From positions 1,883,329-1,947,328 of the forward strand of contig NZ_MU255056.1 of assembly GCF_000227725.2 (NCBI RefSeq): a DNA stretch of 64,000 nucleotides. Direction: 5' to 3'. Under the pieces are notes generated by a model, which did not search any database, was not told where the DNA came from, and saw only the letters and a program-made list of their open reading frames with translations. The position numbers were made by a program, and so were the translations under genes. Numbering within the stretch: position 1 is the first letter of the stretch; each line of letters opens with the position of its first letter. Source of the DNA: Thiorhodospira sibirica ATCC 700588. Lineage in GTDB: Bacteria > Pseudomonadota > Gammaproteobacteria > Ectothiorhodospirales > Ectothiorhodospiraceae. Of the stretch, positions 1 through 64,000 are shown piece by piece.

Positions 1-582
1 CTCCTTGATGGATTGTTTGTATTTGCCCATCCCGTACAGCCGACAAGAAAAGGTATGCACAATCGCCAATAAATCCTCGACCATTTCCTGCTCGGGCGAG
101 AGCGATTCCTGGTTGACCACCACGATCTTGCAGCCGTTTTCATCCGCCAGGTGCGCAAAGAGATCAAGGCCAAAGCGCATCAACCGATCTTTGTGCGCCA
201 CGAGCAGCAGGCGCACTTCACCACGCTGAATCCGATCAACCAAGCCAAGAAACCGCTGGCGCTTGAAGTTCATTCCGCCACCGATCTCTTGAATCCATTC
301 ATCCACCGCAATCCCCGCGCCCAGGCAGTAGGTTTCCATCGCTTGTACCTGCGAAGCGAGATCGTCTTTCTGTCCGGCACTAGAAACCCGGCAATAGACC
401 ACGACATCCCGCTCACGGGGCGCCCCACCAAGCATCAAGCGCACATCCGCTGCGTCAAAATAGCGATGTCCGGAAGGATGGCGCTTTGCGACGAGCTTCC
501 CCTCGCGCTCCCAGCGCCGAATTGTCGAGGGTGCTTTTCCGATCCGTTTCGCAAACTCGTTAATGCGATATATCTTGCTCAT
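1..582 (-). CDS. IS607-family serine recombinase (TnpA), C-terminus cut by window edge
   Basis: The minus strand is open from an ATG at 582 to the left edge, giving 194 residues. Residues 1-50 form a MerR-like helix-turn-helix (start MSKIYRINEFAKRIG, then STIRRWEREGKL and HPSGHRYF), which binds element ends in this family. From residue 60 the resolvase domain begins with VVYCRVSS, whose serine (67 or 68) is the expected nucleophile; DRLMRFG and EIGGGMNF follow. This order, with the HTH in front of the serine recombinase domain, is the hallmark of IS607-type transposases. They usually sit just upstream of a tnpB gene, which would lie beyond the window. No frameshift is visible in the part present. 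Confidence 0.9.
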   Translation of the reverse strand, partial: MSKIYRINEFAKRIGKAPSTIRRWEREGKLVAKRHPSGHRYFDAADVRLMLGGAPRERDVVVYCRVSSAGQKDDLASQVQAMETYCLGAGIAVDEWIQEIGGGMNFKRQRFLGLVDRIQRGEVRLLLVAHKDRLMRFGLDLFAHLADENGCKIVVVNQESLSPEQEMVEDLLAIVHTFSCRLYGMGKYKQSIKE

Positions 583-643
583 ATAAGCGATTATAGATAT
601 TTGCAGAAAAAAATCAAGCAACAGTTTTTAGCTCCTCTCATCA

Positions 644-869
644 TCAAGGGCGGGTATCTTTCAGATCCTGCCCTTGATCACTCAGGCCATCACCCAGTAT
701 GCAATAAGGCAAAAAGCCTTTATGCCGATCTTTATCGAGCAGTTCATAGGGGTGTTGCCAGTTGATTTGATGATGTATCTCCGGAAAAAACAAAAGAATA
801 AAGTCGTGTAGCCCGTATTCAATGGCTTATTTCCAGGGGGTGTCAAAATCTGTGGTCGCGGGGGGTCAT
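644..869 (-). pseudogene. Decayed N-terminus of a DUF4351/Rpn-type (PD-(D/E)XK-like) protein
   Basis: Reading leftward, a frame gives TDFDTPWK, an in-frame TAA, then AIEYGLHDFILLFFPEIHHQ and INWQHPYELLDKD before a stop at 644. This resembles the start of a common transposase-like/Rpn nuclease family (typical pattern: DSPWKEALE..FP.F..FFFP, then DW..GYEFLDKEL). A nearby ATG at 869 is out of frame by one base. With a stop, a frame break and the catalytic part missing, it is a dead fragment, possibly broken by the neighbouring IS607 element. The family assignment rests on remembered motifs, so it is tentative. Confidence 0.4.
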
Positions 870-988
870 GAGGCTGAGATGAGCATGGGGCCAGGATGGG
901 CTGGAACGGTGCCTATATCGGCGGGGGCGTGCTTGGGAGCGGTCCGCAAAGGTAAGACTCCCAAGCAATGAGGAATTTGGCGCAGTTG

Positions 989-1957
989 TCAGTAGTGGCG
1001 TTTCACGGAGAACTGAGCGAGTGCTGTGAGCGCGTCACGGGCTGGACTAGGGGGAAGGACATCCAGGCTGCTGATGGCCAGATGGGCTTCTCGGATGGCG
1101 ATTTCGCGGCTGTATTCAAAAGAGCCGCAGCGGCGTAGTACCTCCAGTACGGCGTCTGCATGTTCGCGTCCGCCTTCTTCGATGGCCCGGCGTACAATCC
1201 CGGCACCTGTCGCATCGGCATGACGGATGGCATGAATCAGCGGCAGGGTGGGTTTGCCTTCGGCGAGGTCATCACCCATGTTTTTGCCCATTTCCTCCGG
1301 GGTGGCGTTGTAGTCCAGCACATCGTCAATGAGCTGGAAGGCCGTGCCCAGATGCAAACCATACAGCGCCATGGCTTGCTCAACCTCGCGGGGACGTTCC
1401 GCCAGCACCGCGCCCAGACGGCTGGAGGCCTCAAACAGTTTGGCGGTTTTGAACTGGATGACGTCCATGTAACGCGCCTCGGTGGTGTCGGCGTCATGGC
1501 AGTTAAGCAGCTGCATGACTTCGCCCTCGGCGATGGTGGTGGTGGCATTGGCAAGGATCTGCATGGCGCGGATGCTGCCAAGCTCCACCATCATTTCAAA
1601 GGCGCGGGTATAAAGGAAATCGCCCACCAGGACGCTGGCTTCATTGCCAAAAATGGCATTGGCGGTTTCGCGCCCTCGGCGCATTTCCGAGGCATCCACC
1701 ACGTCATCGTGCAATAAGGTCGCGGTGTGAATGAATTCAATGATGGTGGCAAACTGGATATGCTCGCGTCCCGGATAACCGCAGGCTGCAGATGACAGGA
1801 GCAGTAACATGGGGCGCAGCCGCTTGCCGCCACTGTGAACAATGTAATGACCAAGTTGGTTGATCAGCACAACCGGGGATTGCAGACGCTGCAAAATACA
1901 GTCATTGACTGCCTGCATGTCATCGGCAATAAGATCACGTATCTGGGTTAGTTCCAT
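989..1957 (-). CDS. ispB: Octaprenyl/polyprenyl diphosphate synthase
   Basis: This 322-residue protein is a trans-isoprenyl diphosphate synthase. It adds isopentenyl units to an allylic diphosphate to make the side chain of ubiquinone or menaquinone. The two Asp-rich metal-binding motifs are intact: DDVVD at residues 84-88 (after EFIHTATLLH) and DDVLD at 211-215 (in GTAFQLIDDVLDY). GGKRLRP near residue 44 binds the homoallylic substrate, and FKTAKLFE near 169 is also typical. Length matches IspB. It ends at a basic KRHY. It lies downstream of pssA on the same strand but 137 bp away, so it may have its own promoter. Confidence 0.93.
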   Translation of the reverse strand: MELTQIRDLIADDMQAVNDCILQRLQSPVVLINQLGHYIVHSGGKRLRPMLLLLSSAACGYPGREHIQFATIIEFIHTATLLHDDVVDASEMRRGRETANAIFGNEASVLVGDFLYTRAFEMMVELGSIRAMQILANATTTIAEGEVMQLLNCHDADTTEARYMDVIQFKTAKLFEASSRLGAVLAERPREVEQAMALYGLHLGTAFQLIDDVLDYNATPEEMGKNMGDDLAEGKPTLPLIHAIRHADATGAGIVRRAIEEGGREHADAVLEVLRRCGSFEYSREIAIREAHLAISSLDVLPPSPARDALTALAQFSVKRHY

Positions 1958-2094
1958 GGGTCAATAAACAGGCACATAGGAAATCGGAATCCTAGAATGG
2001 CCCCCGAACGTGTCAAGGTCTGAGGGGCGCATGTATTCAGGGGCTGCGTAACAGTGTGCAACAACCGCTGCCCATCGAGGATCAGCGCTTGCCT

Positions 2095-2862
2095 TTAGGG
2101 TGCCATGCGTTGGCGTTTGCGACGCCAGCGAATGACAGACAGCACCGGTCCGGACAGGGCATACAGCAAAAATCCGGCAAACAAGATCTTGGGCGGGTCC
2201 AGGGCCGTCAACATAATAGCAGCTAACATGGCGAACACGACAAAAAAAGGCACACGATGGCGAAAATCCATATCCTTGAAGCTGAAGTAGGTGAGGTTGC
2301 TGACCATCAAGGCCCCTGCAAAAACGGTGATCACCAAGGCCGGGATCATCAGCTGCGTGCCGCTGACTTCCAGATCATGCCAGACCCACACCATCCCCAT
2401 CATCAGGGCCGCCGCCGCCGGGCTGGGTAAGCCCTGGAAAAAACGCTTATCGGCACTGCCGAGCTTGGTATTAAACCGGGCCAGGCGCAAGGCGGTGGTG
2501 GCGGTATAAAAAAATGCGGCAATCCAGCCGATTTGCCCCAGTCCAGACAAGGCCCATTGATACATCACCAAGGCCGGGGCCAACCCAAACGACACCATAT
2601 CAGACAGCGAGTCGTATTCGGCACCAAAGGCGCTTTGCGTGTTGGTCATGCGGGCGACACGCCCGTCAATGCCATCCAGCGCCATGGCGACATAGACCGC
2701 AATGGCGGCCTCGGTAAACTGCCCATTGCCGGCCGCAATAATCGCATAAAAACCCGCAAAAAGCGCGGCCGTCGTGAACAGATTGGGCAGTAGATAGATG
2801 CCACGATTTTTTTTGAGTTGCTCGACCTGCTCGTGTGTTACGGGTTTATCAGAATCAGTCAT
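2095..2862 (-). CDS. pssA: CDP-diacylglycerol-serine O-phosphatidyltransferase
   Basis: A 255-residue polytopic membrane enzyme that makes phosphatidylserine from CDP-diacylglycerol and serine, the first step to phosphatidylethanolamine. The CDP-alcohol phosphotransferase signature is complete: DGIDGRVAR, then FGAEYDSLSD, fitting the D-G-x2-A-R-x8-G-x3-D-x3-D pattern around residues 63-86. NRGIYLLPNLFTT near residue 19 is typical of the class II (Bacillus-type) enzyme. Several hydrophobic helices follow and the tail is basic (RWRRKRQR). Its start overlaps the end of the upstream psd-like gene by 8 bp, so the two are translated together. Confidence 0.93.
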   Translation of the reverse strand: MTDSDKPVTHEQVEQLKKNRGIYLLPNLFTTAALFAGFYAIIAAGNGQFTEAAIAVYVAMALDGIDGRVARMTNTQSAFGAEYDSLSDMVSFGLAPALVMYQWALSGLGQIGWIAAFFYTATTALRLARFNTKLGSADKRFFQGLPSPAAAALMMGMVWVWHDLEVSGTQLMIPALVITVFAGALMVSNLTYFSFKDMDFRHRVPFFVVFAMLAAIMLTALDPPKILFAGFLLYALSGPVLSVIRWRRKRQRMAP

Positions 2863-3487
2863 GCGGGCGGGCTATCCGTGTGGCAATGAGATCCAGCCCG
2901 GCTTTAACGGCGCGACCTGGGCGCACCTCGCTGCGGCAGTCGGGCGGCAGATAAAGTTCGACCTGACGACCGCCTAACCCCAAAAAACCGCAACGCCGCC
3001 CTTGCCCGACACGTTCCCCGGTTTGTACGGAGCTGCGCAGGAGATGGAATCCTGCCGTATCCAGGGCGCAGACGATATCTTCCTGCTCATCGGTATGTAG
3101 CCACAGGGCGAAGCGATCCGCCGGTGTGGGTCGGTCTTTGTGCTGGCTCCCTTTGATCCAGCGGGCCTTGACCTTGCCTTCAACCGGGTAGCGTAGATTA
3201 AACGGGCCAAGGCGCGCTTGCCTAATGATGATGCGAAGGCTGGGCCGCTGCAGGTAGGGGTCTTCGTGTTCAGTAATTTCTTGCACCACGCCATCAACCG
3301 GGCTGAGCACCCCTTGTAAGGGGCGTTGGCTTTCACTGCGCCGAGGTTCACGAAAGATAAATAAAACCGCTGCCATCAGCACCCAGCTTGGCCAGGCCAA
3401 CGCAGGCGATAACAGGATGTGGCTGACCGCCAGAATCAGCGCGGCCAGGGTGACAAACACGCGGCCTTCAGGAGCAATCGGTAGCAT
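2855..3487 (-). CDS. Short phosphatidylserine decarboxylase-like protein with altered cleavage site
   Basis: This 210-residue protein has a hydrophobic N-terminus (about residues 10-45) followed by a domain of the short bacterial phosphatidylserine decarboxylase type: FREPRR, GVLSPVDGVVQEI, GPFNLRYPVEGKV and LRSSVQTGERVGQG. The family normally self-cleaves at Gly-Ser in a segment like FGSRVDVYLP, and the serine becomes the pyruvoyl cofactor. Here that segment is LGLGGRQVELYLPPD, so glycine replaces the serine. The coding strand reads GGC GGT there, with no sign of a frameshift. The overlap with pssA supports a phospholipid role, but normal decarboxylase activity is doubtful. The start at 3487 is an ATG. 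Confidence 0.7.
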   Translation of the reverse strand: MLPIAPEGRVFVTLAALILAVSHILLSPALAWPSWVLMAAVLFIFREPRRSESQRPLQGVLSPVDGVVQEITEHEDPYLQRPSLRIIIRQARLGPFNLRYPVEGKVKARWIKGSQHKDRPTPADRFALWLHTDEQEDIVCALDTAGFHLLRSSVQTGERVGQGRRCGFLGLGGRQVELYLPPDCRSEVRPGRAVKAGLDLIATRIARPHD

Positions 3488-3519
3488 AGCCTTGAGGGAT
3501 GTTAACGCACTAACTCAGG

Positions 3520-3547
3520 CCCCCTTGATCGAACGCGGCCAAGGGGG
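3520..3547. terminator. Hairpin downstream of ilvC
   Basis: CCCCCTTG at 3520-3527 pairs perfectly with CAAGGGGG at 3540-3547. It sits between ilvC and the psd-like gene and is read through by the minus-strand operon. No U-run follows, so it may attenuate transcription or stabilise mRNA rather than terminate it. Confidence 0.45.
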
Positions 3548-3560
3548 TTGATCCAGACAC

Positions 3561-3601
3561 GGCGCGAGAGATGTAACGCTACAGCGTTTAGCCCTCGCGC
3601 C
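3561..3601. terminator. Nested hairpin just after the ilvC stop
   Basis: GGCGCGAG at 3561-3568 pairs with CTCGCGCC at 3594-3601. Inside the loop, AACGCT (3575-3580) pairs with AGCGTT (3583-3588), giving a two-tier stem. It begins 9 bp after the ilvC stop codon. It may be a terminator or processing site separating ilvC from psd-like/pssA. Confidence 0.5.
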
Positions 3602-3609
3602 GAAATGGT

Positions 3610-4662
<1,053 letters not shown>

Positions 4663-4717
4663 TCAGATCATTCGCCTGCAGCGCCAGACGGTTAAAGCCG
4701 CTAAGGCAGCACACACC

Positions 4718-4754
4718 CACCTGCCTGCGCCGCGTGCGTCGCGGCAGGCAGGCA
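4718..4754. repeat. Dispersed REP-like hairpin, copy 1
   Basis: CACCTGCCTGCGCCGCG is followed by TGCGT and CGCGGCAGGCAGG. The arms fold into a 13-bp stem with a 2-nt bulge. Near-identical copies lie at 7104-7139, 7415-7467 and 23130-23177. This copy sits between ilvC and ilvH and ends 3 bp before the ilvH stop. Confidence 0.8.
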
Positions 4755-4756
4755 GA

Positions 4757-5251
4757 CTACATTTTTAAGGCAATATCGCCACGGGCAATGCCCATCACCC
4801 CGGAACGCACCACCTCCAGCACCTCAAACGGCGAGGCCATGCCCAAAAAGGCATCCAGCTTGGCACTATCGCCGGTAAGCTCAATGACATACGAATCAAT
4901 GCTGACATCAATGATGCGCCCCCGGAAAATATCGGTCAGACGCATCACATCATCTTTGGCCGCACTGTTTGCCACCTTGATCTTCACCAGCATCATCTCA
5001 CGCTCGATATGGGCATATTCGGTAAGATCCATCAGCTTGACCACATCAATGAGCTTGTTCAGCTGCTTGGTGATCTGCTCAATGATCTCATCAGACCCCC
5101 GTGTCACCAGCGTCATGCGCGATAGTGTGGGATCATCCGTCGGCGCGACGGTCAGTGATTCGATATTGTAACCGCGTGCGGAAAATAGTCCCGCCACACG
5201 CGACAGGGCACCGGATTCGTTTTCCATGAGAATGGATATGATATGTCGCAT
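4757..5251 (-). CDS. ilvH: Acetolactate synthase small (regulatory) subunit
   Basis: The 164-residue regulatory subunit of acetohydroxyacid synthase gives the enzyme stability and valine feedback. The ACT domain fills residues 1-75 (MRHIISILMENESGALSRVA, then FSARGYNIESLTVAPT), and the C-terminal half matches the usual ALS_ss_C region (EREMMLVKIKV, DVSIDSYVIELTG). The protein ends at RGDIALKM. The gene starts 12 bp after the end of ilvI on the same strand, so translation is probably coupled. Confidence 0.95.
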   Translation of the reverse strand: MRHIISILMENESGALSRVAGLFSARGYNIESLTVAPTDDPTLSRMTLVTRGSDEIIEQITKQLNKLIDVVKLMDLTEYAHIEREMMLVKIKVANSAAKDDVMRLTDIFRGRIIDVSIDSYVIELTGDSAKLDAFLGMASPFEVLEVVRSGVMGIARGDIALKM

Positions 5252-5263
5252 GCTTGCCTCGCC

Positions 5264-6958
5264 TTACAGCAGAATCATTTCGTTTTGGCCCGCACCCGCC
5301 GGAACCATCGGATAGACATTTTCGGTTTGATCGGTGAGGAAGTTCATAAACACCAGACGATCCTTCATCGCCAGGGCCTCCTTGATCGCCCCTTCCACGT
5401 CTGCGGGTTTTTCGATACGCATTCCGACATGCCCATAGGCCTCAGCCAGCATTTGGAAATCCGGCAAGGCGTCCATATACGACATCGAATAGCGCCCCTG
5501 ATAGAAAAATTCCTGCCACTGACGCACCATCCCCATGAAGCGATTATTAAGGGTAATCACCTTGATCGGCAAGCCGTATTGCAAACAGGTGGATAACTCC
5601 TGAATGCACATCTGAATGCTGGATTCCCCGGTGACACAGACCACCGTCTCGCCAGGATGCGCCAGTTGTACCCCCATCGCGGCGGGCAAACCAAAGCCCA
5701 TCGTGCCAAGCCCGCCGGAATTGATCCAGCGGTTTGGTTTGTCAAAGCGATAAAACTGCGCCGCCCACATCTGATGCTGTCCCACATCCGAGGTCACAAA
5801 GGCATCGCCCTGAGTTTCGCGCCACAGTGTTTCAAGCACATACTGGGGTTTGATCAGCTCGCTGTTGCGATCATATTTCAGGCAATCCATCGCCCGCCAT
5901 TCGTTAATCTGCGCCCACCATGCCTTCAAGGCCTCCTGATCCGGCTTGGCCTTAGCATGTTCAAGCTCTTTGATCATCGCCTTGAGCACATGATCCACCC
6001 CGCCCACAATGGGAATATCGACCTTGACATTCTTGGAAATCGAAGCCGGATCGACATCCACATGGACAATGCGCGCCGTTGGACAAAATTTATCCACATT
6101 CCCGGTCACCCGGTCATCAAAGCGCGCCCCGATGGCGATCAACACATCGGCATGATGCATCGCCATATTGGCCTCATAGGTGCCATGCATCCCCAGCATC
6201 CCAACAAACTGCTGATCTGATGCCGGATACGCGCCCAAGCCCATCAAGGTATTGGTCACCGGCGCCCCCAGCAAACGGGCAAATTCCGTCAAAGACTTCG
6301 ACGCATTGGCCAAAATGACCCCGCCACCGGAATAAATCACCGGTTGTCTGGCCTGCAAAATCAGCTCAACCGCCTTGCGGATTTGCCCGGTATGCCCCTT
6401 GACGGTGGGGTTGTATGAGCGAATCTTGATGCTTTTCGGGTAATCAAAGACGCAGCGGGCCGCCGTCACATCTTTGGGAATATCCACCACCACCGGCCCG
6501 GGCCGTCCGGTCGTTGCAATATAGAAGGCCTTTTTGATGGTCATCGCCAAATCCCGGACATCCTTGACCAGAAAATTGTGTTTAACACACGGGCGGGTAA
6601 TCCCCACCGTATCGACTTCCTGAAACGCATCATTGCCGATCAGGCTGGTGGGCACCTGCCCGGTAAACACCACCAACGGCACCGAATCCATATACGCATC
6701 AGCAATCCCGGTAATGGCATTGGTGGCCCCCGGTCCGGAGGTCACCAGCGCAACCCCCGGTCGCTGCGTTGATTTAGCGTAACCCTCGGCGGCGTGTACA
6801 GCGGCTTGCTCATGACGTACCAGGATGTGATTAACCTTATCCTGTTTGTAAAGTGCATCATAGATATGCAAAACAGCGCCGCCAGGATACCCAAAGATGA
6901 GATCCACGCCCTCTTCTTGTAAACAGCGAACAAAGATCTCAGCACCGGTCATTTCCAC
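5264..6958 (-). CDS. ilvI: Acetolactate synthase large (catalytic) subunit
   Basis: A 564-residue thiamine diphosphate enzyme that condenses pyruvate into acetolactate or acetohydroxybutyrate. The N-terminal domain shows GYPGGAVLHIYDAL and the catalytic glutamate in HEQAAVHAAEGYA. The central FAD-binding domain spans about residues 190-340. The C-terminal TPP motif is modified: GESSIQMCIQELSTCLQYGL stands where GDGSFQMNIQEL is usual, then ITLNNRFMGMVRQWQEFFY. I keep the GTG start at 6958 because AGGAG lies 8 bp upstream; the ATG two codons later is possible. It heads the ilvIHC operon. ilvB is an equally fair symbol. Confidence 0.94.
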   Translation of the reverse strand: MEMTGAEIFVRCLQEEGVDLIFGYPGGAVLHIYDALYKQDKVNHILVRHEQAAVHAAEGYAKSTQRPGVALVTSGPGATNAITGIADAYMDSVPLVVFTGQVPTSLIGNDAFQEVDTVGITRPCVKHNFLVKDVRDLAMTIKKAFYIATTGRPGPVVVDIPKDVTAARCVFDYPKSIKIRSYNPTVKGHTGQIRKAVELILQARQPVIYSGGGVILANASKSLTEFARLLGAPVTNTLMGLGAYPASDQQFVGMLGMHGTYEANMAMHHADVLIAIGARFDDRVTGNVDKFCPTARIVHVDVDPASISKNVKVDIPIVGGVDHVLKAMIKELEHAKAKPDQEALKAWWAQINEWRAMDCLKYDRNSELIKPQYVLETLWRETQGDAFVTSDVGQHQMWAAQFYRFDKPNRWINSGGLGTMGFGLPAAMGVQLAHPGETVVCVTGESSIQMCIQELSTCLQYGLPIKVITLNNRFMGMVRQWQEFFYQGRYSMSYMDALPDFQMLAEAYGHVGMRIEKPADVEGAIKEALAMKDRLVFMNFLTDQTENVYPMVPAGAGQNEMILL

Positions 6959-7103
6959 GGTTTTGTCTCCTGCTGGCGAGAATAGCTAGGCAGCGGACAT
7001 GCAATCATGCCCGCTGAATGAATGCGATTGCGCACAACGCTCAAACCTCAGGCCCAGGGCCAACACCGCACCCACAGTACCCAAAATTATCGTACACGGT
7101 ACC

Positions 7104-7139
7104 CACCTGCCTGCGCCGCGTGCGTCGCGGCAGGCAGGC
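7104..7139. repeat. Dispersed REP-like hairpin, copy 2
   Basis: Identical over the whole unit to copy 1 at 4718 (CACCTGCCTGCGCCGCG, TGCG, TCGCGGCAGGCAGG). It sits about 145 bp upstream of the ilvI start, in the presumed leader or promoter region of the ilv operon. The other sequence in 6959-7198 contains no gene I can support. Confidence 0.8.
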
Positions 7140-7414
7140 CGCGCACCCCAAGCGAAACGGCAACCCGGTAATTTTTATTAAAGACCACCGATTCTAATAT
7201 GAATGTCAGTGAATTTCATCCCGTCAGACCTAACTTTCATCAGTTTCTCCGCGAGAAACCCCGGCCGCAAGGCCAAGGAGGGATAGCGCACGGCGCGGGA
7301 ATCTCCCTTGTGGAGATTCGCATAGCGCCGCTATACTGGTCATGTTCTATGAACCTACGGTCGGGCGGACCGAAAGTGACGCCTGTCAGAGACGAGAATG
7401 TGAGTCCTGGGGAG

Positions 7415-7467
7415 CACCTGCCTGCGCCGCGCCTGCCTGCCGCGACGCGCGCGGCGCAGGCAGGTGG
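7415..7467. repeat. Dispersed REP-like hairpin, copy 3 (long form)
   Basis: The outer arms CACCTGCCTGCGCCGCG and CGCGGCGCAGGCAGGTG are perfect inverted repeats, with CCTGCCTGCCGCGACGCG inside. This long form combines the unit seen at 4718 with a flipped copy, as in BIME-type composites. It lies inside the IS200/IS605 relic. Confidence 0.75.
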
Positions 7468-7629
7468 GTTGGTTCGCCACCGTAAAAGCTCCCGCGTGGA
7501 GCTTAGCGGCGATAACCAAGCCTTCTCCTTGGGCGGTCTCGGGGCAGGAACCCACCGAAGCGTGTGTTGTATGTGCATTGTGCAACCTCGCCGTAGGAAT
7601 CCTCTTCCTTCAGGGAGAGGAGGACGTCA
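7461..7629 (+). ncRNA. Omega-RNA-like structured right end of the TnpB element
   Basis: Several helices can be drawn. GTGGGTT at about 7463 pairs with AACCCAC at about 7551. AAGCTC pairs with GAGCTT (about 7487-7504), CCAAG pairs with CTTGG (about 7517-7535), and CCTCTTCC pairs with GGGAGAGG around a TTCA loop at 7600-7620. The 3' end is GTCAA, directly before flanking DNA. This fits the RNA that guides TnpB nucleases, but there is no nuclease gene beside it, so activity would depend on a TnpB elsewhere. Confidence 0.4.
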
Positions 7630-7667
7630 AGTATGAAGGACCCAAGCCCCACTGATTATGAAGGGGG

Positions 7668-9755
7668 TTACGCCTGTTTGGTGGTGAGTTGCTCCAATAG
7701 TTCATTTTGCGCGCAGCGTGGCGCGGCATCTTCTTGCGGCTGGATGCGCACATACGCGCCGTCGCTTTGCAGCACCCATGCCTGGGTGTTATCCGCACCA
7801 TAGGCCAGCAAGGATTCCTGCACCACGCGCTCGCGCAATTCGGGTTGCTCGATGGGAAAGGCAACCTCCAGACGGCGAAAGAAGTTGCGCGGCATCCAGT
7901 CGGCGCTGGACAGGTAAACCTCTGGCTGATCGTGGTTCTGAAAATAAAAGACTCGCGAATGCTCCAGAAAGCGCCCCATCACTGAGCGCACTTCGATCGT
8001 TTCCGAAACCCCAGGGACTCCGGGGCGCAGCGAACAAATCCCGCGCACAATCAGCACAATCTTCACACCGGCCTGGGAGGCGCGATACAGTGCCTGTATC
8101 AAGACCGGCTCAATCAGCGAGTTCATGCGCGCCATGATCAGGCCCGGCAAGCCGTTGCGGGCATGTTCGCGCTCGCGCTCGATCTTTTCAAGCATACTGC
8201 TGTGCAGGGTAAACGGCGCCTGCAGCAGTTTTTTAAGCTTTGATACCTTGCCCAAGCCGGTGAGCTGCTGAAAGACTTTATGTACATCTTCGCCAATGGT
8301 GCGATCAGCGGTGAGCAGACCATAATCGGTGTAGGCGCGGGCGGTGCCGGCGTGATAATTGCCGGTGCCCAGATGCACATAGCGCAACAATTCGCCGCGC
8401 TCACGGCGCACGACCATCGCCAGCTTGGCATGGGTTTTATAGCCGACCACGCCATAGGTGACATGCGCCCCGGCATCTTGCAGACGATTGGCCAGCTGAA
8501 TATTGGCTTCCTCATCAAAACGGGCACGCAGCTCGATCACCACCGTGACCTCCTTGCCTTTGCGCGCGGCCTCTATCAAAATTTCCACCAGTTGTGAGCG
8601 CAAGCCGGTACGATACAGGGTCTGCTTAATCGCCAGCACATCGGGGTCGCGGGCGGCCTGACGCAAAAATTCCACCACCGGAACAAAAGACTGATAGGGG
8701 TGGTGCAATAAAACATCGTGATGCCGGATGGTCTGAAACAGGTCGGCGGTATTGGATAAAGACGGCAACACCGTGGGCACAAAGGCCGGGAATTTCAGAT
8801 CAATGCGATCCACCAGCTCATGCACCGCCACCAGACGATTGAGATTGACCAGACCATTGACCTGATACAAATCATCCGACCCCAGATCAAACTGATGCAG
8901 CAAGAAATCTGCCGCCTTGCGCGGGCAGTTATCCGCCACCTCCAGACGTACCGCCTCCCCATAATTGCGGGAAGGCAACTCCCCCTCCAGCGCCATCAAT
9001 AAATCATCAATCTCCTCTTCACGCACAAACAAATCGCTGTTGCGGGTCAGGCGAAACTGATAACAGCCAGTGACCTTCATCCCCTGAAACAGCTCGCCCA
9101 CATGCGCATGCAGCATGGAAGACAAAAAGATGAAATCATGATCGCCCTGCGCCAGTTCTCTGGGCAGTCGGATAAGACGCGGCAGCGAACGCGGCGCCTG
9201 CACGATGGCCATGCGGCTTTCCCGCCCAAAAGCATCCTTCCCCTCCAGCGTGACAATAAAATTCAAACTTTTATTGAGAATGCGCGGGAAGGGGTGCGCC
9301 GGGTCCAGGCCCAGGGGGCTGAGCACCGGCAATAATTCCCGATCAAAAAACTCCTTGACCCACGCGGCCTGCTCGGTATTCCAGTGCGTGCGGCGCAGAA
9401 AATGAATGCCCTGCATCGCCATCGCCGGAATCAGGATTTCATTGAGCGTATGGTATTGATCCTCCACCAAATCATGCGCCCGACGTGCGATCCGGCTTAA
9501 TTGCTCCGGGGCACTCAAGCCATCCTGACCGGGTGAATTAACCCCCAGCTGAATCTGTTGTTTGAGCCCGGCAACCCGTACCTCAAAAAATTCATCCAGA
9601 TTGGTACACGAAATACACAAAAAACGCAGCCGCTCCAGCAAAGGCATCGCATCATCTTTGGCCAGATCCAATACACGCTGATTAAAGGCTAAAAGACTCA
9701 ATTCCCGGTTGAGGTATAACTCGGGATGGCTTAAATCAATCTCATTCATCGTCAT
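7668..9755 (-). CDS. ppk1: Polyphosphate kinase 1
   Basis: A 695-residue enzyme that makes and breaks inorganic polyphosphate using ATP. The N-terminal domain begins LYLNRELSLLAFNQRVLDLA and contains CTNLDEFFEVRVAG. The catalytic phosphohistidine lies in GYKTHAKLAMVVRRE (around residue 430), and the second conserved histidine region is HLGTGNYHAGTARAYTDYGL. C-terminal motifs SLIEPVLIQALYRASQAG and SSADWMPRNFFRRLE (phospholipase D-like fold) are intact. Length is standard. It is alone on its strand; no ppx follows. Two in-frame ATGs (9755, 9749) are possible starts and no strong ribosome site separates them. Confidence 0.96.
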   Translation of the reverse strand: MTMNEIDLSHPELYLNRELSLLAFNQRVLDLAKDDAMPLLERLRFLCISCTNLDEFFEVRVAGLKQQIQLGVNSPGQDGLSAPEQLSRIARRAHDLVEDQYHTLNEILIPAMAMQGIHFLRRTHWNTEQAAWVKEFFDRELLPVLSPLGLDPAHPFPRILNKSLNFIVTLEGKDAFGRESRMAIVQAPRSLPRLIRLPRELAQGDHDFIFLSSMLHAHVGELFQGMKVTGCYQFRLTRNSDLFVREEEIDDLLMALEGELPSRNYGEAVRLEVADNCPRKAADFLLHQFDLGSDDLYQVNGLVNLNRLVAVHELVDRIDLKFPAFVPTVLPSLSNTADLFQTIRHHDVLLHHPYQSFVPVVEFLRQAARDPDVLAIKQTLYRTGLRSQLVEILIEAARKGKEVTVVIELRARFDEEANIQLANRLQDAGAHVTYGVVGYKTHAKLAMVVRRERGELLRYVHLGTGNYHAGTARAYTDYGLLTADRTIGEDVHKVFQQLTGLGKVSKLKKLLQAPFTLHSSMLEKIEREREHARNGLPGLIMARMNSLIEPVLIQALYRASQAGVKIVLIVRGICSLRPGVPGVSETIEVRSVMGRFLEHSRVFYFQNHDQPEVYLSSADWMPRNFFRRLEVAFPIEQPELRERVVQESLLAYGADNTQAWVLQSDGAYVRIQPQEDAAPRCAQNELLEQLTTKQA

Positions 9756-9950
9756 CTATCAAAGGCAGGCCAATAATGGCAAGGTATCAGTATAACGCCA
9801 CTTGATGGCAAACAGGTTTATCCCGCATAGAAGCCCAGCGCGAGCGTGTATAAATTTTTTCAAATATAAGCAGTTATCGTCATCGGTTTAGGAAATAGGC
9901 ATTCATTGGCATCCCTTGCAGGGGGCTTGCTTGTTTTCAATTAGCAAGTA

Positions 9951-9967
9951 TAATGATAATTATTATT
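9951..9967 (+). promoter_or_regulatory. Fur-box-like operator upstream of the HMA-like gene
   Basis: TAATGATAATTATTATT contains GATAAT-T-ATTATT, close to the 6-1-6 Fur consensus (GATAAT-n-ATTATC). It ends 21 bp before the ATG at 9989. The first 14 bases recur exactly, inverted, at 14132-14145 upstream of the converging operon. Fur control is inferred. Confidence 0.6.
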
Positions 9968-9988
9968 ATTTTCTTTTCTTGAGGGTGA

Positions 9989-10411
9989 ATGATGATGAGC
10001 CAGTATGTTCATTTTGTCCCAGGCCGGGTACGCATTCGTTCCAGACAGCTTCGCGCTCACCGGCAAAGCGTGCCGCAGCTAAAACGCCAGTTAAGCGCCT
10101 CCATAGACGGCATACAGGATATACGCCTGAATCCACATGCCGGCAGTATGACCATTTATTACGACACCACCAAACACAGCCGTGAATCCATTTTTGCCCG
10201 CTTGCAGCATGCAGGCTATCTGTCAACAACGCCTGATCTGGAGCGCTCGCCGCCGCACTATCACGAACAGATCAAACCGCTCGGGATGTTGATCAGTCGG
10301 GTGCTGGTCAAGCAATTGATGCAGCGGGTGGGCGGTGAAAATGTGTCGCTGCTCAAAGACGTCATCCAGCATCTGGGCAAGTCCAGCCCGCTACCGAGCA
10401 GTCTGCGCTAG
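9989..10411 (+). CDS. HMA-like (heavy-metal-associated type 2) membrane-associated protein, ferrosome cluster
   Basis: The 140-residue protein begins with an HMA2-type ferredoxin-like fold: HFVPGRVRIRSRQLR, then DGIQDIRLNPHAGSMTIYYD (about residues 5-60). The CxxC metal site of classical HMA domains is absent, as in the N-terminus of the ATPase at 10473-12548, which has the matching ALPGRVRFRV. The C-terminal half (KPLGMLISRVLVKQLMQRVG) is weakly hydrophobic and may bind membrane. Three ATGs in a row occur at the start; GAGGGTG precedes them. It is transcribed toward the ATPase operon and shares its Fur-like operator, so it probably belongs to the same ferrosome system. Confidence 0.7.
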   Translation: MMMSQYVHFVPGRVRIRSRQLRAHRQSVPQLKRQLSASIDGIQDIRLNPHAGSMTIYYDTTKHSRESIFARLQHAGYLSTTPDLERSPPHYHEQIKPLGMLISRVLVKQLMQRVGGENVSLLKDVIQHLGKSSPLPSSLR

Positions 10412-10427
10412 ATGCCCATCGGGGAAC

Positions 10428-10459
10428 CACCGTCAGGGCAAACATCCGCCCTGACGGTG
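10428..10459. terminator. Bidirectional terminator between convergent ferrosome units
   Basis: CACCGTCAGGGC (10428-10439) and GCCCTGACGGTG (10448-10459) form a perfect 12-bp stem with an 8-nt loop. It lies between the stop of the plus-strand gene (10411) and the stop of the minus-strand ATPase (10473), so it can serve both. Confidence 0.8.
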
Positions 10460-10472
10460 ATTTACTGCGAAT

Positions 10473-12548
10473 TTAGCGGCCTTTTTGCAAGGCGCTGAGC
10501 AGGATGCCGACGGTGGTGCCGTTGTGCATGATCGCGCTGGCTACGGGCGATAGTCGTCCGCTCATGGCGGCCAGGAACAGGGCGGTATTAACGCCGATGG
10601 CAAGATTGAAGTTGCGTTTAATCAAACGCATGGTCTGGACAGATACCTCGCGTGCTTCATTGAGCGCGCTGAGTTGATCATCCAGCAACACAATATCAGC
10701 ACTGGCACGGGCGATATCTGCGCCCTTGGGCAGGGCGATACCAACATCGGCCGCCGTCAAGGCCGGGCCATCATTGATGCCATCGCCCACGAAAGCCACC
10801 CGATGCCCAGCCTGTTGCAGGGCGTGAATCACCTCCGCTTTGGCGGTTGGCTCCATCTGTGCATACACCGCATCAAAGCCCAAAATATCCCCCAATGCTT
10901 GCGCTTTTTGCTGCTGATCCCCGCTGATCATCACTAAATGTTTAATGCCTTGAGTGCGTAAGCGGGTCAATACCTCGGCGGCCTCAGCGCGCAGGGTGTC
11001 ACGCAGGGCAATCAGACCAATCGGTTCATGCGCATTGGCGACAAAGAGCAAACTTTTGCCCTCGGTGTGCAGCTGTGCAATCTCGGCCTCATACTCATGA
11101 AAGCTAAGGTGCATGTGCTCTTCCAGATAATGACGGCTCCCAATGAGGATGCGCCCGCCTTTGATTTCGGCAGACAGTCCGTGAGCCACCATATAGTCCA
11201 CTTCGCCGTGTGAAATATGCTCCAGGGCACGCGCCTTGGCGGCTTCAACCACCGCATGGGCGACCGGATGATTGGCGTGTTCTTCAATGGAGGCAACCAG
11301 CGCCAATAAATCGCTTTCCGTGTATTGATGCGCGGTTGGCAATAACACCACATCGGTCACCATGAGCTCGCTGTGGGTCAGGGTGCCGGTTTTATCGAAT
11401 ACAAAGGTATCCACCTGACTCAGTTGCTCAATGGCATCCCCGCCTTTCATCAGGATGCCGTGACAGGCGGCTCGATGCATCGCCGATTTAAAAGCCACCG
11501 GCGGCCCCAGTTTTAAGGCGCAGGAATAATCCACCAAAAACACCGATTGCAGGCGGCGGAGATCGCGGGTCAGGGCATACACCAGCGCCCCTGTCGCCAG
11601 AGTGATATACACCCGTTGATCGGCAAGCTGTTGTGCCAGGCGCTGGGTGTGAGAGCGCTTGGTCAGGGCTTCTTGAATAAAGCGGGCAATGCGGGCGGTG
11701 GTGGTCTGCTCGCCCACCCAGATGGCTTCCACACGCAGACGCCCTTCCAAAATGACCGAGCCAGAAAGCACCCGCGAGGGCGATTCCTTACGCACCGCCA
11801 CATCTTCGCCGGTCACCACGCCCTGATTCACCAGCGCGACCCCTTCGATCACCCAGCCATCAATCGGAATGGTTTCGCCCGGACCAATCTGGATGATTTC
11901 ACCGGCTTTGATTTCGTGCTCTTTGACCTGCACCAGTTCGCCATCACGCTCGACCCAGGTGTTTTGCGGCGTGGGATGCAGGAGCTTGCGCAGCAGACGA
12001 TCTGACTGACGCTGGGTGCGCTGTTCCAGAAACTCCCCCAGACGCAGAAAAAAATGCGTGATGTTCGCGGTATACAGCTTGCCGCTGGCGGTCGCCAGAC
12101 CTAGGGCAATGGCATCCAGTACCTCGACTTTGACGCCTTCATGCACCAGGGTGTCCACCCCTTTGAGCAGCGGCGAGGACAGATTAAACAGTGTCAAACC
12201 CAGACGCAGCGGCGGCGGCAAAAAGGGCATGAGTGCCAGTGCGCCCACATGCGCAATCAGCGATGCCTGATCTGCCGGGCGAGACCGTCGTTCAAGATCG
12301 CTGGGCACATGTGAAGGCTGAAAGCGGATCAGATGCTCCTGCACCGCCGTTATATGCAGCTGCTGGGCATCATAATGCACCGTCAAACTGCGTGCCCCAC
12401 GGTTACAGTGTGCCTCATGTACCCCGGCCAGGGTTTCCATCCAGGACTCAAGCAACCAGGGTGTATAGCCCACCCGCCCGATGGCGGCGACGCGAAAGCG
12501 GACCCGACCGGGCAGTGCGTGGATGCGTTCAATCTGCAATTCATCCAA
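10473..12548 (-). CDS. fezB: P1B-type ATPase with N-terminal HMA2 domain, probable ferrosome ATPase
   Basis: This 691-residue metal-transport ATPase starts with an HMA2 domain lacking CxxC (residues 1-75), then membrane helices (about 97-170). The actuator TGE is at 246-248, the phosphorylation motif DKTGT at 385-389, the P1B HP motif at 427-428 and GDGIND at 588-593. The membrane segment before DKTGT carries SCALKLGPP (342-350), not the CPC or SPC of copper, zinc or cobalt pumps; this SCA form fits the P1B-6 group that includes FezB of ferrosomes. It is the last gene of a minus-strand operon with small Pro/Tyr-rich and MamC-like membrane proteins behind a Fur-like site. Expected role: loading iron into a membrane vesicle. 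The symbol is an inference from motif and context. Confidence 0.72.
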   Translation of the reverse strand: MDELQIERIHALPGRVRFRVAAIGRVGYTPWLLESWMETLAGVHEAHCNRGARSLTVHYDAQQLHITAVQEHLIRFQPSHVPSDLERRSRPADQASLIAHVGALALMPFLPPPLRLGLTLFNLSSPLLKGVDTLVHEGVKVEVLDAIALGLATASGKLYTANITHFFLRLGEFLEQRTQRQSDRLLRKLLHPTPQNTWVERDGELVQVKEHEIKAGEIIQIGPGETIPIDGWVIEGVALVNQGVVTGEDVAVRKESPSRVLSGSVILEGRLRVEAIWVGEQTTTARIARFIQEALTKRSHTQRLAQQLADQRVYITLATGALVYALTRDLRRLQSVFLVDYSCALKLGPPVAFKSAMHRAACHGILMKGGDAIEQLSQVDTFVFDKTGTLTHSELMVTDVVLLPTAHQYTESDLLALVASIEEHANHPVAHAVVEAAKARALEHISHGEVDYMVAHGLSAEIKGGRILIGSRHYLEEHMHLSFHEYEAEIAQLHTEGKSLLFVANAHEPIGLIALRDTLRAEAAEVLTRLRTQGIKHLVMISGDQQQKAQALGDILGFDAVYAQMEPTAKAEVIHALQQAGHRVAFVGDGINDGPALTAADVGIALPKGADIARASADIVLLDDQLSALNEAREVSVQTMRLIKRNFNLAIGVNTALFLAAMSGRLSPVASAIMHNGTTVGILLSALQKGR

Positions 12549-12582
12549 GGCGGCAATCTCTCACACTGCCGTTGTATAGGGC

Positions 12583-12948
12583 TTATTTTTCTGCGGTTTC
12601 GACATGCAGCTCGGCCTCAGCATCACGAAAACGCTCTTTAATTTCCTCCATATTTCCTTGCACCGAACTCCACAGATTGACCGCGCCTTTGATGGCGCTG
12701 CGCTGCACCGCCTCGTTATGCAATAAATAGGCAGCGGCAGCGCCAATCATCAGCCCCTTCATAAAGCGGTCATTGCCAAAATTAAAAAAGGCATTAGAGG
12801 CCGCTTTGGCCGGTGGCGGTGCCGACATCGCCCCAGGATAGCCGGGTGTCGCCGGAGGAACGCCATAAGCGGGGTCCTGGGGTGGTGCGTAATACGCACC
12901 ATAATGCGGATGATGATAAGGGTAATAGGGATAAGGAGGATAAGACAT
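12583..12948 (-). CDS. Small membrane protein with Pro/Tyr-rich tail, ferrosome cluster
   Basis: About 121 residues. The first 48 are low-complexity and rich in Pro, Tyr, Gly and Ala (SYPPYPYYPYHHPHYGAYYA). A short hydrophobic segment FMKGLMIGAAAAYLLHNEAV follows, then a charged helix (NMEEIKERFRDAEAEL). The hydrophobic part matches one in the protein at 13482-14051 (FWKGALIGAGAVLLLTNETV), so the two are paralogues. Start chosen at ATG 12948 with GGAG 8 bp upstream; a GTG two codons earlier is possible. It lies 34 bp before the ATPase gene. It probably anchors on or shapes the ferrosome membrane; no enzymatic motif is visible. Confidence 0.7.
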   Translation of the reverse strand: MSYPPYPYYPYHHPHYGAYYAPPQDPAYGVPPATPGYPGAMSAPPPAKAASNAFFNFGNDRFMKGLMIGAAAAYLLHNEAVQRSAIKGAVNLWSSVQGNMEEIKERFRDAEAELHVETAEK

Positions 12949-12966
12949 ACTCACTGCTCCGCTGGG

Positions 12967-13089
12967 TTATGATCTTTGTTTGTTGTGGGCTTTTTTGCCG
13001 TGACGATGACGCTGACCCTGGCAGCCTTTCTTCTTGGTCGTCGTGGCGAGGTGCTTGCTATCACTGCTCTGCGGTTTTTCGCTACACAT
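12967..13089 (-). CDS. 40-residue basic His/Lys-rich peptide, ferrosome cluster (small ORF)
   Basis: Translation from ATG 13089 gives MCSEKPQSSDSKHLATTTKK followed by KGCQGQRHRHGKKAH and a stop at 12967. The ATG overlaps the end of the MamC-like gene by 8 bp, and the stop is 18 bp before the next gene's ATG, so it fills the gap in the operon neatly. The product is strongly basic with two cysteines and four histidines. It has no recognisable family. The fit between two operon genes supports it; its shortness and lack of conservation evidence argue for caution. Confidence 0.45.
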   Translation of the reverse strand: MCSEKPQSSDSKHLATTTKKKGCQGQRHRHGKKAHNKQRS

Positions 13090-13450
13090 CAGTTTTTTGC
13101 TCCGTATTTAAACGTTTTTCAATGCCATACATCAGCGCCGTACCGGCGAGGAATAACACCCCTAAACGGGCCAAACCATGATGTCCCACCGCATTCGCCG
13201 CCGCTCCGGCAATCGCCGTGGTCGTGGCCGCCGTCAAGGCCGCCCGTGCAGTGTGGGCCAGGGCTTGCTGTGTGTCTATTTCGCCTTGTTGTATCTGGCC
13301 AATAGCCTTGGCCGCCGCCGTGGAGGCACCGACCACCGCGCCCAGCGTCGCCAATTGCACCAGATTGGCGCAGGTATCACCGCCGGGGACATGATATGAA
13401 ACAGGGCGGGTACCGGAGGGATACACCACCGGATAATGATGAATGCTCAT
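13082..13450 (-). CDS. MamC-like small membrane protein, ferrosome cluster
   Basis: The 122-residue protein has a short hydrophilic start (MSIHHYPVVYPSG), then a helix VQLATLGAVVGASTAAAKAI, a polar loop (GQIQQGEIDTQQALAHTARA), an Ala-rich helix (ALTAATTTAIAGAAANAVG) and a third helix (GVLFLAGTALMYGIEKRL). The order helix, loop with K/Q-x-GEI...A, Ala-rich helix, Gly-rich helix mirrors magnetosome protein MamC (GALVGGAAALAKN, then EAAIDTGKE, then AVAATAVGGG). That similarity is by eye. In this operon the likely role is membrane organisation of the iron compartment. It starts 31 bp after the end of the upstream gene. Confidence 0.65.
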   Translation of the reverse strand: MSIHHYPVVYPSGTRPVSYHVPGGDTCANLVQLATLGAVVGASTAAAKAIGQIQQGEIDTQQALAHTARAALTAATTTAIAGAAANAVGHHGLARLGVLFLAGTALMYGIEKRLNTEQKTDV

Positions 13451-13481
13451 GAATGCGCCTCTCGTAGATATTCAGATTTAC

Positions 13482-14051
13482 TCAGTAACCATCCGTCGGG
13501 GATTTAACCGCGTCTTTTGCCTTGGTTCCGTTTTTAAACATCATCTCCTGCACGGTTTCGTTGGTTAACAACAGCACCGCTCCCGCGCCGATCAGCGCCC
13601 CTTTCCAAAACTCCGAATCCTCCAGATTCAGCATTTTGCTTAAGCCCGATAGCTGCGTATTGCCTTGCGAAAGATCCTGAATCCACTGGCCAATGCCGGC
13701 CTGTGGCGGCGCAACGGCGGAATTGTTCTGTGGGTAGGCGGCTTGCGCAGCATAGGCCCCAGGATGGGGATGCGGTGCATACGGTGGATGCGGATAGCCC
13801 GGATGATACGGTGGCGGATAAGGTGCATATGCCGCCGTGTGCGGATGGTAGGCCGGATGTACATGCGGCGGCATATGAGGATGCCCTGGGTGGGCCGCAT
13901 AATGCGGATAAGGTGGTGGCGGTGCGTAAGCTGGCCCTGCCGCCCCATAAGGCGCCGAGGCATACGCACGCGGATCATGCGCCTGATGCATCGCTTCCGC
14001 CTGCGCTTTTGTTTCTTGATCCGCCGAGTTCTCGCTGTATTTTTCGCTCAT
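13482..14051 (-). CDS. Pro/His/Tyr-rich membrane protein, first gene of the ferrosome operon
   Basis: The 189-residue protein has an acidic/polar start (MSEKYSENSADQETKAQAEA), then about 85 residues almost entirely Pro, His, Tyr and Ala (PHYAAHPGHPHMPPHVHPAY), a spacer, and a hydrophobic segment FWKGALIGAGAVLLLTNETV near residue 148. That segment matches the 12583-12948 protein. The His-rich tract could bind metal or form a flexible coat. It is the promoter-proximal gene, 81 bp downstream of a Fur-box-like site. Similar low-complexity-plus-membrane proteins accompany P1B-6 ATPases in ferrosome loci, but I cannot assign an exact Fez letter. Confidence 0.7.
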   Translation of the reverse strand: MSEKYSENSADQETKAQAEAMHQAHDPRAYASAPYGAAGPAYAPPPPYPHYAAHPGHPHMPPHVHPAYHPHTAAYAPYPPPYHPGYPHPPYAPHPHPGAYAAQAAYPQNNSAVAPPQAGIGQWIQDLSQGNTQLSGLSKMLNLEDSEFWKGALIGAGAVLLLTNETVQEMMFKNGTKAKDAVKSPTDGY

Positions 14052-14131
14052 GGAAATCCTTGTTTATTTCGTTTGCTGAATAAGAAGCCAATAAGCCATA
14101 AAGAAACATTAAAAACGATGACATTATTACG

Positions 14132-14145
14132 AATAATTATCATTA
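14132..14145 (-). promoter_or_regulatory. Fur-box-like operator upstream of the ferrosome operon
   Basis: AATAATTATCATTA read on the minus strand is TAATGATAATTATT, identical over 14 bases to the site at 9951-9964. It lies 81 bp upstream of the first gene (start 14051). Sharing the same operator suggests both units respond to the same iron regulator. Confidence 0.6.
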
Positions 14146-14467
14146 AAGTCAACGCTTGCAAAAAGTCTCTAAATATCCGAAAGCTCTGGGGTGCCCGCAG
14201 GGTGCCTCAAAAAAACGCTCAGGGCGCCGAGGCGATGGGTAAGTCCCAAAAGCCGATTGAGCATCAAGATACATGCCCCTGTCGATGCCTTGGATAACCC
14301 TGTGCGGCTGGTGATCACCCCAGACCACGCCCTCTGTGTAGGGGACTGCCCCGGCATAGTAATTTGCCGTCATCTGTCACTACATCGGCTGCTGTCATTA
14401 AGCAGAAATAGATAGCAAATACAATTCAGCCTTTGTTTTATCTCGACAGGAGGGGTGTGATGCTTAA
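14146..14467. other. Gene-poor stretch between ferrosome operon and IS5 wreckage
   Basis: A 74-codon minus-strand frame (14149-14373) exists, but it has no ribosome site, no recognisable motif and no partner. I see no gene, RNA or strong repeat here. Confidence 0.4.
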
Positions 14468-14490
14468 GAAGCTGTTTGGAAACTACCGCC

Positions 14491-14899
14491 TCAAGCCAAG
14501 CGGTTAGCCATCAGTCGACTCATTGCGAGATAAATCCAGGCTTCGCTGCTCGACATCAAGCGCTCGTAGTCCTTGCTCAGACGGCGTGAGTGGTTCAGCC
14601 AGCCAAAGGTCCGCTCAACAACCCAGCGTCGCGGCAACAAAACAAACCCTCGGCGCTCCTTGGGACGCAAGACCCCCGTCAAGACGAAACGAAAGCGCTG
14701 GGCAACCCAGTCAACCAGGCGTCCACTGTAGCCGCCGTCAACCCAGATTTTGCGCAGCTTTTTGCAATGACCGGGGAGATGGCGCAGGAGTTGGCGCGCC
14801 CCATCACGGTCTTGCACGCTGGCGGCAAAGTCCGTTGATCTCATCACGCAGCGCGCCCGCCAGGCCATGGCGTTGGAGCCGGTGACGGAACTTGCACAT
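14491..14899 (-). pseudogene. C-terminal part of an IS5-family (IS427/ISL2-like) transposase
   Basis: From about 14820 leftward the frame gives SVQDRDGARQLLRHLPG, KIWVDGGYSGRLVDWVAQRF and LLPRRWVVERTFGWLNHSRR, ending MSRLMANRLA. DGGY contains the second catalytic Asp of the DDE triad and the E in VVERTFGW is the third. The N-terminal half with the first Asp is missing. A short piece in another frame (start ATG 14899, MCKFRHRLQRHGLAGAL) resembles the FRHLLE.HGL segment of an IS5 N-terminal domain, so parts of two elements or a frameshift meet near 14820. Confidence 0.7.
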
Positions 14900-15239
14900 G
14901 GTACTGCTCCTAAAAACCTAAACAAAGTTGCTGATGCGATTTTTAGGCACTTCGCTCTCCGTTGATAACACCCTTGCGGGCGAGCAACTGGAGTCCTGGT
15001 TGAGCAGTCCCAACCGAATGGCCGGTCAACACCGGCAACCATGGGCGGTTTCAGCCGTCGAAACCCAGCTTGCGCCATAAAACGTGGACCTCGGCGTTCA
15101 TCCCGAACAGAGAACAACTTTTGCGATCCGACTTCGAACCCCGAACATGGGAACGCGAAACCTTCCCGCCTTTGTAATAACCTATCTACAATAGAGAATT
15201 CTTATAAACAATGAAGAAAAAATCAAGAACTGTTTTTTG

Positions 15240-15546
15240 CTCTCCTCGGGGATGGCCTCCACCGGGGCGTCCCGGCCCGCGAACTCGCGCCGCAGCGGGA
15301 TATCGTGCAGCGCTTCTTCCATGGCCGGGTCTGCGTAGGCGAACCACTGCGGCATGACGTGGATGCGCCGCATCCTCTCAAGCCCGATCGGGCGGCGTCC
15401 ATTGCCTGCCTTGGGAGAGTCGGGATCGATCAAGGCCACCCGCCCGGACCGGGCACCACCTCGTTCATCTCGGCCAGAAACGGTGCCTTGCGGGTCTTCT
15501 TGGCGTGCTTTACAAAGCCCGAATCGTTCAAGCCCAACTGTTTCAT
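15240..15546 (-). pseudogene. N-terminal part of an IS5-family transposase, frameshifted and truncated
   Basis: From ATG 15546 the frame reads MKQLGLNDSGFVKHAKKTRK and MNEVVPGPGGWP, then stops. The neighbouring frame continues ALIDPDSPKAGNGRRPIGLE, MRRIHVMPQWFAYADPAMEE and ALHDIPLRREFAGRD, ending at IPEES near 15240. A normal IS5 transposase joins these two segments without interruption and continues into ST.LRFRH. So there is one frameshift near 15435 and the rest is lost. Confidence 0.75.
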
Positions 15547-15616
15547 CGTGTGCTCTGTTGCTCCGTGAGGTGGGTTCAGTGTTTATCCCAGGCGGCGGGA
15601 CTTAATCAGAGGTTCC

Positions 15617-15844
15617 TTAGAGGATACAATCGGTTGCGCTCCACCCGTGGATCGCGAAGGCCGGCAAAGCACTCTGTCAAACTGGCAGCCATGAGAAACT
15701 CCTGAGGTTGTTTCTCGATAGATTGCCGCAACTGCATCTATTTGCAAATTTTTATACGCGCTCGCCCTGCTTCACCACCGAAGCCCAACGCGTCGGCTTC
15801 CTCTTCCAACGCTACCAAAGCCTTGCATAACCCACCGGCACCTT
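15617..15844. other. Gene-free stretch upstream of dapA repeats
   Basis: No reading frame with a ribosome site or known motif is visible. The stretch connects the IS5 end to the palindromic repeats before dapA. Confidence 0.4.
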
Positions 15845-15972
15845 GGAGCGCCGAGTTGCACTCGGCAGGTCAGGCAGCCCAGATATGGATTTAAAACCAG
15901 CCGACTACAAGTCGGCGCTCCAGATAACCACCCCGGCGCTACGCGCCACCCCTCCTTGAAAAGGAAGGGAGT
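15845..15972. repeat. Palindromic element type A, copy 1, with tail
   Basis: GGAGCGCCGAGTTGCACTCGGC (15845 on) and GCCGACTACAAGTCGGCGCTCC (to about 15921) are two small palindromes about 30 bp apart. A tail follows (CCAGATAACCACCCCGGCGC, then CCCCTCCTTGAAAAGGAAGGG to 15972). The same arrangement recurs at 37273 and 38977; the core alone recurs at 29445, 44010, 45738 and 46788. Confidence 0.8.
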
Positions 15973-15973
15973 T

Positions 15974-16008
15974 TTTTAATGCACAGCCGGTGCTCCGCGC
16001 TCCCAGAG
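15974..16008. repeat. Palindromic element type B, half copy
   Basis: TTTTTTAATGCACAGCCGGTGCTCCGCGCTCCC-like sequence matches one end of the type B elements of the nuo operon (for example 48465-48499). It directly follows type A copy 1 and lies about 70 bp before the dapA start. Confidence 0.6.
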
Positions 16009-16076
16009 GTGGTGATCCAAAGTGTTTGGCTTTTGGGTATACTGCAGCGATAGAATTAACTCGGCTGGAGGTTTGC

Positions 16077-16952
16077 ATGTTTCAGGGTAGTATGGTGGCG
16101 ATGGTGACGCCGATGTATGAGGATGGCTCGCTGGCGTATGCTGAGCTGGATGCGCTGCTTGAGTGGCATATCGCGCAGGGCACGGATGCCATTGTCGCTG
16201 TGGGTACTACGGGTGAGTCGGCTACGCTGGATTTTGATGAGCATTGTGCGGTCATTGCGCATGTGGTCAGACAGGTCGCGGGTCGTATTCCGGTGATTGC
16301 CGGGACGGGGGCCAATTCAACGAGTGAGGCGATAGCCTTGACATGCTGTGCGCAGGAGGCCGGGGCGGATGCCTGTCTATTGGTGACACCTTATTATAAC
16401 AAGCCCACGCAGGAGGGCTTGTATCGCCATTTTCGGGCAGTGGCGGAGGCGGTGGCGATCCCGCAGTTGTTGTATAACGTGCCAGGGCGCACGGCGGTGG
16501 ATTTAAAGCCTGCAACCGTGGCCCGTTTGGCCGAGATCGATAATATTGTGGGCCTGAAAGAGGCGACTGGTGATCTGGAGCGCGCCAAAAGCCTGCTGGA
16601 TCTTTGCGGGGAGCGCATCACCTTATTGAGCGGCGATGATGCCACGGCGATGGAATTCATCCTGTTGGGTGGCAAGGGGAATATCTCGGTGACGGCAAAT
16701 ATCGCCCCGCAGGCGATGCATGAACTCTGCGCAGCGGCGTTGCAAGGCGATCGGGAATGTGCCCAGCGTTTGAATCAGCCCTTGGCTCCTTTGCATCAGG
16801 CTCTGTTTGTTGAATCCAATCCTATTCCGGTGAAATGGGCCTTGCATGAGATGGGGCGCATTTCTGCGGGCATCCGTTTACCCCTGACCCCGCTGTCTGA
16901 GCCGCTGCGTGCAGGGCTGTGTGAGGCGATGCGTCAGGCGGGCATCCTTTGA
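16077..16952 (+). CDS. dapA: 4-hydroxy-tetrahydrodipicolinate synthase
   Basis: A 291-residue class I aldolase-type enzyme that condenses pyruvate with aspartate semialdehyde, the first committed step to lysine and diaminopimelate. Motifs: [10 protein letters not shown] at the start, [32 protein letters not shown] (catalytic Tyr) and the Schiff-base lysine in [11 protein letters not shown] near residue 161. I chose ATG 16077 because GGAG lies 7 bp upstream and the length is normal; the longer frame back to 15990 runs through repeat DNA. bamC follows, the classic dapA-bamC order of gammaproteobacteria. Confidence 0.96.
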
Positions 16953-17031
16953 GCCTTCGTATAGTAACCAAACGATCTAAGGCAATCGCCGGGTCGAGTG
17001 TGACTTGGCCATTCCGGGGTATTATTTTTCA

Positions 17032-18210
17032 ATGAGAGTCAACGTGCTAAAGCCTGTGTTATTGGCCTGGTTACCCGCTGGCCGCATGGCCCATGCGGTG
17101 GTGTTGGGGTCTGCGCTGGGGTTATTGAGCGCCTGTAGTGTATTGCCGGATTTGTCGGATAACAGTTATCTGCAAAGCCGTGAAACCGCCGCGCTGGAGG
17201 TTCCGCCGGGTCTGATTGCCCCGGATCAGGACAGTCAGTATCAAATCCCTGAGCGGGCGGATGGGCGCGTTAGCGCCCGCGATACCGAACGCAGTTTGCA
17301 GACAGCGGCGCCGGTCATGGGGGTGGGCGGCGTGGGGGTGCAGACGGCGCTGACCGGCGATGTGCCGGGGGTGCGTTTGCGCCGTGAGGGGATGGTGCGC
17401 TGGCTTGAAGTTGAGGCTGAGCCTGCGGCGTTGTGGCCGCGTTTGCGCGAGTTTTTCCGGGTGCAGGAGCTGAGCCTGCGCCGTGATGAGCCGCAATTAG
17501 GCATTCTGGAGACGGAATGGTTTGAGCGTCCGGCGAATATTCCGCTGGGTACCGGTATCCGGGCAACATTGGCGCGGGTGTTGGGGAATGTCTACGATGC
17601 GGGTACGCGTGATCAATTCCGGGTGCGCCTTGAGCCGGAAGGCCAGGGTTTGACGGCGGTTTTTGTCAGTCATCGGGGTGCTGAAGAAGTGGCCGATGGC
17701 GACACCTTCCGCTGGCAGGTGCGACCTTCGGATCCGGAGCTGGAGGCTGAGTTGATGTTGCAACTGATGGTCCATCTGGGGCAGGATGCGCGCACCGGAC
17801 GGGCCGGTTTCGAGGCAAGTCCGGCGGAGAGTTCGCTGGCACGCCTGCATACCTTAAACGGTGAAACCGCCCTGAGTGTAGATGGGCATTTCCTCTCACT
17901 GTGGCGTCACTTAGGCATCTCGCTGGATCGGGCGGGGTTGCTGGTGGATGATCAGAACCGCAGCGAGGCTGTGTATTATGTAACTTACCGCCCGGAGCAG
18001 GAAGGACGGCGCGGCTTTTTAGGGCGTTTTTTAGGGCGTGATACCCCTGAGCCTTCCCTGGGGGATCAATATCAGGTGCGTTTGCAGCCCGTGGCGGCAA
18101 CCGAGGCCGAGCGTTTTGTCATCCTGATACGCGATCAGGCCGGAGAGGCCTTGAGCGAAAGCCGGGCGCGTACCTTATTGACCCGTCTGCAAGCGGCACT
18201 GGAGCGTTAA
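17032..18210 (+). CDS. bamC: Outer membrane protein assembly factor BamC (lipoprotein)
   Basis: A 392-residue lipoprotein of the BAM complex, on the periplasmic side of the outer membrane. From ATG 17032 there is a signal peptide ending in the lipobox LLSAC with C35. The mature start CSVLPDLSDNSYLQSRETAA LEVPPGL matches the conserved disordered BamC tail that binds BamD. Two helix-grip domains follow (about 115-250 and 280-390; GMVRWLEVEAEPAALWPRLR opens the first). Position right after dapA is as in Escherichia coli. The nine codons before 17032 could extend it, but they do not look like a signal peptide. Confidence 0.88.
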   Translation: MRVNVLKPVLLAWLPAGRMAHAVVLGSALGLLSACSVLPDLSDNSYLQSRETAALEVPPGLIAPDQDSQYQIPERADGRVSARDTERSLQTAAPVMGVGGVGVQTALTGDVPGVRLRREGMVRWLEVEAEPAALWPRLREFFRVQELSLRRDEPQLGILETEWFERPANIPLGTGIRATLARVLGNVYDAGTRDQFRVRLEPEGQGLTAVFVSHRGAEEVADGDTFRWQVRPSDPELEAELMLQLMVHLGQDARTGRAGFEASPAESSLARLHTLNGETALSVDGHFLSLWRHLGISLDRAGLLVDDQNRSEAVYYVTYRPEQEGRRGFLGRFLGRDTPEPSLGDQYQVRLQPVAATEAERFVILIRDQAGEALSESRARTLLTRLQAALER

Positions 18211-18273
18211 TCTATACGCGACTGATCCGCAAACGTTGATCCCATGTGCTGATAGGTCGGAGGCGATGGTCCC

Positions 18274-18846
18274 ATGCTTGAAATCAGAATCCACGGTCGC
18301 GGGGGGCAAGGCAATGTGGTTGCGGCCTACTTGCTGGCCACGGCGGCCATTGAGCAAGGCCGTTATGCACAGGCCTTTCCGGCATTTGGGGCCGAGCGGC
18401 GCGGGGCGCCTGTGGCGGCCTTTGTGCGCATGGACAGCCAGGTCATCCGGCGGCGTTGTCAGGTCAAAACGCCGGATTTTCTGATCATTCAGGACCCGGC
18501 CTTGTTGAGCGTGACAGGTACACTGGATGGACTGCGGCCAGATGGGGGGATTTTGGTGAATGCGCAAGATCATCCGCTGTTGGAGACGCTGGGGCATCAA
18601 TCCCTGATGGCACTGCCCGCCACCGAGCTGGCCCTGGAGCACATCGGCAAGCCGCTGCCCAATACCGCCCTGCTGGCGGCTTTTTTATGCCTGACCGGAA
18701 TTTTGCCGCTGTCCGCCCTGCAAACGGCCTTGGCAGAACGCTTCAAGGGGGCGGTGCTGAAACGCAATCTGGCGTTGCTTGAGGCGGCCGCCGACACGGT
18801 CCAGGCCGGTGCCTGGCAGGAAAAGGTGATACATGCAAGCACTTGA
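18274..18846 (+). CDS. porC: Pyruvate (2-oxoacid):ferredoxin oxidoreductase, gamma subunit
   Basis: A 190-residue gamma subunit; opens with the family signature EIRIHGRGGQGNVVAAYLLA and AFPAFGAERRGAPVAAFVR. It forms a complex with the next two genes to split pyruvate into acetyl-CoA and CO2, passing electrons to ferredoxin. Its end overlaps the alpha subunit start by 14 bp. No delta (2x[4Fe-4S]) subunit gene lies between gamma and alpha, unlike the common porCDAB order. Substrate is assigned from the beta and alpha motifs, not proven. Confidence 0.88.
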   Translation: MLEIRIHGRGGQGNVVAAYLLATAAIEQGRYAQAFPAFGAERRGAPVAAFVRMDSQVIRRRCQVKTPDFLIIQDPALLSVTGTLDGLRPDGGILVNAQDHPLLETLGHQSLMALPATELALEHIGKPLPNTALLAAFLCLTGILPLSALQTALAERFKGAVLKRNLALLEAAADTVQAGAWQEKVIHAST

Positions 18847-19981
18847 AGGCTCTCAGGCGATTGCCCGCACTGTGGCGCTATGCCGTCCACAGGTCGTGGC
18901 GGCCTATCCCATCACTCCGCAAACCCATATCGTTGAAGGCATCGCGTCCCTGGTGGCCGAGGGGCAGCTTGACTGCGAGATGGTCAGCGTGGAAAGTGAG
19001 CACTCGGCAGCCTCGGTAGCGCTGGGGGCTGCGGTGGCCGGGGCGCGGGCCTATACGGCCAGTGCCTCGCAAGGCATTTTGCTGATGTCTGAGGTGCTGT
19101 ATACCATTGCCGGGATGCGGGTACCGCTGGTGATGACCTGCGCCAACCGGGCAGTGTCGGCCCCGCTGAATATCTGGAATGATCATCAAGACTCCATGGC
19201 GATGCGCGATGCCGGCTGGATACAGCTCTATTGCGCCAGTAATCAGGAGGCCATTGATACCACCGTACAGGCTTTTTATCTGGCGGAACGCTGTGAATTG
19301 CCGGTGATGGTCTGTGTGGATGGTTTTACCCTGACGCATACCCTTGAACCGCTGGCATTGCCCACCCAGGCACAGGTTGATGCCTTCCTGCCGCCCTATC
19401 AGTTCGCCCATGCCTTAAACCCGATGAACCCCTGGAGTCTGGGAACCCTGGTGGGACCAGAACATTTTACCGAGGCCCGGCTGGCGCATCATCAGGCCCT
19501 GCTGGATGCCCAGGCGCAGATCATCGCGGCGGATCAGGCGTGGGCCGCTGTGTCAGGGCGTCATTGCGGGGGGCTGCTGGAAGTCCGTGGCCGCAGGGAT
19601 GCGCGCATCGGCATTCTCACCCTGGGGGCGGTACTGGGTACGCTGGAAGATGCGCTGCTGGCTGCCGCCCCTGAAGATCAGGTGCGCTTGCTCAAGCTGC
19701 GCAGCTACCGCCCTTTCCCGGCCCAGGCCCTGGCGCAAGCCTGCGCAGATCTGGATACCCTGGTGGTGCTGGAGCGCGCCCTGTCCCCTGGTGCTGGCGG
19801 CATTATCGGCCCCGAGGTGCAAGGCGCCCTGGCGGATCTGCCCACCCCGCCCCGCGTACTCAATGTGGCCGCCGGTCTGGGCGGACGCGATATGCCTTTG
19901 ACGCTCTATGAGCGCCTGCTGCAATGGGCCCGGCAACCGGGACATCCGCCATTTTGCCTGCTGGATGCAGCGGACTGTTGA
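18833..19981 (+). CDS. porA: Pyruvate (2-oxoacid):ferredoxin oxidoreductase, alpha subunit
   Basis: A 382-residue alpha subunit with VAAYPITPQTHIVEGIASLV at residue 22, the typical PorA TPP-facing motif, then MVSVESEHSAASVALGAAVA, ARAYTASASQGILLMSEVLY and NRAVSAPLNIWNDHQDSM. The transketolase C-terminal domain is about residues 255-370 (GILTLGAVLGTLEDAL, LKLRSYRPFP). It starts inside the end of porC and is followed 30 bp later by porB, so the three form one operon. Confidence 0.9.
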   Translation: MQALEGSQAIARTVALCRPQVVAAYPITPQTHIVEGIASLVAEGQLDCEMVSVESEHSAASVALGAAVAGARAYTASASQGILLMSEVLYTIAGMRVPLVMTCANRAVSAPLNIWNDHQDSMAMRDAGWIQLYCASNQEAIDTTVQAFYLAERCELPVMVCVDGFTLTHTLEPLALPTQAQVDAFLPPYQFAHALNPMNPWSLGTLVGPEHFTEARLAHHQALLDAQAQIIAADQAWAAVSGRHCGGLLEVRGRRDARIGILTLGAVLGTLEDALLAAAPEDQVRLLKLRSYRPFPAQALAQACADLDTLVVLERALSPGAGGIIGPEVQGALADLPTPPRVLNVAAGLGGRDMPLTLYERLLQWARQPGHPPFCLLDAADC

Positions 19982-20011
19982 TTCACTACCAACGCCACTC
20001 AGGATACGCTT

Positions 20012-21001
20012 ATGCAAGCAACCATGCACACGCTGGCGACGCTGCGCCAACAACAGCCGCGTTTTCGGGGTCTGGAAGCCGGCCATCGCGCCTGTCAGGG
20101 CTGTGGCGAGGCGCTCGCCGCCCGCCTGGTCACAGAGGCTGCCGGACCGGATGTGATGATTGCCAATGCCACTGGCTGTCTGGAGGTGTTTACCACGCCC
20201 TATCCGCACTCGGCCTGGCGTCTGCCCTGGGTACATGCGGTTTTTGGCAATGCCGCCGCCGTGGCTGCCGGGATTGAGGCGGCGCTTAAACAGCAGCAGC
20301 GGGCGACCAAGGTATTGGCTTTTGCCGGTGATGGCGGCACCTTTGATATCGGCTTTCAGGCGCTGTCGGGCATGATGGAGCGCGGCCATGATGTGCTCTT
20401 TGTCTGCTATGATAATGAGGCTTATATGAACACCGGGGTGCAGCGTTCCGGCTCAACCCCGCATGCGGCGATGACCACCACCTCGCCCTCCGGCAAGGCT
20501 CGCATGGGCAAGCGCCACATGAAAAAAGACATCCTCTCGATCATCAGCGCCCATCACATCCCCTACGCCGCCACCGCTTCAGTCGCCTACCCTTCTGATC
20601 TGCGCAAAAAAGTGCGCAGGGGTCTGCTCACGGAAGGCCCCAGCTTTTTGCAGGTGCATGTGCCCTGCCCTCTGGGATGGGGGCATAGCGGCGCGCTGAC
20701 GGTGGAAATCGCCCGTCTGGCAGTGCAAAGCGGCCTGTTTCCGCTGCTGGAAATGGAGCGCGGTGAGGTCGTCGGAACAATGCCGATTCGCACCCCGCGT
20801 CCGGTGGCGGATTATCTGCGCCTGCAGGGACGTTTTGGGCACCTGTTTGGCGAAGATCACCGTGCCCGCAAAGAGCTTGAACACCTACAAGCCTTGGCCA
20901 ATCGCAATATCGAACGCTTTGCCCTGCGCGGCAGCACCCCTGAGCGTTATGACACCGAGGGTGCTGACACCGTACACCGTGGAGGGGATCGCTGGGCATG
21001 A
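20012..21001 (+). CDS. porB: Pyruvate (2-oxoacid):ferredoxin oxidoreductase, beta subunit
   Basis: A 329-residue beta subunit holding thiamine diphosphate and a [4Fe-4S] cluster. Early cysteines CQGCGEA and NATGCLEV fit the cluster ligands. The TPP motif is GDGGTFDIGFQALSGMMERG with CYDNEAYMNTGVQRSGSTP, close to pyruvate-specific PorB. PCPLGWGH contains the last conserved cysteine. The gene overlaps the next (adenylate cyclase) by 4 bp (ATGA), an unusual partner, suggesting shared transcription. Confidence 0.92.
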   Translation: MQATMHTLATLRQQQPRFRGLEAGHRACQGCGEALAARLVTEAAGPDVMIANATGCLEVFTTPYPHSAWRLPWVHAVFGNAAAVAAGIEAALKQQQRATKVLAFAGDGGTFDIGFQALSGMMERGHDVLFVCYDNEAYMNTGVQRSGSTPHAAMTTTSPSGKARMGKRHMKKDILSIISAHHIPYAATASVAYPSDLRKKVRRGLLTEGPSFLQVHVPCPLGWGHSGALTVEIARLAVQSGLFPLLEMERGEVVGTMPIRTPRPVADYLRLQGRFGHLFGEDHRARKELEHLQALANRNIERFALRGSTPERYDTEGADTVHRGGDRWA

Positions 21002-23094
21002 GCCGGGTGTGGCCCAAGGTCACGCGCAGTGTCTTTGCCGGATTGGCGGCCAGCCTGCTGGCGCTTGGCCTGTGGGCCAGCGGCGTGCTGGAAAGCTGGG
21101 AGGCCCGCGCCTGGGATATGCGGGTAAGCTGGCTAGCCCAGCCCAGCGCCGCCACCGCAGAGATTGTGCTGGTCTTGCTGGATCAGGCCAGCCTCGACTG
21201 GGCCTCCCACAACAGCGGCCTGAGCTGGCCGTGGCCCCGCGAGGTCTATGCCGCGTTGCTGGATTTTTTCCAGGCCGCCGGGGCCAAAGCCATAGCCCTT
21301 GACGTATTGTTCCTAGAGCCTTCTGTCTATGGTGTGGCAGACGATCTGCGCCTTGCCCAGGCCCTGGCGCGCTCGCCTAATACGGTGCTGGCCGCCTTTG
21401 TGCGTCCGGCTGCAGAGCACACCGCAACGCCCCTCTGGCCAGATCCAGATCGCCCGCTGGCGCAGTCTTTGGCAGATGCCGCAAGCCTTACCCAGGCAAC
21501 CCCTCAAAATGCCCGCCTGCATCTTCCCATTGCGGAGCTGTTACCCGCCGCCCGTCTGGGCAACGTACAGGTGCGCCCGGATGCCGATGGGATTTATCGG
21601 CGGATGCGTCCTTTTGAATCTCTGGAGGCTCACTGGATGCCGAATCTGGCGTTGGCGACCTTTCTGGCCGCCTCCCCGGATCACGCAGAACAGCTGCTGC
21701 ATCGGCCCATTCCGCTGAGTGTAGAAGGTAGTGCCCTGCTAAATTTTCGCGGCCCTGCGGATACCCATATCGCCTACAGCGCAGCAGCCATTTTGCAAGC
21801 CGAACTAGAACGCCGCGCCGGTCAAACCCCAAGCATTGATCCCGCCGTACTGCGCGACAAATACATCCTGTTTGGCTTTTCTGCCCCCGGTCTGCTGGAT
21901 CTGCGCCCTGTCCCGGTGGGCGGGATTTTCCCGGGTGTTGCGATTCAGGCCACCTTTCTGGATAACCTGCTGGCCAATGATTTCATGCAGCTTAGCCCGC
22001 CGGGCGTGAATTATCTGCTGGTGTTGCTGTTAAGCGTCGTGACCGCCGCCCTGGTGAGCCATTTTTCCCAGCCCATCCCCAGCATCCTGCTGGCCCTGTG
22101 CGCGCTGCTTAGTCCCGTGTTGTTGGCGTGGTGGTTTTACACACAGGGCTACTGGCTGCCGTGGTTATTATTGACGCTGGCCAGCGGGGGGGCGGTATTT
22201 TTTGCCCTGCTGGGCAATTACATTCACGAAGGACGGCAAAAACGCTTCATTCGTCGCGCCTTTCATCAATATCTAAGCCCGCAGGTGATCGAGCAACTCG
22301 TGCGCCACCCCGAACGCCTTAAACTCGGTGGCGAGCGGCGTATCCTCAGCATCTTCTTTGCCGACCTGCAAGGCTTTACCACCTTATCCGAGCGCATGGA
22401 CCCGGAAGCGCTCACCGAGCTGCTCAACGACTACCTCAGCCGCATGACCGACATCATTCAAGGCTATGGCGGCACCGTGGACAAATACGAAGGCGATGCC
22501 ATCATTGCCTTCTGGAATGCACCGCTGGCGGTGACCGATCACGCCCGCCGCGCCATTCAGGCGGCGCTGGACTGCCAGCGAGCCTTGCAACAGGAACGCC
22601 CGCGCTACCAGCAATGGACTGGTCTGGCGCTGCACATGCGCATCGGCATTCATACCGGCCCGGCGGTGGTCGGCAATCTGGGCTCACGCACCCGCTTTGA
22701 TTACACCATGCTCGGCGATGCCGTCAATCTGGCCTCACGCCTTGAAGGCGTCAACAAGGTTTTTGGTACCGGCATCCTGATTTCACAAGAAAGCTTTGTC
22801 GCCGCTGGCGGCGAGATTACCGCCCGCGAGATCGGCAGAGTGCAGGTCATCGGCCGCAAACAGGCCGTGACCATCCTGGAACCCCTTAACGAGACCACCG
22901 CCGAACCCCTCCAAACCGCCTTTAGCGCCGCCCTGAAGGCATTCTATGCCGGGGCATTCAGCGAGGCATTAAGCCAGTTCAGCGCTCTGGCAGCCACCGA
23001 CCCCGTGGCCCGCGCGTATGTGCAACATCTGCAAAGCGTGGTCGCTGCCCCGCCCGCGCACTGGGATGGCGTCTGGGTCATGGCAGGAAAATAG
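20998..23094 (+). CDS. Class III adenylate/guanylate cyclase with CHASE2 sensor domain
   Basis: A 698-residue membrane protein. After an N-terminal helix (residues 11-30), a CHASE2 periplasmic domain spans about 35-330 (WPWPREVYAALLDFFQAAGA, AIALDVLFLEPS, DKYILFGFSAPGLLDLRPVP). Three helices follow (about 335-410). The cyclase domain begins IFFADLQGFTTLSERMDP and contains VDKYEGDAIIAFWNAPL, MRIGIHTGPAVVGNLGS and YTMLGDAVNLASRLEG. Both metal-binding Asp residues (FAD, EGD) are present, so it should be active, probably making cAMP. Its ATG overlaps the porB stop. The stimulus sensed is unknown. Confidence 0.9.
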   Translation: MSRVWPKVTRSVFAGLAASLLALGLWASGVLESWEARAWDMRVSWLAQPSAATAEIVLVLLDQASLDWASHNSGLSWPWPREVYAALLDFFQAAGAKAIALDVLFLEPSVYGVADDLRLAQALARSPNTVLAAFVRPAAEHTATPLWPDPDRPLAQSLADAASLTQATPQNARLHLPIAELLPAARLGNVQVRPDADGIYRRMRPFESLEAHWMPNLALATFLAASPDHAEQLLHRPIPLSVEGSALLNFRGPADTHIAYSAAAILQAELERRAGQTPSIDPAVLRDKYILFGFSAPGLLDLRPVPVGGIFPGVAIQATFLDNLLANDFMQLSPPGVNYLLVLLLSVVTAALVSHFSQPIPSILLALCALLSPVLLAWWFYTQGYWLPWLLLTLASGGAVFFALLGNYIHEGRQKRFIRRAFHQYLSPQVIEQLVRHPERLKLGGERRILSIFFADLQGFTTLSERMDPEALTELLNDYLSRMTDIIQGYGGTVDKYEGDAIIAFWNAPLAVTDHARRAIQAALDCQRALQQERPRYQQWTGLALHMRIGIHTGPAVVGNLGSRTRFDYTMLGDAVNLASRLEGVNKVFGTGILISQESFVAAGGEITAREIGRVQVIGRKQAVTILEPLNETTAEPLQTAFSAALKAFYAGAFSEALSQFSALAATDPVARAYVQHLQSVVAAPPAHWDGVWVMAGK

Positions 23095-23129
23095 CGATGG
23101 CTCCGGGCTTGAGCGGCAATGGTATAAGT

Positions 23130-23177
23130 TGCCTGCGCCGCGCCTGCCTGCCGCGACGCACGCGGCGCAGGCAGGTG
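23130..23177. repeat. Dispersed REP-like hairpin, copy 4 (long form)
   Basis: TGCCTGCGCCGCGCCTGCCT to GCGGCGCAGGCAGGTG has the same composite layout as copy 3 at 7415. Its last bases include the GTG that I choose as the start of the following lipoprotein, so the repeat touches the gene's start region. Confidence 0.8.
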
Positions 23178-23762
23178 TGTCGCGGTAGCAGTATCGTAGT
23201 GCTGCTATGGGTATATCTGGGACTGAGCGGCTGCACCCCGGTGCGCATCCATCCGCCCACGGAGCTTACCCAGCCGCGCAGTGTATTTTTGCTGGATCAT
23301 GGCCGCCACAGCTCACTGGTTTTGCCCAAACCCGACGGCGGTCTGGTGCGCTATGCCTATGGCGACCGCCATTACTACGCCTATGGTGAAACCACCTGGC
23401 GCACCGCCATCGCTGCATTATTCCAGGAAACCCCCGCCGTACTGGGTCGCCGCGACCTGCCCGGCCCGGCAGATGTCCAGCTGCTGGCCTCACAGGTCAA
23501 GGTACCGATTGCTGACATCTTCGAGATTTATGTCGAAAACGCCCGCATCGCCGCCCTGTATGCCGAACTGGAGCAACACTTTCAGCGCGCCGCGTCCACC
23601 CACTATCGCGCCGCTGTTGACCTGGAATTTGTCCCCCACCCCACCCCCTATCGCCTCACGCACAACTCCAACCAAGTCATCGCCGACTGGCTGACCTACC
23701 TGGGCTGTCGCATCGAAGGCCGCCCCATCACCGCCCACTGGCATGTACACCCTGCTCAATAA
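23175..23762 (+). CDS. Putative lipoprotein, DUF2459-like
   Basis: From GTG 23175 the product starts MCRGSSIVVLLWVYLGLSGC, a short signal peptide with lipobox LSGC (C20). The open frame extends upstream to 23097, but those codons are REP repeat DNA. The mature part has VFLLDHGRHSSLVLPKPDGG, RYAYGDRHYYAYGETTWRTA and, near the end, THNSNQVIADWLTYLGCRIE. These resemble DUF2459-type proteins (a permuted papain-like fold), known only as conserved envelope proteins. A role is not established. It closes the plus-strand run after the cyclase. Confidence 0.55.
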   Translation: MCRGSSIVVLLWVYLGLSGCTPVRIHPPTELTQPRSVFLLDHGRHSSLVLPKPDGGLVRYAYGDRHYYAYGETTWRTAIAALFQETPAVLGRRDLPGPADVQLLASQVKVPIADIFEIYVENARIAALYAELEQHFQRAASTHYRAAVDLEFVPHPTPYRLTHNSNQVIADWLTYLGCRIEGRPITAHWHVHPAQ

Positions 23763-24082
23763 ACACGCCAGATAACCACTGGCCGCTCTGGTCAATGGCG
23801 TTTCTGATGGATGCCATGCCCTGCGCTTGGCCGTTGTGCACATTTTTTGCTAAGATCAGCGACCTTTTGAGGTTTTGCAGGCGACATCCAGGGTATCGCA
23901 TTCACTGAAATCGCGGTTTTCACGCCCTGATGGTCGCCACTTTGGTGCGTCCCTGCCCATTCAGCGGGCGGTATGCATCCCTTCCGTTGAGCAGATTTGC
24001 ACGCCTGCGGGATCTGCTCATTCATCGCATTTTCCATCACTACAGTCTCTCCAGATAGCACAGCGGAGATTCGGAGGCCTTA
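23763..24082. other. Intergenic, no gene seen
   Basis: No supported ORF or RNA. GGAG about 10 bp before the ATG at 24083 serves the next gene. An 89-codon minus-strand frame (23792-24061) has no ribosome site or motif. Confidence 0.4.
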
Positions 24083-25420
24083 ATGAACTCAGTTCTTAAG
24101 TTTCAATATCCTGCGCATTCACACCGTGAAAGCGCGCCCCCTTTTAAGGTATATACCGAACGTACCTTGCACAAAATTCCGGCACTGGCACGCCTGCCGG
24201 AGGCCTTGCGTTTTGAGATTCAGGTGGTTGCCAGCGTGCTGCCCTTTCGGGTCAATGAGTATGTCCTCAATGAGCTGATTGATTGGGATGATCCATACCA
24301 TGATCCGATGTTTCGCCTGGTATTTCCGCAACGGGAGATGTTAGAGCCCGCAGATTTTGCGCAGATGGCTGCGCTGCATCAGCAACAGGCCAGCCGTGAA
24401 GCGATCAATGCGCTGGCCAGCCGTTTGCGCCAGCATCTTAATCCGCACCCCGCCGGTCAGTTAGCACTTAATCGCCCGCAACTGGAAGGCGATACCCTGG
24501 AAGGGGTGCAACACAAATACCGCGAAACCGTGCTGTTTTTCCCCACGCAGGGGCAAACCTGCCATAGTTATTGCACCTTTTGCTTTCGCTGGGCGCAATT
24601 TATCGGCGATAAAACTCTAAGAATTGCCTCCAATCAGGTGGATAGCCTGCTCGCCTATCTGCGCCAGCATCCCGAGGTGAGCGATGTGCTGATCACCGGT
24701 GGCGATCCTTTGGTGATGAAGACCAAGACCCTGGCGCAATATCTGGAACCGTTGCTGCATCCTGAATTTGCGCATATTCAAAGCATTCGCATCGGCACCA
24801 AGGCGCTAACATTTTGGCCACAGCGCTTTGTCAGCGATGCCGATGGCCCGGCCTTGCGCGCCTTGCTGGAGCGTCTGGTGCGAGGCGGCAAGCATGTGGC
24901 GCTGATGGCGCATTATAATCACTGGCGCGAGATGGAAACGCCGATGGCCGAACAGGCGATTAAGGCGGTGCGCGAGACCGGCGTAGAGATTCGTACCCAA
25001 GGGCCATTGCTCGCGCATATCAATGATGATCCTGCGACCTGGGCCCGATTGTGGCGCCGTCAGGTGCATCTGGGTATGATTCCCTATTATTGCTTTGTGC
25101 AGCGCGACACCGGGGCACGGCGCTACTTTGAGGTACCGCTGGCGCGTGCTGCCGAGATCTATCGTGAAGCCATGCAACAGGTCTCCGGGCTGGCGCGCAC
25201 CGCACGCGGTCCGTCGATGAGTGCTGAACCGGGTAAGGTGGAAGTGCAGGGTGTGGCGGAGATTCATGGCGAACGGGTGTTTGTGCTGCGCTTTTTACAG
25301 GCGCGCAACCCCGCATGGGTACAGCGTCCGTTTTTTGCCCGCTACGATCCACACGCCACCTGGCTGTCTGATCTCAAGCCTGCCTTTGGGGAAGCGCGCT
25401 TTTTCTTTGAGCAGGAATAG
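24083..25420 (+). CDS. Lysine 2,3-aminomutase family radical SAM protein
   Basis: A 445-residue radical SAM, PLP-dependent aminomutase-like protein. The cluster motif is CHSYCTFC (CxxxCxxC) after VLFFPTQGQT. ITGGDPLVMKTKTLAQYLEP follows, then IRIGTKALTFWPQRF. The typical N-terminal helical domain is present (RLPEALRFEIQVVASVLPFR, NELIDWDDPYHDPMFRLVFP). Closest in style to KamA-type proteins rather than the shorter EpmB. The true substrate is unclear: it could make beta-lysine as an osmolyte or modify another amino acid. No acetyltransferase (ablB) neighbours it. Confidence 0.82.
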   Translation: MNSVLKFQYPAHSHRESAPPFKVYTERTLHKIPALARLPEALRFEIQVVASVLPFRVNEYVLNELIDWDDPYHDPMFRLVFPQREMLEPADFAQMAALHQQQASREAINALASRLRQHLNPHPAGQLALNRPQLEGDTLEGVQHKYRETVLFFPTQGQTCHSYCTFCFRWAQFIGDKTLRIASNQVDSLLAYLRQHPEVSDVLITGGDPLVMKTKTLAQYLEPLLHPEFAHIQSIRIGTKALTFWPQRFVSDADGPALRALLERLVRGGKHVALMAHYNHWREMETPMAEQAIKAVRETGVEIRTQGPLLAHINDDPATWARLWRRQVHLGMIPYYCFVQRDTGARRYFEVPLARAAEIYREAMQQVSGLARTARGPSMSAEPGKVEVQGVAEIHGERVFVLRFLQARNPAWVQRPFFARYDPHATWLSDLKPAFGEARFFFEQE

Positions 25421-25476
25421 CCACGCATCTCGGTGTCTGAGAGGAAAACGCGGCGGCGGCTTCTGGCCGTCGCCAC

Positions 25477-25827
25477 TTATTGCGATTCGCTAAGCAGGCG
25501 TTCCAGGACTGCTGGAATCAGTGCATCGCTGGCCTGGCGGGCTTTTAATTCTGCGACGTTGGCTTGCAGGGTGTCGAAGGTGCGCTGGGTTGAACGCGAT
25601 GGGACCGGAACTGGGACTGCCATCAACTCTGGAGCTTTTAGCGTCTTGTTTCGGGCAGCCGTACCGGGCGCTGCGGCGTCAATCTTTGCAAACCCCTCCG
25701 CAGTGGTAAAGCAGTAATCGATGAAGCGGGCAACTGCTTTATCGGCGTTAATCTCACAGGTCAACATTCGATAATGACCAACGCAACCATCATCTTCAGG
25801 TTGTGCAATGATAATGGCTTGCCCCAA
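25477..25827 (-). pseudogene. C-terminal fragment of a type I restriction specificity (HsdS) protein
   Basis: The 116-residue frame has NADKAVARFIDYCFTTAEGF, IDAAAPGTAARNKTLKAPEL MAVPVPVPS and LQANVAELKARQASDALIPA VLERLL. The first part resembles the end of an HsdS target recognition domain, the second (..N.TL....L..+.+P.P) its typical closing strand, and the last the coiled-coil spacer. A full HsdS is about 400 residues and no hsdM or hsdR is present, so this is a remnant. It starts 5 bp after the aguB stop, which is probably coincidental. Confidence 0.55.
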
Positions 25828-25831
25828 GCCA

Positions 25832-26707
25832 TTAGTCCAGATAGCGATACATCAGGTCATGGTAGGCATCAATGCGCCGGTCGCGCAGATAAGGCCAGAT
25901 GCGACGGACTTTTTCGGTCTGGGCGGGATCAATCTGCACCAATAGCACAGCCTCCTGATCGACTTCGGCCTGTACCAGCATTTCGCCTTGTGTGCCGCAG
26001 ACAAAGCTTGAGCCCCAGAACTGGATGCCTGAGGTCACGCCACTGGGGTCTACCTCAAAGCCGGTGCGGTTACACGCAATCACCGGGACGCCATTGGCGA
26101 TGGCGTGCGCCCGCTGGATGGTGATCCAGGCGTCGCGCTGACGGGCCTGCTCCTGCGGGTCATCGTCGGGGTTCCAGCCAATCGCCGTGGGATAGATCAA
26201 AATCTGTGCCCCGGCCAGGGCCATCAACCGCGCCGCCTCCGGGAACCACTGATCCCAGCAGACCAACACCCCCAGACGCCCCAGTGAGGTATCAATGGGA
26301 CGAAAGCCCAGATCCCCCGGCGTGAAATAAAACTTTTCATAAAACCCCGGATCATCAGGGATGTGCATCTTGCGATAACAGCCGGCAATCGAGCCATCGC
26401 TATCCAGCACCACGGCAGTATTGTGATAAATCCCTGCGGCACGACGTTCAAACAAGGAGCTGACAATCACCAGCTCAAGCTCCTGGGCCAGCGCGCCGAG
26501 TTGTTCGGTGGTGGGGCCGGGAATCGGTTCTGCCAGATCAAAATAATCCGGGTTCTCGGTTTGGCAGAAATACAGGCCGGTATGCAATTCCTGCAGGATG
26601 ACCAGCTGGGTGCCGGTGGTGGCGGCATTACGGATCGCCTCCATGCTGCGCTCAAGATTGACCTCGGGGTCGGCCTCATTGGCTTGTTGGATCAGAGCTA
26701 TCTTCAT
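25832..26707 (-). CDS. aguB: N-carbamoylputrescine amidase
   Basis: A 291-residue carbon-nitrogen hydrolase that turns N-carbamoylputrescine into putrescine, CO2 and ammonia. The Glu-Lys-Cys triad is readable: LVILQELHTGLYFCQ (Glu near 40), YRKMHIPDDPGFYEKFYF (Lys near 113) and LVCWDQWFPEAARLMAL (Cys near 150). FYFTPGDLGF and IGWNPDDDP are specific to the AguB group. The partner agmatine deiminase gene (aguA) is not in the window. It is divergent from guaB, with 148 bp between starts. Confidence 0.93.
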   Translation of the reverse strand: MKIALIQQANEADPEVNLERSMEAIRNAATTGTQLVILQELHTGLYFCQTENPDYFDLAEPIPGPTTEQLGALAQELELVIVSSLFERRAAGIYHNTAVVLDSDGSIAGCYRKMHIPDDPGFYEKFYFTPGDLGFRPIDTSLGRLGVLVCWDQWFPEAARLMALAGAQILIYPTAIGWNPDDDPQEQARQRDAWITIQRAHAIANGVPVIACNRTGFEVDPSGVTSGIQFWGSSFVCGTQGEMLVQAEVDQEAVLLVQIDPAQTEKVRRIWPYLRDRRIDAYHDLMYRYLD

Positions 26708-26804
26708 CGATGTGCGTATGTGCTAGAAGTTAGAAGGGGCCCAGGCCGCCATTCACAGTGTGTATCAATCAAGCCGGTGGACCTGCGGCAAAATTGCAGT
26801 TTAA

Positions 26805-29411
<2,607 letters not shown>

Positions 29412-29444
29412 CGAACAGAGTGCTGAGCTTTACTCAGTCATAAT

Positions 29445-29521
29445 GGATCGCCGAGTTGTACTCGGCTGGGTTTAAATCCGTGTCCCAGTGTCCCGACCAG
29501 CCGAGTGAAACTCGGCGATCC
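29445..29521. repeat. Palindromic element type A, copy 2
   Basis: GGATCGCCGAGTTGTACTCGGC and GCCGAGTGAAACTCGGCGATCC flank GGGTTTAAATCCGTGT. It follows the guaB stop by about 35 bp, so it may act as a 3' hairpin or terminator. Confidence 0.8.
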
Positions 29522-29548
29522 TGTGCAAATTAGAGATAGACAAAACCC

Positions 29549-30064
29549 ATGTCAAGCTACTGGAAATTGCAGTCTCGCACACAGACCCGGCAAGCCCTAT
29601 GGCAGGTGATCATCAGCCTGCTCATCAGCCTGCTGCCGGTTGCCGCGCTGGCACAGACGTTGATTTTACAACCGGGCGAACGCTGGCAAGATAACGGCTT
29701 GCAGATTTACTGTGCGCCGGAACGCACAACAGCGCCAGAACACAGTCCGCACAGCCCCCGCCCACCAGGCAAACCGTTACCGCATAGCGCTGTGGGTGCG
29801 CCGATTGTGCTGGAATCCTGCCAGTATTGGGATGATTTTAAGCGCAGCTGTCTGTTTGAGCAGCGCACCCATCATCTGGGCGCACTGCAATGCGTTGAGG
29901 AATGCCAGCACTGGGATGAATTTGCGCGGCGCTGCCTGTTTCAGACGCAATGCACCTATCATCCGGACTCGCGCCGCTTTGTGCGCACCCAATGCGAACG
30001 CTTTGATAGCTTCTCAGGCCGGTGCCTGCATACCCAAGACCAGCTCCTGCAGCCTGCGCGGTGA
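29549..30064 (+). CDS. Secreted Cys-rich protein with three short repeats, unknown function
   Basis: The 171-residue protein has an N-terminal signal peptide ending near VAALAQ (residue 36). After a Pro-rich linker (about 60-80) come three repeats with two cysteines exactly ten apart: C91-C101 (CQYWDDFKRSCL), C119-C129 (CQHWDEFARRCL) and C149-C159 (CERFDSFSGRCL), a period near 29. Extra cysteines lie at 55, 115 and 135. This suggests a disulfide-stabilised periplasmic repeat. I do not recognise a family. Its stop codon overlaps the hemW start (GTGA), so the two are translationally linked. Confidence 0.7.
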   Translation: MSSYWKLQSRTQTRQALWQVIISLLISLLPVAALAQTLILQPGERWQDNGLQIYCAPERTTAPEHSPHSPRPPGKPLPHSAVGAPIVLESCQYWDDFKRSCLFEQRTHHLGALQCVEECQHWDEFARRCLFQTQCTYHPDSRRFVRTQCERFDSFSGRCLHTQDQLLQPAR

Positions 30065-31242
30065 GTGATGCGCTCCCGCCGCTGGGGCTGTATGTGCACC
30101 TTCCTTTTTGCCTGCGCAAATGCCCCTATTGCGATTTTAACTCCTACCCCACACCGCCCACGTCGGCCCAGCAGGGCCGCTATATCCAGGCCCTGCTTGC
30201 CGATCTTGATGCCGATCTGCAGGCGTATCCACACATCCGCACGCGCCCGCTGCACAGCCTGTTCATCGGTGGTGGCACCCCCTCCTTATTCGCCCCGGCG
30301 GCACTGGGCCAGCTTTTAGACGGCGTAGGTGCGCGCTTGCACTGTCCGCTGGGCCTGGAGATCAGCCTGGAGGCCAACCCCGGCACCCTCAATCTTAAGG
30401 CCCTGCGTGCCTATCATGCCTTGGGAATCAACCGCCTCTCCCTGGGCATTCAAAGTTTTCATGCACCCCATCTGCGTGCCCTGGGACGGCTGCATGATGC
30501 GCACGCTGCCAGACAGGCCATCTGCGATGCGCACATCGCCGGATTTAGCCGCATCAATCTTGACCTGATGTTTGGCCTGCCTCAGCAAAACCCGCAACAG
30601 GCGCTTGCCGACCTCAACACCGCCCTGAGCTACGCGCCAAGCCACCTTTCCTGGTATCAACTCACCCTTGAAGAAGATACCCCCTTTGCCCATCACCCCC
30701 CGGCGCATTTACCCGATGAAGAAAGTCTCTGGGCCATCCAGCACGCCGGGCTTGCCCGTCTGGCCGAGGCGGGCTATCAGCACTATGAAATCTCTGCCCA
30801 CGCCCCGCCGGGCATGGAATGCCAACATAACCTCAATTATTGGCAATTTGGCGATTATCTCGGCATCGGTGCCGGAGCACACGGTAAAATCTCTAGCCGC
30901 AGCGCCGCGGGTACGCTGGTGATCGAACGGCGCAGCAAACAGCGTGAGCCACAGGGCTATATCGAGCAGGCGCTGAACGGGGCGTCCTTGCTGGCCAGCG
31001 CCTATCAACTCAGTGCCAGTGATACCGTCTTTGAATGTATGCTCAACGCCCTGCGCCTGCAGGAGGGTATCCCGCTTTCATTGTTCACCCAACACACCGG
31101 ACTCACCGCCTCATGCCTGCAATCGCCCTGGCAGCACGCCATCACTCAAGGACTCATGCAAAACCACCCCAAACAGCTAGCCCCCACGGCGCTGGGCCAG
31201 CGTTTTTTAAATGACCTGCAAACCCTGTTTTTGCCTACATAA
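30061..31242 (+). CDS. hemW: HemW-type radical SAM protein (heme chaperone, CPO-III-like)
   Basis: A 393-residue protein starting at GTG 30061. The radical SAM motif LYVHLPFCLRKCPYCDFNSY has the CxxxCxxC of the family; GGGTPSLF, SLEANPGTLNLKALRAYHAL and GINRLSLGIQSF follow. The Cys between motif cysteines fits HemW (CPYCDF, with no fourth Cys of HemN type), so this is more likely the heme-inserting chaperone than the anaerobic coproporphyrinogen oxidase. The winged-helix tail is at the end (ECMLNALRLQEGIPL). Commonly found beside rdgB or yggS; here it is linked to an unknown Cys-rich gene. Confidence 0.88.
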   Translation: MSDALPPLGLYVHLPFCLRKCPYCDFNSYPTPPTSAQQGRYIQALLADLDADLQAYPHIRTRPLHSLFIGGGTPSLFAPAALGQLLDGVGARLHCPLGLEISLEANPGTLNLKALRAYHALGINRLSLGIQSFHAPHLRALGRLHDAHAARQAICDAHIAGFSRINLDLMFGLPQQNPQQALADLNTALSYAPSHLSWYQLTLEEDTPFAHHPPAHLPDEESLWAIQHAGLARLAEAGYQHYEISAHAPPGMECQHNLNYWQFGDYLGIGAGAHGKISSRSAAGTLVIERRSKQREPQGYIEQALNGASLLASAYQLSASDTVFECMLNALRLQEGIPLSLFTQHTGLTASCLQSPWQHAITQGLMQNHPKQLAPTALGQRFLNDLQTLFLPT

Positions 31243-31614
31243 CGGCAGACGCATCTGGCGTTCATTAAAAAGCAGGGGCAAATTTTGCATTGCTCAACAA
31301 GAGGATATCGGCTGCGATAAAGACAAGGCGTAAATTCATTATGTCGTCATCAAGGACTGTTAGCCTGCTCAGGATTCTTGCCAGACCTTGTTTCAGTGTG
31401 ACGGGCGTCTTACCTTGGGTCGTAGGACTGGTTGAGCACCAGGATTAGATAGATGGGCTGGTGGAAGATAAGCTGACGCGGCTGAAAAATTAACGCATTC
31501 ATTTTATTGAAAAAATGCTCAATAAATGCTTTAAATTTCAACTGCGTCGATCCGATTCAAAGAATGGAAACCTTATTTACATTCATCGTATATTGGTTCT
31601 TTGGGGCTTTTAAC
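31243..31614. other. Intergenic, no gene seen
   Basis: The frame of the next gene extends back to 31507, but those codons do not look like protein; a signal peptide begins at 31615. No RNA or strong hairpin is evident. Confidence 0.4.
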
Positions 31615-33669
31615 ATGATACCGGTTCATAAAATAGTAGCCGCTGTGGGCATAGCCGTTTTAGGTGCCACGTTGCTGTCAGGTTGCAACAGTTCATCCAA
31701 TTCCAGTCACTCATCGAATCCCGGCGAGGAAACCTTCCGCTTGCAGCTTCTGCATTTTGCCGATGTTGATGGCGGCGGAACCGCCGCGATGTTTAACGTC
31801 GATGCGTTTTCCGCCTTGGTCAACCATTTCCGCAACCAGCATCCAGAGCGAACCCTGCTGATCAGTTCCGGGGACAACTACATTCCGGGCCCCATTTTTG
31901 AGGCCAGCACGAATTCGCGCATGGCCGCTGTCGTTGGCAAACCCGGACAGGGAAGGGGAGAAATCGTCATTCAAAACCATCTGGGTGTGCAAGCCACTGC
32001 GGTTGGCAACCATGACCTTGATACGGGTCCCTCGGGTTTTGCAGGCATCATTTCTCCCGACGGCGAATATCCGGGTGCCCTCTGGCCTTATTTGTCCGTG
32101 AATATCGACTTCACCGCAGATAGCGCAACCGCCCCTCGCCTGCAAGCACCCCGACAGGAGGCAAGTCACTTGCCTCCCGGTTCGCTGGCACGCAGCGTCG
32201 TCATAACGATCAGCGGTGAGCGGATCGGGGTTGTCGGCGCAGTGACCCCTACCCTGCCTTCCATTACCTCCGTTGGCAATCTGACCTTAACACCGAGTCC
32301 GTTCAGCGAAGATGCCGCCGGTTTTGATGCCCTTGCCGCAGTCATTCAGGAAGAAGTGGACGCGCTGAGTCAAGAGGGGGTCAACAAGATTATTTTGGCC
32401 GCACACATGCAGCGCATTAACGTAGAACGTCAGCTGGCACCTCGGCTACGCGATGTGGATATCATCATCGCCGGGGGCTCCAACAGCATTTTAGCGGATC
32501 AAAATGACCTGTTACGCGATGGAGATAGTGCCGTCGGCACGTATCCAGAAATCTATACCAGTGCCAGCGGTGAGCCGGTTTTGCTGGTTAATACCGATGC
32601 CGATTACAAATACCTGGGGCGTCTGATGGTCGAGTTTGACAGCCACGGCGTCATTATGACAAATCGTCTGGATTCAGGCTTGAATGGTGCCTGGGCGGCC
32701 ACCCCGGCAGTCGTTGAGCAGCTGCGCGCTGAACCTATTCCGGAAGTGGTTGCGGTAGCCCGTGTGATTCGTGAAATCCTCGCCGAACAGGATGGTAGTG
32801 CCTACGGCATTACCCAGGTCTTCCTGGAAGGTCGCCGGACGCCGGTACGCAGTCGCGAAACCAATCTGGGCAATCTGTCCGCAGATGCCAATCTCTGGTA
32901 TGCCTCCATCATGGATCCTGAAAACCCGCCGCTGGTTTCGGTCAAAAATGGCGGTGGCATTCGTGCCCCGATTGGCTCCATCATTGTTCCTCCCGGTGCC
33001 GAGGACCGTATTGATCTCTTGCCCCCCGCAGCCAACGATTTTGGCAAACCTGCCGGCGGAATCTCACAACTGGATATCCAGACCGCGTTTGCCTTTAACA
33101 ATGGTTTGGCGCTGGTGGATATGACCGCAGCCGAACTCCGCGATTTGCTGGAAGAACTCGTCAGGGGTAGCTTTGGGCATACCGCTGGTTTGCGCGTTGA
33201 ATTTGACCGCGCTTTCCCGGCCCGCCCCAGCGGGGATACCAATCAAGCTCTGGCCAGTGGCGGGCAGCGAGTGCGTAACATGCAGGTCTGCCTGGGTCAG
33301 TGGAATGGCGGCGCGTGTCTCGGTGGATGGGAGACCGTCGTCAGCCAGGGGACGACCCAGAGCACAGGTCGCTCATATCGAGTCGTTGCGCTGGATTTTC
33401 TCAATGCATGCGCGGCACCCGCAGGTAGTCAATTCGCCCGCCCAAATTGCGGCGACGGGTGGCCATTCAACGGGCTGGCGCACGCCAACTTTGCCTCACT
33501 ATTGGAAGATCGTTTCCAATCCCGCGATCCCGGACAGGCGAACTTCTCAGTTACTGGTGGTGAGCAGGATGCCTTGGCAGAATATCTGCGCGTCTTTCAT
33601 CCCGATGCAGCGCGTGCCTACACATTGCCACCCGATATCAACGAGCGCATGATCAACATTACGCCCTAA
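31615..33669 (+). CDS. 5'-nucleotidase/2',3'-cyclic phosphodiesterase-type lipoprotein
   Basis: A 684-residue bimetallophosphatase. From ATG 31615 the signal peptide ends in lipobox LLSGC (C24), followed by a Ser/Asn-rich linker. The N-terminal metallophosphatase domain shows LQLLHFADVDGGG, LISSGDNYIPGP, AVGNHDLDTG and ILAAHMQRINVE; the C-terminal nucleotidase domain shows NLGNLSADANLWYAS, SVKNGGGIRAPIG and FAFNNGLALVDMTAAELRDL. The usual D-x-H of motif 1 is D-x-D here, a variant seen in some members. It should release phosphate from nucleotides outside the inner membrane. It ends 45 bp from convergent pth. Confidence 0.85.
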   Translation: MIPVHKIVAAVGIAVLGATLLSGCNSSSNSSHSSNPGEETFRLQLLHFADVDGGGTAAMFNVDAFSALVNHFRNQHPERTLLISSGDNYIPGPIFEASTNSRMAAVVGKPGQGRGEIVIQNHLGVQATAVGNHDLDTGPSGFAGIISPDGEYPGALWPYLSVNIDFTADSATAPRLQAPRQEASHLPPGSLARSVVITISGERIGVVGAVTPTLPSITSVGNLTLTPSPFSEDAAGFDALAAVIQEEVDALSQEGVNKIILAAHMQRINVERQLAPRLRDVDIIIAGGSNSILADQNDLLRDGDSAVGTYPEIYTSASGEPVLLVNTDADYKYLGRLMVEFDSHGVIMTNRLDSGLNGAWAATPAVVEQLRAEPIPEVVAVARVIREILAEQDGSAYGITQVFLEGRRTPVRSRETNLGNLSADANLWYASIMDPENPPLVSVKNGGGIRAPIGSIIVPPGAEDRIDLLPPAANDFGKPAGGISQLDIQTAFAFNNGLALVDMTAAELRDLLEELVRGSFGHTAGLRVEFDRAFPARPSGDTNQALASGGQRVRNMQVCLGQWNGGACLGGWETVVSQGTTQSTGRSYRVVALDFLNACAAPAGSQFARPNCGDGWPFNGLAHANFASLLEDRFQSRDPGQANFSVTGGEQDALAEYLRVFHPDAARAYTLPPDINERMINITP

Positions 33670-33714
33670 ACGCAAACCCGACGGGGAAAGAACTTCTAAC
33701 CTATAAATTAAAGA

Positions 33715-34311
33715 CTACGCGCTGCTGGCGGGGCGGGCGTGCAAGGTGTTCATTGCCTTGTCAAACTGCCCGGTGATCATTTGAGGAATCAATGGGAGGG
33801 TGTGGGCGATGGCCTCGTCAATGGCTTTGGCCTCGACGTGGCTCGGGCGCTCTAATACGTAGGAAACGACTTTGGCACGTTCACCGGGGTGGCCGATGCC
33901 GATGCGCAGGCGGGCAAAGTGTTGTCCGAGATGATGGCTGATGTCACGCAGGCCATTGTGACCGCCATGGCCGCCGCCTCGCTTGAGGCGCACGGTGCCC
34001 GGCGGCAGGTCCAGTTCATCATGCACCACTAAAATAGCCTCGGTGGGGATGCGGTAAAAACTGGCCAGTAATTTCAGCGATTGGCCGCTGCGGTTCATGA
34101 AGGTCTGCGGTTTGAGCAGCCAGCAGGGCTGTCCCGCGATGTTAATGCGGCATGCCTCCCCGGCAAACTTATGCTCAGGGCGAAACATGCCGCCGTGTTG
34201 GTGCGCCAGCTGATCGACCAGCCAAAAACCGGCATTGTGCCGGGTGTCGTGGTATTGATTGCCGGGATTACCCAGCCCGGCAATCAGTAGGATCGGATCA
34301 GCACTCGCCAT
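33715..34311 (-). CDS. pth: Peptidyl-tRNA hydrolase
   Basis: A 198-residue enzyme that frees tRNA from dropped-off peptidyl-tRNA. Motifs are LLIAGLGNPGNQYHDTRHNA (with the catalytic His of RHNAG), KPQTFMNRSGQS, VVHDELDLPPGTVRLKRGGG and GHNGLRDISHHLG. It lies 10 bp after rplY, the standard prs-rplY-pth order. Confidence 0.96.
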   Translation of the reverse strand: MASADPILLIAGLGNPGNQYHDTRHNAGFWLVDQLAHQHGGMFRPEHKFAGEACRINIAGQPCWLLKPQTFMNRSGQSLKLLASFYRIPTEAILVVHDELDLPPGTVRLKRGGGHGGHNGLRDISHHLGQHFARLRIGIGHPGERAKVVSYVLERPSHVEAKAIDEAIAHTLPLIPQMITGQFDKAMNTLHARPASSA

Positions 34312-34320
34312 GACAACACA

Positions 34321-34956
34321 TTAGGCGCTGGCGCTGCTTTCCTCAGCATCGTCATCACCGCCACTGGTACGGCTCTTGATGACGTTCATCACGGGAAGAT
34401 CATGATCACTGCCTGCATCATGAGAAGCCAGGGCAACCAGGGTCACTCCTTGCGGCATTTGCAGTTGTGACAAGTGCAGGGATTCACCGGCCTGCATGTT
34501 GGCTACATCGACCTCGATAAATTCCGGCAGATGTTCGGGCAGACATTCGACCTCTACGTCGGTGAGCTGGTGGGTGATCATACCGCCACCCAGTTTGACG
34601 CCTACGCAGTTTTGCTCGTTGATGAAATGCAAGGGGACATGCATGCGGATCTTTTCCCCTTCGCTGACCCGTTGCAGGTCTAAATGCAAAATCACCGGCT
34701 TGAAGGGATGGCGTTGCAAATCACGCAAAATCACGCGCTCGGTTTTGCCATTGAGGGTCAAGGTGAGAATGTGCGAATAAAAAGCCTCATGTGCCAGATT
34801 CAGCAGGATGGTATTGTGATCCAGCGAGATGCTTTGCGGCTCTTTGCCGGCGCCGTATAAAATCGCGGGCAGTTTACCCGCACGGCGCAGGCGGCGGCTC
34901 GCACCTTTACCTTGATCCGTGCGTGATTCAGCTTGCAGTTCAAAACTCACACTCAT
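34321..34956 (-). CDS. rplY: 50S ribosomal protein L25 (general stress protein Ctc type)
   Basis: The 211-residue long form of L25 binds 5S rRNA. The N-terminal L25 domain (about 1-95) reads [35 protein letters not shown]. The C-terminal TL5 beta domain (about 98-185) contains [20 protein letters not shown] and [20 protein letters not shown]. An acidic tail ([13 protein letters not shown]) ends it. I prefer ATG 34956, with GGAG about 9 bp upstream, to the TTG five codons earlier. Confidence 0.95.
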
Positions 34957-35069
34957 TGCTTGTATCTCCAAAAAAAGAAAAAAGCCCGCTCCGCGACCAG
35001 AACAGGCATGATGAACAGCTCAATAGAAAACACTAACTCTTCGCCCTAAGGCGGGGGATATTGACTTGA

Positions 35070-36026
35070 TCAGTCAATAAACAGGGAGCTGACAGATTCT
35101 TCCCGGTTGATGCGGCGGATGGTTTCAGCCATCATTCCGGCCACTGAAAGCTGACGAATACGCGGGCAGGCCTGGGCCTCGGGACGCAGAGGAATGGTAT
35201 CGGTGACGACCAATTCATCAAGCTGTGAATTGGTGATATTCTGAATCGCTGCACCTGAAAGTACCGGATGGGTGGCATAGGCCATGACCCTGGCTGCACC
35301 ATGATCTTTCAGTGCCGCTGCTGCCTGACAGAGGGTGCCTGCGGTATCCACCAGGTCATCGACAATCACGCAGTCCTTGCCTTCGACATCGCCGATGATG
35401 TGCATCACCTGGGATTCATTGGGTTTGGGGCGGCGCTTGTCAATAATCGCCAGCTCGGCATCATCCAGACGCTTGGCAATTGCCCGGGCGCGTACCACCC
35501 CGCCCACATCCGGTGAAACCACGATCAAATCCGGGTGTTTTTGTCGCCAGATATCTCCTAACAGAATCGGTGAGGCATAGACATTATCCACCGGCAGATT
35601 GAAAAAGCCCTGCACCTGATCAGCATGTACATCCACGGTCAGCAAGCGATCAATGCCCACCGCTTCCAGCATATTGGCAACCACTTTGGCGGAAATGGGC
35701 ACCCGCGCAGAACGCACTCGGCGATCCTGACGCCCATAGCCAAAGTAGGGAATGACCGTGGTAATCCGCCCCGCCGAGGCCCGGCGCAGGGCATCCACCA
35801 TGATCAGCAATTCCATCAGATTATCATTGGTGGGGGCACAGGTGGACTGCACGATGAACACATCGCGACCACGCACATTTTCCAGAATTTCGACCTGAAC
35901 TTCGCCATCGCTAAAGCGACCAACAACGGCTTTACCCAAGGGGATATTGAGGTGGTTGACAATCTCGCGGGCCAGCTGGGGAACCGCATTTCCGGCAAAA
36001 ACCATCATCTTGCTTCTGTCAACCAC
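35070..36026 (-). CDS. prs: Ribose-phosphate pyrophosphokinase
   Basis: A 318-residue enzyme that makes PRPP from ribose 5-phosphate and ATP. Motifs are [84 protein letters not shown] and the PRPP loop [13 protein letters not shown]. The start is GTG 36026 ([10 protein letters not shown]); an internal ATG six codons on is possible. It sits between tRNA-Gln and rplY on the same strand. Confidence 0.96.
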
Positions 36027-36068
36027 AAGTTGATTCCTAACAGACTGAATAAGGCGAAGGATAGAATT

Positions 36069-36143
36069 TGGCTGGGCCGGTAGGATTCGAACCTACGCAT
36101 GCCGGGATCAAAACCCGGTGCCTTACCGCTTGGCGACGGCCCA
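36069..36143 (-). tRNA. tRNA-Gln (anticodon TTG)
   Basis: The minus strand folds into a cloverleaf: acceptor TGGGCCG/CGGCCCA, anticodon loop TTTTGAT in stem ACCGGG/CCCGG, T-arm TAGGTTCGAATCCTA, discriminator G and an encoded CCA. Its location between ispE and prs is the classic gammaproteobacterial order. Confidence 0.96.
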
Positions 36144-36170
36144 GTAATCACTAAACAAAGGAGTTGACAC

Positions 36171-37025
36171 TCAGTATGCAGACAACCTCGTATGCAGAGG
36201 AGAACAATTACATCCCTTGGCGACAAAGCCCTGCCACGCACTGGGCAATTGCTTGGCAATGTCGTGTGCCTGCGCTGCATCCGCAAAATGGGCAAACGCG
36301 CATCCGCCAGTTCCGGTAAGCCGCGCATTACCCGCTTTTTCCATAAGCCAATCAAGCGCTTGGGCTATTTCCGGATAGCGCATCCGAACCACTGGCTCGC
36401 ATACATTAGTGACTGCCCCCGAGATGAAGTCGCATATTTTGACGGGTTTGCAATCACGTGTCAATTGCGGATCATTAAAAATAATCCCCGTAGCCACACT
36501 CACCCCCGGATTAACGACCAGATACACCGGCTCGGCAATGTCTACTACCTGTAAATGCTCGCCCACGCCCTCGGCCCAGGCGGCGATGCCATGCACAAAC
36601 ACGGGCACATCGGCGCCCAGGGAAAGCCCTAAGGCCGCGAGTTCATCGAGGGTTAAATCCAGACCCCAGAGGCGATTTAAAACCCGCAGCGTGGTGGCGG
36701 CATCCGAGCTACCCCCGCCCAGTCCGCCGCCCATCGGCAAGCGCTTATGCACGGAGATCTCAACGCCGCCGGGATAGGCGGTGGCGTGCTTAAGGGCGAG
36801 CGCGGCGCGCACGGTTAAATCCTGCTGCGGGGGCACATCGGCCAGGGCCTGAGCGCGCAGGACCTGGCCATCGTCACGCAGCGCAAAATCCAGCGTATCG
36901 CCATAATCGAGAAATTGAAACACCGACTGCAACAGATGATAACCATCCGCCCGGCGTCCGGTGATGTGCAAAAAAAGATTCAGTTTTGCTGGCGCGGGCC
37001 AGCCTTGCAAAGGAATGGATGACAT
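36171..37025 (-). CDS. ispE: 4-diphosphocytidyl-2-C-methyl-D-erythritol kinase
   Basis: A 284-residue GHMP kinase of the MEP isoprenoid pathway. It begins WPAPAKLNLFLHITGRRADG YH, and the ATP loop is LPMGGGLGGGSSDAATTLRV near residue 92. LGADVPVFVHG and the final GTGGCAFAHF are also typical. The usual lolB gene does not follow upstream; instead there are palindromic repeats and the nuo operon end. Confidence 0.94.
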   Translation of the reverse strand: MSSIPLQGWPAPAKLNLFLHITGRRADGYHLLQSVFQFLDYGDTLDFALRDDGQVLRAQALADVPPQQDLTVRAALALKHATAYPGGVEISVHKRLPMGGGLGGGSSDAATTLRVLNRLWGLDLTLDELAALGLSLGADVPVFVHGIAAWAEGVGEHLQVVDIAEPVYLVVNPGVSVATGIIFNDPQLTRDCKPVKICDFISGAVTNVCEPVVRMRYPEIAQALDWLMEKAGNARLTGTGGCAFAHFADAAQAHDIAKQLPSAWQGFVAKGCNCSPLHTRLSAY

Positions 37026-37272
37026 GGCCTGGTGCTTGATCTGCTATGGATAAAATGTAAATTCTAACACGCGCCGCCCTTTTGCCTAACATTCGGGGGT
37101 AGGGTAAAAAACTGTGCTCAGTAGACACCGGCGGCGTCGGGCTTACCCAGCGAAGGAATGTGTTCATCAGACGGTGTGTAGCCGAGGCATTCTCCCAGGG
37201 CGCGGAAAGAACGCGAACGCAGGATGCGTCCGCCACGTGGCGGCACGAAAGCCACGCGCCCGCAGCACCGGG
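37026..37272. other. Repeat-rich spacer between nuoN and ispE
   Basis: No gene. CGCGAACGCAGGATGCGTCC (about 37210-37229) recurs in the opposite orientation at about 58270-58290 downstream of leuS, so it belongs to another small repeat family. A long frame crossing this stretch from ispE has no support. Confidence 0.5.
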
Positions 37273-37393
37273 GGAGCGCCGAGTTTTACTCGGCCGGTTT
37301 TTAGCGCGGGCCCGATGATGGGCCGAGTGCAACTCGGCGTTCCAGATAACTCCCCCGCCCCTGCGCGCCCCCCTCCTTAAAAAAGAGGGGGCG
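37273..37393. repeat. Palindromic element type A, copy 3, with tail
   Basis: GGAGCGCCGAGTTTTACTCGGC and GGCCGAGTGCAACTCGGCGTTCC are followed by CCAGATAACTCCCCCGCCCC and a CCTCCTT..AAGAGGGGG hairpin. Same layout as 15845 and 38977. Confidence 0.8.
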
Positions 37394-37428
37394 TCTTTGT
37401 TTTTTTGAGGCGGCATCTGGAAGGTCAA

Positions 37429-37473
37429 GACCCCCTCCCCGCCTGCGGCGGGACTCCCCCTTGGCAGGGGGAG
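37429..37473. repeat. Palindromic element type C, copy 1
   Basis: GACCCCCTCCCCGCCTGCGG and CGGGACTCCCCCTTGGCAGG GGGAG. It is the inverse orientation of the copies at 51564 and 58344. It lies 13 bp past the nuoN stop and may end the nuo transcript. Confidence 0.8.
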
Positions 37474-37485
37474 CCTTTTTATGGG

Positions 37486-38940
37486 TTAAAACACGGCATG
37501 GGTGAGGGCGAGTAACAGGCCGGGGAGCAGGCCCAGGGCGATGAGGAGCAGGCCGTTGAGGCTCAAGGCCAGGGTGAGGTCGCGGGCGGGGCGTGGGGTG
37601 GCGGCGTGGGTGGGGGTGTCGAAGTACATGCGTTTGATGACGCGCAGGTAATAAAACGCGCCGATGACGGAGAAGATCACCGCGTACAGGGCGAGGGCGA
37701 GGTGGCCTTGGTCGAGCAGGGCTTGCAAGACAATGAGCTTGGCATAAAAGCCGAGCAGGGGCGGCAGGCCGGCCATCGAGGCCATGAGAACCAGCATCAG
37801 GAAGGCGAGCCAGGGGTGGTGGTGGTTAAGGCCCTGCAGATCGTCGAGGGTTTGCGCTTCGTGTTCGCCGCTAAGGGCGAGCAGTACGCCAAAAGCGCCG
37901 GCGGCGGTGAGGGCGTAGACGAGGATATAAAACAGTGCGGCGTGGTACCCGGCGGGGGTGGCGGCGAACAGGGCGAGGGTGACAAAGCCGATGTGGGCGA
38001 TGGTGGAGTAGGCCAACATGCGTTTGAGGTTGTGTTGGGCGATGGCGGCGAGGTTGCCCAGGGTTAAAGACAGTACCGCCAGGATCATCAGCATCCCTTG
38101 CCAGTCTACGGCCAGCGCGCCCAGCCCTTCGATGAGCAGGCGCAGGACCAGGGCCAGCGCGGCGAGTTTGCTGACGCTGCCGATAAACAGCGTGACCGGG
38201 GTCATGGCGCCTTCGTAGACATCGGGGACCCAGGCATGGAAGGGCACCGCGCCGAGTTTGAAGGCGAGCCCGACGAGCAGGAAGGTGAGCGCAAAGCCCC
38301 AGGCCAGATGGGTGAGGCTGCCGGGGTCGGGCAGGCTGGCCGGGTCGCTCAGATGGGCGGCGAGGGTGTGCAGTTCGAGGGTGCCGGTGAGGCCATAGAC
38401 GATGGACATGCCGTACAGCAGCAGGCCGGAGGCCAGCGCGCCGAGGACGAAAAATTTCATCGCGGCTTCCAGTGCCGGGGGGTGTTCGCGGTTGAGCGCG
38501 ACCAGGGCGTACAGACACAGCGCCAGCAGTTCCAGCCCCAGATACAGGGTCAGCAGGCTGTGGGCGGAGATCATGATGAACATCCCCAGCACGGCGAAGA
38601 GGATGAGCACATAGAACTCGGCGCGGGGCAGGTGGGGGCGGCGTTCGAGGTAGCTGCGGGTGTAGATCAGGCTGACGGCGGTGAGCAACAGCACCGCGCT
38701 TTTGAGCAGGGTGGCCAGGTCGTCGGCGACGTAGTGATGGTTGAAGGTCAGGCTGCGGCTCTCCGGCGCACTCCACCAGACCCACCCCAGCGCCCCGGCG
38801 AGGGTGAACTGGCTCAGGCCATACAGCAGGGTGTGGCGCTGGGCGCTGACAAACACCGCCAGCATGAGCAGGGCACAGCCCAGGGTTAAGAGCCACAGCT
38901 CCGCAGCGGCCAGGCTGAAATCAGGCAGTTCAAAGGTCAT
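37486..38940 (-). CDS. nuoN: NADH-quinone oxidoreductase subunit N
   Basis: A 484-residue membrane subunit, one of the three antiporter-like proton channels of complex I. Around 14 helices can be drawn. Conserved segments: AELWLLTLGCALLMLAVFVS, LLTLYLGLELLALCLYALVA (charged Glu in helix 5), HAWVPDVYEGAMTPVTLFIG and NLKRMLAYSTIAHIGF. It is the last gene of the operon. A type A repeat fills the gap to nuoM. Confidence 0.95.
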   Translation of the reverse strand: MTFELPDFSLAAAELWLLTLGCALLMLAVFVSAQRHTLLYGLSQFTLAGALGWVWWSAPESRSLTFNHHYVADDLATLLKSAVLLLTAVSLIYTRSYLERRPHLPRAEFYVLILFAVLGMFIMISAHSLLTLYLGLELLALCLYALVALNREHPPALEAAMKFFVLGALASGLLLYGMSIVYGLTGTLELHTLAAHLSDPASLPDPGSLTHLAWGFALTFLLVGLAFKLGAVPFHAWVPDVYEGAMTPVTLFIGSVSKLAALALVLRLLIEGLGALAVDWQGMLMILAVLSLTLGNLAAIAQHNLKRMLAYSTIAHIGFVTLALFAATPAGYHAALFYILVYALTAAGAFGVLLALSGEHEAQTLDDLQGLNHHHPWLAFLMLVLMASMAGLPPLLGFYAKLIVLQALLDQGHLALALYAVIFSVIGAFYYLRVIKRMYFDTPTHAATPRPARDLTLALSLNGLLLIALGLLPGLLLALTHAVF

Positions 38941-38976
38941 TAAGCAATCCTAATCAACAGATAAAACGTCACTGGC

Positions 38977-39095
38977 GGATCGCCGAGTTTTACTCGGCAG
39001 GTTTTTAGCCCGTGTTCCGATGAGCCGAGTGCAACTCGGCGCTCCAGATAACCACCCCGGCGCTACGCGCCACCCCTCCTTGAAAAGGAGGGGTG
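38977..39095. repeat. Palindromic element type A, copy 4, in the nuoM-nuoN junction
   Basis: GGATCGCCGAGTTTTACTCGGC and GCCGAGTGCAACTCGGCGCTCC are followed by the tail CCAGATAACCACCCCGGCGC and a CCCCTCCTTGAAAAGGAGGGG hairpin. It fills most of the 181-bp gap. Confidence 0.85.
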
Positions 39096-39121
39096 TCCGT
39101 TTCCGTTTGCGCGCCCAGGGC

Positions 39122-40678
39122 TTACAACAGCTTGGAAACGGCGACATGGGCCAGCAGGTGTTCCAGGGTGGTGTGCATCATGTGCAGCAGCGGCGCGGGC
39201 CATAGTCCCAGCAGCAGCACCAGGGCGGCGAGCAGGCCAAGCACCCAGGCCTCGCGGGCGCTCAGGTCGTGCAGTTCAGCCACACGCGGGGCGACGATGG
39301 GGCCAAACACCACCCGCTTGATCAGCCACAGGCTGTAGGCCGCGCCGAGGATTAAGGTGGTTGCGGCGAGTACGGCGATCAGCGGATGGGCTTTGAAGCT
39401 GGCCAGAATCACCAACAGTTCCCCGACAAAGCCGGAGGTGCCGGGCAGACCGGCGTTGGCCATGGCAAACAGCACAAACAGCGCGGCGAACCAGGGCATG
39501 GTTTGCACCACCCCGCCGTAGTCGTTGATCTGGCGGCTGTGCAGACGGCTGTACAGGGCGCCGACGCAGAAAAACAGCGCCGCCGAGATCAGCCCGTGGG
39601 AAATCATCTGCACCATCGCCCCGCTCAAGGCCAGCACTGCGCCTTGTGGCAGGGGGGCGCTGCTGTCCAGGGCGGTGGGCAGGGCGGCGCTGTGGCTGCC
39701 GTAATAGATCATGAAGATGATGAAGGTGCCCAGGGTGACAAAGCCCATGTGGGCAATGGAGGAATAGGCAATGAGCTTTTTCATGTCCTGCTGGGCCAGG
39801 GCGACAAAGCCGATATACACAATGGCCACCAGCGAGAAGGTGATCATCAGCCAGTCCAGCGCGGCGGCGGCATCCGGGGTGATGGGCAGGCTGAAGCGCA
39901 AAAAGCCATAGCCGCCGATTTTGAGCATGATCGCCGCCAGCACCACCGAGCCGCCGGTGGGGGCCTCGACGTGGGCATCGGGCAGCCAGGTATGCACTGG
40001 CCACATGGGGATTTTCACCGCAAAAGCCCCGAAGAAAGCCAGGAAGATGAGGATCTGCGCGGTCATGCCCAAGGGCACTGCGTGTAAGTCGGTGAGCGCA
40101 AAGCTGCCGGCCTGGGTATACAGATAAATCAGGGCAATCAGCATCAGCACCGAGCCCAGGAAGGTGTACAGAAAAAACTTCAGGGTGGCATAGATGCGGT
40201 TTGGCCCGCCCCAGATGCCGATGATCAAAAACATCGGGATCAGCATGGCCTCAAACAGCACATAAAAGAGGATCGCATCCTGCGCGGCAAAGACCCCGTT
40301 CATCAACCCCGCCAGCGCCAGAAAGGCCGCCAGATAATGCGCCACCTGCTGCTTGACCGCCTCCCAGGCGGCGATGATCACCAGCACGTTGATCAAGGAG
40401 GTCAGCACAATCAGCGGCAGGGAGATGCCATCGACCCCCAGGGCGTAGTGAATGCCCAGCGGGGCAATCCACACCACCTGCTCGACAAACTGCAAGGCGG
40501 CGCTGTGCGGGTCAAAATGCACCACCAGCGGGATGCACCAGGCCAGGGTCAGCACCGCACAGGCCAGCGCCAGACGCCGCGCCCCTTGCGGAAAGGCATC
40601 ACCGACCAGGGCTACCAACACCGCGCCCACCAACGGCGTCCACATCACCAGGGTTAATAAAGGCCACTCAGCAAACAT
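39122..40678 (-). CDS. nuoM: NADH-quinone oxidoreductase subunit M
   Basis: A 518-residue antiporter-like subunit of complex I. It has GIHYALGVDGISLPLIVLTS, FYVLFEAMLIPMFLIIGIWG (conserved Glu), PMWPVHTWLPDAHVEAPTGG SVVLA and QQDMKKLIAYSSIAHMGFVT. I chose ATG 40678 rather than the TTG just before it. Flanked on both sides by palindromic repeats. Confidence 0.95.
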   Translation of the reverse strand: MFAEWPLLTLVMWTPLVGAVLVALVGDAFPQGARRLALACAVLTLAWCIPLVVHFDPHSAALQFVEQVVWIAPLGIHYALGVDGISLPLIVLTSLINVLVIIAAWEAVKQQVAHYLAAFLALAGLMNGVFAAQDAILFYVLFEAMLIPMFLIIGIWGGPNRIYATLKFFLYTFLGSVLMLIALIYLYTQAGSFALTDLHAVPLGMTAQILIFLAFFGAFAVKIPMWPVHTWLPDAHVEAPTGGSVVLAAIMLKIGGYGFLRFSLPITPDAAAALDWLMITFSLVAIVYIGFVALAQQDMKKLIAYSSIAHMGFVTLGTFIIFMIYYGSHSAALPTALDSSAPLPQGAVLALSGAMVQMISHGLISAALFFCVGALYSRLHSRQINDYGGVVQTMPWFAALFVLFAMANAGLPGTSGFVGELLVILASFKAHPLIAVLAATTLILGAAYSLWLIKRVVFGPIVAPRVAELHDLSAREAWVLGLLAALVLLLGLWPAPLLHMMHTTLEHLLAHVAVSKLL

Positions 40679-40717
40679 CAAAAAGTCCTGTTGGGTTGAC
40701 TAAAAAAACACCTACCG

Positions 40718-40804
40718 GGAGCGCGGAGCACCAGCTCCGCACCGGGGGTGCCGAGCTCCAGCTCGGCAGAGATAATGAATGCGGAGCTGGTGCTCCGCGC
40801 TCCC
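40718..40804. repeat. Palindromic element type B, copy 1, in the nuoL-nuoM junction
   Basis: GGGAGCGCGGAGCACCAGCTCCGC, a central CCGAGCTCCAGCTCGG palindrome, then GCGGAGCTGGTGCTCCGCGCTCCC. The outer arms are inverted repeats, so the whole 87 bp can fold into one long structure. Confidence 0.85.
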
Positions 40805-40808
40805 AGGG

Positions 40809-42863
40809 CTACCACAGCATCAGCCCAAAGATCAGCAGGCCGAGGATCATGGCGAAGGCGTAGTGATACAGGTAGCCGCTTTGCAGGCGGCGGATGCGCT
40901 GTGCCAGGGCGCCGATGCTGCGGGCGCTGCCGTTGACCAGCCAGCCATCAATCACGGTGCGATCGCCCACGCGCCATAGCAGCCGCCCCAAGGCGACGCT
41001 GCCACCGGCTAAGACTTTGGCATTGAAGGCGTCAAAGCCGTATTGACGCAGCAACACCGCCTGCACCCAGCGCAACCGCGCCGCGATCACGCCCGGCCAG
41101 TGTGGGCGGTGCAGGTATAAAAGCCACGCCAGCGCCACGCCGCTCAACGCCAGCCATACCGGCGGCATCATCAGGCCGTGCAGGATAAAGCCGCCGATGC
41201 CGCTGTAGCTCTCGCCCAGCTGCGCCAGCACATCACGCGCCGGATCGACCGTGAGCACGCCGTCAAAGAAATCGCCAAACAGCAGCGGCCCGACCACCAG
41301 CCCGGCCAGTACCGAGGGAATCGCCAGCAGAATCAGCGGAATCGTGACCACGGGGGGCGATTCGTGGGGGGTGTGACTGGGAGCGCGGAGCACCCGCTCC
41401 GCATCAGGGGTGCGCAGCTCCGGCTGCGCATGATGATGATCATGAGTGTGATCATGTGACGCGAGCTGCGCATGATGATCATCTGCGGAGCTGGTGCTCC
41501 GCGTTCCCGGTGGCTGGTGAAACACCATAAAGATCATCCTGAAGGTGTACAGGGCGGTGACGAAGACCCCGGCGAGGATGAGTACATAGGCAAAGCCTGC
41601 GCCGGGGAGGGTGGACAGGGCGACGGCTTCGATGATGGCGTCTTTGGAGAAAAAGCCCGACATGCCCGGAAAGCCGATCAGCGCCAGGGCGCCGATCAGG
41701 GCGGTGACGTAGGTAATCGGCATCACCCGCCACAGCCCGCCCATGCGGCGCATGTCCTGCTCGTGGTGCATGGCGATGATCACCGAGCCGGCGGCGAGGA
41801 AGAGCAGCGCCTTGAAAAAGGCATGGGTCATCAGGTGAAACAGCCCGGCGGCGTAGGCCGATGCGCCCAGGGCGACGGTCATATAGCCCAGCTGTGACAG
41901 CGTGGAGAAGGCCACCACCCGCTTGATGTCGTGCTGCACCAGCCCCAGCAGGCCCATGAAAAAGGCACTCAGCGCGCCGATGATCAAAATCACGCTCAAG
42001 GTGGTCGGCGAGGCCTCAAACAACGGCGACAGCCGCGCCACCATGAAGATCCCGGCAGTGACCATGGTGGCCGCATGAATCAGCGCCGAGATCGGCGTCG
42101 GGCCTTCCATCGAATCGGGCAGCCACACATGCAGCGGCACCTGCGCCGATTTGCCCATCGCGCCGATGAATAACAGGATGCAGGCCAGGGTCAGCAGCGA
42201 GGTCTCATACCCGGCCCACAGCGGCACCTGCGCCTCGCGCAAGCCCTCCACCTGGGCAAAGGTGGCGGCATAGTCCAGGGTGCCGGTGTAGAGCACCAGC
42301 GCGGCAATGCCGAGAATAAAACCAAAGTCGCCAACGCGGTTGACAATGAAGGCTTTGAGGTTGGCATGAACCGCCGAGGGGCGTTGATGCCAAAAGCCGA
42401 TGAGCAGATACGACACCAGCCCCACCGCCTCCCAGCCAAAAAACAGCTGCAGGAAGTTGTTCGCCATCACCAGCATCAGCATGGCGAAGGTAAACAGCGA
42501 GATATAGCTGAAAAAGCGTTGATAGCCGGGGTCATCACGCATATAGCCGATGGTGTAGATATGCACCATCAGCGAGACAAAGGTCACCACCAGCATCATC
42601 AAGGCGGTGAGATTGTCCACCAGAAAGCCGATCTCAAAGCGGATGCCGTCGCTGACCAGCCAGGTGTAGACGGTTTCGTTGTACACCGGCGCACCGCCAA
42701 ACACATGCGCCCAGAACACCCACACGGATAGCCCAAAGGCGATACCGACCCCCAAAATGGTCACGCTTTGCGCCCCGCGCCGCCCGATCTGCCGCCCCCA
42801 TAAACCGGCCACCAGCGCGCCCACAAGCGGCGCCAGCACAATGCTTAGATAGACCCCATCCAC
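40809..42863 (-). CDS. nuoL: NADH-quinone oxidoreductase subunit L, with in-frame repeat insertion
   Basis: The 684-residue distal proton-pumping subunit. Conserved segments: FFSYISLFTFAMLMLVMANN, WEAVGLVSYLLIGFW, VPLHVWLPDSMEGPTPISAL IHAATMVTAGIF, and QHDIKRVVAFSTLSQLGYMT. About residues 452-491 are encoded by type B repeat DNA and read GTRSTSSADDHHAQLASHDH and ERVLRAPSHTPHE, a His-rich loop. Other NuoL proteins also have a variable, often His-rich loop here, so the insertion is tolerated. The frame stays open, so the protein should be functional. nuoK lies 3 bp upstream. Confidence 0.94.
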   Translation of the reverse strand: MDGVYLSIVLAPLVGALVAGLWGRQIGRRGAQSVTILGVGIAFGLSVWVFWAHVFGGAPVYNETVYTWLVSDGIRFEIGFLVDNLTALMMLVVTFVSLMVHIYTIGYMRDDPGYQRFFSYISLFTFAMLMLVMANNFLQLFFGWEAVGLVSYLLIGFWHQRPSAVHANLKAFIVNRVGDFGFILGIAALVLYTGTLDYAATFAQVEGLREAQVPLWAGYETSLLTLACILLFIGAMGKSAQVPLHVWLPDSMEGPTPISALIHAATMVTAGIFMVARLSPLFEASPTTLSVILIIGALSAFFMGLLGLVQHDIKRVVAFSTLSQLGYMTVALGASAYAAGLFHLMTHAFFKALLFLAAGSVIIAMHHEQDMRRMGGLWRVMPITYVTALIGALALIGFPGMSGFFSKDAIIEAVALSTLPGAGFAYVLILAGVFVTALYTFRMIFMVFHQPPGTRSTSSADDHHAQLASHDHTHDHHHAQPELRTPDAERVLRAPSHTPHESPPVVTIPLILLAIPSVLAGLVVGPLLFGDFFDGVLTVDPARDVLAQLGESYSGIGGFILHGLMMPPVWLALSGVALAWLLYLHRPHWPGVIAARLRWVQAVLLRQYGFDAFNAKVLAGGSVALGRLLWRVGDRTVIDGWLVNGSARSIGALAQRIRRLQSGYLYHYAFAMILGLLIFGLMLW
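41391..41509. repeat. Palindromic element type B, in frame inside nuoL
   Basis: GGGAGCGCGGAGCACCCGCTCCGC starts it, GCGCAGCTCCGGCTGCGC follows, and GCGGAGCTGGTGCTCCGCGTTCCC ends it; the middle is ATGATGATCATGAGTGTGATCATG-like DNA coding for His and Asp. Same arms as the intergenic copies at 40718 and 48305. Confidence 0.85.
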
Positions 42864-42866
42864 GGC

Positions 42867-43172
42867 TTAGCCCTTCATCTCGTTGAGTTCACCCACGCTG
42901 ATGGTGCCGCGCACCTTAAACAGCATCACCAGAATCGCCAGCCCAATCGCCGCCTCGGCCGCCGCCACCGTGAGAATGAAAAACACAAACACCTGCCCGG
43001 CCAGATCCTGTAAAAAATAGGCAAAGGCGATGAAATTGATATTCACCGCCAACAGCATCAGCTCCAGACACATCAACACGATGATCAGGTTCTTGCGATT
43101 GATGAATAAACCGGCCACCCCAAGGCAAAACACCACTGCCCCAAGCACCAGATAATGCGATAAGGTGATCAT
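42867..43172 (-). CDS. nuoK: NADH-quinone oxidoreductase subunit K
   Basis: A 101-residue three-helix subunit. Start at ATG 43172 ([20 protein letters not shown]), preceded by GAGGAG 4 bp upstream; the open frame further upstream runs into repeat DNA. Conserved Glu residues occur in [18 protein letters not shown] and [15 protein letters not shown], both part of the proton path. Confidence 0.95.
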
Positions 43173-43206
43173 CAGCTCCTCGTTTATATTTAAAAACACC
43201 AAGCCT

Positions 43207-43268
43207 GGGAGCGCGCAGCACCAGCTGCGCAAAGATGTTTAATGCGGAGCTTAAGCTCCGCGCTCCCA
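43207..43268. repeat. Palindromic element type B, copy 2, in the nuoJ-nuoK junction
   Basis: GGGAGCGCGCAGCACCAGCTGCGC and GCGGAGCTTAAGCTCCGCGCTCCC with AAAGATGTTTAAT between. The rest of the 226-bp junction (43269-43398) holds no gene. Confidence 0.85.
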
Positions 43269-43398
43269 GGGGGCTGCGCGCCCCGATCCAGAAAAAACCC
43301 CATGATGGATTTATGCCTACACAATGTGTCGTGAAAAAACCCGTTTAGCCCGGACACCCGCGTCGTGATAAAACCCTCGTTTATCCCGGCGCTCCCGC

Positions 43399-43995
43399 CT
43401 ACTTCTGGCGCAAATCCACCATCTTGATGCGATCTTTGGCACGCACCTTAACCGCCTCGGCGGGGTCGATGCTTTTGCTGGTGCGGCGGCGGCGCGGGTC
43501 CAGCGTCAGCGTAATCGCCGCAATCACCGCCACCAGCAAGATCACCGCTGCGATCTCAAAGGGGTAGACATATTCGGTATACAGCACCTGCCCGATGGCC
43601 AGCGTGTTGTTATAGTCCGCCCCGGCGCGCAAGGGGGTGGTGCGCTCAAACACCGTCTCGCGGGTGAGCACCCAGATCATCCCCGCGCCCATCACCAGCG
43701 CCACCAGCCCGCCGATCGGCAGATAACGCACAAAGCCCTCGCGCAACTGGCTTACATTGAGATCCAGGGTCATCACCACAAACAAAAACAGCACCATCAC
43801 CGCGCCCACATACACCAGCACCAGCACAATGCCTAAAAACTCCGCCTCCAGCAGCACCCACAACACCGCCGCCGCAAAAAACGCCGCCACCAGCGAAAGC
43901 GCCGCGTGTACCGGGTTTCTCACCGTGATCATCAACAGACTCGCCAGCACCAACACCGCCGCAAAGCCATAAAACACTGCTAATTCAAGGGTCAT
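43399..43995 (-). CDS. nuoJ: NADH-quinone oxidoreductase subunit J
   Basis: A 198-residue subunit with five predicted helices: ELAVFYGFAAVLVLASLLMI, NPVHAALSLVAAFFAAAVLW, EAEFLGIVLVLVYVGAVMVL FLFVVM (the pi-bulge helix 3 of complex I), PIGGLVALVMGAGMIWVL and a last one before the basic tail (LDPRRRRTSKSIDPAEAVKV). Slightly longer tail than in E. coli. Confidence 0.94.
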   Translation of the reverse strand: MTLELAVFYGFAAVLVLASLLMITVRNPVHAALSLVAAFFAAAVLWVLLEAEFLGIVLVLVYVGAVMVLFLFVVMTLDLNVSQLREGFVRYLPIGGLVALVMGAGMIWVLTRETVFERTTPLRAGADYNNTLAIGQVLYTEYVYPFEIAAVILLVAVIAAITLTLDPRRRRTSKSIDPAEAVKVRAKDRIKMVDLRQK

Positions 43996-44009
43996 TTAAA
44001 TATCCTGTG

Positions 44010-44086
44010 GGATCGACGAGTTGCACTCGGCTGGTCGTGCAACCGGTTTATGGATTAAAAACCTGCCGAGTACAACTCGGCGCTCC
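44010..44086. repeat. Palindromic element type A, copy 5, in the nuoI-nuoJ junction
   Basis: GGATCGACGAGTTGCACTCGGC and TGCCGAGTACAACTCGGCGCTCC with GGTTTATGGATTAAAAACC between. It ends 4 bp before the nuoI stop codon. Confidence 0.85.
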
Positions 44087-44089
44087 CCG

Positions 44090-44575
44090 CTAACGATACG
44101 GCGCATCGAGGGTGCGGGCGTGCTGGATGGCGGTTTCGTGTTCATCGCCGTAGGCCAGCAGCATCGCCTTGGTCTGGATGGCGTCTTGGCGTTGTTTGAA
44201 GTCATAGGCAAACACCTGCGTCTCGACAATCGAGTCCACCGGGCAGGCTTCTTCACAAAAGCCGCAGTAGATGCACTTAAACAGGTCGATGTCATAGCGC
44301 GTGGTGCGCCGGGTGCCGTCGTCGCGGGTGGTCGATTCGATGGTAATCGCCAGCGCCGGACACACCGCCTCACACAGTTTGCAGGCAATACAGCGCTCCT
44401 CGCCATTGGGATAACGGCGCAGCGCATGACGCCCGCGAAAACGCGGCGACAGCGGCGTGCTTTCCTCGGGATATTGCACCGTGATCTTGCGCGCAAACAG
44501 ATACCGCCCGGTCAGCCGCAAGCCCTGGAACAACTCCCACAGCAGAAAACTTTTGAAAAAATGACGTATGTGCAT
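44090..44575 (-). CDS. nuoI: NADH-quinone oxidoreductase subunit I
   Basis: A 161-residue peripheral-arm subunit with two [4Fe-4S] clusters (N6a, N6b). The motifs are [19 protein letters not shown] and [19 protein letters not shown]. Start at ATG 44575 ([20 protein letters not shown]); the open frame upstream is repeat DNA. N-terminal helix anchors to the membrane arm. Confidence 0.96.
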
Positions 44576-44595
44576 GGTTTTCTCTCGTGCAAACT

Positions 44596-44674
44596 GGGAG
44601 CGCGGAGCACCAGCTCCGCATAAAAAAACCACAAGGCCTGCGGCCTTGTTGCGGAGCTTAAGCTCCGCGCTCCC
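44596..44674. repeat. Palindromic element type B, copy 3, in the nuoH-nuoI junction
   Basis: GGGAGCGCGGAGCACCAGCTCCGC and GCGGAGCTTAAGCTCCGCGCTCCC flank ACAAGGCCTGCGGCCTTGT, itself a palindrome. Confidence 0.85.
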
Positions 44675-44678
44675 AGGC

Positions 44679-45719
44679 TTAACTAAACCACGGCCCGAGG
44701 TTGAAGCCGATGGCCAGGCCGATGACGACGATCCACACTAACGTCACCGGGATTAACACCTTCCACCCCAGGCGCATGAGCTGGTCGTAGCGGTAGCGCG
44801 GGAAGGTGGCGCGGAGCCAGAAAAACACGAACAGGAAAAACGCGGTTTTCAGCAGCAGCCAGTGAATCCCCGGCCCCAGGAGCCAGCCGATGACCGGCAG
44901 GGCAAAAGCCGCCTCGGGCAACAGGCCCTCAAAGGGCGACAGCCACCCGCCGAGAAACAAAAGCGCAGTGAGGGCGGCAATCAGGATCATGTTGGCGTAT
45001 TCGGCCAGGAAGAACAGCGCAAAGGCCATGCCGGAGTATTCGACGTGAAAGCCGGCGACGATCTCTGACTCGCCCTCGGGCACGTCGAAGGGGGCGCGGT
45101 TGGTCTCGGCCACCCCGGCGATGAAATACACCACAAACAAGGGCAGCAAGGGCAGCCAGTACCAGTGCCAAATACCGCCTTGCTGGGCGCTGACGATCTG
45201 CCCCAGGTGCAGGCTCCCGGCGGCCATGAGTACGCCGACCAGGGCAAAGCCCATGGCGATTTCATAGGACACCATCTGCGCCGCCGAGCGCATCGCGCCG
45301 AGCAGGGCGTATTTGGAATTGGAGGCCCAGCCGGCGAGGATGATGCCGTACACCCCCAGCGAGCTGAGCGCCAGCACATACAGCAGCGCGGCGTTGATGT
45401 CGGCAATCACCCAGCCGTCGCTAAACGGGATCACCGCCCACACCGCCAGCGCCGGCACCAGCGCCAGCACCGGCGCGAGCAAAAACAGGTAGCGGTTGGC
45501 CTGACGCGGCAGGATGATTTCCTTGGTCAGCAGCTTGACCGCATCGGCAATGGGCTGTAGCCAGCCGCGTGGCCCCACGCGATTGGGGCCGATGCGCACC
45601 TGGATATAGCCGATCACCTTGCGCTCGGCATAGGTGGCATACGCCACCGCCAGCAGCAAGGGACTCACCACCATCCCAATCTTGAGCAAAATCTCCAGCA
45701 ATAACGGCAATTCAGGCAT
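44679..45719 (-). CDS. nuoH: NADH-quinone oxidoreductase subunit H
   Basis: A 346-residue membrane subunit that forms much of the quinone site. Conserved: [96 protein letters not shown], and [22 protein letters not shown]. Length normal. Confidence 0.96.
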
Positions 45720-45737
45720 ATATTTCTCTCTACCGAG

Positions 45738-45814
45738 GGATCGCCGAGTTGTACTCAGCGGGTTTTTAATCCGTAGATCGGTTGCTCAATCTGCCGAGTA
45801 CAACTCGGCGCTCC
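45738..45814. repeat. Palindromic element type A, copy 6, in the nuoG-nuoH junction
   Basis: GGGATCGCCGAGTTGTACTCAGC and TGCCGAGTACAACTCGGCGCTCC with GGTTTTTAATCCGTAGATCGG between. It fills most of the 111-bp gap. Confidence 0.85.
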
Positions 45815-45830
45815 GACTCCGCGCTCCCGG

Positions 45831-48287
45831 TTAGCGCACGTCTACCAAGCCGTAGGCGGGGCCGAGGGCGGCAGTGGCTTTGACGCCCAGGGGCAGGACG
45901 ATGGAGCCGAGCGGGACGCCGGGGTCGCGCTGTAATGTCAGATCCACCACCATGCCATCCTGGCGCACTTCGATGCGCGTCTGGCTGGCGGGGATGCCAT
46001 GATGTTTGGCCTCGTCGGGGTGCAGGCGCGCCACGCTCACGCCCGCCTCGCCATAGGGCAGGGCTTGCAGGGGCGCGGCGCGGCGCACCATGCCATCGCT
46101 GCCCAAGGGCGCACGATAGCTTTGCCGCCACAGGCCCCGGCGGGTGTCGGCCGGGCAGGCATAGGGCGTGTCGGTGGCGTTTAACAGCAGATAGGGGTTA
46201 GGCCGGGGGCCGGGCGGCGGACACAGTGCCGCCAGTTCCTCGCGCAGTTGTTGCGGGCTGTGATAGTCAAAATTGGCCAGCCCCGCCAGGGTGCCCAGCA
46301 CCCGCAATACCTTCCACGCCGGGCGCGCCTCACCCGGCGGCGGTATCGCCCCGGCCATGCTTTGCCAGCGCCCTTCGGCATTCACCCAGGTGCCGCTGCT
46401 TTCCGGCCCGACGGCAATGGGCAGGAGCACATCGGCGTGATCCCACAGCGCCTGACTGGGGTAGGCGCTCAAGGCGACCACACTGCGCGCCTCGCGCAAC
46501 CGCTGACGGGCCAGGGCCGGATAGGCGGTGTCGCGCTCGGGTTCTACATCGAGAATGAAGTAACGCTTGGCCGGTGCCTCCCAGCCGGCGGTTTCGGAGG
46601 CACACGGGCGCGCCGCACCGCCCGCTTGACGGTGACGCACCGCCCCGGCCAGATAGGCCCCGGCACTGTTGGCGTGGCTGGGTACCTCGCCCCAGGCGCT
46701 GTGGCTATGCTCCGCCAGCACACTGGCCAACGCCCGCAGCAGACTGTAATCCGGGTGCAAGGTAAGCTGACTGCTGAGGAGGATCAGGAGCGCCGAGTTG
46801 TACTCGGCTGGTTTTGAATCCATAGACGGGTCGCCCGACGAGCCGAGTGCAACTCGGCGCTCCGGCGCTCCCAGGCACAACACCGCCAACACCGCTTCAT
46901 CGTCTTTATGCAGCACGGCGCGCCCTAAGACCTCGGCCAGGGCGGCGGGGTAGGCCACGCCCTGGGCATCGAGCAGCGCCCGGGTCAGTCCGGCGAGGCG
47001 TTCGACCAGGCCGCTGGGGTGGACGATGTGATGCGCGGCCAGCGGGTGCAGCGGCTGGGTGTTGTAGGTTTCCAGCAGCCAGATCTGCGTGTCGTGATGC
47101 AGTGCCGCCTGTCGCAGGCGGTGATGCAGGAGCGGTTGATCCTGACGCGGCCCCGGCCCCAGCCACAGCAGCTGTTCCAGCCCGGCGATGTCATCGAGCG
47201 CCATGCCCAGACTGGGGTAGGGCGCTTCGTGTTCGGGGTGGCGCAGGTCGGTCTGTGACAGGCGATGTTCCAGGCGCTCGATGCCCATACCGCGCAGCAG
47301 CTTTTGCGCCAGATACAGGCTTTCCAGCGGTTGTTGCGGCGAGAGCCAGGCTTGGCTCTGCGCCGGTTCAGCGCGCAGAATCTCCAGCGTGGCCTCCAGC
47401 GCGGTGTCCCAATCGCAGCGCTGCCATTCGCCCTGGCGGCGGATCATCGGATGGTGCAGGCGTTCGGCGCTGTGCAGGCCGGTGTAGGCGAAGCGGTCGC
47501 GGTCACTGAGCCAGATCTCGTTGATGGCTTCACAGGCACGCGGCACCACGCGCATCACCTCGGCGCCCAGGGTGTGCCAGTACAGGTGCGAGCCGAGGCT
47601 GTCATGCAGCCCCAGCCCCGGCTGGGCGCGCAGCTCCCACGGCCGGTAGCGGTCTTTGGAGGGTTTGGCGGTGAGCGCACCGACCGGACACAGGTCAATG
47701 ACATTGGCCGACAGCTCATGGGCGAGGGTGTGGGCGACAAAGGTGCCGATGCGCATAAACTCGCTGCGCCCGGTGGCCCCCAGCTCGCGCAGCCCGGCAA
47801 TCTCGCTGCCAAAGCGCACACAGCGGGTGCAGTGAATGCAGCGGGTCATCTCGGTGGCAATCAGCGGCCCGAGGTCTTCATTACACACCGCCCGCTTGGC
47901 CTCGCGATAGTGTGACAGCCCCGCGCCATAGCCTTGCGCGACGTCTTGTAACTCGCACTCCCCGCCCTGGTCACACACCGGGCAATCCAGCGGGTGGTTG
48001 ATCAGCAAAAACTCCATGGTCGCCTTTTGCGCGGCGCGGGCCTTGGGCGAGGCGGTATACACCTTCATCCCCGCCATCACCGGCGTGGCACAGGCGGGCA
48101 GCGGCTTTTGCGACTTCTCCACCTCCACCAGACACATCCGGCAATTCGCCGCAATGGCGAGCTTTTTGTGGTAGCAGAAACGCGGAATCGCAATCCCCTC
48201 ACGATCCGCCACCTCAATCAGCAACTCGCCCTTGCGTGCCCGACACACCCGGTCGTTTATGCTTAACTCAATCACATCCTCAGTCAT
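45831..48287 (-). CDS. nuoG: NADH-quinone oxidoreductase subunit G, with in-frame repeat insertion
   Basis: The 818-residue largest peripheral subunit. N-terminal cluster ligands: RFCYHKKLAIAANCRMCLVE (2Fe-2S), CPVCDQGGECELQD, then the 4Fe-4S site TRCIHCTRCVRFGSEIAG. The molybdopterin-oxidoreductase-like domain follows from about residue 220. About residues 475-500 ([31 protein letters not shown]) are encoded by a type A palindromic element, read through in frame in the variable middle of the domain. The frame continues to EVRQDGMVVDLTLQRDPGVP, a normal C-terminus, so function is probably kept. Confidence 0.94.
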   Translation of the reverse strand: MTEDVIELSINDRVCRARKGELLIEVADREGIAIPRFCYHKKLAIAANCRMCLVEVEKSQKPLPACATPVMAGMKVYTASPKARAAQKATMEFLLINHPLDCPVCDQGGECELQDVAQGYGAGLSHYREAKRAVCNEDLGPLIATEMTRCIHCTRCVRFGSEIAGLRELGATGRSEFMRIGTFVAHTLAHELSANVIDLCPVGALTAKPSKDRYRPWELRAQPGLGLHDSLGSHLYWHTLGAEVMRVVPRACEAINEIWLSDRDRFAYTGLHSAERLHHPMIRRQGEWQRCDWDTALEATLEILRAEPAQSQAWLSPQQPLESLYLAQKLLRGMGIERLEHRLSQTDLRHPEHEAPYPSLGMALDDIAGLEQLLWLGPGPRQDQPLLHHRLRQAALHHDTQIWLLETYNTQPLHPLAAHHIVHPSGLVERLAGLTRALLDAQGVAYPAALAEVLGRAVLHKDDEAVLAVLCLGAPERRVALGSSGDPSMDSKPAEYNSALLILLSSQLTLHPDYSLLRALASVLAEHSHSAWGEVPSHANSAGAYLAGAVRHRQAGGAARPCASETAGWEAPAKRYFILDVEPERDTAYPALARQRLREARSVVALSAYPSQALWDHADVLLPIAVGPESSGTWVNAEGRWQSMAGAIPPPGEARPAWKVLRVLGTLAGLANFDYHSPQQLREELAALCPPPGPRPNPYLLLNATDTPYACPADTRRGLWRQSYRAPLGSDGMVRRAAPLQALPYGEAGVSVARLHPDEAKHHGIPASQTRIEVRQDGMVVDLTLQRDPGVPLGSIVLPLGVKATAALGPAYGLVDVR
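46788..46863. repeat. Palindromic element type A, in frame inside nuoG
   Basis: GGAGCGCCGAGTTGTACTCGGC and AGCCGAGTGCAACTCGGCGCTCC flank GGTTTTGAATCCATAGACGGG. It is the same element found between genes, here open in the nuoG frame with no stop codon. Confidence 0.88.
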
Positions 48288-48304
48288 GCGTGTTCGGTCT
48301 CATC

Positions 48305-48499
48305 TGGGAGCGCGGAGCACCAGCTCCGCAACAAGGCCGCAGGCCTTGTGGGTTTTTTTAGGTGTCTGCGCCGCTGCGGCTGGGAGCGCGGAGCTTAAGC
48401 TCCGCAACAAGGCCGCAGGCCTTGTGGGTTTTTTTAGGTGTCTGCGCCGCTGCGGCGGCGCAGCGATGTTTAATGCGCAGCCGGTGCTGCGCGTTCCCA
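48305..48499. repeat. Palindromic element type B, two tandem copies plus half, in the nuoF-nuoG junction
   Basis: GGGAGCGCGGAGCACCAGCTCCGC with ACAAGGCCGCAGGCCTTGTGG and GTTTTTTTAGGTGTCTGCGCCGCTGCGG, then the same unit again with the GCTTAAGC variant, then AATGCGCAGCCGGTGCTGCGCGTTCCC. Longest repeat block in the operon. Confidence 0.88.
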
Positions 48500-48505
48500 G
48501 CCCAG

Positions 48506-49756
48506 TCACGGCAAATACCTCTCAAACTCATGGCGGTAGTGTTTGAGGAAGCTGCGCACCGGCATGGCAGCGGCATCGCCCAGGGCGCAGATGGTATGCC
48601 CTTCGATGTTGGCGGCGATGCGGTCCAGGTGCTCCAGATCCTCAGGCCGCCCCTGGCCGTCGAGCAGGCGCCCTAACATCCGATACAGCCAGCCGGTGCC
48701 TTCGCGGCAGGGGGTACACTGGCCGCAGGATTCGGAGAAATAAAAGCGGCTGATGCGGTGCAGGACGCGCACCATGTCGGTGGTCTCGTCCATGACAATC
48801 ACCGCGCCCGAGCCAAGCATCGAGCCAGCGGCAATCAGGCCGTCATAGCTCATGGTGGCGTTGAGCATCACTTCACCCGGCACCACCGGCACCGAGGAGC
48901 CGCCGGGGATCACCGCCTTGAGTTTGCGCCCTTTCCACACGCCGCCGGCCAAGTCCAGCAGCGCGCGAAAGGGGGTGCCGATGGGCACTTCATAATTGCC
49001 GGGACGCTCGACATGCCCGGAGACGGAGAAAATCTTCTCGCCGCCGCTTTTGTCATCACCGAGCGCCGCAAACCACGCCCCGCCCTGGCGGATAATCGCC
49101 GGGATGGAGGCGAGCGACTCGGTGTTATTGATGGTGGTGGGCCGCCCATACAGGCCATAGTTGGCGGGAAAGGGCGGTTTATAACGCGGCTGGCCCTTCT
49201 TGCCTTCCAGTGATTCGAGCAGCGCGGTTTCTTCGCCGCAGATATAGGCCCCGGCGCCCAGGGTGGGATACAGCTCAAAGTCAATCCCTGAGCCGTGGAT
49301 GTTTTTGCCCAGCCAGCCGTGTGCATAGGCCTCGCGCACCGCCTGACTAAAGCGCGCATAGGGCTCGTCGAGAAACTCCCCGCGCATGTAGTTGTAGCCC
49401 ACGGTGGCGCCCATCGCATAGCCGGCAATGATCATCCCCTCGACCAGCGCATGGGGATTGAAGCGCAATATATCGCGGTCTTTGCAGGTGCCCGGCTCGG
49501 ATTCATCGGAGTTGCACACCAGGTATTTTTGCCCCGGTGCCTTGCGCGGCATGAAGCTCCATTTCAGCCCGGTGGGAAAGCCCGCTCCGCCGCGCCCGCG
49601 CAGATTGGCGCGCTTGACCTCCTCAATGATGTCATCGGGCTTAAGCCCGGCGTGAATGATGCGCTCCAGGGCCTGATAACCGCCCACCGCCAGATAGTTT
49701 TCATACAACCACGGCTGTTCAAAGTGGCGTGTGGTGAAGCAGACTTGATTGGCCAT
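48506..49756 (-). CDS. nuoF: NADH-quinone oxidoreductase subunit F
   Basis: The 416-residue NADH-binding flavoprotein. The NAD site is [20 protein letters not shown], the FMN site [20 protein letters not shown] and [29 protein letters not shown], and the N3 [4Fe-4S] ligands [15 protein letters not shown] plus a later Cys ([10 protein letters not shown]). It ends 3 bp after nuoE in reading order. Confidence 0.97.
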
Positions 49757-49759
49757 GCC

Positions 49760-50260
49760 TCACTCCAGGCTATCGAGGATTTGGTCCACCCGTTGCGGGG
49801 TGAGGTGTTCGTGATAAACGTGATCCACCTGCATCATCGGCGCGCCGCAACAGCCCGCCAGACACTCTTCCTCACGCTTGAGATAAAAGCGCCCGTCCGG
49901 GGTGCTCTCGCCCAATTTGATGCCCAGGCGCTGTTCCAGATGGGCCACAATCTCCGAAGCCCCGCGCAACATGCACGAGATATTGGTACACACCGCGAGG
50001 GTGTGCTTGCCCACCGGTTTTAGGGTGTACATGGAATAAAAACTCGCCACCTCATACACCGCCACCGCCGGAATGCCCAGATAGGCCGCAATCGCATCCA
50101 TCTGCGCCACCTCCAGATGGCCATGTTCATGCTGGGCGGCGCGCAGGGCCGCCAGCAAGGCCGACTGGCGGCGATCCTCGGGATAGCGGCTCAGCCATGC
50201 ATCAATCTCGGCGCGCAGGCCAGGCGACAGGCCCGGCGCGGTGTCGTCGTGTGCCTTCAA
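49760..50260 (-). CDS. nuoE: NADH-quinone oxidoreductase subunit E
   Basis: A 166-residue thioredoxin-fold [2Fe-2S] subunit (N1a). The cluster ligands are in [12 protein letters not shown] and [32 protein letters not shown] and [19 protein letters not shown] are typical. Start appears to be TTG 50260, overlapping the nuoD stop by 3 bp with GGAGAG 7 bp upstream; no later ATG fits. Confidence 0.94.
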
Positions 50261-51510
50261 CGGTCAATCTCTCCAAATACAATGTCTTGGGTGCCGATAA
50301 TCGCCACCACGTCGGCCAGCAGGTGCCCCCGCGCCATCTCATCGAGCGCCGCCAGATGCGGAAAGCCCGGAGCGCGGATCTTCAGGCGATAAGGCTTGTT
50401 CGCCCCATCCGAGAGCAGATACACCCCAAACTCCCCCTTGGGATGCTCCACGGCGGTATACACCTCACCCTCGGGCAGGCAATACCCCTCAGAAAACAGC
50501 TTGAAATGGTTGATCATCGCTTCCATGTCGGTCTTCATCGTCTCCCGATCCGGCGGCGTCAGCCCGGGCGCTTGTGCCAGCACCGGCCCCGGATGAGCGC
50601 GCAGCCAGTCAACGCACTGGCGCATGATGCGGTTGGACTCGCGCATCTCCGCCACCCGCACCAGATAACGGTCATAACAATCGCCCTGCTGACCCACCGG
50701 AATCTCAAAATCCAGCGCCGCATAGGCTGCATAAGGCTGGGTACGGCGCAGATCCCACGCCACCCCCGAACCGCGCAGCATCGGCCCGCTAAACCCCAGG
50801 GCCACCGCCCGCTCTGGCGACACCACGCCAATGCCCACGGTGCGCTGCTTCCAGATGCGGTTATCGGTCAGCAGGGTCTCGTATTCATCCACACAGCCGG
50901 GGAAACGCTGGGTGAAGTCCTCGATGAAATCCAGAAGACTGCCCTCCCGCGCCGCGTTGCGCTGCTTGGCTTGCTTCTCGGAAGTCCAGCGCGAGGGCTG
51001 GTATTGCGGCATCTGATCGGGCAAATCCCGATACACCCCGCCGGGGCGATAATAGCTCGCATGCAGCCGCGCCCCGCTCACCGCCTCATAACAATCCATC
51101 AAATCCTCCCGCTCGCGGAAGGCATACAAAAACATGCTCATCGCGCCAATATCCAAGGCATGCGCGCCGATCCACAGCAGATGATTTAAAATCCGCGTGA
51201 TCTCATCAAACAACACCCGGATATACTGCGCCCGCTCCGGCACCGCCAGCCCCGCCAAGGCCTCCAGCGCCCGCACATAGCCATGTTCATTACTCAGCAT
51301 GGAGACATAATCCAGGCGATCCATATACCCGATACTCTGGTTATAGGGCTTACTCTCCGCCAGCTTCTCCGTGCCCCGGTGCAACAGCCCAATATGCGGA
51401 TCCGCCCGCACCACCACCTCGCCCTCCATCTCCAACACCAACCGCAACACCCCATGCGCCGACGGATGCTGCGGACCAAAATTCATCGTATAACTACGGA
51501 TCTCAGGCAT
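50257..51510 (-). CDS. nuoD: NADH-quinone oxidoreductase subunit D
   Basis: The 417-residue 49-kDa-type subunit that lines the quinone pocket. [20 protein letters not shown] contains the conserved [32 protein letters not shown] (catalytic Tyr) and [20 protein letters not shown]-like [19 protein letters not shown] complete the pattern. Not fused to nuoC. Confidence 0.96.
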
Positions 51511-51563
51511 GGTTAATCTCTACGCTGTGACAAAAACGCGCCCCCTGCCAAGGGGGTTAAAGA

Positions 51564-51610
51564 CTCTCCCCCTGTCAAGGGGGAGTCCCGCCGCAGGCGG
51601 GGAGGGGGTC
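51564..51610. repeat. Palindromic element type C, copy 2, in the nuoC-nuoD junction
   Basis: CTCTCCCCCTGTCAAGGGGGAG, then TCCCGCCGCAGGCGGGGA and GGGGGTC. A half unit (CCCCCTGCCAAGGGGG) precedes it at 51541-51556. The 149-bp gap is otherwise empty. Confidence 0.85.
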
Positions 51611-51659
51611 AAAACCACCCAGGGGTTTTGTGTTAAGTCTTTGAGAGCATCAAAAAACC

Positions 51660-52394
51660 TCACCGCACCACCCTCGGCACCAACACCCGAGGCGCCACCG
51701 TCACCGGCACATACACCACCCGCCGCGCCTGTGGGTCATAACGCACCTCCACATGCCCACTGAGCGGAAAATCCTTACGCAAGGGATGCCCTACAAAACC
51801 ATAATCCGTCAAAATCCGCCGCAAATCCGGATGCCCGGTAAACACAATCCCGAACAAATCAAAAGCCTCCCGCTCATACCAATTCGCACACGGCCACACC
51901 CCCACCACCGACCCCACCGTCGGCAAACCATCCACCAACGCACACCCCACCCGCACCCGCAACCGCACATTCAACGCCAGCGACAACAAGTGATACACCA
52001 CCGCAAAACGCCCTTCCAAATCCCCAGACGCGCCCCCTGACACGGGACCAAAACGCTCCCCCTGTGAAGGTGACAAAGACGCTCCCCCTGCCAAGGGGGA
52101 GTCCCCCCGCAAGGGGGGGAGGGGGTCTTGTATTAAGTCTTTTTCAACCACCCCCCGCCCAAACCCCACATCCGCGACATCCACCGGCCACTCCCCCGCC
52201 CCAAACGTCGCAAAATCCACCCCACACAAATCCACCAACTGCCCCAAGGCACACCCCGGCGCATCCCGCAACGCCACCGCCACCTCCGGCCACACCGAGG
52301 CCTCCAGCGACAGCGACAAACCATCCACCCCCGCCACCACTGACCCCCGCGCACCCACCACCGCCTGCACCGCCGTCGCAAACTCCGCCTGCAT
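51660..52394 (-). CDS. nuoC: NADH-quinone oxidoreductase subunit C, with in-frame repeat insertion
   Basis: A 244-residue 30-kDa-type subunit. The C-terminal signature is intact: [60 protein letters not shown]. Start at ATG 52394; a GTG overlapping the nuoB stop is possible. About residues 86-125 ([31 protein letters not shown]) are coded by a type C element, inserted just before the VVYHLL strand where relatives have a short variable loop. The frame is open throughout. Codon use here is very GTG-rich, unlike the rest of the operon. Confidence 0.92.
52080..52127. repeat. Palindromic element type C, in frame inside nuoC
   Basis: CGCTCCCCCTGCCAAGGGGGAG, TCCCCCCGCAAGGGGGGGA and GGGGGTC. A partial unit (CGCTCCCCCTGTGAAGG) lies just before at 52054-52070. 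It matches the intergenic copies at 37429, 51564 and 58344. Confidence 0.88.
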
Positions 52395-52408
52395 CACCCC
52401 ACCCCCGC

Positions 52409-52885
52409 TCACCGCGCAATCGTCTCCGTGCTCACAATCTTGCGCTGCAACTGCAACACCCCAAACAACAACGCCTCCGCCGTCGGCGGACACCCAGGGA
52501 CATAAATATCCACCGGCACCACCCGATCACAGCCGCGCACCACCGCATAGGAATAATGGTAATAGCCCCCCCCATTGGCACACGAACCCATCGAAATCAC
52601 CCAGCGCGGCTCCGCCATCTGGTCATACACCCGCCGCAACGCCGGCGCCATCTTGTTCACCAAGGTCCCCGCCACAATCATCACATCCGACTGACGCGGA
52701 CTCGGCCGAAACACCACCCCGAAACGATCCAGGTCATAACGCGCCGCCCCCGCGTGCATCATCTCCACCGCACAACACGCCAGACCAAAAGTCATCGGCC
52801 ACAACGACCCCGTGCGCGCCCAATTGATCAAACGATCCGCCGTCGTCGTCACCACCCCCTCGCGCAACACCCCCTCTATGCCCAT
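52409..52885 (-). CDS. nuoB: NADH-quinone oxidoreductase subunit B
   Basis: The 158-residue PSST-type subunit holding cluster N2. Cysteines: [24 protein letters not shown] and [13 protein letters not shown]. Start at ATG 52885, inside the end of nuoA (10-bp overlap), preceded in the longer frame only by nuoA codons. Ends 15 bp before the nuoC ATG. Confidence 0.96.
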
Positions 52886-53232
52886 TCCAGCGCACCCCGC
52901 CGCCATTCATAGATAAAACCCACCACCAACACCGCCAAAAACACCCCCATCGACGCCAGACCAAACCACCCCAAATCCCCCAGCGCCACCGCCCAGGGGA
53001 AAAGAAAAGCAATCTCCAGATCAAACACGATGAACACAATCGCCACCAGGTAAAACCGCACATCAAAACGCATCCGCGCATCTTCAAAGGCTTCAAACCC
53101 GCACTCATACGGCGCCGACTTCGCCGCATCCGGCCGCTGCGGCCCCAGCACTCCGCCCAGCACCAACGGCAACACACCCACCACCAGCGCCACGCCCAGG
53201 AAGATCAGGATCGGGAGATATTGTTCAAGCAT
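52876..53232 (-). CDS. nuoA: NADH-quinone oxidoreductase subunit A
   Basis: A 118-residue three-helix subunit, first gene of the operon. It contains [40 protein letters not shown], the family signature. Start at ATG 53232 ([19 protein letters not shown]), with AGGAGG about 10 bp upstream. Confidence 0.95.
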
Positions 53233-53256
53233 CAGGGAACGCTCCTCCTGCCGCAA

Positions 53257-53680
53257 ACGAGGCTACGACAGTGTTTAATTTTTCAATAATTATTATTTTA
53301 TTGCTGAATGATCAACGCCTTAGCGGGCGATCACAGCTGTGTATTTTATTATATGCTTATAATTATAAGGGTCAAATAACCCCTTGGGCAACCTAAAAAA
53401 TCCTTTTGCACTGCACAAAACATGCCCTTTTTAAGCATAAATTTCTTTAAAACAAAGCATTAAGTTTACCCAAATGGCACAAATTGCTGGAAATTTATCC
53501 AAAGACCGGTCTTCTGAGAACTGCACCAAGGGCGCAGCCAGTCCAGCGGGTGTCTTTTTAACCCGTAACACCCCTTAAAAGCAAGGCTATTGCCATTGCA
53601 TAAGCGGCGCGCACGGACATCCCTTCGCACAAGGGCCGCGAACAAATCAATAAAATGAATTGAAATTAAAGAGGATTCGG
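53257..53680. promoter_or_regulatory. AT-rich leader and presumed nuo promoter region
   Basis: This stretch is AT-rich against its neighbours. ATAATTATTATT at 53286-53297, about 55-65 bp upstream of the nuoA ATG, is the same 12-mer as in the Fur-like site at 9956-9967, but short and AT-only. TTATAATTATAA near 53357 could hold a -10 box. Beyond about 53400 I see nothing that identifies a function. Confidence 0.35.
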
Positions 53681-53788
53681 ATGCAATGCAGGAAAGCCAA
53701 ACCGCAGGCGAGAAATCAGAAAATTAAGGAAGCGAGTAAAGCGGCGCTGTCAGCGCGTATGAAATTTGTCAGCAAGGAGGGAAAATGA
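53681..53788 (+). CDS. Possible 35-residue basic peptide (small ORF)
   Basis: ATG 53681 has AGAGGA 5 bp upstream and opens a 35-codon frame: MQCRKAKPQARNQKIKEASK then AALSARMKFVSKEGK and TGA. It is rich in Lys, Arg and Ala and would form a basic helix. It ends 10 bp before the 3' end of tRNA-Glu, which is on the other strand. The ribosome site is good, but there is no conservation evidence, so chance is possible. Confidence 0.3.
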   Translation: MQCRKAKPQARNQKIKEASKAALSARMKFVSKEGK

Positions 53789-53798
53789 TGCCAAAAGA

Positions 53799-53874
53799 TG
53801 GCGTCCCCACGGGGATTCGAACCCCGGTTGCCGCCGTGAAAGGGCAGTGTCCTAGGCCTCTAGACGATGGGGAC
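53799..53874 (-). tRNA. tRNA-Glu (anticodon TTC)
   Basis: Minus-strand cloverleaf: acceptor GTCCCCA/TGGGGAC, anticodon loop CTTTCAC, T-arm GGGGTTCGAATCCCC and encoded CCA. It follows tRNA-Ala by 23 bp. Confidence 0.96.
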
Positions 53875-53897
53875 GCAGATTGAAACATTACTAATCT

Positions 53898-53973
<76 letters not shown>

Positions 53974-54019
53974 AAGACCAAATTAATCCGCATATTATAC
54001 GGATGGCTTGAATAAGTCG

Positions 54020-55429
54020 TCAAGCACTTTTTGCAATTTTTTCCAAAGCACGTTGTATCCGGGCCAATACGCGGTTTTTGCCCAGCAGGGCCAGGGTCTG
54101 ATCCATGGGCGGCGATACGGTGCTCCCCGTCATGGCAACGCGCAGAGGCTGGGCCACCTTGCCGAGTTTCAACTCAAAGCGCTCGGCAACCGCCATAATG
54201 ATCTCATGCAAAGGCTCGGCGTGCCAGTTGCTTTCATCCAGTGCAGCAAAGTCCTCCTGCAAGGCGGTCAACACCGGCACGGCATCTGCCTGCAAATTTT
54301 TCTGGGCGGCTTTTTCGTCATACTCGGCAAATTCTTCATAAAAATAGCGGCTGTTTTGCGCCATCTCTGCCAGGGTTTTAGCGCGCTCTCGCTGGGCCAG
54401 CACGACATCCCGCAGCGGCGGTGCGGCTGAAGGATCAACGCCGATCTGCCCCATGTGCCAGGAGAGCTGGCGGGCAACATGATCGGCTTCCAAGGTCTTG
54501 ATATAATGCTGATTCAGCCACAGCAATTTTTCCGGGTTGATGGCCGAGGCCGAGTGATTGACATCCTTGATATCAAACAGCTCAATCAGTTCATCCAGGC
54601 TGAAAATCTCCTGATCGCCATGCGACCAGCCCAGACGTACCAAATAATTGAGCAGCGCCTGGGGCAGATAGCCTTCGTCGCGAAACTGCATCACACTCAC
54701 CGCGCCGTGGCGCTTGGAAAGCTTGGTTCCATCCGGCCCCAGAATCATCGGCAGATGGGCATAACGTGGCGGTTCCACGCCCAAGGCTTTGAGGATATTG
54801 ATCTGACGCGGGGTATTGTTGAGGTGATCATCCCCGCGAATGACATGGGTGATGCCCATATCCCAGTCATCCACCACAACGCTGAGGTTATAGGTTGGCG
54901 AGCCATCAGAGCGGGCGATGATCAGGTCATCGAGCTGGGTGTTTTGAAATACCACCCGACCGCGCACCATATCATCCACCAGGACGGCGCCGTCTTGCGG
55001 GTTTTTAAAGCGCACCACCGGCTGCGCGTCGGTTTTAGCCTCAGCATGAGCACGACACCGCCCATCGTAGCGCGGGTTTTCCTTGCGAGCGAGTTGCTCC
55101 TCGCGCATGGTCTCCAGCGCCTCCTTGCTGCAATAGCAATAATAGGCTTTATCCTCATCAAGCAGCTGCTGAATCACCTCACGGTAGCGATCAAAGCGCT
55201 GGGTTTGATAAAACGGCCCGGCGTCATAATCCAGCCCCAGCCAGTTCATGCCCTCCAAAATGGCATTGACCGATTCAATATTGGAGCGCTCAAGGTCGGT
55301 GTCTTCAATACGCAGCACAAAATCACCGCCATGTTTACGTGCATATAGCCAGGAAAACAAGGCCGTGCGAGCGCCGCCAATATGCAAGTAACCCGTAGGA
55401 CTTGGGGCAAAACGTGTGCGAACTTTCAT
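54020..55429 (-). CDS. gltX: Glutamyl-tRNA synthetase
   Basis: A 469-residue class I aminoacyl-tRNA synthetase. [20 protein letters not shown] holds the HIGH-type motif, and [20 protein letters not shown] the KMSKS-type [18 protein letters not shown] and [15 protein letters not shown] are standard. I use ATG 55429 ([10 protein letters not shown]) rather than the longer frame. The gene is followed by tRNA-Ala and tRNA-Glu on the same strand, as in many gammaproteobacteria, so synthetase and one cognate tRNA are co-located. Confidence 0.96.
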
Positions 55430-58233
<2,804 letters not shown>

Positions 58234-58248
58234 TAAAACAGCCCTGCG

Positions 58249-58331
58249 GCGACACCTTCTCGGTGTCGCTGTGTGGCGGACGCATCCTGCGTTCGCTGAT
58301 TTTCAAGCGGCATCAAGATGATGCCGCTACT
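58249..58331. terminator. Two hairpins downstream of leuS
   Basis: GCGACACC (58249-58256) pairs with GGTGTCGC (58262-58269), and AGCGGCATC pairs with GATGCCGCT around 58309-58331. Neither has a U-run. Between them, GGACGCATCCTGCGTTCG matches, inverted, a sequence near 37210. They probably protect or end the leuS mRNA. Confidence 0.5.
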
Positions 58332-58343
58332 GCGAGTCAAAAA

Positions 58344-58391
58344 CTCTCCCCCTGGTAAGGGGGAGTCCCGCCGCAGGCGGGGAGGGGGTCA
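58344..58391. repeat. Palindromic element type C, copy 4
   Basis: CTCTCCCCCTGGTAAGGGGGAG, TCCCGCCGCAGGCGGGGA and GGGGGTC, as at 51564. It lies in the 328-bp gap between leuS and the convergent radical SAM gene; the remainder (58392-58561) holds nothing I can name. Confidence 0.85.
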
Positions 58392-58561
58392 AGTTTTTTA
58401 TTAACCCGGCAACTTTTTACATATTCAAAATGAACCACTGTACATTGCCTTGCAGGCCATGACTGGCAAATGGGACTGCGTAACATCAGTTAACAACGTT
58501 TTCTGAATAACGCGAAAGACACTGTATGGCTTTTTACGCTTTGATTCAATGCTTGTGGGGA

Positions 58562-60301
58562 TTAGGAGGGAATGTGGAGTTGTGCCGCGATCCAGGCCGG
58601 CACGGGTTGCGTTAATGGGCGCAAAGCAAACAACGATGCCGGGATTGGCTGTTGGCTTCGTATCAGTGCTTGGGACATCTCAGGCAATCGCCCCACACTA
58701 AAACTCAAATCACTGGTCAATTGATCGCCTGCACCGTAATAGTCTATATCCCATTGTATTTTTAACACAACATCAAACCCATCGCCCAGCATCTGATGAC
58801 AATAGTCCTCGACTGAATCAACCATCGGGCTTTCTTCACCAAACGCCGTTTCAATGCGCCCTGAGCCAAGCGGATCCACGCGATGCTGCTGAGTGATTGC
58901 AAATGCTTTGTAGTCATAGGTATTCATGGCAAGTTTGCGTACATATTCAAATGTCGCAAACGCCTCACTACCATCACTAAAATAGTATTCTTTAAGTTGA
59001 CGGTGCCGTCGCAATTCTAAGCCATGGGCGGCTAAAGCCTGTTGTACAAACGGCTCAACATCAGCAACAGCAAGCGTGTAGTAGTATGCGGTCTCTTGGT
59101 GGGTGAGGTAGTGCTCACGAATAATAATCGGGCTGTGATCACCAAAGCGCCGCGCCATGTCCGCAATGTATGCAGTCCCCGATTCGATGGCCTCCCCCAG
59201 GCTGACAGCCCGTAAATCAACGGCATACTGTGGGTTAAGGAAACACGAAAAATAGCGCAATTCAGCAGTAAAGTTGACATCACGGTTGAGCTGACACAGA
59301 TTGCAACCACGGCTACAGGTGCAGCTTTGCAGTTCAACAAGCAACGGGGTATCTCGATAACGATAGACAGTGCGCCGCAACCCCGTGTTTAACAGCGTCA
59401 GTTGCTCACCAAGCTGGTCTCTCAGTGCCTCAAGCCGATAGTAATAAGGATAAAACGCCTTGAGCTTTTGAGTAATCAGTAACTCAAGAAATTTAATCCG
59501 ATGCGCACCACACATCAGCGCATACTCAAAAATTTGGTCAAGCTGCTCGGGGGTTGTGTTAATCTCTTTCAGCAATACAAAATTGAGTTTGAAGGGAATC
59601 GCCGCTGCTTGCAAAGCGGCGAGATGCTGCTGAACACGCAAGAGATCATTGCGTTGACTTGCGGAGGATTGGGAATCAGGGTGTACAATTCTATTATAAA
59701 CAACAGGATCCAGACTATGCATCGAAAGGTTAAAACGAATTTTTCCCGAGTATTTTTTTAACCCCTCAAGAAACGCTGCATTTAAAGCCCGTCCGTTGCT
59801 CACAAATTTTATATCTGGACGATAATCGATGCGCTGCATGTAGTCTAAACAACGCAGAATCTGTCGCCATTTCAGCAATGGCTCCCCGCCCGTAAAGGTT
59901 AAATCGTTATATCCCAACCCCTGAAGCTGATCCAAGACCTTAAATAACGCCTGATCCTCTGCTTCTTGGCGGACATGCTCCATATCCAGCCCTTCTTCGT
60001 GACAAAAAAAACAGCGGTAGTTGCATTTCTCAGTGATCGAGAACCGTGCCGAGCGGCGACGCGACAGAGATTTTGTGTATTCACGCGGGGCTGAGCGCCG
60101 ATAATCCAACCGCTCTAGCCGATGGGTAGGGATTACAACATCAGGATCAAATATCAGCGTGAGCGCGGTGATCTGTTGCGATCTTAACGACAATTCCAGC
60201 TTCACCAATTCAGGCAACACATCCTGAATGTCGCCCTGCTTCACCTGCACCCGAACATGATCAAGCGTTTGATCAAGTATCCAATTCATAAAAATTAGCA
60301 T
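58562..60301 (-). CDS. Radical SAM protein (MoaA/SPASM-like) with C-terminal CYTH-like domain
   Basis: A roughly 579-residue protein. An N-terminal region of about 85 residues of unknown fold precedes the radical SAM core: CNYRCFFC (Cys near 93, 97, 100), NDLTFTGGEPLLKWRQILRC, FNLSMHSLDP. Extra cysteines CTCSRGCNLC (about 327-336) and C353 suggest an auxiliary Fe-S cluster. From about residue 405 comes a second domain: TAYYYTLAVADVEPFVQQAL AAHGLELRRHRQLKEYYFSD then RIETAFGEESPMVDSVEDYC and VVLKIQWDIDYY. This layout resembles CYTH (CyaB/thiamine triphosphatase) proteins, but the ExExK motif is missing. Substrate unknown. It lies downstream of the cmr operon, behind a terminator hairpin. The start is uncertain (ATG 60301 or 60289). 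Confidence 0.65.
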   Translation of the reverse strand: MLIFMNWILDQTLDHVRVQVKQGDIQDVLPELVKLELSLRSQQITALTLIFDPDVVIPTHRLERLDYRRSAPREYTKSLSRRRSARFSITEKCNYRCFFCHEEGLDMEHVRQEAEDQALFKVLDQLQGLGYNDLTFTGGEPLLKWRQILRCLDYMQRIDYRPDIKFVSNGRALNAAFLEGLKKYSGKIRFNLSMHSLDPVVYNRIVHPDSQSSASQRNDLLRVQQHLAALQAAAIPFKLNFVLLKEINTTPEQLDQIFEYALMCGAHRIKFLELLITQKLKAFYPYYYRLEALRDQLGEQLTLLNTGLRRTVYRYRDTPLLVELQSCTCSRGCNLCQLNRDVNFTAELRYFSCFLNPQYAVDLRAVSLGEAIESGTAYIADMARRFGDHSPIIIREHYLTHQETAYYYTLAVADVEPFVQQALAAHGLELRRHRQLKEYYFSDGSEAFATFEYVRKLAMNTYDYKAFAITQQHRVDPLGSGRIETAFGEESPMVDSVEDYCHQMLGDGFDVVLKIQWDIDYYGAGDQLTSDLSFSVGRLPEMSQALIRSQQPIPASLFALRPLTQPVPAWIAAQLHIPS

Positions 60302-60457
60302 CAAGATAGATTAGAAAAAACGCTGTTTGTTCAATCAAGAATCGATGGTTAGCAATGATTTGTGATTCCTCTGCGATCAATCAATGACTGATTGAAAAAC
60401 TGGCGTGGTGCGGGTCAATCCCCTCAAATTCGGATCTTAATTTCAAGTTTAGCCCTT

Positions 60458-60486
60458 CAAACACGGCGGGGCAAGCGCCGTGTTTG
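60458..60486 (-). terminator. Hairpin after the cmr operon
   Basis: CAAACACGGCG (60458-60468) pairs perfectly with CGCCGTGTTTG (60476-60486), 11 bp with a 7-nt loop. It begins 10 bp after the cmr6 stop, so it probably ends that transcript before the radical SAM gene. Confidence 0.7.
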
Positions 60487-60495
60487 AGTCCATTG

Positions 60496-61533
60496 TCAAT
60501 CCCCGTAAATCGCCCTCGCCTGTTTGGCTGACTTGCCGGGTGGATCATCCCACCAGCCTTGTGCTTGCCAACGCGAGCGAATGTCCTCCAGCGCCTCAGC
60601 TTTGAGCGCCGGATCAGTCAGCGCTGCCCATTCCGCTGCCAATCCCTTGCTCCGCAGCACCTCGTCAGGCTTGGTTCTGTTCTGTTGGGCCAGACGGGCG
60701 AGGGTATCATCCACCCAAGCGCAGACTGGCCCGGCGGGGATTTTGGATTGCGGATCAAACAGCCCATAGCCAGTGCGGGTTTTAGCGCCGATGCCGCGTT
60801 CTGACAGCGCAGTAATAAGCATCTTTTCAGCTAAATCCAACCAGCCAAATCTTTCCGGCGGTCCTTCCAGCACGAACAGGAAGCGTCCCTGCACGCCAAT
60901 CTGGGCATTGGGAATCGGGCTATCAAAATCGGTCGCACAGTTCTTTTGCCCTTCGCTGCCGTAATAGTCCGGATGGTGCGTGGTCACGATCTCTTCCACC
61001 AGTGGACGCTCAGCAGAATCAGGCACCCACCAGGCATCGTGAAAAGTCACCAATCCCGATAATCCTTGTGAATCAGAAGTGCCTGGTGTCGGATCAGCCT
61101 CCGTACCAAAAAGTTCGGCGACCACCTCGGGGTGTTGAACGGCAAATGGACTACCACACACTTGCGCTCGCACTACGCCCTTGATACTCGACCCAGGAAT
61201 GTACGGCATCCCATAAACATGATGGATCGCACACCCCGTCTCTAGCATCCCGCCGCCCGTCAGACCAATCAACAGCCGCCCTTCAAGCCCCAAGATAAGC
61301 TGACGAAAGCGCAGTTGATCGGCGGTTATTGTGCGCCACCGCTGATAGGCGTTAGCGTAAAAAGGCGAAGACTTGATACTGCAAATGCGCTGAATGTGCT
61401 TTGTCTTAGCTTCTTTATTCTCTTCGCTGTACTCTTCAAACCCGCGTTGGATCAGCAGCCCGGGATGCGCATTAGTGTTTGTACGATCACTATAGAGCGG
61501 GCGCAATGCCTCGCGCATGAGTTGGGTCGCCAT
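60496..61533 (-). CDS. cmr6: CRISPR type III-B RAMP protein Cmr6
   Basis: A 345-residue RAMP subunit that caps the Cmr ribonucleoprotein backbone. The family signature is YGMPYIPGSSIKGVVRAQVC, with LLIGLTGGGMLETGCAIHHV before it and the glycine-rich GIGAKTRTGYGLFDP near residue 252. PNAQIGVQGRFLFVLEGPP is also typical. AGGAGG overlapping the cmr5 stop precedes ATG 61533. It is the last gene of the visible operon. Confidence 0.92.
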   Translation of the reverse strand: MATQLMREALRPLYSDRTNTNAHPGLLIQRGFEEYSEENKEAKTKHIQRICSIKSSPFYANAYQRWRTITADQLRFRQLILGLEGRLLIGLTGGGMLETGCAIHHVYGMPYIPGSSIKGVVRAQVCGSPFAVQHPEVVAELFGTEADPTPGTSDSQGLSGLVTFHDAWWVPDSAERPLVEEIVTTHHPDYYGSEGQKNCATDFDSPIPNAQIGVQGRFLFVLEGPPERFGWLDLAEKMLITALSERGIGAKTRTGYGLFDPQSKIPAGPVCAWVDDTLARLAQQNRTKPDEVLRSKGLAAEWAALTDPALKAEALEDIRSRWQAQGWWDDPPGKSAKQARAIYGD

Positions 61534-61536
61534 CCT

Positions 61537-61941
61537 TTACACCTCCTGCTCGGTGCTGTCATCGCCAGTCGCCGTCACCCGCAACACCCCTTGCACATAG
61601 CGTTTGATCCAGCCCGAGGCCTCCAGCGCTGCACGAGTGTATTTCAGGGTTTGGGCAAGATTGGCGTTGATGATCTCCCTATGCAAATCCTCGCCGTTGG
61701 CGACATCATCAAGCGCTCTACCAGCACGCAGCACGGTATTCAGATCATCAAGCACTAACAAATGCTCGGGGGCACTGCTGCCTTTCGCCAACAAAAAGCC
61801 CGTCGCCTGTGCCAAGCCATTCTGCAAAATCATGCCAGGCAGCTTGTGCGCAATCGCCCCGTACTTTTGCTTATTGGCTTCGCTGTGACGCGCCTCGACA
61901 CACTGATACGCCGCCGTTGCAACGCGATGACTCCGAATCAT
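61537..61941 (-). CDS. cmr5: CRISPR type III-B small subunit Cmr5
   Basis: A 134-residue helical small subunit. MIRSHRVATAAYQCVEARHS, KYGAIAHKLPGMILQNGLAQ ATGFLLAKG and the late ASGWIKRYVQGVLRVT match the Cmr5 pattern (K.. .+..LP..I..NGL...L.F). It overlaps the cmr4 stop by 4 bp (ATGA) and is followed by cmr6 after 3 bp. Confidence 0.92.
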   Translation of the reverse strand: MIRSHRVATAAYQCVEARHSEANKQKYGAIAHKLPGMILQNGLAQATGFLLAKGSSAPEHLLVLDDLNTVLRAGRALDDVANGEDLHREIINANLAQTLKYTRAALEASGWIKRYVQGVLRVTATGDDSTEQEV

Positions 61942-62816
61942 GCCGCCCCCTCCTGAATCAGCAGCCGCACCAAGCCGCGCCCCACACCCGCCTGACCGCC
62001 CAGTTGCAGCAAGGCCGACCCTTTGGGCAGTGCTTGAGCCAGCTCAGCCCGCGACAGCTTGTTCTGTGGATTGTTGGAATCACTCAGCGCATACAGCCCC
62101 CACAACACCGACTCGGCGGGCAGATGCTCCTCAAACCACAGCGCGCCCTGTTTGACCGTTCCCGTGTCCTGGTCGATGCTGATGCGGGTGCGCAGTTCGG
62201 TCGCGGTCTCGCTCAGATAACCCAAGATGTTATCCGGCAGAATGGCAAAGCGTTGGATAAAATCAGTCTGCCCGCTGGCATCATCAGGATGAATCTGTGC
62301 CGCAATGGTCTTAGCCCATTCTTGAGTCAACGCATGGCGCTGTGTGTTCAGATCAAGGTCTTCGAGCACCAAAGTGTTGTCAAGCAGATTGACCGAATCA
62401 GTTGGCACCCACGCCGTGTTTTCTGAAACCGCTTTGGGAATCTCAGGCACCTGGATCCCAACATCCGCCAGATCACGCCGATAGCGACGCAAAATAAACG
62501 GCGAGCTGACATAGCACACAATCCCCGCCAGCGCCCGCACGGGCATGACCAACAGATGCGCATCGCCCACCGTCAGCGCCCCGGCAAAACTGCTGGCGTT
62601 GTCTTTGGGATTGCGCGGACCAAACAACAGCGATTCCAGTTCGCCATGATGCAGGCCAACCTCCTGCCGCAACACCCCACGCAACGACGAGCCAGGAACA
62701 ATCGGCAGTTGCGTGGCGCGAGCGCGGGCGATGGGCAAATCCACCACGCCAACCGACTGACCAGTGCCACAATGCAGCGCCGAGAGGGTATGCAGATGAA
62801 ATAGATGTGAGTTCAT
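61938..62816 (-). CDS. cmr4: CRISPR type III-B RAMP protein Cmr4
   Basis: A 292-residue backbone subunit and target-RNA nuclease. The start is at ATG 62816 (MNSHLFHLHTLSALHCGTGQ); the longer frame runs into cmr3. The catalytic aspartate of the family is present as D26 in SVGVVDLPIARARATQLPIV, followed by PGSSLRGVLRQEVG. QGALWFEEHLPAESVLWG and LLQLGGQAGVGRGLVRL complete the family pattern. It begins 11 bp after the cmr3 stop. Confidence 0.93.
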   Translation of the reverse strand: MNSHLFHLHTLSALHCGTGQSVGVVDLPIARARATQLPIVPGSSLRGVLRQEVGLHHGELESLLFGPRNPKDNASSFAGALTVGDAHLLVMPVRALAGIVCYVSSPFILRRYRRDLADVGIQVPEIPKAVSENTAWVPTDSVNLLDNTLVLEDLDLNTQRHALTQEWAKTIAAQIHPDDASGQTDFIQRFAILPDNILGYLSETATELRTRISIDQDTGTVKQGALWFEEHLPAESVLWGLYALSDSNNPQNKLSRAELAQALPKGSALLQLGGQAGVGRGLVRLLIQEGAA

Positions 62817-62826
62817 TGAGTGTATC

Positions 62827-64000
62827 CTAATCAATCGGAGTCCAAGGAGCGGGCAACGCCAAGGCGAAGCCATCGCGGCGGTCTTGTTCATGGTCACACA
62901 GGCTGGCCAGCCACAGCGGAGCCAGCGCCTCGGGGGTGGTCGGTTCGAGCAGGCGGAACCAGTAGGTCGCTCCGGCCCCCACCAGCTTGCGGGTCGGGCG
63001 CGGTTGCTGTGGCTGTGCCGCTAAATCCCAGCCCGAATGTGGCTGCCAGCGCTCGACGGCGGCGGCGACCAGTTGCAGCCGCACACCGGGAGCGATCGGC
63101 GGCTCGCCGGTCAGCGTTGCATCGAGCCAGTCGGGGCGATAGCCCGCCTGGAACACGCCGGGCGTGAGCAGCGTCAGGGTCAGACCGCCGGCCTTTTGGA
63201 TATCCTGGAACCAGGTGTCCGACGGAGTCGGCCAGACTGTCTCCGGTTCCGGATGCAGCCGTGCCAGCCGTCGTTCCCCGCCCAGATGCACCACACCCGC
63301 CGATAGCGGCGCGGCACAGCGTGCCAGCAGGCGCAAACGCGGCGCGTCTGATTGTTTCAGCCCCAGATTATCCGGCTCTAAATCCAGCCCCTCGGTTTGA
63401 AACAATTGCCCGGTCGCAGCGGCCAGTGTGGCGGAGTTGATCGCCACATGAGTGCGCCGCTCCCCTTTGGGTGGCGACCAGCCGCGTTCAGTTAACTCTT
63501 GATGAGCTCGCGGCTTGCCCTGACGAAACGCCAGCAAATCTTCAAAGTCCCACCACGCCGGGCCTGTGCTGGCCTTGCCCCGGATCGTCTCAGACAGCCG
63601 CAACGGGCGCAGTCCTTCGGGCAAATCCGCACCACAGCCATTCTCAAGGCGGCCTGGCTCTAAACGCAGACACTTGGCCTCCGCGCCATGCCCAAAATAG
63701 TGCGCATCGGCTGGCTTAGGCACCAGATGGTTGATGATTTTCCCGGTATCATCGACCCGCACCACCAATGATCCGGCAATGGATTGTTCGGTTAGCGACT
63801 GGTCAAAAGGCGTGTCATGTTCTCGCGCCCAGGCGGTACGCAGACAGCCTGCTAGTGTCGAAGGCGGCGGGAAACGTGCGGGATCAGCACCAGTCTGATC
63901 ATCAAACGGCCGCCCTGAACGCACGATCAATGGAGCCAATGGCTCCAGACTCACCACCGGGCTAGGGGGAAGTGTGTGCTGCGACTGCTGCAATACCACG
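62827..64000 (-). CDS. cmr3: CRISPR type III-B RAMP protein Cmr3, possibly cut at its start by the window edge
   Basis: At least 390 residues. This subunit binds the crRNA 5' tag and contacts Cmr2. SLEPLAPLIVRSGRPFDDQT is the typical Cmr3 opening, then FPPPSTLAGCLRTAWAREHD. The middle has THVAINSATLAAATGQLFQT and the end RRDGFALALPAPW. A GTG at 63999 could be the start, but the frame is open to the edge and a start further right cannot be excluded. cmr2 (Cas10) would be expected next, beyond the window. No CRISPR array is present here. Confidence 0.9.
   Translation of the reverse strand, partial: VVLQQSQHTLPPSPVVSLEPLAPLIVRSGRPFDDQTGADPARFPPPSTLAGCLRTAWAREHDTPFDQSLTEQSIAGSLVVRVDDTGKIINHLVPKPADAHYFGHGAEAKCLRLEPGRLENGCGADLPEGLRPLRLSETIRGKASTGPAWWDFEDLLAFRQGKPRAHQELTERGWSPPKGERRTHVAINSATLAAATGQLFQTEGLDLEPDNLGLKQSDAPRLRLLARCAAPLSAGVVHLGGERRLARLHPEPETVWPTPSDTWFQDIQKAGGLTLTLLTPGVFQAGYRPDWLDATLTGEPPIAPGVRLQLVAAAVERWQPHSGWDLAAQPQQPRPTRKLVGAGATYWFRLLEPTTPEALAPLWLASLCDHEQDRRDGFALALPAPWTPID

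Follow-up and report, generated by a model that had tools for sequence, protein, structure and literature searches.

A GGAG-tagged REP doublet read in frame within the predicted NuoG protein of Thiorhodospira sibirica

A REP is, by definition, a palindrome that carries a GT[A/G]G tag (PMC3686654; PMC8266576), and REPINs are inverted REP doublets (PMC3116915). Di Nocera et al. 2013 described, for several species, REPs of the GTAG and CGTC types that are contained entirely within ORFs. More than half of these ORF-internal REPs form doublets or groups, which code for 20-30 residues, and the intragenic repeats of R. conorii correspond to RPE-4 and RPE-6 (PMC3733652). In-frame intragenic REP doublets are a known but rare kind of insertion, reported in other bacteria. 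What is new in the present study is the sequence family, here termed type A, its GGAG tag in place of GTAG, and its host gene, nuoG. The first-pass annotation knew of no description of this family. The kind had already been published outside Rickettsia (PMC3733652), but the exact GGAG-tagged type A sequence was indeed not found in the open-licence papers searched.

The window, a stretch of 64,000 nucleotides from Thiorhodospira sibirica ATCC 700588, contains nuoG, encoding NADH-quinone oxidoreductase subunit G, as an 818-residue ORF on the minus strand (45831-48287). The protein has the expected Pfam domains, and its best solved relatives are complex I subunits. The ORF stays open through a type A doublet at positions 46787-46863, which has a standard class length of 77 nt and runs from GGAG to CTCC; the copy had been located at first as 76 bp at 46788-46863, an extent that these boundaries correct. 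The doublet consists of two small palindromes arranged head to head, both of the form GGAG-C plus GCCGAGT-NNN-ACTCGGC. The first REP (46787-46808, plus strand) contains the stem-loop GCCGAGT-TGT-ACTCGGC, and the second, inverted REP (46842-46863, minus strand) contains GCCGAGT-TGC-ACTCGGC. Folded as DNA, the element forms a predicted hairpin with a z score of -7.3, and the presence of such a palindromic copy in nuoG is far beyond chance.

How does the element fit into the NuoG protein? It begins 1424 nt into the coding sequence and is predicted to fill residues 476-500, its edges falling in codons 475 and 501. When NuoG was aligned with relatives from four other genera of the family and from further families, the relatives lacked the insert residues and the conserved sequence picked up in frame on either side. 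The site spans 7 residues in the relatives and 31 here, a net gain of 24 residues by alignment; for example, one relative reads ...LREADSAVVLMG, whereas T. sibirica reads ...LCLGAP, the 25-residue insert and LILLSS. This alignment, which the first-pass annotation had proposed, confirms the insertion, and the refuting case that relatives might share the residues without the palindrome came out negative. The earlier reading of an intact frame through the element also holds, but its peptide of about 26 residues does not, as residues 476-500 are encoded and 'LGAP' belongs to the left flank. In an AlphaFold model built from the alignment, pLDDT falls below 50 at residues 477-494, between a confident helix (461-472) and a confident strand (497-504), and the insert is thus predicted to occupy a variable, low-confidence helix-to-strand loop. 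The model is also poor at residues 35-218, the iron-sulfur part, probably because of a shallow alignment and missing cofactors, and this part was not used. At the level of the predicted protein, a mobile palindrome has added about 25 residues to NuoG and left the gene unbroken.

The type A family was surveyed across the genome (3.20 Mb, 5 contigs). Its half-site gave 51 forward and 49 reverse matches at no more than one mismatch, against none for a reversed-pattern control. The stretches taken around these matches contain 46 doublets, a minimum for the genome, alongside 43 half-sites that are single or looser. Doublet lengths cluster at 69, 70, 77 and 85 nt; the inverted arms are 87.5% complementary, and the stems are 97% paired. 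The tag is GGAG in 55 of 88 arms and GGAT in 28, the other five carrying different tags. Within the window, further doublets outside the nuo operon occupy 15845-15921 and 29445-29521 (77 nt each). The best reading of the nuoG element is that it is, in all likelihood, a REPIN-like REP doublet, one of these 46 or more paired copies. Separately, type A half-sites are packed densely in tandem at C5:198446-199318 (L090 3047-3919), in a cluster that ends in four identical GCCGAGTACAACTCGGCGATCC units spaced 24 nt apart, and the window holds a third and unrelated family of GC-rich inverted repeats (TGCCTGCGCCGCG...CGCGGCGCAGGCA) at 4715-4753, 7101-7139, 7419-7469 and 23130-23180. Elsewhere, the exact type A half-site was found in just one other genome among 369 sampled from the host class, with two half-sites. 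In a genome from another family of the class (G091; L137, L139), palindrome pairs with the type A half-site occur in two copies, such as GGGATCGCCAAGTTGTACTTGGC ... GCCGAGTGCAACTCGGCGCTCCCGG, located upstream of genes or between genes.

The family resembles described REPIN/RAYT systems (PMC3116915, PMC3733652, PMC8266576) in its inverted palindromes with outward tags, its spacer and its single predicted hairpin, as well as in its dozens of mostly intergenic copies and in a RAYT flanked by tagged palindromes. It differs from them in carrying GGAG (or GGAT) plus C instead of GTAG or GTGG, and its stems are unlike those beside the RAYT. None of the 88 arms has the terminal GTAG tag, which sets type A apart from the GTAG-tagged REP superfamily. 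The intragenic GTAG and CGTC REPs of several species likewise form in-frame doublets of 20-30 residues within ORFs, but they belong to other sequence families, and DNA-repair genes are prominent among their hosts (PMC3733652), in contrast to nuoG, nuoL and gmhB here. The first-pass annotation had also drawn a parallel to Rickettsia palindromic elements, and the two are comparable, since an intergenic-type palindromic repeat is read in frame in nuoG. Those elements (cited in PMC3733652) are in-frame palindromic repeats in genes likely to encode functional proteins, and in-frame palindromic inserts were found here in nuoG and gmhB and, as type B repeats, in nuoL. However, Rickettsia palindromic elements are described from another organism with another sequence, and genic copies are rare in the present genome (2 of 46 doublets).

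The gene survey proposed earlier for the element covered near-consensus copies and ORFs of at least 150 codons, using a dicodon model trained on long ORFs of the same genome. By this model, two of the 46 doublets lie inside coding sequence, in nuoG and in the 3' part of a gmhB-like gene, and both are in frame; by contrast, a rough, window-only estimate that assumes a coding density near 0.8 would place about 37 of 46 within genes at random. Genic type A copies are therefore a rare exception. The gmhB doublet (C4:891586-891654; L059 2987-3055) is 69 nt, or 23 codons, long and lies near the 3' end of the gene. It is missing in ten relatives, as in the example TLARGALPAQTRVFPDLA versus TLARL[GGAPSCTRLVFNPCPDEPSTTRRSA]RVFDDLA here. 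Another copy in a long, weak ORF (L077) was rejected as genic, as it reads as intergenic, between hemE-like and tsaD-like genes.

A second family, type B, has the form GGGAGCGCGGAGC-NNNN-GCTCCGC, shares the GGAG-C head with type A and occurs as 30 exact half-sites in the genome. Its one pair within a long ORF lies in nuoL (40809-42863, minus strand), where two in-frame REPs (41379-41402, plus strand; inverted partner at 41485-41508, minus strand) flank and lie within a variable His-rich loop. REPs of both families are concentrated in the nuo operon, which forms a hot spot. The 11.3 kb at positions 37273-48498 contain several type B REPs as well as five type A doublets; for the five doublets, P = 8e-7, uncorrected for the choice of region. 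In addition to the nuoG copy, the type A doublets are one of 71 nt at 37273-37343, one of 69 nt at 38977-39045, directly downstream of the nuoM ORF (39122-40681), and two of 77 nt in the nuoI-nuoJ gap (44010-44086) and the nuoG-nuoH gap (45738-45814). REPs are present in the F-G, G-H, H-I, I-J, J-K and L-M gaps; the 3-nt K-L gap has none.

The intercistronic copies indicate the size of the inserted unit. The nuoG-nuoH gap of 111 nt equals 34 + 77 nt, where 11 of 13 relatives have 32-43 nt and the other two 3 and 54 nt, and the nuoI-nuoJ gap of 94 nt equals 17 + 77 nt, where 12 of 13 relatives have 12-24 nt and the remaining one 86 nt. Because both copies lengthen their gaps by about 77 nt, the inserted unit is most likely 77 nt, which is 2 modulo 3. 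Given a unit of this length and no target duplication, an additional, unplaced gain of 1 nt or loss of 2 or 5 nt must have occurred in nuoG, either together with the insertion or after it. The alignment favours a net gain of 72 nt at the nuoG site, in a region that is itself variable. Of 12 copies in the 77-nt class, 7 lack a stop in the frame that nuoG uses, as does the consensus of the 12, and a selected loss of a consensus stop in the nuoG copy was therefore dropped as an explanation.

One RAYT in the genome, at C4:2140956-2141660, scores above the NCBIfam curated cut-off. The GGAG-C palindromes that flank it, 18 nt from one end and 103 nt from the other, have type B stems and not type A ones. 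Among the RAYTs found in other genomes, the nearest comes from a different genus (G007, 53% identity) and adjoins an array of CCTGGGAGCGCCAAGC-NNNN-GCTTGGC that has the same GGAGCGC head and 49 copies in that genome. The palindromes beside these two RAYTs suggest that the GGAG-C head goes with the RAYT clade and that the stems vary by genome; among 19 more distant RAYT-like loci, a single GGAG hairpin was present at one. Judging from the shared GGAG-C head, type A elements are probably mobilised by the RAYT of this genome. A second Y1-transposase match (L047) adjoins an apparent IS605-type TnpB and was set aside. Beside the RAYT (L046, from 542 onward), an ORF with a long EGRQ repeat run lies next to a masked N stretch.

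We therefore propose, with a probability of roughly 0.8, that the nuoG element is a RAYT-spread REP doublet that is tolerated in a NuoG loop. Its two inverted, tagged palindromes around a spacer could fold as one long hairpin, and it would have spread as single-stranded DNA via the REP-associated tyrosine transposase (RAYT). The nuoG copy would have survived through its loop position, its open frame and a net length that chanced to fit, and, given this chance fit, the approximately 25 extra residues would be tolerated rather than useful. Two observations count against this reading: the tag is GGAG or GGAT, whereas described REPs carry GT[A/G]G, and the RAYT-adjacent REPs carry type B stems. 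Directly before the element in the nuoG sense, CCTGGGAGCGCC (46864-46875, minus strand) is an exact match to the head of the REP array next to the G007 RAYT. Owing to this identity, it may be a REP-head remnant and perhaps part of the insertion history. A head duplication beside copies occurs in 3 of 88 flanks, the nuoG copy among them, against 2 in the control, which is not significant.

Could the doublet instead have been retained for a function, either because its mRNA hairpin adjusts nuo expression or as a new protein loop? The predicted RNA hairpin is very stable (-50 kcal/mol, z = -7.8), and REPs of both families crowd the nuo operon. However, chance survival is enough to account for one genic copy, no ordered structure is predicted for the insert, and this copy, spacer included, and the nearest one differ at 9 of their 77 positions with no sign of selection. 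Retention for function is thus unlikely. We consider it similarly doubtful that a separate REP/RAYT branch, made up of the GGAG-tagged REPs and the RAYT clade that goes with them, favours the nuo operon, with the nuoG, nuoL and gmhB copies retained as acting mRNA hairpins or protein loops.

A classical MITE, with the terminal inverted repeats of an insertion sequence that encodes a DDE transposase and moved by cut-and-paste, would fit the length and the inverted ends of the element. However, 40 non-redundant flanks yielded one target-site duplication match at 2-3 nt and none at 4-9 nt, which is not above expectation, and type A arms resemble REPs in that each forms a hairpin of its own, with a 3-nt loop, and in that solo arms are common, making a MITE origin quite improbable. 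Assemblers can misplace repeats, but an assembly or base-calling artefact at the nuoG copy is extremely improbable, because a stray 77-nt insertion alone would break the frame between conserved blocks, and also given that the repeat is shorter than ordinary reads, that this copy has its own spacer sequence, and that the 818 codons are open, with strong coding scores on both sides, in the only full-length NuoG match in the genome.

The REP doublet in nuoG, probably spread by the RAYT, is a clean case in which a mobile palindrome has turned into predicted protein sequence in a core respiratory enzyme outside Rickettsia. The survival rate of such elements in genes becomes countable, at 2 of 46 doublets in this genome. 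Furthermore, the family hints at a REP/RAYT branch with a GGAG tag, for which the rule of recognition could be tested against the GTAG rule.
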